Source of the DNA: Cycloclasticus sp. symbiont of Poecilosclerida sp. M
GTDB taxonomy: Bacteria > Pseudomonadota > Gammaproteobacteria > Methylococcales > Cycloclasticaceae
Direction: 5' to 3'
DNA length: 33,669 bases
Assembly: GCA_002101225.1 (NCBI GenBank)
Contig: LWTN01000227.1
Location: 1-33,669 of the forward strand
Each line of letters opens with the position of its first letter. Within the stretch, counting starts at the first letter, position 1. Positions 1 to 33,669 of this stretch are shown in pieces. Below the pieces are notes generated by a model that saw only the letters and a list, made by a program, of their open reading frames with translations, was not told the origin of the DNA and did not search any database. Both the position numbers and the translations under genes were made by a program.

Positions 1-381
1 GTAAACCTTTATCAGAAGAGGAGCAAACCCGTAACAAAGTGATTGCGCTCACCCGAGCAGGTGGTGAGCGTCCTTTTGCCACGTACAAGAGACATTATGG
101 GCTTGGCAGAACACGATTTATGGGGCTTGCCAAAAATGCAACCGTTTATGGTTTAGCTGCCATGGCTGCGAACATTCGCAAAGGAGCCAAGTTTTTAACG
201 CTCTACGGCATACCAGAGCCAAGTTATGCGGGGTAAATGTGTCAAAAATCGGGGAAAACCACTGAAAAACAGAAATAAAATTGATTTAATGTATTAAATG
301 ACCTAAAGGACAGTGTAATTGACGAAAAAATAGGGGAAGCCTAATGAATATGGATAAAGTTGTTGGTTGTGCTGAGGTCTC
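1..381 (+). mobile_element. Right part of an IS5-type insertion sequence
   Basis: The transposase tail is followed by about 145 bases of noncoding sequence. The probable right end is the stretch finishing GAGGTCTC at 374-381. Its reverse complement reads GAGACCTCAGCACAACC, which resembles the GAGAC-type ends of many IS5-family elements. The left end lies outside the window, so neither the inverted repeat pair nor a target duplication can be confirmed. I see no gene, promoter motif or NtrC-type palindrome between 237 and 455. Confidence 0.5.
3..236 (+). CDS. IS5-type transposase, C-terminal fragment (runs off left edge)
   Basis: The reading frame is open from the left edge and ends at a TAA at 234-236, giving about 77 residues. 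It contains R-(3)-E-(6)-K, seen as RAGGERPFATYK, which is the spacing around the catalytic glutamate of the IS4/IS5 DDE superfamily. Next come a basic Tyr/Gly/Arg stretch (RHYGLGRTRF) and an alanine-rich helix (NATVYGLAAMAANIRK), typical of IS5-group transposase C-termini. Only this tail lies in the window, so the first two acidic catalytic residues cannot be checked. I infer an intact or recently active insertion sequence to the left, because the frame has no stop or obvious decay. The exact IS subgroup is not certain. Confidence 0.82.
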   Translation, partial: KPLSEEEQTRNKVIALTRAGGERPFATYKRHYGLGRTRFMGLAKNATVYGLAAMAANIRKGAKFLTLYGIPEPSYAG

Positions 382-462
382 CTTGTGTAAAGGGTTTTAA
401 AGTTAGTTATGCGAATTTATGGTATTTTTCCCAAAATTAAAGCAAAACAACGGGTTATAATT

Positions 463-478
463 CGGCACGAATTATGCA
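463..478 (+). promoter_or_regulatory. Sigma-54 (-24/-12) promoter of glnA
   Basis: The sequence CGGCACGAATTATGCA has GG at 464-465 and GC at 476-477, separated by exactly 10 bases, which is the invariant spacing of RpoN promoters (consensus TGGCACG-N4-TTGCA). It sits about 60 bases upstream of the glnA ATG, so transcription should start near 489. A perfect TATAAT at 456-461 overlaps the upstream side and might be the -10 of a second, sigma-70 promoter, but no good -35 hexamer is visible. Confidence 0.8.
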
Positions 479-535
479 AAAATTATGAGGCTAAGCTAGC
501 TTAAAATTGTAAATATAGAAAATATAGGAGTTTTC

Positions 536-1945
536 ATGTCAGTTAAAGATATTTTAGATTTAATAAAAGAAAAAGAGGTTACGTTTGTCGACTTCCGTTT
601 CAGCGATACAAACGGTAAAGAGCAGCACGTAACAGTTCCATCACACACGGTTGACGCGGGCTTGTTTGAAGAAGGCAAAATGTTTGATGGTTCATCGATT
701 GCTGGTTGGAAAGGCATTAACGAATCTGACATGATTCTTATGCCAGACCCAGAAACGGCGGTGCTAGACCCTTTCTTCGATGATGTAACACTCATTTTAC
801 GTTGCGACGTTATTGAGCCAAGCGATATGTCTGGCTACGAAAGAGACCCACGCTCAATTGCTAAAAGAGCCGAAGCCTACCTACAGTCAACGGGTATTGG
901 TGATACAGCCTACTTCGGCCCAGAAAATGAATTTTTCGTTTTTGACGACGTTCGTTGGGGCGCCGATATGTCTGGTTCGTTCTTCAAGGTTGATTCTGAA
1001 GAATCTGGCTGGAATTCAGCAAAAGTGTATGAAGACGGCAACATGGGTCATCGCCCAGGCGTAAAAGGCGGTTACTTCCCAGTGCCTCCAGTCGACTCGC
1101 TTCACGATATGCGTGCAGCGATGTGCTTAACGCTAGAAGAAATGGGCCAAAAAACAGAAGTGCATCACCACGAAGTGGCAACAGCGGGTCAATGTGAAAT
1201 TGGCACGGTGTTTAATACATTAGTGAAAAAAGCTGACGAGGTATTAGAGCTTAAGTACGTTGTGCATAACGTGGCTCATGCCTACGGCAAAACAGCGACC
1301 TTTATGCCTAAGCCTTTAGTGGGTGATAACGGTAATGGTATGCACGTTCACCAATCTATCTTTAAAGACGGCAAAGCATTATTTGCGGGTGATTCATACG
1401 GTGGTTTATCTGAAACAGCCTTGTTCTACATTGGTGGTATCATTAAACACGCAAAAGCAATCAATGCGTTTGCTAACTCATCGACCAATAGTTATAAGCG
1501 CTTAGTGCCAGGTTTTGAAGCGCCTGTTATGTTGGCGTATTCTGCGCGTAACCGTTCAGCGTCTATTCGTATTCCTTTTGTTGCAAATCCCAAAGGGCGT
1601 CGTATTGAAGTACGTTTTGGCGATTCAACAGCTAACCCATACCTTTGCTTTGCAGCGATGTTAATGGCAGGCCTTGATGGCATCCAAAATAAAATTCACC
1701 CAGGTGATTCAATGGATAAAGATCTATACGATCTACCTGCAGAAGAGGAAGCTAAAATACCTCAAGTAGCTAAATCGTTCGATGAAGCATTAGATGCTTT
1801 GAATGAAGACCGCGCCTTCCTAACAGCAGGCGGTGTATTCACCGATGATATGATCGATGCTTTTATTGACCTTAAAATGGAAGAAGTGACTCGCCTACGT
1901 ATGAGCACCCATCCAGTTGAGTTTGATATGTATTACAGCTTGTAA
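536..1945 (+). CDS. glnA: Glutamine synthetase, type I
   Basis: This gene makes glutamine from glutamate, ammonia and ATP in the cytoplasm as a dodecamer, the main entry point for nitrogen. At 469 residues it has the length of the enteric enzyme. It has the N-terminal beta-grasp domain ([18 protein letters not shown]), the metal-binding [10 protein letters not shown] segment, the [13 protein letters not shown] motif, the [13 protein letters not shown]-site segment and the RRIEVRFGD segment. Tyr398 (counting the initiator Met), in DLYDLPAEE, matches the adenylylation site of the GlnE-regulated subclass. The ATG at 536 has a TAGGAG ribosome site five bases upstream. A sigma-54 promoter precedes it and a strong terminator follows, so it can be expressed alone, while the ntrBC genes downstream have their own putative promoter. 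Confidence 0.98.
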
Positions 1946-1962
1946 TAAGCGCTTAGATTGTG

Positions 1963-1991
1963 AAAAGTCCCGCATTTGCGGGGCTTTTTTG
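1963..1991 (+). terminator. Rho-independent terminator after glnA
   Basis: CCCGCA (1969-1974), a TT loop and TGCGGG (1977-1982) form a GC-rich hairpin that extends outward by G-C and A-T pairs. A run of six T bases follows (1985-1990). It lies 18 bases past the glnA stop. Confidence 0.85.
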
Positions 1992-2031
1992 CAATAAGGA
2001 AAGCCATTTAATCTATAGTGTCAATATATAA

Positions 2032-2586
2032 ATGAAGAAACAAGTGACGATGAAAAGAATTTGCCTGTTATTTTTAGCTTTATCGATAATGCTTCCGGCA
2101 CAAGCGGAGGTGTATAAATATATTAATGCACAGGGCAAGGTCGCATACGGCGATGAAAAAAGAGATGGGGCGGTGAAGGTAGTAATTCCACCGGTTCCAA
2201 CTTATCCGTCTTCAGAACCAATTAGTTCAGAGAGCAATGATGATGAAGAACAAGAAACAGCCGATCATGTTGATTATGAAGTCCTTGAGATTACAAGCCC
2301 ACTGCCAAATTCGACCATTAGAAGGGATCAGTTAGATGGTGTTAAAGTAGAATATTTGCTTCGGTCGGCCCTTCAAGCAGGGGATAGAATGGTGCTCTAT
2401 ATAAATGGTGAGGAAAGGGAAGGCATGGATTTAGGAGACCTTGAGCGTGGTGGGCACATCTTACAGCTCGAGGTATTAAGTGATGCGGATGTTTTGCAAA
2501 TAGCGAGTACCGAAGTTAGCTTTACCGTTCAACAAGTATCAAGGCTTTTATCACCCGCGTTTAGAAACAACGCGACTGTAAACTAG
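2032..2586 (+). CDS. DUF4124 domain secreted protein
   Basis: This is a small exported protein (184 residues) of unknown function. A basic start, a hydrophobic core (ICLLFLALSIMLP) and an AQA-type cleavage site give a clear Sec signal peptide. The mature protein begins EVYKYINAQGKVAYGDE, the hallmark of DUF4124, where an aromatic-rich segment resembles 'YKWVDEKGVVHYSD'. An acidic linker of about 30 residues (SSESNDDEEQE) leads to a C-terminal beta-rich segment that looks like an Ig-type fold (ITSPLPNSTIRRD...). The ATG at 2032 lacks a clear ribosome site, and the ATG at 2050 would give a more compact signal peptide. DUF4124 genes are commonly found between glnA and ntrB in gammaproteobacteria, which suggests a link to that locus but does not define a role. 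Confidence 0.8.
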   Translation: MKKQVTMKRICLLFLALSIMLPAQAEVYKYINAQGKVAYGDEKRDGAVKVVIPPVPTYPSSEPISSESNDDEEQETADHVDYEVLEITSPLPNSTIRRDQLDGVKVEYLLRSALQAGDRMVLYINGEEREGMDLGDLERGGHILQLEVLSDADVLQIASTEVSFTVQQVSRLLSPAFRNNATVN

Positions 2587-2611
2587 AACCCTCTACCCAG
2601 CAGCACTAAAA

Positions 2612-2628
2612 CGCACTATAATGGTGCG
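2612..2628 (+). promoter_or_regulatory. Putative NtrC operator overlapping a -10 box before ntrB
   Basis: The 17-base sequence CGCACTATAATGGTGCG has GCAC and GTGC arms at the spacing of NtrC sites (consensus TGCACC-N5-GGTGCA). It contains a perfect TATAAT at 2617-2622. In enteric bacteria the glnL promoter is known to be repressed by NtrC binding over it, and this arrangement would suit that. The -35 region is poor, and binding is inferred only from the match. Confidence 0.55.
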
Positions 2629-2719
2629 AACTTGTCACGTCCGACGTATAGACGTTGCCGTTTAGACTTTATTCTTGGCCACGCTAATGCTGGCCTACAA
2701 ATTGCTACTAAAATAGTAA

Positions 2720-3775
2720 ATGACGAAAGTTAAAGATCAGTACGCTTCGGTTATGGAGCAGTTATCCACGGGAATTTTGGTTTTTAACCAAAGTGACTCA
2801 TTGATACTGATGAACAATAAGGCGCAAGAGTTGCTTGATATAAGTGAGAGGAAAGCTCTAGGGATGGCGGCGAGCGTCTTGATTTATGCGGGTAATTTTG
2901 ATGTGAATAAAGCGTTTAAACGAGTGCGAATCGAAGGCACAAGCTCGACTGAGCACGCTTTAACGATTCAACTTATGTCAGGTGAGGAGAGGAGAATTAG
3001 CCTATCCATGGCACCTATTAACAGCGATGACGTTTTAGTAGAAGTTATGCACGTTGATCGCTATTTACAAATCAATCGTGACGAAGAGCTGTTGCAACAA
3101 AATAAGATGGCAACAGACATGCTAAGAGGCTTGGCGCACGAGATTAAAAACCCGCTGGGTGGTTTGCGTGGGGCAGCACAGTTGCTGTCCAAAGAGTTAA
3201 ACGCGGAGTTAACGGACTACACGGACGTCATTATTGAAGAGGCCGATAGACTAAGAAATTTAGTCGATCGAATGTTGGGCTCGTCGAATTTGCCGCAGCG
3301 ACAGCGGACGAATATTCACGTGATACTCGAACGGGTTCGACAATTGGTGCAAGTAGAGGCGGGTGAAAACATTAATATTGTTACGGACTATGACCCAAGT
3401 ATCCCCGAAATTTCTGCAGATAAGGATCAGCTGATACAAGCGGCACTCAATGTTGTAAGAAATGCGACCCAGGCTATAAGGACCTCTGGAGAAGTCATAT
3501 TAAGAACACGGGTACAAAGGCAATTCACAATAGGTGAAGTTACAAATAAATTAGCGGTAAAAATTGACGTAATAGATGATGGAATAGGAGTGGAGCCGAG
3601 TATGTTAAACAAGGTGTTTTATCCCATGGTAACCGGCAGGGAAGGCGGTACGGGCTTAGGGTTATCGATAGCTCAAACCAATGTGCAGCGTCACAATGGA
3701 ATTATTGAGGTGAGTAGCAAGCCAGGGCGTACGGTTTTCTCAATCATCTTACCGTTGGAGAATAATCATGGATGA
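2720..3775 (+). CDS. glnL: Nitrogen regulation sensor kinase/phosphatase NtrB
   Basis: This is a cytoplasmic histidine kinase (351 residues) that phosphorylates or dephosphorylates NtrC according to nitrogen status, sensed through PII. The N-terminal part (about 5-110) is a PAS domain (GILVFNQSDSLILMNNKAQELL). The H-box LAHEIKNPLGG places the phospho-accepting His at residue 140, close to His139 of E. coli NtrB. The N-box (NVVRNATQAI), G1 box (DDGIGVEPS) and G2 box (GGTGLGLSIAQ) show an intact ATPase domain. There are no membrane segments, as expected for this family. The ATG at 2720 comes directly after an in-frame TAA, so the start cannot lie further upstream. The gene overlaps ntrC by eight bases, indicating translational coupling. 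Confidence 0.96.
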   Translation: MTKVKDQYASVMEQLSTGILVFNQSDSLILMNNKAQELLDISERKALGMAASVLIYAGNFDVNKAFKRVRIEGTSSTEHALTIQLMSGEERRISLSMAPINSDDVLVEVMHVDRYLQINRDEELLQQNKMATDMLRGLAHEIKNPLGGLRGAAQLLSKELNAELTDYTDVIIEEADRLRNLVDRMLGSSNLPQRQRTNIHVILERVRQLVQVEAGENINIVTDYDPSIPEISADKDQLIQAALNVVRNATQAIRTSGEVILRTRVQRQFTIGEVTNKLAVKIDVIDDGIGVEPSMLNKVFYPMVTGREGGTGLGLSIAQTNVQRHNGIIEVSSKPGRTVFSIILPLENNHG

Positions 3776-5174
3776 ACAACTAAATGTTTGGGTTGTTGAT
3801 GATGACCGCTCAATTAGGTGGGTATTAGAAAAAGCCTTTAAAAAGGCGGGCTGCTTAATAACAGCTTTTTCGAGTGCAGATGGTTTGCTTGAGATGTTAG
3901 ATAAAGAAGTTCCAGACGTGTTGCTCACAGATATTCGTATGCCAGGCAAGAGTGGCTTGGAGTTGTTAGCCGAATTACAAGTAAGACATCCCAATTTACC
4001 GATTATTGTCATGACGGCGCATTCAGATATGGAAAGCGCCGTGGCCGCCTATGATGGCGGGGCATTTGAATACCTACCTAAGCCGTTTGATGTTGATGAT
4101 GTGGTCAGCCAGGTTGAGCGGGCGTATAAGCACCAGAAAACAGTATCGTTCGCAGCACCTGCTAATGGTGAGGAACAGGTATCGTCAGGCATTGTTGGCA
4201 GCGCTCCGTCGATGCAGACGGTGTTCAGGGCGATTGGACGATTGTCACGTTCAAATTTAACCGTGATGATAAATGGTGAATCAGGCACGGGCAAAGAGTT
4301 AGTGGCCAAGGCGTTGCATAAACATAGTCCGCGCGCAGAAAAGCCTTTTATTGCCTTGAATATGGCGGCGATACCGGGTGATTTGGTTGAGTCCGAATTG
4401 TTTGGGCATGAAAAAGGCGCTTTTACAGGCGCAGTTTCTAGAAGGAAAGGGCGCTTTGAACAAGCAGACGGCGGCACTTTGTTTTTAGATGAAATTGGCG
4501 ATATGCCGGCAGACATGCAGACGCGTTTGTTGCGGGTTTTATCGGATGGGGAATTTTATTCCGTGGGTGGGCGCGAACCTATTTCGGTAGACGTGCGGGT
4601 TTTAGCGGCAACACACCAAGGATTAGAAAAGCTGGTAGAAGACGGGCGCTTCAGGGAAGATTTGTTTCATCGCCTGAACGTTGTTCGAATTAAAATTCCA
4701 CCCGTTCGTGAAAGGCGAGAGGATATTCCATCATTGTTGAAATATTTTTTGTCTAACGTGGCTAAAGAGTTGGACGTGGAGACGAAAGTAATTGAAGCTG
4801 AGGTGGTTGAGCATTTATGTAAGCAGCCTTGGGTTGGTAATGTGCGTGAAATAGAAAACACCTGTCGCTGGTTAACGGTTATGTGCCCAGGTAAAGAAGT
4901 TCATTTGGAAGATTTGCCAGCGGAATTAGCGACAAGCAAAGTTGATAGCGTTATAAGTACCGAAGGCGGCTGGATTGAGGGCGCGAAAAGAGATATTGCG
5001 CAGCGCCTACAAAACGGCGAAACACAGCTGGCAAGAAAAACAGTGAATAAGATTGAAAAACTGTTGATATTTGAGGCGCTAGAGGTTACCAAAGGCCGTA
5101 GGCAGGAAGCAGCTAAATTACTGGGTTACGGGCGGAACACGCTAACTCGGAAAATTAAAGAACTCGACATTTAA
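3768..5174 (+). CDS. glnG: Nitrogen regulation response regulator NtrC (sigma-54 activator)
   Basis: This is an enhancer-binding protein that, when phosphorylated by NtrB, drives sigma-54 promoters such as the one found before glnA in this window. The receiver domain (about 5-120) has the acidic cluster VVDDDRS, phospho-acceptor Asp55 in LLTDIRMPGKSG, and the conserved Thr and Lys of switch residues (MTAHSD, LPKPFD). The AAA+ domain (about 140-380) has Walker A GESGTGKE, the sigma-54-contacting loop GAFTGA, Walker B GGTLFLDEIGDMP and an arginine-finger region. The C-terminal Fis-type helix-turn-helix is GRRQEAAKLLGYGRNTLTRKI. At 468 residues it has the normal length. It starts inside the end of ntrB and is the last gene of the nitrogen block. 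Confidence 0.97.
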   Translation: MDEQLNVWVVDDDRSIRWVLEKAFKKAGCLITAFSSADGLLEMLDKEVPDVLLTDIRMPGKSGLELLAELQVRHPNLPIIVMTAHSDMESAVAAYDGGAFEYLPKPFDVDDVVSQVERAYKHQKTVSFAAPANGEEQVSSGIVGSAPSMQTVFRAIGRLSRSNLTVMINGESGTGKELVAKALHKHSPRAEKPFIALNMAAIPGDLVESELFGHEKGAFTGAVSRRKGRFEQADGGTLFLDEIGDMPADMQTRLLRVLSDGEFYSVGGREPISVDVRVLAATHQGLEKLVEDGRFREDLFHRLNVVRIKIPPVRERREDIPSLLKYFLSNVAKELDVETKVIEAEVVEHLCKQPWVGNVREIENTCRWLTVMCPGKEVHLEDLPAELATSKVDSVISTEGGWIEGAKRDIAQRLQNGETQLARKTVNKIEKLLIFEALEVTKGRRQEAAKLLGYGRNTLTRKIKELDI

Positions 5175-5194
5175 CCTTAAGGAGTTTCTTAAGG
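5175..5194. terminator. Hairpin between convergent ntrC and dihydroorotate dehydrogenase genes
   Basis: CCTTAAG (5175-5181), a six-base loop and CTTAAGG (5188-5194) form a perfect 7-bp stem. It begins one base after the ntrC stop and overlaps the stop codon of the convergent gene. There is no strong T tract on either side, so its action as a bidirectional terminator is plausible but not certain. Confidence 0.4.
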
Positions 5195-6121
5195 GAGCTT
5201 TAAACTGCCGACCAGTTCACTGATGTGGCTAATGTTTTGAGACTCAAAATAATCAATCAAGTCGTCGTTTATCTGTTTGCATGACAGAGGATTATAAAAG
5301 AGGCTTGTGCCCAAACCAATGGCGCTAGCTCCCGCTATAATGAACTCAAGTGCATCATTGGCATTCGTAATGCCGCCTTGCCCAATAATGGGAATATCGT
5401 GTTTTTTACAGATTTGATAAACTTGGTGTACTTTTAGTAAAGCGATGGGTTTAATGGCGGGGCCCGAAAGGCCACCTTGAAGATTGCCGATAACGGGGGT
5501 TCTGTTTTGTGTGTCGATGGCCATGCCCATTAAGGTGTTTATTACAGCCACGCCGTCCGTGCCGGCTTCAATACAGCCGCGCGCGTTCTCGGCAATATCG
5601 GTTTGATTCGGCGAAAGCTTAGTAATTATCGGCTTGTTCGTCACTGCACGGCAGGCCGCTACAACGCGAGCAGACATATCGGGGTCGTTACCAAAGGTCA
5701 TCCCACCCTCTTTAACATTGGGACAAGAAATGTTGATTTCTATGGCGTCAATGGGTGAGTCGTCAAATAGGCGAGTGACCTGTTCATATTCTTCAATGCT
5801 GGAACCGGAAACATTAGCGATAAAGCGCGTTTCATTTGAATTTAGCTCGGGCAAAATACGGTCAACAACGTATTGAGCGCCTGGGTTTTGTAAACCGATG
5901 GAATTCAGCATGCCCGAGGGTGTTTCGTAAACACGGTGGGTTGGGTTGCCGGGGCGCGCTCCCAAGGTCGTGCCCTTCAAACAAACCGCACCCACATCTT
6001 GGTGAGAGAACCCTTCCACGCGGGTAAATTCATCACCAAAACCCACGCAGCCAGAAAGCAGTACCAGGGGTGTTTGGAATGTCATGCCACAAAAGGTGGA
6101 TGAAAGTTTAGCGTTAGGCAT
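5189..6121 (-). CDS. pyrD: Dihydroorotate dehydrogenase, class 1B-like
   Basis: This is an FMN enzyme of pyrimidine synthesis that oxidises dihydroorotate to orotate. It has 310 residues and no N-terminal membrane helix, so it is predicted to be cytosolic. The catalytic base is Cys133 in EINISCPNVKEGG, the class 1 signature; class 2 enzymes, usual in gammaproteobacteria, carry Ser there. Further class 1B features are the NTLMGMAID segment, GNLQGGLSGPAIKPIAL and the FMN phosphate loop IIGQGGI...GASAIGLGTS. Class 1B enzymes normally work with PyrK, an FAD/2Fe-2S subunit that passes electrons to NAD. No pyrK gene is adjacent, so the electron acceptor here is unknown. The gene is alone on its strand, convergent with ntrC and divergent from trmL. 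Confidence 0.85.
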   Translation of the reverse strand: MPNAKLSSTFCGMTFQTPLVLLSGCVGFGDEFTRVEGFSHQDVGAVCLKGTTLGARPGNPTHRVYETPSGMLNSIGLQNPGAQYVVDRILPELNSNETRFIANVSGSSIEEYEQVTRLFDDSPIDAIEINISCPNVKEGGMTFGNDPDMSARVVAACRAVTNKPIITKLSPNQTDIAENARGCIEAGTDGVAVINTLMGMAIDTQNRTPVIGNLQGGLSGPAIKPIALLKVHQVYQICKKHDIPIIGQGGITNANDALEFIIAGASAIGLGTSLFYNPLSCKQINDDLIDYFESQNISHISELVGSLKLP

Positions 6122-6207
6122 TTGTCGGTATCAATGGGATAATTTACGGAATTATAACAGTTGAGTATTTTCCAATGCGGTTAGCAAAGGAAATTTAGGA
6201 TAAAAAC

Positions 6208-6663
6208 ATGTTGCACGTTGTTTTATACGAACCCGAAATCCCACCGAATACGGGCAATGTTATGCGTTTATGTGCTAACACGGGCGCAAGGCTAAGCCTC
6301 ATCCACCCGCTTGGTTTTGAGTTGGATGATAAACGATTAAAGCGCGCGGGGATGGATTATCGAGAGTGGGCGGATGTTCAGCACTATCAGAAATTTGATG
6401 AGTTTTTGCAAACAGAAAAGCCAAATAGGGTTTATGCCTTCTCACGTTTTGCTAAAAGTAATTATGCCGAGATTTGTTACCAAGATGGTGACGCGCTGGT
6501 TTTTGGGCCAGAAACACGTGGCTTACCTAAAACGTTATTGAATTCGCTAGAAGAAGAGCAGCGTATATTGATCCCTATGCGGGAGGGAAATAGAAGTCTG
6601 AACCTATCGAATGCCGTCGCGGTCGCGGTATATGAGGCTTGGCGTCAGCTAGGCTTTAAGTAG
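6208..6663 (+). CDS. trmL: tRNA (cytidine/uridine-34 2'-O)-methyltransferase TrmL
   Basis: This SPOUT-fold enzyme methylates the wobble base of leucine tRNAs using S-adenosylmethionine. The 151 residues span the whole minimal SPOUT domain: [22 protein letters not shown] at the start, [11 protein letters not shown] in the middle, and the knotted cofactor site GPETRGLP followed by [26 protein letters not shown]. The ATG has an AGGA site eight bases upstream. The gene ends within the last codons of the convergent gpsA, with an 8-bp overlap of the two coding ends. Confidence 0.95.
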
Positions 6664-7657
6664 AGGGGTTTTGGGCGAGTGATAACAAAGAGCGTACCGC
6701 GTCTTTAGGGACAAGGTCTTCGAATAAAATACGATAAACCTGCAGGCAGATGGGCATATCTAAATGGTGTTTTTTTATTAGACGGTATACTTCTCGCGCT
6801 GCGTGAACACCTTCTACTTCTTGGCCAATTTGTTTGATGGCCGCTGCGCGGCCTATGCCTTTGCCAAGCTTTAAACCCATACGACGATTACGTGATTTAT
6901 CATCGGTACAAGTTAATACTAGATCGCCGATACCCGCGAGGTCTAAAAAGCTGCTTTCGCTACAACCGTAGAGGTTTCCTAGCTGAACCATTTCTGCTAA
7001 TCCACGTGTAATAAGTGCGGCGCGGGCATTCGCACCGTATCCCACCCCATCAGAAATGCCAGCCGCGATAGCTAAAATATTTTTTATCGAGCCACCAATT
7101 TCAGCGCTCGCAATATCGGCGCTGGGGAAAGTTAAAAAATGTGGGCCACGCAGAAGATTTGCAACTGATTCGGCTTCTTTAATATCGGGAGATGCGACGG
7201 TTACGGCAGTGGGTAAGTCATCGGCGACTTCCAAAGCAAAGCTAGGGCCAGAAACAAGAGCGAGCCGAGTATTCTTACCGAGCTCTTCTTGTATAACTTC
7301 GTGAGCCAATAGCCCAGTTTTTGTTTCAAAACCTTTTGTTATCCAGCTGACTAGAGTTTTTGGTTGAAGGTGAGGTTTACACTTAACCAACGTTTCGCGA
7401 AAGGCGTGGCTGGGGACGCCGAGCATGATAAAGCTATGGGTTTTTAGGGTATCCTCTAATGAAGAGTTTAATTTTATTGCTTCGGGAAAATCAAAGCCTG
7501 GTAAAAACTCTTTGTTACAGCGATCTTTGCTTAAGGCATCAACGTGCTTAGGGTCGTGGCCCCATAGGGTGATTTGGTGGCCGTGACGCGCCATTGAAAT
7601 AGCCATGGCGGTTCCCCATGAACCCGCACCAAGTACGGCTATTTTTTCAGGCTGCAT
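6656..7657 (-). CDS. gpsA: Glycerol-3-phosphate dehydrogenase [NAD(P)+]
   Basis: This enzyme reduces dihydroxyacetone phosphate to sn-glycerol 3-phosphate, the backbone for membrane phospholipids. It has 333 residues, the usual length. The N-terminal Rossmann motif is [12 protein letters not shown]. The catalytic-lysine segment is [17 protein letters not shown], and the substrate-binding helix carries [13 protein letters not shown] followed by [11 protein letters not shown]. It is the last gene of the rhodanese-secB-gpsA operon, starting eight bases after the secB stop, an order widely conserved in gammaproteobacteria. Confidence 0.97.
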
Positions 7658-7665
7658 AGAAGGGT

Positions 7666-8139
7666 TTAGTTGAGCTTTGTCTTATCGGCTTTTTGTAGGT
7701 GTTGGGCATAGAAAGCATCAAAATTCACTGGGTTCAACAATAAGGGAGGAAAGCCGCCTTTTGTGACGAGCCCTGATATGGCTTCGCGTAGGTATGGAAA
7801 TAAAATGTTTGGGCAATAGCTGCCCAATAAAGGCCTCATTTCTTTTTCAGGGAAATTAGCAACACTAAATGCGCCCACTTGTGTGGCCTCGACTAAATAA
7901 GCTGTTTTATCGTTGGTTTTAACCGTTGCGGTGACCGTAACAGACACTTCGTACAGGTCATCCGGGCCGTCATCCTGGCCCTTGTTAGATTTGGTGGTTA
8001 AATTAATGTCTACCTTCGGTGTCCACTTTTCGGTGAAGATGCCTGGTACGCTCGGTGACTCAAAAGAAATATCTTTAACATAAAGCTTTTGAATTGAAAA
8101 TTGTTTCTCTGTTGGTACTGCTGCTTTTTTTTTGGCCAT
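7666..8139 (-). CDS. secB: Protein-export chaperone SecB
   Basis: This homotetrameric cytosolic chaperone keeps preproteins unfolded and delivers them to SecA. The 157 residues show the family core: FSIQKLYVKDISFESPSVP, the W-containing VDINLTTKS strand, and the conserved PEKEMRPLLGSYCPNILFPYLREAISGL region with the following GGFPPLLLNPVNFDAFY. A lysine-rich start (MAKKKAA) precedes the core. The gene sits between the rhodanese gene, 24 bases upstream, and gpsA. In E. coli a glutaredoxin gene lies between the rhodanese gene and secB; here it is absent. Confidence 0.97.
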   Translation of the reverse strand: MAKKKAAVPTEKQFSIQKLYVKDISFESPSVPGIFTEKWTPKVDINLTTKSNKGQDDGPDDLYEVSVTVTATVKTNDKTAYLVEATQVGAFSVANFPEKEMRPLLGSYCPNILFPYLREAISGLVTKGGFPPLLLNPVNFDAFYAQHLQKADKTKLN

Positions 8140-8163
8140 TGTTTTTCCTAAAGTTTAAAGAGT

Positions 8164-8589
8164 TTATTTTTTAACAAGCGGCATATTGGCATCTTGCCAA
8201 GCTTGTAGTCCACCGCTTAGATTGTAGATATTGGTAAAGCCAAGTTTAGTGAGTGTTTTACAGGCTTCATCTCCACGTGGGCCAAGTTTACAGTAAAAAA
8301 CTAAGGGCCGCACGCCGTATTTTCTAAGTTTTTCTGCTTGCTCAGAAATGTCAGGTAAAGACACGTTGATGGCGTCCGTTATATGCCCCGCCTTAAATTC
8401 ACTACTATTGCGAGTATCAATGATGACGGCGTCTTCTCGGTTAATGAGTCTAATAGCTTCGGGCGTTGTTAATAACTTGTGTTTGCGCATTAGATCGCTA
8501 TATACGGTTTGAAGTAGTAAAACTAAAATAACGACCAAGGCGATGAAAAGAAGGCTGTGCCGTGTAATAAACTCGAGATAAAGATCCAT
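8164..8589 (-). CDS. yibN: Membrane-anchored rhodanese-like protein (YibN type)
   Basis: This is a single-domain sulfurtransferase-like protein of 141 residues. One N-terminal transmembrane helix (SLLFIALVVILVLLLQTVY, about 12-30) anchors it. The rhodanese domain that follows has the DTRNSSEFKAGHI motif and the active-site loop FYCKLGPRGDEA with its cysteine in place, so activity is possible. It is the first gene of the operon with secB and gpsA and is divergent from gpmI, as yibN is in E. coli. The substrate is unknown; a link to protein export or membrane insertion has been proposed from its conserved position. Confidence 0.9.
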   Translation of the reverse strand: MDLYLEFITRHSLLFIALVVILVLLLQTVYSDLMRKHKLLTTPEAIRLINREDAVIIDTRNSSEFKAGHITDAINVSLPDISEQAEKLRKYGVRPLVFYCKLGPRGDEACKTLTKLGFTNIYNLSGGLQAWQDANMPLVKK

Positions 8590-8776
8590 AAGGTTGTGTT
8601 TTTGTTAAGTAAGGCTAAAAGTAATTAAAATAGACACGGATGCCAGTATACGAGTTTAATTTTCTTGCGATACTCTGCGCAGAAAACGTTCTCGTACCAA
8701 AAAGCATCATAAAGTGTCGTAAAATACATATTGATTAAGGCACGCATTATAACAAGCATAAGATGGAGAAGATATT

Positions 8777-10330
8777 TTGAGTAAAAATTTAGCCACAAAA
8801 CCTGTCGTACTCATGATTTTAGATGGGTTTGGTTATTCCGAAGAGGCAGAGTTTAATGCAATAAAGGCGGCGAAAATGCCAAATTGGGATCGTTTGTGGA
8901 ATACCTGTCCACACACCTTGCTGGATTGTTCAGGTTCATCTGTTGGTTTGCCCAACAAGCAAATGGGAAATTCTGAAGTCGGGCATATGCACTTAGGCGC
9001 GGGTCGTTTGTTAGCACAAACTTTTACCCGTCTTAATAACGACGTTAAATCGGGCGAGTTCAAAAAAAACCAAGTCTTGAGTGAGCTAGTTGATCAGGTA
9101 GCGGCTGATAAAGGCGCGTTACATGTGCTTGGCCTGCTATCACCCGGTGGGGTTCATAGCCACGAATCACATATTCATGCCATGTTAGAGCTAGCGGCGG
9201 AACGGGGTGTGAGTAAACTCTATCTGCACGCCATTTTAGATGGTCGGGATACGCCGCCAAAAAGCGCGCAGGCGTCATTAGAACAGGCGGATGCTGTGTT
9301 TAAAAAAACGGGTGTTGGGCAAACGGCTTCTATTATGGGGCGATTTTATGCAATGGATAGAGATAACCGTTGGGATCGCGTGCAGCTGGCTTATGATGCA
9401 TTGACGTTAGGCAGCGAGGCACATCAGGCGGTAACAGCTGTTGATGGCTTGCTTTCATCTTACCAGCGAGACGAGACGGATGAGTTTGTACTGCCGACGC
9501 ACATTGTGCCTGAGGGCGGAAAGGCTGTCTGTATTGAAGAGGGAGATAGCGTCGTCTTTTTAAATTTTAGAGCCGATAGGACAAGGGAGTTAACGGAAAC
9601 ATTGACCAAGCCAGATTTTGACGGCTTTGACCGCCGCGCAACCCCGACGTTAAAAAACTTTGTTTGTTTAACTGAATACCACGAGAAATTTGATCTACCC
9701 GTTGCCTACCCGCCTGAAGTGATTAAAAACACGTTTGGTGAGGTGGTGGCTAAGCAAGAGTTGAAACAGCTGCGCATCGCAGAAACGGAAAAGTATGCGC
9801 ACGTTACGTTTTTCTTTAATGGCGGTGTAGACCAGGCAAACACAGGTGAAGACCGCGTATTAGTAGCTTCACCGAATGTGAAAACTTATGACCTACAGCC
9901 AGAGATGAGCTCGGTTGAGCTGACCGATAAACTGGTTGAGGCGATAGCCTCCAATCAATACCACGCGATTATCACTAATTACGCAAATTGTGACATGGTG
10001 GGGCATACAGGGAATTTTGATGCGGCTGTAAAAGCCGTTGAAGCGATTGACGTATCGATTGGCCGAGTTGTTGAGGCCCTACAAAAGGTGGGGGGCGAGG
10101 TGTTTATTACCGCTGATCACGGCAATGCGGAACAAATGACGGATCCAAGTACAGGCCAAACGCATACCGCACACACAACGAACCCAGTTCCTTTTTTGTA
10201 CGTTGGGCGCCCCGCAAGCCTTCATAAAAAAGGCGATTTGGCCGATGTATCGCCGACCTTGTTGAGTGCGTTGGGGATAACCCCCCCCGATGAGATGACA
10301 GGGAACAGCTTGTTAACATTAGACGGCTAG
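8777..10330 (+). CDS. gpmI: 2,3-bisphosphoglycerate-independent phosphoglycerate mutase
   Basis: This enzyme interconverts 3- and 2-phosphoglycerate in glycolysis and gluconeogenesis, using two Mn ions and a phosphoserine intermediate. At 517 residues it has the standard length. Asp16 in MILDGFGY and catalytic Ser66 in QMGNSEVGH belong to the phosphatase domain, which is completed by the late motifs NYANCDMVGHTG and FITADHGNAEQM. The HDGRDTPP-like segment (AILDGRDTPPKSA) belongs to the transferase domain. The start is TTG at 8777 with GGAGA at 8765-8769; no upstream ATG fits, and the next internal Met would cut off the metal site. It is the first gene of the gpmI-envC-ctpA-yibQ cluster. Confidence 0.97.
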   Translation: MSKNLATKPVVLMILDGFGYSEEAEFNAIKAAKMPNWDRLWNTCPHTLLDCSGSSVGLPNKQMGNSEVGHMHLGAGRLLAQTFTRLNNDVKSGEFKKNQVLSELVDQVAADKGALHVLGLLSPGGVHSHESHIHAMLELAAERGVSKLYLHAILDGRDTPPKSAQASLEQADAVFKKTGVGQTASIMGRFYAMDRDNRWDRVQLAYDALTLGSEAHQAVTAVDGLLSSYQRDETDEFVLPTHIVPEGGKAVCIEEGDSVVFLNFRADRTRELTETLTKPDFDGFDRRATPTLKNFVCLTEYHEKFDLPVAYPPEVIKNTFGEVVAKQELKQLRIAETEKYAHVTFFFNGGVDQANTGEDRVLVASPNVKTYDLQPEMSSVELTDKLVEAIASNQYHAIITNYANCDMVGHTGNFDAAVKAVEAIDVSIGRVVEALQKVGGEVFITADHGNAEQMTDPSTGQTHTAHTTNPVPFLYVGRPASLHKKGDLADVSPTLLSALGITPPDEMTGNSLLTLDG

Positions 10331-10340
10331 CCGATTGTTA

Positions 10341-11522
10341 ATGTTTAGCGACAGGCGAACACAAAAAGTTGTTTTTGGCCTGGCTTTTGCGGGGCTTTTT
10401 TTGTTACCTATAATGTTATTTGCAGAGGAGACGGCGGTTGATAAAGCAAGGCAGCTGGCTTCACTGCGGGAAAAAATGCAGGTTATCGAGAAAAACATAG
10501 AAGCTGGGGAGGCGAGCAAATCGAAAGAAGAAAAACAGTTGAGGATAATTGAAAAGAACTTAGGTGCCACGAGTAAGAAAATTAAAGGACTTGCTAAGAG
10601 GCTTAAGCAATCTAATTTAAAAGTTAAACAATTACAGCAAAAACAAAACGGCCTTATCATTGGAATAGAGGAACAAAAAGGCTTGTTGGTGGAACAAATT
10701 AGAACGGTCTATGCCTTGGGGCGACAGCAAAAAGTTAAGATGCTCTTGAACCAGCAAGACCCACAGCGAATGGACCGCATCGTGCAATATTACGATTACT
10801 TTAATCTGGCACGGATAGGAAAAGTTAAAGAACTAGAAGGCAGCATATTGAAACTCAACGCGGTGGAACAGAATCTAACGGTAGAACAGGCGCAGTTCGC
10901 ACGGCTCATCAAGACAAAAAAACTAGAAAATCAAACGCTCAATAAGGCGAAAGCACAGCGTAAGGCGGTGTTGGCGACACTGCACGCGGGAATTACACAG
11001 TCGGGTAGCGAGTTGTTGTCGTTAAAAGAAGATGAGAAGGCGTTGCGTCAATTGCTAACCGATATTAAGCGTGCAACGGACGACATACCAGTGGCGGCGT
11101 ACAGCAGAGAGCCGTTCTCAAAGCTTAGGGGGAAGCTCGGTTGGCCGATAAAAGGGGTATTGCAGAAAAAGTTTGGTAGTATTCGCCCTTCAGGCCGTTG
11201 GGATGGTGTGCTTATCGGAGCAAAAGAAGGCGCAACCATACGGGCGGTGGCGCATGGTCGAGTTGTTTTTTCAGATTGGCTGCGGGGATATGGGTTGCTC
11301 TTAATTATCGATCATGGCGAGGACTATTTAAGCCTTTATGCGTTTAATGAGAGCTTATATAAAGAAGTTGGAGACTGGATTGAAGACGGAGAGGCCGTAG
11401 CCACCGTTGGAACGAGCGGCGGACAAGCAAAAGCTGGTCTATACTTCAGCATACGGAAAAATGGAAAGCCTGTGAACCCCGTTCATTGGTGTAAAGCAGT
11501 AAACAAAGGTCGCGTTGGATAG
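10341..11522 (+). CDS. envC: Murein hydrolase activator EnvC (degenerate LytM/M23 domain)
   Basis: This periplasmic activator of the amidases AmiA/AmiB splits septal peptidoglycan during division. A hydrophobic signal segment (VVFGLAFAGLFLLPIMLFA) is followed by a long coiled coil (about 25-250), rich in Lys, Glu and Gln, that in E. coli EnvC binds FtsEX. The C-terminal LytM domain (about 275-390) is recognisable by LGWPIKGVLQKKFG and VAHGRVVFSDWLRGYG, but the zinc ligands are missing: the usual HxH site reads YAFN, and LHF/EIR reads LYFSIR. This loss is normal for EnvC, which activates rather than cuts. The ATG at 10341 is chosen; an in-frame TTG at 10335 would add two residues. Its end overlaps the first possible ctpA codons. 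Confidence 0.93.
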   Translation: MFSDRRTQKVVFGLAFAGLFLLPIMLFAEETAVDKARQLASLREKMQVIEKNIEAGEASKSKEEKQLRIIEKNLGATSKKIKGLAKRLKQSNLKVKQLQQKQNGLIIGIEEQKGLLVEQIRTVYALGRQQKVKMLLNQQDPQRMDRIVQYYDYFNLARIGKVKELEGSILKLNAVEQNLTVEQAQFARLIKTKKLENQTLNKAKAQRKAVLATLHAGITQSGSELLSLKEDEKALRQLLTDIKRATDDIPVAAYSREPFSKLRGKLGWPIKGVLQKKFGSIRPSGRWDGVLIGAKEGATIRAVAHGRVVFSDWLRGYGLLLIIDHGEDYLSLYAFNESLYKEVGDWIEDGEAVATVGTSGGQAKAGLYFSIRKNGKPVNPVHWCKAVNKGRVG

Positions 11523-11547
11523 CGGCATTATTTTTAATGGAGTTGAT

Positions 11548-12843
11548 ATGAGTTTTTTACGTAAGATGTTACCCGTGCTTTTGTTGGGCACGATACTGGG
11601 TGTGCTATTGAGTATTGGTGGAAATGTGCTCGCAGAAAAAGAGGCTGCTAAAAACGCAGCATCGCTACCGTTAGAGGACTTAAGAGCCTTTTCAGAAATT
11701 TTTGGACAGATTAAATCAGCTTACGTTGAAGAAGTGAGTGACCATGATTTATTAGAAAACGCCATCAAAGGCATGTTGAGCGGCTTAGACCCTCACTCTT
11801 CTTACCTTGATGAAAAAGCATTTAAAGACTTGCAAGAGGGTACGCGAGGGGAGTTCGGCGGCCTAGGTATCGAAGTGGGTATGGAAGACGGGTTTATAAA
11901 AATTGTAGCACCGATTGATGATACGCCTGCGTTTAGGGCTGGCGTGCAGTCGGGAGACCTTGTAATTCGACTCGATGGAAAGCCCGTTAAAGGCATGAGT
12001 CTGTCAGATGCGGTGAAAATTATGCGCGGTAAACCCGGCACAGATATTGTGTTGACGATTGTTCGTGAAGAGGGAAACATGCCGTTTAAAGTAAAAATCA
12101 CGCGTGCAATTATTAAGGTCGTGAGCGTAAAGCAAAGAATGTTGGAGCCAGGTTACGGTTACGTACGGATTGCCAGTTTTCAATCCCGTACTGGCGCATC
12201 ATTAAACGAAGCACTAGATAAATTAAAAAAAGAAAATAAAGACGATGTATTAAAAGGGCTGGTGCTTGATCTAAGGAATAACCCCGGCGGTCTTCTAAAC
12301 GCGGCGGTTGCGGTTAGCGATGCCTTTTTAACCTCAGGTTTGATTGTCTATACCGAAGGTCGAGTTGAAAATTCAAAAATGCGGTTTAAAGCAAAGCCAG
12401 GTGACTCTATTAAAGGCGCTCCTATCGTTGTATTAATTAATGGTGGGTCTGCATCGGCATCGGAAATTGTCGCGGGTGCTCTGCAAGACCAAAAAAGGGC
12501 CGTCATCATGGGCCAACAGTCTTTTGGTAAAGGCTCGGTACAGACGGTTTTGCCTAATAATAACGGCGGAGCAATTAAGTTAACAACCGCGCGTTATTTC
12601 ACCCCAGCGGGTCGTTCTATTCAGGCAAAAGGTATAACGCCTGATGTCGCATTAACCAAGCTTAAGCTTGAAAAGATAGGCGGTGACTTTGAACCGGTCA
12701 AAGAAAGCGATCTTGGTAAACACTTAGAAAACACAGATGATAAAGCGGAAAGCAAAGGGGCAGACGCTAATGGCATTGAAAAAGACTACCCCTTGAACGA
12801 GGCGCTTAACTTACTAAAAGGCATTAATATTTTAAATAAGTAG
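11548..12843 (+). CDS. ctpA: Carboxy-terminal processing protease, S41 family
   Basis: This periplasmic PDZ-containing serine protease trims or degrades envelope proteins; in Pseudomonas CtpA degrades peptidoglycan hydrolases. The signal segment is MLPVLLLGTILGVLLSIGG. The PDZ domain (about 90-170) includes GLGIEVGMEDG and SGDLVIRLDGKPV. In the S41 core, catalytic Ser303 lies in the GGSASASEIVAGALQD segment and Lys328 in SFGKGSVQ, 25 residues later, as in E. coli Prc. The ATG at 11548 is preferred because GGAG lies five bases upstream; an in-frame TTG at 11515 overlaps the envC end and has no such site. With 431 residues it has a normal length. Its place after envC suggests joint control of cell-wall cleavage. 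Confidence 0.95.
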   Translation: MSFLRKMLPVLLLGTILGVLLSIGGNVLAEKEAAKNAASLPLEDLRAFSEIFGQIKSAYVEEVSDHDLLENAIKGMLSGLDPHSSYLDEKAFKDLQEGTRGEFGGLGIEVGMEDGFIKIVAPIDDTPAFRAGVQSGDLVIRLDGKPVKGMSLSDAVKIMRGKPGTDIVLTIVREEGNMPFKVKITRAIIKVVSVKQRMLEPGYGYVRIASFQSRTGASLNEALDKLKKENKDDVLKGLVLDLRNNPGGLLNAAVAVSDAFLTSGLIVYTEGRVENSKMRFKAKPGDSIKGAPIVVLINGGSASASEIVAGALQDQKRAVIMGQQSFGKGSVQTVLPNNNGGAIKLTTARYFTPAGRSIQAKGITPDVALTKLKLEKIGGDFEPVKESDLGKHLENTDDKAESKGADANGIEKDYPLNEALNLLKGINILNK

Positions 12844-12883
12844 GCGACTCGCCGGTCAGAGATAACAAGTTGCTGATTTGCTT

Positions 12884-13723
12884 ATGCGAAAAAATAAAAT
12901 AATAGGTAGGTGTAAAAGCCGGGTTTTCCGGCGATTATTTAGCTTGCGAACGGCTGTGATTTTGTTGGCGCTTGTTATGACCTTGCCGGTAAACGCTGCG
13001 AAACTGCAGGCGTTGGCCAATGGCCAAGCAATTAAAATCAGCATCATTATTGATGATATTGGCTATCGTTTATAAGCAGGGCGAGAAATAATAAATCTGC
13101 CTGCGCCGATAACGATATCCGTGTTGCCTAATGCACCAAAATCACGCTAGTTGACGTACTTGGCTCATCAACGGGGTAAGGGAGGTCATGCTGCATATGC
13201 CTATGCAGACGAGCGTAGGCGGATTGCCCGAAGCCGACGTGCTTAGCATCGAAATGTCGAAAAATGAGGTTGCCTACTCATTGCACGAGGCGTTTAAAAA
13301 AGCCCCCCCGTAGGAATGAACAACCATCAGGGCAGCTTGTTGAGGCGTCACCCAGGACATATGGGGTGGGTGATGACGCAGATGAGGGGGAAGGGCTACT
13401 TCTTTGTCGATAGCCGCACAACAAAACAAACTGTGGCGGCACAAGTTGCAAAGGGAAAAGGCGTTCCTGTTATGAGTCGGGATGTGTTTTTAGATAATGA
13501 AGTCAATGAAGCGCATATAGAGGAACAGTTTGAAGGTCTTATTGCATTGGCACGAACGAAAGGTTATGCGGTTGCTATTGGTCACCCCCATCCTGCGACC
13601 ATTTCAGTCTTGCGTAAAGTGCTACCCAAACTTAGGGCTTTGGGGGGTAAAGTGGTGCCGGTTTCTAGTCAGTTAAAGGCCGCCGGCCTAGTTGGGTTGA
13701 TAAAAAGCACTGAAGCCGGCTAA
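12884..13723 (+). pseudogene. yibQ: Divergent polysaccharide deacetylase (YibQ/DUF610), inactivated
   Basis: The N-terminal part (signal peptide, then IKISIIIDDIGYR) and C-terminal part (MNNHQGSLLRRHPGHMGW, FFVDSRTT, AIGHPHPATISVL) are clearly from the divergent polysaccharide deacetylase family that follows envC/ctpA in many gammaproteobacteria. They lie in different frames. Lesions seen: an in-frame TAA at 13073-13075; a TAG at 13148-13150 (probably from CAG); an extra base near 13180-13182, after which LHMPMQ and SVGGLPEADVLSIEMSKNEVAYSLHEAFKKAP can be read in the +1 frame; and a one-base loss near the C7 tract at 13303-13309, which brings back the original frame family for the C-terminal part. 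Four separate lesions argue for real decay rather than sequencing error. The last 36 bases overlap the convergent DUF934 gene. Confidence 0.88.
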
Positions 13724-14131
13724 GGTTTGGAGCGTCAACTCAGCCGCTTTGTTATCTGGAAGTTGAAGTGCATCAAAACCCACGCGGGTTAGATATAAAG
13801 CTTGATCCGGTAATACGTCACCAATGGCTCGGATTTCTCCTTTAAATTGGTGGGTGAAGCGCAATGTTTTTGCAAGAGAATAAGCGCGCCCGTCGGCAAA
13901 AGAAGCAATATTGATGATAATTAACGAAAACTTGCCTATATCATGCAAGAACTCGTCTATTTTCTCATCAGCCTCAAGGGTTAAGCCAAGGCGTTTACCG
14001 CTGAGGATTAATTCGTCTTTATTTTTAAGCCACTCATCGTGCGAAACAATGACCCTGCCTGCCGAAGTCGCGCTTGTTTTTAAATTTGGCCAACCATCAG
14101 AGCATATTTGCTTGTTTTTAATGAGAGCCAT
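13688..14131 (-). CDS. DUF934 protein, partner of sulfite/nitrite reductase
   Basis: This is a cytosolic protein of about 147 residues that carries the DUF934 signature: FADGRAYSLAKTLR, then GEIRAIGDVLPDQALYLTRVGFDALQL. DUF934 proteins are almost always encoded directly after a ferredoxin-type sulfite/nitrite reductase and are thought to help assemble or feed that enzyme; this is family knowledge, not proof. I chose the ATG at 14131 because AAGGAG lies seven bases upstream on the minus strand. A longer reading from 14155 is open but has no such site. The start overlaps the end of the reductase gene by 14 bases, so the two are translationally coupled. Confidence 0.87.
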   Translation of the reverse strand: MALIKNKQICSDGWPNLKTSATSAGRVIVSHDEWLKNKDELILSGKRLGLTLEADEKIDEFLHDIGKFSLIIINIASFADGRAYSLAKTLRFTHQFKGEIRAIGDVLPDQALYLTRVGFDALQLPDNKAAELTLQTLAGFSAFYQPN

Positions 14132-15764
14132 AGACGCGCTCCTTATAAGGGTCAAGCCCGATACGCTTTAGCGTGGCAGAAAAAACTTCGCCATCGTGGC
14201 GGTTGTCTTTATATACGTTAACGATATTATCAATCGCATCAACCACATCCGCTTTAGCAATGGCCTTTCCAAGGCGATCACCGAGTTTGCTCTGGTGGCT
14301 ATCAGAACCCCCAAGTGTTAATTGGTACCATTGCTCACCTTTTTTATCGACACCTAAAATGCCAATTTCACCGATGCTATGGTGCCCACAGCCATTCATA
14401 CAGCCAGACATTTTAAGGCTGATGTCGCCTATTTCAGTTGCGGTGTTGGTAAAGCGTTGAGTAATACCCTGGGCTATATCAATGGAGCTGGCGTTAGCAA
14501 GGCTACAAAAATCGAGTCCTGGGCAGCAAATCATGTCGGTAATAGTGCCGATGTTTGCGGTGGCTAAATTGTGTTGTTGCAGCTGTTGCCATAGTGAGTA
14601 TAGGTCATCGCTTTTTATGTCGGTTAAAGCAAGGTTTTGATCGTGGGTGGTTCTAATCAGGCCAAAACTGTATTGTTCGGCAAGGTCGGCCACGATGTTC
14701 ATTTGTTTGTCCGTAATATCACCAGGCGCTTGGTTAGGGGCCTTTAATGAAATAAAAGCAATTCGGTAGCCATTTTGCTTATGAGTCAGCGTGTTTTGTT
14801 CAAACCAGGCCTTAAATTTGGCATCACTTGAGAGATGCTCAGTCAGCACCTTGTCAGATGAATCTGTGTGGTAGTCGAGCACTTGAAAGCGTTGTTTTAT
14901 ATGCTCAATTTGTTTGCTTTCAAGCGTTAGCTCGCCGCCTTTAATGCAATGCCACTCGGCTTCAACTTGTTCTCTAAAGGTTTCTAGCCCTATTTCGCGA
15001 ACCAGTATTTTAATGCGGGCTTTGTATTTGTTGTCGCGCCGACCAAAACGATTATAAATTCTTAGAATAGCCTCTAAGTACGACAAAACATCTTTTTCGA
15101 ATATAAAAGGAGATAAGGTCTGGCCAATAATCGGTGTTCTACCCAAGCCGCCGCCCACAAGCACTTCAAAGCCCATGTTGCCGTTATTATCTCGGCGCAT
15201 ATGAAGGCCAATGTCATGAACCTGAGTTGCTGCTCGGTCTTTTGGCGAGCCACTAACCGCAATTTTGAATTTACGCGGTAAATATGAAAACTCTGGATGC
15301 AGCGTTGACCACTGACGAATAATTTCGCAATAAGGACGAGGGTCTTCTAGTTCGTCTGCGCAAACGCCTGCTAAGGGGTCGCAGGTGATATTGCGAATAC
15401 AGTTACCACTACTTTGTATGGCGTGCATTTGTACGCTCGCTAAGTCGGCGAGGATGTCAGGAACTGATTCAAGTTTAGGCCAATTAAATTGAATGTTTTG
15501 GCGGGTTGTAAAGTGGCCGTAGCTCTTGTCGTATTGCGTTGATATATGGGCGAACATCCGCATCTGTTTGCTCGATAAGACACCGTAAGGTATATTCACG
15601 CGCAACATCGGCGCATGGGTTTGAATATATAGCCCGTTCATTAGTCGCAGTGGCCTAAATTGCTCTTCCGTTAAATCACCGTTAAGAAAACGAGTCGTTT
15701 GATTACGGAACTGTTCAACGCGTTCGTTGACGAGCGTTTGATCAAAATCGTTGTACAGGTACAT
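14118..15764 (-). CDS. cysI: Ferredoxin-type sulfite/nitrite reductase, siroheme subunit
   Basis: This siroheme/4Fe-4S enzyme reduces sulfite to sulfide (or nitrite to ammonia) by six electrons, in assimilation. It has 548 residues. Two NIR_SIR ferredoxin-like half domains flank the metal domains. The N-terminal half has YGHFTTRQNIQFNW and the substrate-binding IQSSGNCIRNITCDPLAG. The cluster and siroheme cysteines are in CCPGLDFCSLA (C-x5-C) and SGCMNGCGHHSIGEIG (C-x3-C). No flavoprotein subunit (cysJ) is adjacent, so ferredoxin is the likely donor. Followed by DUF934, this matches the Pseudomonas-type assimilatory sulfite reductase locus, and I prefer sulfite over nitrite as substrate. It is divergent from metX, consistent with a sulfur-assimilation grouping. 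Confidence 0.9.
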   Translation of the reverse strand: MYLYNDFDQTLVNERVEQFRNQTTRFLNGDLTEEQFRPLRLMNGLYIQTHAPMLRVNIPYGVLSSKQMRMFAHISTQYDKSYGHFTTRQNIQFNWPKLESVPDILADLASVQMHAIQSSGNCIRNITCDPLAGVCADELEDPRPYCEIIRQWSTLHPEFSYLPRKFKIAVSGSPKDRAATQVHDIGLHMRRDNNGNMGFEVLVGGGLGRTPIIGQTLSPFIFEKDVLSYLEAILRIYNRFGRRDNKYKARIKILVREIGLETFREQVEAEWHCIKGGELTLESKQIEHIKQRFQVLDYHTDSSDKVLTEHLSSDAKFKAWFEQNTLTHKQNGYRIAFISLKAPNQAPGDITDKQMNIVADLAEQYSFGLIRTTHDQNLALTDIKSDDLYSLWQQLQQHNLATANIGTITDMICCPGLDFCSLANASSIDIAQGITQRFTNTATEIGDISLKMSGCMNGCGHHSIGEIGILGVDKKGEQWYQLTLGGSDSHQSKLGDRLGKAIAKADVVDAIDNIVNVYKDNRHDGEVFSATLKRIGLDPYKERVYGSH

Positions 15765-15824
15765 GGTATTATCGTCAGTTAAGGAAGTGCTAATAGGGAT
15801 GAGGGGAATATAAAGCCCTTTTCA

Positions 15825-15853
15825 TATAATTAAAAATAATATTAATTAATATT
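15825..15853. promoter_or_regulatory. AT-rich divergent control region between cysI and metX
   Basis: This 29-base stretch is almost pure A/T. It holds a perfect TATAAT at 15825-15830 and a perfect 16-bp palindrome AATATTAATTAATATT at 15838-15853, ending 12 bases before the metX start. No -35 hexamer fits well. It could be an operator for a regulator of sulfur or methionine genes, but the sequence does not say which. Confidence 0.4.
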
Positions 15854-15865
15854 TATATAACCTAA

Positions 15866-17017
15866 GTGAATAATAATTTACAAATTCCAGCGGATTCGGT
15901 TGGCCTAGTTAAGCCGCAATCGATTCGTTTTGAAGAGCCGCTTGTATTAGCGTGCGGCAAAGTGCTTGCGGAATATGATCTTGTCTATGAAACTTACGGA
16001 ACCCTGAACGCGAAGGCCGATAACGCGGTGTTGGTTTGTCATGCGCTGTCTGCGGACCACCACGCAGCGGGTTACCATAGTGAAAGTGACAAAAAACCAG
16101 GTTGGTGGGATATCTGTATTGGTCCTGGTAAGGCTGTAGATACCGACCGTTTTTTTGTGGTTTCCTCGAGTAATATCGGACACTGCAGTGGCTCAACGGG
16201 CCCGCGTAGTATTAATCCAGATACGGGCAAGGCCTATGGGCCTGATTTTCCAATGGTGACGGTGCCGGATTGGGTCAAGTGTCAAAAAAGGCTCGCCGAA
16301 AAACTTGGCATCATCCAGTGGGCCGCGGTTGCTGGTGGCAGCTTAGGTGCTATGCAAGCTATGCAGTGGGCAATCGATTTTCCAGAGTCTATCCGGCACG
16401 CACTTATCATCGCGTCTGCGCCAAAGCTTTCTGCACAAAATATCGCATTTAATGCGGTGGCTAGACAAGCTATTATGTCGGATCCTGATTTTCATGGTGG
16501 CCGATATTACGACTTTGATGTTGTGCCTGCAAGCGGCCTTAAAATAGCGAGAATGCTCGGGCATATCACCTACTTATCGGACGATTCGATGGGTGATAAA
16601 TTTGGTCGCGAGTTAAAAGGTGAGCAGCTTAATTATGACTACAGGGTTGAGTTCGAAGTTGAAAGTTATTTGCGATATCAAGGTGAGGCTTTTGTGAATC
16701 ATTTTGACGCAAACACCTATTTATTGATGACGAAAGCGTTGGATTATTTTGACCCCGCGTCGCAAGAAGGCGGTAATTTGTCCGCGGCGTTTAAAAAAAC
16801 GTCTGCGAAGTACTTTTTGGCCTCGTTCACGACGGATTGGCGTTTCTCCCCAGAGCGATCTCGCGAGATTGTAAAAGCGTTAACACGTGCGAAAAAAGAT
16901 GTCAGCTACTTAGAGTTCGAATCAAATCACGGACATGACGCATTTTTAGCGCCCATTAGCAGCTATTTAGACGCATTTGCGGCCTATATGCGACATATCA
17001 AGGTGTCAGGTGAGTGA
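15866..17017 (+). CDS. metX: Homoserine O-acyltransferase MetX
   Basis: This alpha/beta-hydrolase enzyme acylates homoserine with acetyl- or succinyl-CoA, the first committed step of methionine synthesis. The 383 residues have the family length. The nucleophile Ser159 is in [15 protein letters not shown], the catalytic Asp in [12 protein letters not shown] and the His in [10 protein letters not shown]. An early YETYGTLNA and [11 protein letters not shown] segment forms the substrate tunnel. The start is GTG at 15866, with no strong ribosome site and no better ATG. Which acyl donor it uses cannot be told by eye; many gammaproteobacterial MetX enzymes use succinyl-CoA. It is coupled to metW. 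Confidence 0.94.
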
Positions 17018-17612
17018 GTTAAGGGCAGATTTGCAAAAGATATGCGAGTGGATCGAGCCGAACACGCGCGTGCTTGATTTGGGCTGTGGCGATGGCTCGT
17101 TATTGGCGTGGCTAAAAGAAAACCGAGGCGTTAGCGGCTATGGTGTGGACATTGATGACGCGAACGTACGCGCGTGCATCGAAAATGATGTAAATATTAT
17201 TCAAGCAGACTTGGATGCAGGGTTAACTGACTTTGATGAGGGGTCTTTTGACTATGTTGTTATGTCGCAAGCACTCCAGGCGCTTCAATTCCCAGACCGT
17301 ACGATAGCTGAGATGACACGTGTTGGCCGACAAAGCATCGTAACGTTTCCTAATTTTGGGCTTTGGATGCACCGTTTCCACTTGATGTTAAAAGGGCGCA
17401 TGCCAGTTTCTAAGGCGCTTCCGGCGGAATGGTATGACACCAAAAACATTCATTTGTGCACGATTAAAGACTTTGAACGATTTTGTCAGCAGCGCTCGAT
17501 TGATATTGCTCGTCGAGACATTGTTGATTATGCGCACAAAGAAAGTGTTTTGATGAAGACGTGGCCAAACTTGTTTGGCGAACTCGCTCTATATCAAATT
17601 AGAGCAAAGTAG
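17010..17612 (+). CDS. metW: Methionine biosynthesis protein MetW
   Basis: This is a small methyltransferase-fold protein of 200 residues that is coupled to MetX and is needed for its full activity in some bacteria. The SAM-binding loop is [15 protein letters not shown], followed by [25 protein letters not shown]. The C-terminal core has [18 protein letters not shown] and the [15 protein letters not shown] segment typical of MetW. The start is GTG at 17010, with AAGG six bases upstream; it overlaps the metX stop by eight bases. A longer open reading from 16977 lies wholly inside metX and is not needed. Confidence 0.95.
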
Positions 17613-17630
17613 ACTTTGGAGAGGCAAATC

Positions 17631-18092
17631 GTGTTGGGAAAAAATATAAAAGGGTGCTTTTTAATCGGTGTTATTTTCCTTGTGCTGGGTACACAGACGG
17701 CAGTTGCTGCGAATGGCACGGAGGATTTTGGGGATTATCTTGTACATTACAGTACGTTTTCAGCAGACACTTTGCCGCCACAAATGGCAACGGCGTATGG
17801 AATATTAAGGAGCAAGTATAAAGGTGTACTGAATATTTCTGTGCAGCGTAAGGACCCCGGTGGCGGTATAGCAAAAGCGGTGAATGGCGTAGTCAATGTT
17901 CAAGCCGCGAACTTAGTGGGCCAGGCAAAATCGCTTACGAGGCGTCGAATTGCTGAGGGCAAAGCGATTTACTATATCAGTGAATTTGGTATTTCGAACC
18001 GAGAAAATATTGGCTTTACAGTGTCCATAGTGCCTGCAGGTGCGACCAAGGCGCTGGACTTAAAATTTAGGCAAACCTTCTATACAGAATAA
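17631..18092 (+). CDS. DUF4426 exported protein
   Basis: This is a small exported protein of unknown function. The signal peptide reads CFLIGVIFLVLGTQTAVAA, and the mature part (about 120 residues) is predicted to be beta-rich, with the DUF4426 start EDFGDYLVHYSTFSADTLPPQMATAYGI. Such proteins follow metX-metW in Pseudomonas and relatives, so the position supports the call. The GTG at 17631 is preferred since GGAGAGG ends six bases upstream; an earlier TTG at 17616 lies within that ribosome site. It is the third gene of a metX-metW-DUF4426 operon and converges on ampG, with only two bases between the coding ends. Confidence 0.85.
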   Translation: MLGKNIKGCFLIGVIFLVLGTQTAVAANGTEDFGDYLVHYSTFSADTLPPQMATAYGILRSKYKGVLNISVQRKDPGGGIAKAVNGVVNVQAANLVGQAKSLTRRRIAEGKAIYYISEFGISNRENIGFTVSIVPAGATKALDLKFRQTFYTE

Positions 18093-18094
18093 AT

Positions 18095-19360
18095 CTAAGT
18101 CGCACGTTGTGTTTCTTCGTTTTTGCTGGGCGCCCAATTTTTAAACCGGTGTAGGATGAGCAGCCCCGGTATCGCAATTAACGTACAGAGTAAAAAGAAG
18201 CCACTCCAGCCGAGCGCTTCGGCCATCCAGCCCGTTGGCGCAGCTATCAGCACACGTGGAACACCCATTAAGCTTGTCAGCAAGGCATATTGTGTCGCGG
18301 TAAAACGCTTATCTGTTTGACTGGCCATAAAACCAATAAAGGCCGCAGTCCCCATGCCTGCCGATAGGTTTTCAAAGGCGATAACGCCGGCTAAAACAGA
18401 AGTGCTTGGCCCAGCCATATTTAATAAAATAAAGCCAGCTGTGGAGAGCGCTTGAAGAAAGCCAAAGCCCCACAAGGCACGATATATTCCCATTTTAAGA
18501 ATCAAAAACCCGCCTAACAAGCCGCCTAGAATGGTTGCCCAAAAACCAAATAGTTTAACGACAGCGCCAATTTCTGTTTTGCTGAAACCAATATCTAAAT
18601 AGAAGGGAGTCGTCATATTGCCGGCCATGGTGTCACCCATTTTATAGAGCAAAATAAAGAGCAAAATAACAATAGCTTCGTTGCGCTGAAAAAACTCTAA
18701 GAAAGGCTGAATAACGGCTTCTTTGAGCGTTTTTGGTTGGCCCAAGGCAGCAATAGGTTCGGTAGCAAACAAGGTGGGCAAACTAGCGACAACCATAACC
18801 ACAGCCATGATTTGGTAAACCACCGAAAAAGCCACGATATCGGCGAGGATTAGGCCGCCGCCTGAGGCCAACAGCATCCCTATGCGATAACCATTAACGT
18901 ACAAAGAAGCACCAAGGCCTTGCTCATTATCGGCAAGGGATTCTCTACGGTAAGCGTCAATCACGATGTCTTGTGAAGCAGAAAAGAAAGTCACCAATAA
19001 AGCGGCGATGGCAACGGAAAAGGGTGAAACCCCAGGGTGTTGCAGGCTGAGAAACACAAGGCTTAGGGCTAGAATAATCTGTGTAAGGAATAGCCAGCCC
19101 CGACGACGCCCGAGCAGCGGCAGGGTAAAGCGGTCTAAAAGAGGCGCCCAAACAAACTTTAATGTGTACGGCAGGCCAACTAGGGCAAAAAGTCCAATTG
19201 TCGCAAGGTCAACGCCCTCGTCAGACATCCACGCTTGAAGAACAGATCCCGTCAACAGGAGGGGCAGGCCGCTAGCAAACCCCATTAACAAGGCGATTAA
19301 CATGCGCGCACTTAACACGCTTGCCCACCAGTTAAATGAGCTGTTAGCGCTAGAAGTCAT
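18095..19360 (-). CDS. ampG: Muropeptide permease, AmpG family MFS transporter
   Basis: This is an inner-membrane proton-coupled transporter of 421 residues with about 12 hydrophobic helices. AmpG family traits include LLMGFASGLPLLLTGSVLQAWM at the start, GLPYTLKFVWAPLLDR with RRRGWL (the MFS loop-2-3 motif), the QDIVIDAYRRESL segment and GNMTTPFYLDIGFSKTEIG. AmpG imports anhydromuropeptides for peptidoglycan recycling and so sets beta-lactamase induction in some bacteria. I start it at the ATG at 19360; it overlaps the end of xthA by 11 bases. No ampD, ampE or ampR gene is nearby. Confidence 0.92.
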   Translation of the reverse strand: MTSSANSSFNWWASVLSARMLIALLMGFASGLPLLLTGSVLQAWMSDEGVDLATIGLFALVGLPYTLKFVWAPLLDRFTLPLLGRRRGWLFLTQIILALSLVFLSLQHPGVSPFSVAIAALLVTFFSASQDIVIDAYRRESLADNEQGLGASLYVNGYRIGMLLASGGGLILADIVAFSVVYQIMAVVMVVASLPTLFATEPIAALGQPKTLKEAVIQPFLEFFQRNEAIVILLFILLYKMGDTMAGNMTTPFYLDIGFSKTEIGAVVKLFGFWATILGGLLGGFLILKMGIYRALWGFGFLQALSTAGFILLNMAGPSTSVLAGVIAFENLSAGMGTAAFIGFMASQTDKRFTATQYALLTSLMGVPRVLIAAPTGWMAEALGWSGFFLLCTLIAIPGLLILHRFKNWAPSKNEETQRAT

Positions 19361-20117
19361 AATCAATAATTAGAGGCGCATGGTCGGAAAAGCGCTGGTC
19401 TTTATAAATAGACGCTCCCGTTACAGTATCTTTTAAGTTGTTAGAAACAACCTGATAATCAATGCGCCAACCGGTATTGTTGGCCCAAGCTTGACCACGG
19501 TTTGACCACCAAGTGTATTCGTCAGCACTTTGGCTTACTGCACGAAAGGCGTCACACCACGCGGCGTCACCAAAAAGGGTATCCATCCAGGCGCGTTCCT
19601 CGGGTAAAAACCCAGAGTTTTTTTGATTGCCTCGCCAGTTCTTGATATCAATTTTCTTGTGCGCGATATTCCAATCACCACAAATTACGTGTTTGCGCCC
19701 ATCGGTTTGCTTTTCATTTAATACCGGCATTAATCGGTCCATTAAGTCGTATTTAAACGCTTGCCGCTCTTCTTTTGATGAGCCAGAGGGCATATAAATT
19801 GAGGAAACACACAGGTCACCAAAAGCAGCTTCAATAAAGCGGCCCTCAGAATCAAAATCCTGCCAGCCGATAGCCTTTGAAACATGGTCTGGCTTTACTT
19901 TAGAAAAAAGCGCAACGCCGCTATAGCCTTTTTTGTCAGCGGGGTGATAAAAGCAATGGTAATTCTTAGGCCAAAAGGCATCGGCGCTTATTTGGTCTTC
20001 TTGAGCTTTAATCTCTTGTAAGCACAGAATGTCGGCATCTAAGCTCTCCATCCATTGAAAAAAACCTTTTCTTTCACCAGCACGGATGCCGTTAATGTTG
20101 AGTGAAACAATCTTCAT
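19350..20117 (-). CDS. xthA: Exodeoxyribonuclease III
   Basis: This Mg-dependent apurinic/apyrimidinic endonuclease and 3'-exonuclease works in base-excision repair. It has 255 residues, the length of the short XthA class. Active-site motifs of the exonuclease-endonuclease-phosphatase fold are all present: SLNINGIRAG, CLQEIKAQE (metal Glu), GDWNIAHKKIDI (Asp/Asn), the TGWRIDYQVVS segment and the catalytic SDHAPLI. The ATG at 20117 is followed by MKIVSLNINGIRA, the standard family start. It is divergent from rpmE and leads into ampG with an overlap, so the two are cotranscribed. Confidence 0.96.
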   Translation of the reverse strand: MKIVSLNINGIRAGERKGFFQWMESLDADILCLQEIKAQEDQISADAFWPKNYHCFYHPADKKGYSGVALFSKVKPDHVSKAIGWQDFDSEGRFIEAAFGDLCVSSIYMPSGSSKEERQAFKYDLMDRLMPVLNEKQTDGRKHVICGDWNIAHKKIDIKNWRGNQKNSGFLPEERAWMDTLFGDAAWCDAFRAVSQSADEYTWWSNRGQAWANNTGWRIDYQVVSNNLKDTVTGASIYKDQRFSDHAPLIIDYDF

Positions 20118-20183
20118 AGTGTGTGTTGCCTAAAATTTTTAAACTTGCGCTATCATACCGGACGGGTCAAACATTGAAAGAAC

Positions 20184-20212
20184 TTGCTTAAATCCCCGCT
20201 TTTTCGTATTAT
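20184..20212 (+). promoter_or_regulatory. Putative sigma-70 promoter of rpmE
   Basis: TTGCTT at 20184-20189 and TATTAT at 20207-20212 are separated by 17 bases. They lie about 50 bases before the rpmE ATG. Confidence 0.5.
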
Positions 20213-20260
20213 GCGCGGTCAAGCTAATGATTGTAAAAGCCAATACGGCTAAAGAATATT

Positions 20261-20467
20261 ATGAAACAAGATATCCACCCACAATATAAAGAAATTTCAG
20301 TCGCATGCAGTTGCGGCAACAGCTTCAAAACAAATTCAACGCTAGACAAAGATAGTTTACATATTGAATCTTGTTCGCAATGCCATCCCTTTTATACGGG
20401 TAAGCAGCGTATTGTTGATACAGCAGGTCGCGTAGATAAATTTAATAAACGCTACCAGCGCGGTTAA
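20261..20467 (+). CDS. rpmE: Ribosomal protein bL31 (zinc-binding type)
   Basis: This is a 68-residue large-subunit ribosomal protein. The four zinc cysteines are in CSCGNSF (Cys16, Cys18) and [10 protein letters not shown] (Cys37, Cys40), so it is the C+ form rather than the zinc-independent paralogue YkgM. The [18 protein letters not shown] tail is diagnostic. It stands alone between divergent xthA and a downstream terminator. Confidence 0.97.
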
Positions 20468-20501
20468 ATTCGCACGATGCCCTGAGGGGGCACATGAACA
20501 G

Positions 20502-20532
20502 AAAATGCTACCGTTCAGGTGGCATTTTTTTT
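20502..20532 (+). terminator. Rho-independent terminator after rpmE
   Basis: AAAATGCTACC (20502-20512), a GTTCA loop and GGTGGCATTTT (20518-20528) form a stem with one G-T pair, followed by more T bases. Confidence 0.82.
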
Positions 20533-20581
20533 GCGTAAAGGATTAGAATAAGGCTTCAAGCGGGAAGTTTAAGGCTATTTT

Positions 20582-22057
20582 ATGGATAATAAAAGAACGG
20601 CACTACAAGGGGCTTCACCGCTCATATTAGTTTTAATCACGCTGATCTTGCTTAATGGCTGTGCCGTTAATCCAGCCACGGGCGGTAACGATTTTGTTCT
20701 GATGTCTGAGCAGCAAGAATTGTCTTTAGGCAGGAACTATAGCCAACAGGTGATGAAAGATTACCGTGCTTACGACAACCCCAGCTTGCAACAATATATT
20801 CAATCCGTAGGTAATAAGGTCGCAAATAATAGCCACCGAAAAAACATTTTTTTTCGATTCACCTTATTAGATAGCACGCAGGTCAACGCCTTTGCGCTTC
20901 CTGGCGGGTATATCTATATTACGCGAGGCTTGTTGGCGTATTTAAATTCAGAAGCTGAATTGGCGGCGGTTTTAGGCCATGAAGTCGCACATGTAACGGC
21001 GCGGCACTCGGTAAGACAACACGCTATGTCGACCGCGACGAGCCTTTTAGGCGCCTTAGCTGGAGCAGCCACAGGTGTACAGGGCGTGGGTCAGCTAACG
21101 AACCTGGTTGGCACGGGTATTGTTAGGGGTTATGGGCGCGAACACGAGCTAGAAGCAGATAAATTGGGCGCGGGGTACTTGGCAAGATCGGGCTATTCAG
21201 CGTGGGCGATGCACGACGTAATCACAACGCTGAAAAACCAAGAACTATTTGATAAAAAGCTCGCCAGCGAACAAGGACGGCCGCCGCGCGCCTATCACGG
21301 CGTATTTTCAACGCACCCTAAAAATGATACGCGCTTACAACAGGTCATTAGGCTTGCGGCTGGAGGCGGGGCTAAAAGTGCGCAGAGACAAGACGCCAAG
21401 TTTCTAAAAAGGCTGGCAGGGCTCACGTTTGGAAACAGCGAGAAAGATGGCTTGATTAGGGATCGAGTTTTTTACCATAAGGACTTAAATTTCAAGCTTT
21501 CATTTCCTAAAGGCTGGCTTGTGTCAAATTCAGCCAATCAAATTACGGCCGCTGCACCCAAAGGCTCGGCAGGCCTGCAACTTGTGCTTCAGGATATCAA
21601 TAAAAAAACCACGCCGAGAAAGTTTATGAGGACAGTTTTGAATATAGACCAAACGGTTTCAGAACAGGCGTTAAATATTAATGGGTTTCGGGGGCATACA
21701 GCTGTTGTGCTGGGAAAGGTGTACGGCAAACAACAAAAGATACGAGCCAGCGTATTATTTGTAGGCTCTCGTGCTTTTATATTTTTGGCCTCAGCCAAAC
21801 AAAATAATCTGTTTAGTCAATATGACAAACAGTTTATGAGCAGTATTAAGAGTTTTTCTAGGCTAAGTAAAGCAGACTACAAAATAGTTAAGGAATTAAA
21901 AATATCGTTAGTTAGATCCAGCAATAAAACACGCCTTGCAGCTTTGGCGGGAACCTCTCCTATTGCCCTTCATGCCGAGGACCAGTTAAGGCTGTTGAAT
22001 GGTATTTTTCCAAGTGGTGAAGTGAAACAGGGTGACCTGATGAAGAAAATTCGATAG
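20582..22057 (+). CDS. M48 family zinc metalloprotease lipoprotein
   Basis: This is an envelope protease of 491 residues. A hydrophobic helix ends in a lipobox LLNGC, so Cys27 should be lipidated. The Peptidase_M48 domain (about 60-260) has HEVAH at 133-137, with the third zinc ligand in REHELEADKLG (the glutamate of ELEAD). A middle domain (about 290-430) begins YHKDLNFKLSFPKGW and resembles the PsbP/DUF1795-like module. The tail TRLAALAGTSPIALHAEDQLRLLNGIFPSGE is typical of this subgroup of M48 proteins. It may degrade misassembled outer-membrane proteins like BepA/LoiP, but it lacks a BepA TPR domain. It stands alone between rpmE and gltA. Confidence 0.9.
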   Translation: MDNKRTALQGASPLILVLITLILLNGCAVNPATGGNDFVLMSEQQELSLGRNYSQQVMKDYRAYDNPSLQQYIQSVGNKVANNSHRKNIFFRFTLLDSTQVNAFALPGGYIYITRGLLAYLNSEAELAAVLGHEVAHVTARHSVRQHAMSTATSLLGALAGAATGVQGVGQLTNLVGTGIVRGYGREHELEADKLGAGYLARSGYSAWAMHDVITTLKNQELFDKKLASEQGRPPRAYHGVFSTHPKNDTRLQQVIRLAAGGGAKSAQRQDAKFLKRLAGLTFGNSEKDGLIRDRVFYHKDLNFKLSFPKGWLVSNSANQITAAAPKGSAGLQLVLQDINKKTTPRKFMRTVLNIDQTVSEQALNINGFRGHTAVVLGKVYGKQQKIRASVLFVGSRAFIFLASAKQNNLFSQYDKQFMSSIKSFSRLSKADYKIVKELKISLVRSSNKTRLAALAGTSPIALHAEDQLRLLNGIFPSGEVKQGDLMKKIR

Positions 22058-22059
22058 AA

Positions 22060-22089
22060 TTGATAGCTCACGATAGACGAAAATATCAT
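22060..22089 (+). promoter_or_regulatory. Putative sigma-70 promoter of gltA
   Basis: TTGATA at 22060-22065 and TATCAT at 22084-22089 are separated by 18 bases and lie about 58 bases before the gltA ATG. The match is fair; other AT-rich hexamers nearby are possible. Confidence 0.4.
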
Positions 22090-22146
22090 TAAAACTGTGT
22101 AAGATGGCCACCTGTCGTTGGCACAGAAAGATTGGAAGGAGTAAAA

Positions 22147-23439
22147 ATGTCGACAGAAACGCTAACGCTAACAGATAACACAACGGGAAACAGCTCAGAG
22201 CTAAATTTGCTAAGAGGCACGTTAGGCAACCCAACAATTGAAGTTAAGGGAATTCCAGGTGATTTAGGTTACTTCACCCACGACCCAAGTTTTGGCACAA
22301 CAGCGAGTTGCGAAAGCGACATAACCTTTATCGATGGCGACAAAGGGGTTTTACTCTATCGCGGTTACCCTATTGAACAGCTAGCAGAAAACAGCGACTA
22401 CTTAGAGACGGCTTATCTCTTGATTCACGGCGAATTGCCGACGGGGCAAGAATACAAAGAATTCAGCACTATTATTCGTCGTCATACGATGATAAATGAG
22501 TCGTTGAAATCGTTCTTCAATGGTTTTAATTACAATGCCCACCCCATGTCAATGATGATGGGCGTGGTGGGTTCGTTGGCGGCTTTTTATCATGAAGGCC
22601 TGAATATGAATGACCGCGAGCATCTGATGATTTCGGCGCATCGTTTGATTTCAAAATTACCGACGATTGCAGCGGCATGCTACAAACACTCAATTGGTGA
22701 ACCCATTGTTTATCCACGCAATGACTTAGATTATTGTGAGAATATATTGCACATGATGTTTTCTGTGCCATGTGAAGAATACAAAGTCAGCCCACTTGCG
22801 GCTAAGGCGCTCAACCTATTGTTTATTTTGCACGCAGATCACGAACAAAACGCAAGCACATCTACCGTACGTTTGGTAGGCAGCACAGGCGCAAATCCAT
22901 TCGCTTGTATTTCTGCTGGCATTGCGGCACTTTGGGGGCCAGCCCACGGCGGTGCGAATGAGGCTGTATTAGAGATGTTAGCTGAGATTGGCTCGGTCGA
23001 CAAAATCCCCAAGTACTTGGCGAAAGCAAAGGATAAAGATGATCCATTTAAACTCATGGGTTTTGGGCATCGCGTGTATAAGAATTTTGACCCTAGAGCG
23101 ACACTGATTAGAAAGGTATGCTATGAGGTGCTGGAAGAAACAGGTACCGATGACCCTATGTTTGAATTAGCAATGAAGCTGGAAGAAGCTGCTTTGGCAG
23201 ATTCTTATTTCGTAGAACGAAAGCTATACCCCAACGTCGATTTTTACTCAGGCGTCATCTACAAGGCACTTGGCATTCCAACGAGCATGTTCACGGTGAT
23301 GTTTGCTTTGGCAAGAACGTCGGGCTGGGTATCACATTGGCTTGAAATGATGGGCGATACATCTACTAGAATTGGGCGACCACGTCAGCTATATACCGGC
23401 GCACCTTTGCGAGATTATCTGTCTATGGAGAAGCGATAA
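22147..23439 (+). CDS. gltA: Citrate synthase (type II)
   Basis: This enzyme condenses acetyl-CoA with oxaloacetate at the entry to the TCA cycle. It has 430 residues, the length of the large hexameric, NADH-sensitive gammaproteobacterial form. The catalytic His are in [10 protein letters not shown] and [14 protein letters not shown], and the catalytic Asp in PNVDFYSG. The N-terminal beta domain has the [23 protein letters not shown]-like stretch found in this class. The ATG at 22147 is chosen because AAGGAG lies five bases upstream; an in-frame TTG at 22132 falls before that ribosome site. No sdh or suc genes follow; a strong terminator ends the unit. Confidence 0.97.
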
Positions 23440-23463
23440 GTCTTTAGATTATAAAAATAGTTG

Positions 23464-23507
23464 AGACACCAAAAAGGCGCATATATTAATGCGCCTTTTT
23501 GGTGTCT
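23464..23507. terminator. Bidirectional terminator between gltA and the PBP1A gene
   Basis: A perfect inverted repeat with 19-base arms (23464-23482 and 23489-23507) flanks a 6-base ATATTA loop. The inner part AAAAAGGCGCAT/ATGCGCCTTTTT gives a GC-rich core with T runs on both strands, so it can stop transcription from gltA and from the convergent PBP1A gene. Confidence 0.9.
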
Positions 23508-23528
23508 GACAGTTAAGTTGTCGGTGGG

Positions 23529-26072
23529 TTAGAAAAGCTCCTCAATGGTTTTTTGTTCGGGTTCACCCAGCATTCCATCAGGGGTTGGAATATTTGCTTG
23601 GGCTTGCGGGACATTTTCTTCTCTAAAAAATTCAAAAACGGCATCTTCATTTGATGGGCCCGACATAAGGCCAGTTTCTTTATCAATTAATATGCTCACG
23701 ATTTCTTCTGGCTGTTGTAGAGCTATATCTGGGCTGCCTTTAAGCGCTTTACCCATAAAGCTCATCCACATAGGGAGTGCAGCCTTGCCACCTGTTTCAA
23801 AATCTCCTAAGGATCGACTATCATCAAAACCAACCCAAGCAATAGCGACTAGGTTAGGGTTAAAGCCGTTAAACCAAGCGTCTTTTTGATCATTCGTAGT
23901 ACCTGTCTTACCGGCTAAATCCGTACGGCCCAAACTGAGAGCCTTTCTACCCGTGCCTCGGTTGACTACATCGCGCAACAAGTTGTTTATTAGGAAATTA
24001 ACTTGCGGCGAAAGCACCCGTTTAGCGGGCACTTGCTCAGTCACCGCATCGGACATAGGGCTGTTTTCAAACAATGCCACGCCTTCGGTGGTGGGTAGAG
24101 GAATTGTTTGGACAGTGTCTGCAAAGGCAAGCTCTTCTGGCAAACAGTCCGTGCAAACGATAGGGTGGCTTGCCTTGAATAGAGTATCGCCAGAAGGGGA
24201 TACAATACGATCTATAAAATGGGGTTCTACTTGAAATCCACCGTTAGCAAAAACTGAATAAACGGTGGCCATTTGGTAAGGACTTGCGCTGCTACTACCC
24301 AATGCAAGCGATAAGTTTTTAGGTAAGGCCGCGGGGTTAAAGCCGAAATTAGCAGCAAAGTTACTCACGTATCTAACGCCAAGGTCCCGTAATATGCGAA
24401 TAGAGACTAAATTTCTAGAATTTACGAGGGCTTCTCTTAGGCGAGTTGGCCCGTAAAATTTTCCGCTGTAATTTTCAGGTCGCCACTGTTCTTCAAGCCC
24501 CGCGTCGTCAAAAACGACAGGCGCATCATTAATGAGGGTTGCGGTGGTGTAACCTTTTGTTAAGGCTGCCGTATAGAGAATGGGCTTAAACCCAGAGCCA
24601 GGTTGACGCTTTGTTTGATAGGCGCGGTTGAATTTGCTTTCATAAAAGTCATAGCCGCCTACAAGCGCGGTTACACGCCCATTTTTTGGGTCCATCGCCA
24701 CGATAGCGCCAGCGGCCTGTGGGACTTGAGCGAGTTCTAATTGGGGTTTAACTAGAGGTTCTACAGTCTTTTGATTTGAATCAGCATCACTACCTTTACT
24801 AGCGTTGTGCTTAATGCGAATGCGAATAATATCGCCAAGTTTCAGAATATCAGATGGTTTTTTGGGGTTAACGCCATATCGGTTTTCACTGATATAGGTT
24901 TTGGCCCAACTGAGTCCATCCCAAGAAATGACCTGTTTTTCACTTCCTCGAGTTTGAACTGAGATGTTCTCCTCGCCTAGCTGCATCACAATGGCGGGGA
25001 CGGTGTCACCGATTTTTTTATATTCAGCGAGCGAAGACGCGATTTCTTCGGTTGTTAATGAGGCAAGGTTTTTGACGTGACCCAATGCGCCGCGATAACC
25101 GTGTCGTTTGTCGTATTGGTGGAGAGCCTCTCTGGCTGCATGGTTGGCAGCACGCTGCTGGCTACTTTTGATGGTCGTGTAAACATGCATGCCGGAGGTG
25201 TAAATTTCATCGCCGTACGTTTTGTATAGTTCACTACGAACCATTTCAGCAATGTAAGGCGCTTGAACATCAATTGATGCAGCACTTATCTCGGCACTAA
25301 TGGATTCGGCAAGTGCAATGTCGAGCTGCTCTTGGGTGATGTAATCGAGGGAAAACATGCGGTTTAGAATGTGGTCTCGCCTTATTAAGGCCCGCTCAGG
25401 GTTGGTAATAGGGTTATAGGCAGAGGGTGCTTTTGGTAGGCCGGCAATCATAGCTTGTTGGGCTAAGCTTAGGTCGGACAGTCTTGCGCCATAATATATT
25501 TGAGCTGCCGCAGCGATGCCATATGAGCGATGACCCAGAAAAATTTTATTCAGGTATAGGGAGAAAATTTCCTGCTTGCTCAACTCGCTTTCAATGATAT
25601 ACGAGAGCAAAATCTCACGTAGTTTGCGGGTGTACGTTTTTTTGTTCGATAAAAAGAAATTACGTGCAACTTGCATGGTAATGGTGCTGCCACCCTGCTT
25701 TTTCTTACCCGTTAAAAGCAACTGAATAGCGGCGCGCGTTAAGCCAATATAATCGACGCCCCCGTGTTGAAAAAAACGATTATCTTCTGCGGCAAGAAAC
25801 GCGTTTATTTGCCCCTCTGGCACGTCTGCGTATTCGATAGGAATCCTTTTTTGTTCCCCAAATTGAGAAATTAACAGACCCTCTTGGCTATAAACGGTTA
25901 ACGGGGTTTGGTATTGAACATTTTTAAGCTCCTGAATTTCAGGCAGACCTGGTAAGATAGCGAATTTTATATATAGACCAATGACGGCGATGCCTAGTAA
26001 GGACGCATAACCTACACGCTTCAACACGGTTGGGTTTAGAATTTTTTTAAAAAAAGAATTACTTAGAGGCAC
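23529..26072 (-). CDS. mrcA: Penicillin-binding protein 1A (bifunctional)
   Basis: This inner-membrane peptidoglycan polymerase and cross-linker has 847 residues, as usual for PBP1A. A short cytosolic start and one transmembrane helix (about 20-40) are followed by the GT51 glycosyltransferase domain with catalytic Glu96 in AAEDNRFFQHGG and GGSTITMQVARNFFL. An inserted OB-like region (about 310-430) is typical of PBP1A. The transpeptidase domain has Ser493 in PGSGFKP (SxxK), SRN (SxN) and KTGTT (KTG). The start is GTG at 26072. It is divergent from pilM, the same order as in Pseudomonas (ponA/pilM). Confidence 0.96.
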   Translation of the reverse strand: MPLSNSFFKKILNPTVLKRVGYASLLGIAVIGLYIKFAILPGLPEIQELKNVQYQTPLTVYSQEGLLISQFGEQKRIPIEYADVPEGQINAFLAAEDNRFFQHGGVDYIGLTRAAIQLLLTGKKKQGGSTITMQVARNFFLSNKKTYTRKLREILLSYIIESELSKQEIFSLYLNKIFLGHRSYGIAAAAQIYYGARLSDLSLAQQAMIAGLPKAPSAYNPITNPERALIRRDHILNRMFSLDYITQEQLDIALAESISAEISAASIDVQAPYIAEMVRSELYKTYGDEIYTSGMHVYTTIKSSQQRAANHAAREALHQYDKRHGYRGALGHVKNLASLTTEEIASSLAEYKKIGDTVPAIVMQLGEENISVQTRGSEKQVISWDGLSWAKTYISENRYGVNPKKPSDILKLGDIIRIRIKHNASKGSDADSNQKTVEPLVKPQLELAQVPQAAGAIVAMDPKNGRVTALVGGYDFYESKFNRAYQTKRQPGSGFKPILYTAALTKGYTTATLINDAPVVFDDAGLEEQWRPENYSGKFYGPTRLREALVNSRNLVSIRILRDLGVRYVSNFAANFGFNPAALPKNLSLALGSSSASPYQMATVYSVFANGGFQVEPHFIDRIVSPSGDTLFKASHPIVCTDCLPEELAFADTVQTIPLPTTEGVALFENSPMSDAVTEQVPAKRVLSPQVNFLINNLLRDVVNRGTGRKALSLGRTDLAGKTGTTNDQKDAWFNGFNPNLVAIAWVGFDDSRSLGDFETGGKAALPMWMSFMGKALKGSPDIALQQPEEIVSILIDKETGLMSGPSNEDAVFEFFREENVPQAQANIPTPDGMLGEPEQKTIEELF

Positions 26073-26182
26073 AAAATCATTTACTACTAATTATATAATA
26101 GCTATTGTAGGACTATTGTGAGAAGAAGCACATATTCAAAGAGCTAATTTAACAAAGTTAAAAAAAATAAGTTAAATTTAAG

Positions 26183-26218
26183 ACTAAAACTAAAACTAAA
26201 ACTAAAACTAAAGCTAAA
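26183..26218. repeat. Hexanucleotide tandem repeat (ACTAAA)5 plus one variant unit
   Basis: Five perfect ACTAAA units run from 26183 to 26212, followed by GCTAAA at 26213-26218. The repeat lies in the noncoding region between the PBP1A start and pilM, about 110 bases before the pilM ATG. Such short repeats can change copy number by slippage. Confidence 0.9.
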
Positions 26219-26252
26219 CTGTAGAAAAAACGTGTTAGTCGTTGAAAACAAT

Positions 26253-26272
26253 AATCCATTTTTAAATGGATT
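26253..26272. repeat. Inverted repeat upstream of pilM
   Basis: AATCCATTT and AAATGGATT (9-base arms) surround a 2-base centre. It could be a hairpin or an operator in the pilM leader region; no regulator is known from the sequence. There is no T tract to suggest a terminator. Confidence 0.6.
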
Positions 26273-26329
26273 TAGGCTAATAATCTAAAATAATAGTTGA
26301 ATCAATAAATCATAAGGAGTGAGAAGAAA

Positions 26330-27397
26330 ATGGGTATGCCTTTCTTCACAAAAACTAATAACCATGTGCTTGGGTTGGATGTTAGCGCGTCTGCAGTCAA
26401 GTTAATTGAGTTAAGAGAAAAGGGCTCACGATACCGAGTCGAGAGTTTTTCGATAGCACCGCTTCCTGAAAATGCTGTAACAGATAATAATTACACAAAT
26501 GTTGAGGCCGTTGGGCAGGTCATGCGAACAGTGGTTGAGCGCTCAGGCACTAAATTAAAACAAGCAGCTTTATCCGTAACGGGTTCTGCGGTCATTACGA
26601 AAATCATTTCTATTCCTAGGCCTGAAAGTGATGAAGAGCTAGAAGCGCAAGTCGAGTTACTTGCAGATCAATATGTCCCCTACTCTCTAGATGAAGTTAA
26701 TCTGGATTATTACATTATTGGTCCAAACGAAAGGGACAATACGCTTGTAGACGTTCGATTGGCGGCTTCTAGGCGAGAGAATATTGAAGACCGTATAGCC
26801 GCGTTGGAGTATGCAGGATTGGAGGCAAAAGTTATTGATGTTGAGGCATATGTTTTAGAAAATTCATATGGCCTGTTAGACGATGCAATCCCAGATTATG
26901 GCCCTAATGGAATGACGGCTATTGTTGATACAGGGGCTACACTGACGACGCTAAATATTATTCAAAACAATAGAGTTATTTATTCACGCGAGCAAGGTTT
27001 TGGTGGAAAGCAACTAACGGAAGAAATTCAAAGGCGCTATGGCCTATCATATCAAGAGGCTGGGTTAGCCAAAAAGAAAGGTGGCCTACCTGAAAGCTTT
27101 GTAGAGGATCTGCTCGACCCGTTTAAAGATCTGATGTGTAAGCAAATAGATCGGTCTTTACAGTTTTTCTTTTCATCCAGCGAAAGTCGGTCAATTGATC
27201 ATGTGGTTTTGTCTGGTGGGGTGTCGGCCCTAACCGGGATAGATGCCTTGCTTGAAAAGAAGCTAGATATTCCCGTTGCTATTGCAAATCCATTTTCTCA
27301 AATGACGCTATCGTCCCGAGTCAATGCGCTGTCATTAAGGGAGAATGCCTCATCAATGATGGTTGCAACTGGATTAGCCCTTCGGAGTTTTGATTAA
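26330..27397 (+). CDS. pilM: Type IV pilus inner-membrane platform protein PilM
   Basis: This actin-like (FtsA fold) cytoplasmic protein binds the cytosolic tail of PilN and links the alignment complex to the pilus motor. It has 355 residues. The nucleotide-binding pieces are GLDVSASAVKLIEL (phosphate 1), IVDTGATLTTLNI (phosphate 2) and VVLSGGVSALTG (adenosine). SIPRPESDEELEAQVELLADQYVPY is conserved in PilM. The ATG at 26330 has AAGGAG ten bases upstream. Its stop overlaps the pilN start in a TAATG. Confidence 0.95.
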   Translation: MGMPFFTKTNNHVLGLDVSASAVKLIELREKGSRYRVESFSIAPLPENAVTDNNYTNVEAVGQVMRTVVERSGTKLKQAALSVTGSAVITKIISIPRPESDEELEAQVELLADQYVPYSLDEVNLDYYIIGPNERDNTLVDVRLAASRRENIEDRIAALEYAGLEAKVIDVEAYVLENSYGLLDDAIPDYGPNGMTAIVDTGATLTTLNIIQNNRVIYSREQGFGGKQLTEEIQRRYGLSYQEAGLAKKKGGLPESFVEDLLDPFKDLMCKQIDRSLQFFFSSSESRSIDHVVLSGGVSALTGIDALLEKKLDIPVAIANPFSQMTLSSRVNALSLRENASSMMVATGLALRSFD

Positions 27398-27951
27398 TGT
27401 CTAGGATTAACTTACTGCCGTGGCGAGAAGATCTGAAAAAACAGCGACAAAGGGAGTTCCTCTCAACTTTGGGCTTGGCCGCAATAGCGATGTTGTTATC
27501 TATGCTCCTTGTTCACGCAACGTATACCTCGATGATAGAGAATCAGGCAAACAGAAATAGCGTTATACAAAAGGAGATAAAGCTACTAGACGAAAAAATA
27601 AAAACAATAAATGCCTTAGCTAAAACAAAAAACCAGCTGATAGCGCGTATGCAAGTTATCCAAAATTTACAACGAAGCCGACCAGAAATTGTACATATGT
27701 TTGACCAACTTGCCACGACGGTGCCCGAAGGTGTCTATTTAAAAAGCTTTATCCAGAACGGACAAAATTTGGTGATACAGGGCAACGCAGAGTCTAATAC
27801 GCGTGTCTCGGCGTACATGGACAGACTGGAAGAGTCTCCATGGCTAAAGGGGACAGATTTAAATATTATCAGTTCGAAGGCTCTTGGTGTTAATGGATTT
27901 ACTCTTCGGGTTTCACAGGCGAAAGCTGCGAAAAAAGAGGAGAATAAATAA
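27397..27951 (+). CDS. pilN: Type IV pilus assembly protein PilN
   Basis: This bitopic inner-membrane protein pairs with PilO. It starts MSRINLLPWRED, which contains the invariant INLLPWR motif that binds PilM in the cytoplasm. One membrane helix (about 23-43) is followed by a periplasmic coiled coil (EIKLLDEKIKTINALAKTKNQLIARMQVI) and a ferredoxin-like domain. It has 184 residues. The ATG overlaps the pilM stop by one base. Confidence 0.95.
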   Translation: MSRINLLPWREDLKKQRQREFLSTLGLAAIAMLLSMLLVHATYTSMIENQANRNSVIQKEIKLLDEKIKTINALAKTKNQLIARMQVIQNLQRSRPEIVHMFDQLATTVPEGVYLKSFIQNGQNLVIQGNAESNTRVSAYMDRLEESPWLKGTDLNIISSKALGVNGFTLRVSQAKAAKKEENK

Positions 27952-27952
27952 G

Positions 27953-28540
27953 ATGAATTTAGAACAAATTAACTGGGATTTTAACGAGGTTGGAAATTGG
28001 CCAAAGCCTGTAAAAGCAGGGGCTATTATATTAGCTTGTGTACTGATTAGTTTGGCGTGGTTGTATGTAGATACAAGCGAACAAACGGCAATGCTAGAAA
28101 CAGCCGAAAAGCAGGAACTAAAACTTAAACAGGTCTTCGAGGCGAAACAGAAAAAAGCAGTTAATTTGGTGGCATATGAGTTACAACTTAAAGATATGCG
28201 TGAGCAGTTTGGCGCCATGTTGAAGCAACTGCCTAACAAAACGGAAATACCTGATCTTATTATTGATGTATCTCAGGCGGGATTAGCTAGCGGCCTTGAA
28301 TTCAAACTGTTTCAGCCACAAAGTGAGGTAGATAAAGGTTTTTACAGAGAAAAGCCCATGAATATTGTTGTACAAGGGAGTTATCATGAGCTTGGAGAAT
28401 TTGTTAGTAACTTGGCCGCTCTTCCACGGATAGTTACGTTGCATAATGTATCGCTTTCGGGATCCGGAGAAAAAATGAAAATGGCGGCTATTGTAAAGAC
28501 GTATCGTTATGTGGAGGGGCAGGAAAATGATGATGGCTAA
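27953..28540 (+). CDS. pilO: Type IV pilus assembly protein PilO
   Basis: This inner-membrane partner of PilN has 195 residues. One membrane helix (AGAIILACVLISLAWLY), a periplasmic coiled coil and a C-terminal ferredoxin-like domain make the usual order. LPNKTEIPDLIIDVSQAGLASGLEFKLFQP is the family hallmark. I use the ATG at 27953, one base after the pilN stop, because GAGGAG lies 10 bases upstream; an earlier open reading lies wholly inside pilN in another frame. Confidence 0.95.
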   Translation: MNLEQINWDFNEVGNWPKPVKAGAIILACVLISLAWLYVDTSEQTAMLETAEKQELKLKQVFEAKQKKAVNLVAYELQLKDMREQFGAMLKQLPNKTEIPDLIIDVSQAGLASGLEFKLFQPQSEVDKGFYREKPMNIVVQGSYHELGEFVSNLAALPRIVTLHNVSLSGSGEKMKMAAIVKTYRYVEGQENDDG

Positions 28541-29084
28541 AGGTAACCGCGTGACTAAGAGAGCGAAATTAAAAGCAGCAGTAATGGTCATTTCGGTTTT
28601 GGTGCTCGGTTGTGCCAGTGAGGAATTTGGCGACCTAAATGATTACATAGCTGAGGTATACGCTAGAAAACCTGGGTTGATAAAGCCCTTGCCAGCGATT
28701 AAGCCATATGCATCTTTTCGTTATGTAAAAGATGGACTAAGGAACCCATTTACACCAATTAATAAGCACAAGCAGGTCGCCTATGACATAGAAAATATTG
28801 TGGGTCCAGGTCCAGATTTGGCTCGAACAAAGGTGGGGTTAGAGGGCTTCCCATTAGACACTTTAAGAATGGTAGGGACGATAGCAAAAGGCAATCAAAC
28901 GTGGGGTTTAATAAAAGCGGGCGATGGCATAATTCATCTAGTATTACCAGGTCAATATATGGGTAGAAACTTTGGCAAAATTCAAAAGGTGGACAACCAG
29001 AAAATAGAATTGGAAGAGTATATTGTATCAGCCGAAGGGCGATGGGTTAAAAGGCAAACAGAGATTGAACTTTCAGAGCACTAA
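28527..29084 (+). CDS. pilP: Type IV pilus lipoprotein PilP
   Basis: This inner-membrane lipoprotein connects PilN/PilO to the secretin PilQ. It has 185 residues. The signal ends in LVLGC with Cys29 as the lipid site. A disordered Pro-rich stretch with the PilQ/PilNO-contact region (YVKDGLRNPFTP) is followed by the beta-sandwich HR domain (LDTLRMVGTIAKGNQTWGLIKAGDGIIHLVLPGQYMG). Three consecutive ATG codons (28527, 28530, 28533) are possible starts; the first has the better spacing from GGAGG. The start overlaps the pilO end by 14 bases. Confidence 0.94.
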   Translation: MMMAKGNRVTKRAKLKAAVMVISVLVLGCASEEFGDLNDYIAEVYARKPGLIKPLPAIKPYASFRYVKDGLRNPFTPINKHKQVAYDIENIVGPGPDLARTKVGLEGFPLDTLRMVGTIAKGNQTWGLIKAGDGIIHLVLPGQYMGRNFGKIQKVDNQKIELEEYIVSAEGRWVKRQTEIELSEH

Positions 29085-29098
29085 AGGCGAAAATTATT

Positions 29099-31237
29099 AT
29101 GAAACAGGCAAAAAAGAAACACGCCATGCAAAAGGCAATTTGGAGCGGACAGATGATAAGAAAAGTTTATAACAAGAAAAATTTATTGTTGGGGCTGGCA
29201 TTAATTTCAGTATTTATAGCACAGCAGGCGTTCGCGCAGACGACTGCGTTACACCAGATTCAGTTCACAAGCCTGCCAGGAAATCGTATTCAACTAGAGC
29301 TGGCGATGGACGGTGAGCCGAGGCAAATACAAACCTTTAACACTGAAAATCCTGCGCGCATTGCAATTGACTTAATGGGTGTTGCAAACAAATCGGGGAA
29401 GCGTGCTATTGATATAGGCCTAGGAAAGGCGCTGAGTGTAAGGGCTGTAGAAGCCAAAGGTAAGACGCGAGTGGTGATCAACCTAACATCTTCTGTACCT
29501 TATACGACGAAAGTTGAAGGGAACAGTGTTTTTTTAACACTAAATGGTACATCGGCCTCAGCGCTACCAAAAAGTGTAATTGACCCAGTTGATAAAACGA
29601 AACTTATTGATGAAAGGAAAGGTAGAAGAATTAGTCACATTGATTTTAGAAGGGGTTTAGCAGGTGAGGGGCGAGTGCTTGTTAATTTATCAGACGCGTC
29701 GGCACTCGTAGATGTTAAGGAAGAAGGGGGGAAAGTCATTGTTGATATTATGGATACTGCTTTGCCTCCAGAACTTGCAAATCACTTAGATGTTATCGAT
29801 TTTGCTACGCCTGTAACGGCCATTGATATAAAACCTGCCGGTAAGAATACGCGGCTTATTATTTCAGCCGTTGGTGCGTATGAGTTTTTGTCGTATCAGA
29901 TGGGTGAGTTATTAACGGTAGAATTTAAGCGAATATCAAAAGAGCAACTAGACCGAGAGGTGGCTGAAAAGTTTAAGTACACAGGAGAAAAGTTGACCTT
30001 AGATTTTCAGGACATACCCGTGCGCACGGTTTTGCAAATCCTTGCAGACGTTACAGATATGAATTTAGTCGCGAGCGACTCAGTTGGCGGTAATGTAACG
30101 CTACGTTTAAATAATGTGCCTAGGGACCAGGCGTTGGAAGTTATTTTAACAAGCAAAGGGCTTGGAAAGCGCGTTGAAGGAAATGTAATGATGGTGGGTC
30201 CTGCGAGTGAGATTGCACGCCAAGAAAAAGAGGCGCTAAAAGCTAAACAGCAAGTACAGGAATTGGCGCCATTAGTTTCTGAATTTATTGAAATAAGTTA
30301 TGCAAGTGCTTCGGAAATAGCGGCGCTATTAAAAGCGGCAAAGGGGCAGCTAATATCTTCACGTGGCGGTGTGACCATTGATGCAAGAACAAATACATTA
30401 TTAGTTCAAGATACAGCTGAAAAAATTGTGGAGATAAAGAAAATCATTCAACGGATAGATAGGCCAGTCAGACAGGTGATGATTGAATCAAGGATTGTTA
30501 TTGCAAATGATGACTTTACAAGGGACCTAGGTATTCGGTTTGGTTTACAGGGGATTGATATCAATGGAACTTCAGTTATAGCCGCAGGCGGAGCGATTCC
30601 ATCAGCATCTGGTGGAGCGCCACCTTTTGGTGTTGGGCTTCCAGATGCGTTATTGGTTGATTTGCCTGTAGCAAGCCCTGCAGGAGCCGTTCAGTTTATT
30701 ATCGGGAAAATAGGGAATTCATTATTACAATTAGAGCTGTCAGCTCTACAAACAGAGGCTAAAGGCGAAGTTATTTCTAGCCCGCGTGTAATTACATCCG
30801 ATCAAGTGCAGGCAGAAATTAGGCAAGGCATAGAAATACCATTCCAAGAGGCGACTTCATCAGGTGCAACATCAACGCGTTTTATATCAGCCGAAATCAA
30901 TCTTACGGTCACGCCTAGGATTACTCCTGATGACCGTATAAACCTTGAATTAGACGTTAGTAAAGATGCGCCAGACTTTTCTAACATTCAACCTGATGGT
31001 GTCCCCATTAACACACAAAATGTAACGACTACCGTGCTAGTTGATAATGGCGATACGGTTATATTGGGTGGTATCTACGAACGGACCGAGAATCTTGGCG
31101 TTAGGAAAGTACCATTTTTTGGTGATTTGCCGGTAGTCGGCAATTTATTCAAGGCAGAATTTAAACAAGATAATAATCGCGAGCTGCTATTCTTTATTAC
31201 GCCAAAAATTCTTAAAGAGGGCTTATCTGTTAACTAG
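29099..31237 (+). CDS. pilQ: Type IV pilus secretin PilQ
   Basis: This outer-membrane multimeric channel lets the pilus out. It has 712 residues. A signal peptide ends AQQAFAQ. Two AMIN domains (about 50-150 and 170-270) bind peptidoglycan. An STN/N0 domain (LTLDFQDIPVRTVLQILADVTDMNLV), a secretin_N domain with the hallmark LVQDTAEKIVEIKKIIQRID, and the C-terminal secretin domain (ISSPRVITSDQVQAEIRQG and VPFFGDLPVVGNLFK) follow. The ATG at 29099 gives a long basic leader of about 28 residues before the hydrophobic core; the ATG at 29153, with GGAG seven bases upstream, would give a standard signal peptide and may be the true start. Confidence 0.95.
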   Translation: MKQAKKKHAMQKAIWSGQMIRKVYNKKNLLLGLALISVFIAQQAFAQTTALHQIQFTSLPGNRIQLELAMDGEPRQIQTFNTENPARIAIDLMGVANKSGKRAIDIGLGKALSVRAVEAKGKTRVVINLTSSVPYTTKVEGNSVFLTLNGTSASALPKSVIDPVDKTKLIDERKGRRISHIDFRRGLAGEGRVLVNLSDASALVDVKEEGGKVIVDIMDTALPPELANHLDVIDFATPVTAIDIKPAGKNTRLIISAVGAYEFLSYQMGELLTVEFKRISKEQLDREVAEKFKYTGEKLTLDFQDIPVRTVLQILADVTDMNLVASDSVGGNVTLRLNNVPRDQALEVILTSKGLGKRVEGNVMMVGPASEIARQEKEALKAKQQVQELAPLVSEFIEISYASASEIAALLKAAKGQLISSRGGVTIDARTNTLLVQDTAEKIVEIKKIIQRIDRPVRQVMIESRIVIANDDFTRDLGIRFGLQGIDINGTSVIAAGGAIPSASGGAPPFGVGLPDALLVDLPVASPAGAVQFIIGKIGNSLLQLELSALQTEAKGEVISSPRVITSDQVQAEIRQGIEIPFQEATSSGATSTRFISAEINLTVTPRITPDDRINLELDVSKDAPDFSNIQPDGVPINTQNVTTTVLVDNGDTVILGGIYERTENLGVRKVPFFGDLPVVGNLFKAEFKQDNNRELLFFITPKILKEGLSVN

Positions 31238-31256
31238 AGAAAACATTAATAATGGG

Positions 31257-31283
31257 AAAACGGGGCTTAAGCCCCGTTTTTTT
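31257..31283 (+). terminator. Rho-independent terminator after pilQ
   Basis: AAAACGGGGCTT and AAGCCCCGTTTT form a 24-base perfect palindrome (31257-31280), followed by further T bases. It lies about 20 bases past the pilQ stop. Confidence 0.9.
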
Positions 31284-31388
31284 ATGTAGTCGAAAGCTTG
31301 CGGGGTAAGAAGGGAAGGCGTTTGTATTAAGAAACTTAGTAGTTCACATGCTATAGTTTCTCCAAATAAAATCCTTTATCTACCTTTT

Positions 31389-31907
31389 GTGAAGAAAAGT
31401 AATATTTACCTTATCGGCCCTATGGCGGCTGGAAAATCTACAATAGGTCGAGCGCTCGCACGCAAGTTAAATAAAAATTTTTATGACACCGATGCAGAAA
31501 TCACTAAAGGTACGGGCGTTGCGATTTCGCTAATTTTTGAGCTCGAAGGTGAAAATGGGTTTCGTAAAAGAGAAACGGGGAAGCTCAAGCAATTGTCAGA
31601 AATTAAGAATTCAATTATCGCAACAGGTGGCGGCACAGTTCTGAGCGTGGAAAATCGTGAAGTACTAAAAAAAACGGGGCATATAATTTATTTAGAATGC
31701 TCAGTTGCTCAGCAACTTAAGCGAACGAAATACGACACGGTGAGACCCCTACTTAAGGTAAAAAATCCGAGGCTTAAATTGGAGGAGTTGATGCGAGTCC
31801 GTGCGCCAATTTACGAAAGCTTGGCAGATATTCTAATCAATACAGAAAAGCCCAGTAGCAAACACGTAATCGATAAAATAATACGGCAATTAGAGGAGAT
31901 AGCTTAA
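31389..31907 (+). CDS. aroK: Shikimate kinase
   Basis: This enzyme phosphorylates shikimate with ATP in the pathway to chorismate. It has 172 residues. The P-loop is GPMAAGKST (10-18); DTDAEI holds the Mg/shikimate Asp; FRKRE holds a shikimate Arg; ATGGGTVL is the substrate glycine loop; and RPLLK includes the lid Arg. The start is GTG at 31389, with no clear ribosome site but no better candidate; the next ATG would remove part of the P-loop. It sits four bases before aroB, the usual gammaproteobacterial order downstream of pilQ. Confidence 0.95.
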   Translation: MKKSNIYLIGPMAAGKSTIGRALARKLNKNFYDTDAEITKGTGVAISLIFELEGENGFRKRETGKLKQLSEIKNSIIATGGGTVLSVENREVLKKTGHIIYLECSVAQQLKRTKYDTVRPLLKVKNPRLKLEELMRVRAPIYESLADILINTEKPSSKHVIDKIIRQLEEIA

Positions 31908-31911
31908 AGCC

Positions 31912-32997
31912 ATGTCAGATAGGCAAAAAGTAACAGTAGAATTAGGCGATAGGAGCTATCCAATATTTATTGGGCATGGGTTGCTAAATAACTTACGTGA
32001 AATTAATCAGTATATTGCTGGGAAACAGATATTAATCATTACTAATGATACGGTTGAGCCACTTTATCTAGAGACAGTTAAGGCAGCTTTAAATAATAAA
32101 TTTACGGTAATAACGCACATCATACAAGATGGAGAACGCTTTAAAACATTGGCCTCGATTGAGCAAATTTACAGTGCGTTGTTGGAGAATGTATGTAATC
32201 GCCAAGTAACGTTAATAGCGCTTGGTGGTGGAGTTATTGGTGATATGACGGGCTTTGCTGCTGCAACTTACCAACGGGGCGTGAATTTTATTCAGATCCC
32301 AACAACTTTGCTTGCGCAAGTTGATTCATCAGTGGGTGGAAAAACTGGGGTGAACCACCCGCTAGGCAAAAACATGATAGGAGCGTTTTATCAGCCAAGG
32401 TGTGTTATTTCAGATACTTCTGTGCTCGCAACCCTGCCTGATAATGAATTAAGTGCTGGGTTGGCCGAAGTAATTAAGTGTGGTGTTATATGCGACGCGG
32501 AGTTTTTTACTTGGTTAGAAAGAAATATTGAAGCGCTTGTGTCAAGAGCCCCCGAAGCTTTGGCAAAAGCGATAAGGGTTTCATGTGAAAAGAAGGCGCA
32601 AATTGTAAAAATGGATGAGAGAGAGCATGGTCTTCGTGCGACATTAAATTTCGGTCATACTTTTGGCCACGCTATAGAAGCTGGAATGGGATACGGCACA
32701 TGGTTGCACGGTGAGGCGGTTTCTGTGGGGATGTGTATGGCCGCGAATTTATCAAATAAATTAGGTTGGCTATCGGTTGATGATGTGAGCCGAATTAAAA
32801 GCCTGTGTATTAAAGCGGGTTTGCCAGTTGATAGACCAAAAGATTTGAGTGCAGATGATTTTTTGCAATATATGCAGCGGGATAAGAAGAATACAGCAGC
32901 GGGTATTAGGTTGATTTTATTGAAGTCAGTTGGCGAGGCGGTCGTATATGACGGAATAGATACGAGTTTAATGCAAGCTGTGATTGAAGAAGGTTAG
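31912..32997 (+). CDS. aroB: 3-dehydroquinate synthase
   Basis: This NAD- and metal-dependent enzyme converts DAHP to 3-dehydroquinate, the second step of the shikimate pathway. It has 361 residues. Motifs are ALGGGVIGDMTGFAA (NAD site), DSSVGGKTGVNHPLGKNMIG (substrate and NAD), the metal ligands Glu in LAEVIKCG and His in FGHTFGHAIE, and the later LHGEAVSVGM. It lies between aroK and the damX-like gene. Confidence 0.97.
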   Translation: MSDRQKVTVELGDRSYPIFIGHGLLNNLREINQYIAGKQILIITNDTVEPLYLETVKAALNNKFTVITHIIQDGERFKTLASIEQIYSALLENVCNRQVTLIALGGGVIGDMTGFAAATYQRGVNFIQIPTTLLAQVDSSVGGKTGVNHPLGKNMIGAFYQPRCVISDTSVLATLPDNELSAGLAEVIKCGVICDAEFFTWLERNIEALVSRAPEALAKAIRVSCEKKAQIVKMDEREHGLRATLNFGHTFGHAIEAGMGYGTWLHGEAVSVGMCMAANLSNKLGWLSVDDVSRIKSLCIKAGLPVDRPKDLSADDFLQYMQRDKKNTAAGIRLILLKSVGEAVVYDGIDTSLMQAVIEEG

Positions 32998-33006
32998 GCC
33001 GAAATA

Positions 33007-33372
33007 GTGGAAGATGCATTTATAACGCCTGAGCGTGAAAAATCATTAAAGTTTTTGCTTCAACTGCTTGATACGAGCCAAAAAGCGGTTTTACTTAGAG
33101 GGCCTAATCGGTCCGGGAAGACTTTCTTTTTAAGGCGGCTTCAACACCATATCAAACGCGATTGGAAATTTTACAAGATTGATAAAGCAGACGTTGCATC
33201 TGGGGGCGATCCCATTCGGTTGTGGACGATGGCCATAAATGAATCCCTAGGGGGCAAGCACTCGCTAGAAAGTCGGGTAATGTTGTGGTCCAGAATGGAC
33301 AAGACGGCGATTATCGTAGTGGAGGACGTTCATACAGTTAGCCGTGAGGCACTATATGATTTAGGGTCATGA
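33007..33372 (+). pseudogene. DamX-like AAA ATPase, truncated by an insertion sequence
   Basis: Directly after aroB, gammaproteobacteria encode a DamX-like protein: an N-terminal AAA ATPase (ExeA-like), a membrane helix, and a C-terminal SPOR domain that binds septal peptidoglycan. Here only the first 121 residues remain. Walker A (RGPNRSGKTFFLRRL) and Walker B (AIIVVEDVH) are intact, but the frame runs into insertion-sequence bases and stops at 33370-33372. Native sequence probably ends near 33363. The membrane and SPOR parts would be missing. The start is GTG at 33007, nine bases after aroB. Whether the 3' part survives past the element lies outside the window. Confidence 0.78.
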
Positions 33373-33669
33373 CAAGTTAAGCGGCTCTTTTCTGAACATT
33401 TTGAGTAAAATATTGTATATATCTTGCTCTCGATTATTAAATCTAAACTCACACTCTTTAAGGTGCAAATTGAACAAACCTTTATCCATTCCTTTAAACT
33501 TCACCAGTCGTATTTTAGCATAGCCCCAAAACGACTCAATTCCATTGATATGGCTCGTGCCTCTAACAAACTCATTTTGGCTATGATGCACTCTAAAATG
33601 CTTCTTGTAACCAAAATCGACAAGTCCATTATAACCGCGCCAACCATCAGAATGAATAACGCTATTGAT
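33364..33669 (-). mobile_element. IS1595-type insertion sequence, one end
   Basis: The element inserted in the damX-like gene begins near GGGTCATGACAAGTTAAG (33364-33381), read as the terminal repeat because it contains the transposase stop codon. The other end and any 8-bp target duplication are outside the window. Confidence 0.7.
33367..33669 (-). CDS. IS1595-family transposase, C-terminal part (runs off right edge)
   Basis: Read on the minus strand, the frame is open from the right edge to the stop at 33367-33369, about 100 residues. It contains HSDGWRGYNGL (the second catalytic Asp) and EFVRGTSHINGIESFWGYAK, the Asn/Glu motif that marks the ISXO2/IS1595 DDE domain, then HLKECEFRFNNRE. 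No stop interrupts it, so the element may be intact beyond the edge. The first catalytic Asp and the N-terminal zinc ribbon are not in the window. Confidence 0.88.
   Translation of the reverse strand: MNSVIHSDGWRGYNGLVDFGYKKHFRVHHSQNEFVRGTSHINGIESFWGYAKIRLVKFKGMDKGLFNLHLKECEFRFNNREQDIYNILLKMFRKEPLNLS

Follow-up and report, generated by a model that had tools for sequence, protein, structure and literature searches.

A repeat of the hexamer ACTAAA lies between the divergent genes for PBP1A and PilM in a Cycloclasticus sp. symbiont of Poecilosclerida sp. M, and raises the question whether it switches pilus expression among cells or is a microsatellite that came to lie in a promoter. An initial annotation had proposed the former as a possibility, reasoning that each gain or loss of a unit would alter promoter spacing by six bases. 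We analysed a stretch of 33,669 nucleotides around the repeat (the window) together with its genome (G000; 2.32 Mb, 244 contigs, 99.99% complete), which groups with Cycloclasticus. On one side of the repeat the window encodes an intact PBP1A (mrcA/ponA) of 847 aa (23529..26072, minus strand; Pfam Transgly, Transpeptidase and PCB_OB). On the other side follows an intact pilM of 355 aa (26330..27397, plus strand; Pfam PilM_2, 407 bits), the first gene of pilMNOPQ, which is preceded by a Shine-Dalgarno-like AAGGAG and whose product is 66-69% identical to those of genus members with a full match. The genes pilN, pilO, pilP and pilQ (27397..31237, plus strand; Pfam PilN, PilO, PilP and Secretin/AMIN) are likewise intact and are followed by aroK and aroB, both open and Pfam-confirmed. 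Elsewhere the genome encodes motor ATPases (three strong T2SSE matches, whose open frames span 588, 348 and 373 aa) as well as five N-termini of the prepilin type. By gene content the pilus system thus appears to be complete in kind, and with motor genes and prepilins intact, pilMNOPQ is not simply a dead operon. A different state was seen in relative G016 (98% complete), which has lost pilMNOPQ between mrcA and aroK and shows transposase-like frames nearby (L155, G016:C76:243900-248174).

The repeat (26183..26218, plus strand) consists of five perfect ACTAAA units (26183-26212) followed by GCTAAA (26213-26218), and the unit count given in the initial annotation was borne out by direct reading, TRF, pattern search and shuffling. 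TRF ranked it first among seven arrays in the window (26179-26218, 6.7 copies, 94% matches). The pattern ACTAAAACTAAA, with at most one mismatch, occurred seven times in the window versus 0.38 times expected; five of these occurrences were inside the array, and none of 100 shuffles reached seven. The longest perfect period-6 run in the 257-bp intergenic region (23% G+C) was 30 bp, while the maximum among 20,000 dinucleotide shuffles of this region was 22 bp. These results confirmed that the array is real and beyond chance.

A screen for perfect arrays of period 4-9, with a length of at least 20 bp and at least three units, covered the window and 20 further stretches of its genome, 396,068 bases altogether. 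It found four, the ACTAAA array among them, and the other three were all located on the eukaryotic-looking contig C170. This contig (L110) carries (ATGT)43 together with a weak SRCR-domain match below the Pfam cut-off and is perhaps host DNA; ATGT runs were also present on contigs C124, C154 and C187. No perfect array of period 4-9 was found in the relatives' loci (72,826 bases, partly overlapping). In a genome-wide comparison with one genome per species, three or more perfect ACTAAA units were absent from the other 17 genomes of the genus, leaving the window genome alone among 18. A known RNA family was rejected as an explanation of the array, as the only Rfam match of the window lies elsewhere. 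This match to Rp_sR47 (Rickettsia sRNA47), above threshold at 12271-12578 on the minus strand, is antisense within a Peptidase_S41 (CtpA-type) gene and probably reflects protein conservation and not an sRNA. The portions of the literature on phase variation, Cycloclasticus, type IV pili and pilMNOPQ/Vfr that were consulted contained no account of this array.

For the promoter layout we read the mrcA-pilM region in the window genome and in 15 relatives, using a 14-row alignment (A1) to which G014 and G016 were added. G006 and G007 were left out, having neither a pilM match nor a full-length PBP1A match. The pilM promoter was readable in 14 relatives, G016 having no pilM. Some 110-120 bp ahead of the pilM start, each of these 14 has the sequence CTATACT, where the window reads CTAAACT. 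This position is likely the pilM -10 element, which in the window would be TAAACT (26215..26220, plus strand; TATACT in relatives). By comparison with the relatives the array abuts this putative -10 and its last unit overlaps it, which agrees with the earlier placement of the repeat in the divergent promoter region. The last unit had also been described as a variant repeat. GCTAAA is indeed present, but it seems to be the ancestral flank of the -10 with a single base changed (GCTATACT in relatives, GCTAAACT in the window) and not a decayed unit. A sigma-70 scan returned three promoter-like matches versus 2.0 expected. A conserved hairpin in the pilM 5'UTR was considered and rejected, with 11 folds giving z-scores between -1.33 and 1.28. 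The pilM leaders of the window (26250-26280) and of several relatives (for example L008, L010 and L016) do contain inverted repeats, which differ in sequence and have fold energies within those of shuffled sequences.

Upstream of the array lies a CRP/Vfr-type palindrome, TGTGAGAAGAAGCACA (26117..26132), identified through the homologous site of the relatives. It reads TGTGA-N6-GCACA, with one mismatch to TGTGA-N6-TCACA. The latter is found exactly in 12 of the 14 relatives with a readable promoter and in G016 (13 of 15 read); G015 shows one mismatch, and in G009 the site is degenerate as judged from the alignment alone. Divergent regions between PBP1A and com, hof or pil genes with CRP-S sites are known from Haemophilus influenzae (ponA-comA) and Escherichia coli (mrcA-hofM). 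The Cycloclasticus region shares with these the divergent genes and the CRP-family site between them, but differs in that its site is of the canonical TGTGA-N6-TCACA type and not of the CRP-S form. This exact site was absent from the 44 loci listed from outside the genus.

The distance between palindrome and TATACT was 58-62 bp in all 13 relatives in which it was measured, whereas the window has 82 bp. Two relatives, G010 and G013, show a distance of 58 bp and have ACTAAAGC, equal to a single ACTAAA unit, before the hexamer; in G003, G005 and G014 the box is likewise ACTAAAGCTATACT. Deleting four units from the window restores the 58 bp of G010 and G013. In the mrcA protein tree the window genome is sister to these two genomes (support 100/99) and sits on a long branch of 0.61. 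One unit in the sisters and an exact excess of 24 bp (4 x 6) therefore point to expansion of one ancestral box by slippage, and the simplest history would be growth from one to five units on the branch leading to the window genome. The flanks of the array are 65% (32/49) and 63% (69/110) identical to those of G010, and the 30-bp perfect array contains no substitution. A rough estimate, with Jukes-Cantor correction and half of the divergence assigned to the window branch on the basis of the mrcA tree, gives about 0.25 changes per site, or about seven expected per 30 bp against none in the array. An unsubstituted array between diverged flanks might indicate that the branch or split predates it, or that continuing slippage has kept it uniform; by this rough measure it would be young or still turning over. 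Given its tandem units beyond chance, its location in the promoter and its length difference among relatives, the array is, as judged from sequence, a promoter microsatellite.

On the opposite side of the palindrome, at a distance of 7 bp, lies a possible mrcA -10, TACAAT (26104..26109, minus strand; ATTGTA on the plus strand). This element, ATTCTA in G011, is separated from the palindrome by 7 bp in 13 relatives and by 8 bp in G004, and could not be placed in G009. As the array is more than 70 bp upstream of it, PBP1A is even less likely to be affected than pilM, and a role of the array as PBP1A regulator was rejected. The strict 7-bp spacing on the mrcA side, compared with the loose 58-62 bp to the pilM -10, suggests that the palindrome may serve mrcA more than pilM.

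The partner that best fits the palindrome is likely the Vfr/CRP orthologue, and its binding there is inferred from the sequence of the site and from the intact protein of G015. This protein matches Clp of the Xanthomonas campestris type, Vfr of Pseudomonas aeruginosa and CRP of E. coli in the PDB (E ~1e-57 to 1e-61). Its recognition helix reads CSREMAGR, and the CSRE..GR residues presumably read TGTGA. In G015 the regulator is intact although the palindrome carries one mismatch. In the window genome the orthologue is located on the minus strand at about G000:C234 40310-41000 (L080:1008-1672), between trpC and an osmC-like gene, neighbours that we take to be similar to those of P. aeruginosa vfr. 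Both neighbours are open and 77-88% identical to those of relatives. The gene itself is fragmented: its three pieces lie in different reading frames, in-frame TGAs occur, and there are at least three frame changes. Errors of assembly could in principle account for three frameshifts within a single gene. A 72-aa-frame piece of this broken gene was the sole HTH_Crp_2 match of the genome, and the HTH_Crp_2 search found no other protein with a CRP-type HTH. Among relatives such matches numbered six in G015, seven in G008, three in G013 and none in G016; strong CRP matches were also lacking in G002, G003 and G010, but these genomes are only 73-80% complete. Class III adenylate cyclases were absent from all 18 genus genomes. 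Present-day CRP/Vfr control in the window genome is doubtful on the gene inventory, the site being present and an intact orthologue apparently missing. G016 has lost pilM and has no HTH_Crp_2 match, yet the palindrome upstream of its mrcA is perfect. This, together with the loose spacing to the pilM -10, implies that the association between broken regulator and array may be a coincidence.

We consider it reasonably probable that the array is a young microsatellite, neutral or mildly tuning, in a promoter that has been freed from its regulator. A single ancestral ACTAAA box directly upstream of the pilM -10 would have grown by replication slippage in one fast-evolving Cycloclasticus-related lineage, which would have moved the CRP/Vfr-type site 24 bp farther from the -10. 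The array would have arisen, or been tolerated, against the background of a frameshifted Vfr/CRP orthologue, and with that gene broken the old spacing between palindrome and -10 was probably no longer under selection. The present effect on pilM would probably be nil, or a mild change in basal transcription through A-rich DNA upstream of the -10. We infer the neutrality of the array from these observations; a perfect array would also be expected of an actively slipping, selected contingency locus, which counts against a neutral reading.

The array might instead have been favoured as an adaptive rewiring of the promoter, which we regard as unlikely. The A-rich repeat would then act as an UP-like or basal enhancer replacing activation by Vfr/CRP, with pilM expressed constitutively and the number of units stable. 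The coincidence of the broken orthologue with the array while the pil genes are intact is consistent with this, as is the location of the array, which by its predicted position fills exactly -13 to -48, the region contacted by sigma and alpha-CTD. However, the putative -10 has been weakened from TATACT to TAAACT, and the array occurs in a single lineage without independent recurrence. Activation of pilM by Vfr/CRP in this genus is moreover an assumption, and G016, which has no CRP-type HTH, lost its pil operon instead.

Phase variation, or a rheostat, is quite unlikely in our assessment. Slippage would here vary the distance or helical phase between the -10 and an upstream element, be it a CRP-type site, an alpha-CTD contact or the site of another protein. 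The location of the array in the promoter, its perfection over 30 bp and the control of a surface organelle by pilM would all suit such a device. In silico, however, arrays of four to nine units all give an identical sequence between -36 and -13, as counted with respect to the putative -10. A switch of the pilM -35/-10 spacer was rejected for this locus, as an array of at least four units takes up the entire spacer together with the place of the -35. Each added unit would shift only the DNA farther upstream, by 6 bp or 0.57 turn, and no upstream element other than the CRP-type site is conserved on the pilM side. The earlier claim that a copy change alters promoter spacing thus holds for the distance to the CRP/Vfr-type site, which has grown by 4 x 6 bp, but not for the core spacing, which is constant at four or more units. 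With the Vfr/CRP orthologue frameshifted and no other CRP-type HTH found, the factor able to sense a changed spacing is apparently missing. The proposed phase-variation device is weakened by this, by the fixed core and by the presence of the array in one of 18 genus genomes. Short repeat arrays also slip slowly. Phase variation of pilM by the array is possible but unsupported, and an action via contacts of alpha-CTD with the A-rich DNA, or via another protein, could be envisaged. With a core spacing that does not change and a locus that is not conserved, we would file the array, on sequence grounds, as a promoter microsatellite and not as a phase-variation device.

Promoter repeats with regulatory function have precedents, which we compare here on the basis of the available portions of the respective papers. 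In the nadA promoter of Neisseria meningitidis the number of TAAA units sets the distance between NadR operators (PMC2791445). Both nadA and the pilM locus have an A/T-rich simple repeat upstream of a surface-adhesion gene, with a distal spacing of regulator sites that depends on the number of units. The nadA repeat is, however, a tetranucleotide that was shown to vary; its core promoter, which lies downstream of the repeat, is intact, and the repressor NadR and IHF are present, whereas the pilM array is a hexamer that abuts the -10 and whose candidate regulator gene is broken. In the divergent fimbrial promoter of hifA/hifB in H. influenzae there is a TA tract (PMC2651432), so that this pilus operon, too, has a repeat in a divergent promoter region. 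That tract is a dinucleotide repeat of 9-11 units that controls two divergent promoters, while the pilM array abuts one side only. The same source, in the part available, describes ten hexanucleotide repeats in four H. influenzae genomes, none of which yielded a phase-variation candidate; they were conserved or altered in sequence and not in length, with the exception of one near pgk that has two versus three units (PMC2651432).

A reading in which a host-associated Cycloclasticus lineage that had lost Vfr/CRP compensated by replacing regulated pilus expression with a rheostat at the pilM promoter, set by the length of the repeat, seems very improbable to us. An artefact of assembly or consensus in this metagenome bin is extremely unlikely, for although the assembly is fragmented and one sampled contig looks eukaryotic, the 36-bp array is shorter than any usual read, removal of units restores the spacing of the sisters exactly, and to either side of the array the window's contig (C227) is colinear with those of relatives (mrcA, pilMNOPQ, aroK, aroB).

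As things stand, the locus is a caution that a repeat in a promoter is not necessarily a switch. The origin of a microsatellite at the pilM promoter is legible here, with a one-unit ancestor, an exact expansion and the loss of the likely regulator. If the number of repeats were to tune pili, the locus would represent a natural example of a contingency locus born after the loss of a regulator.
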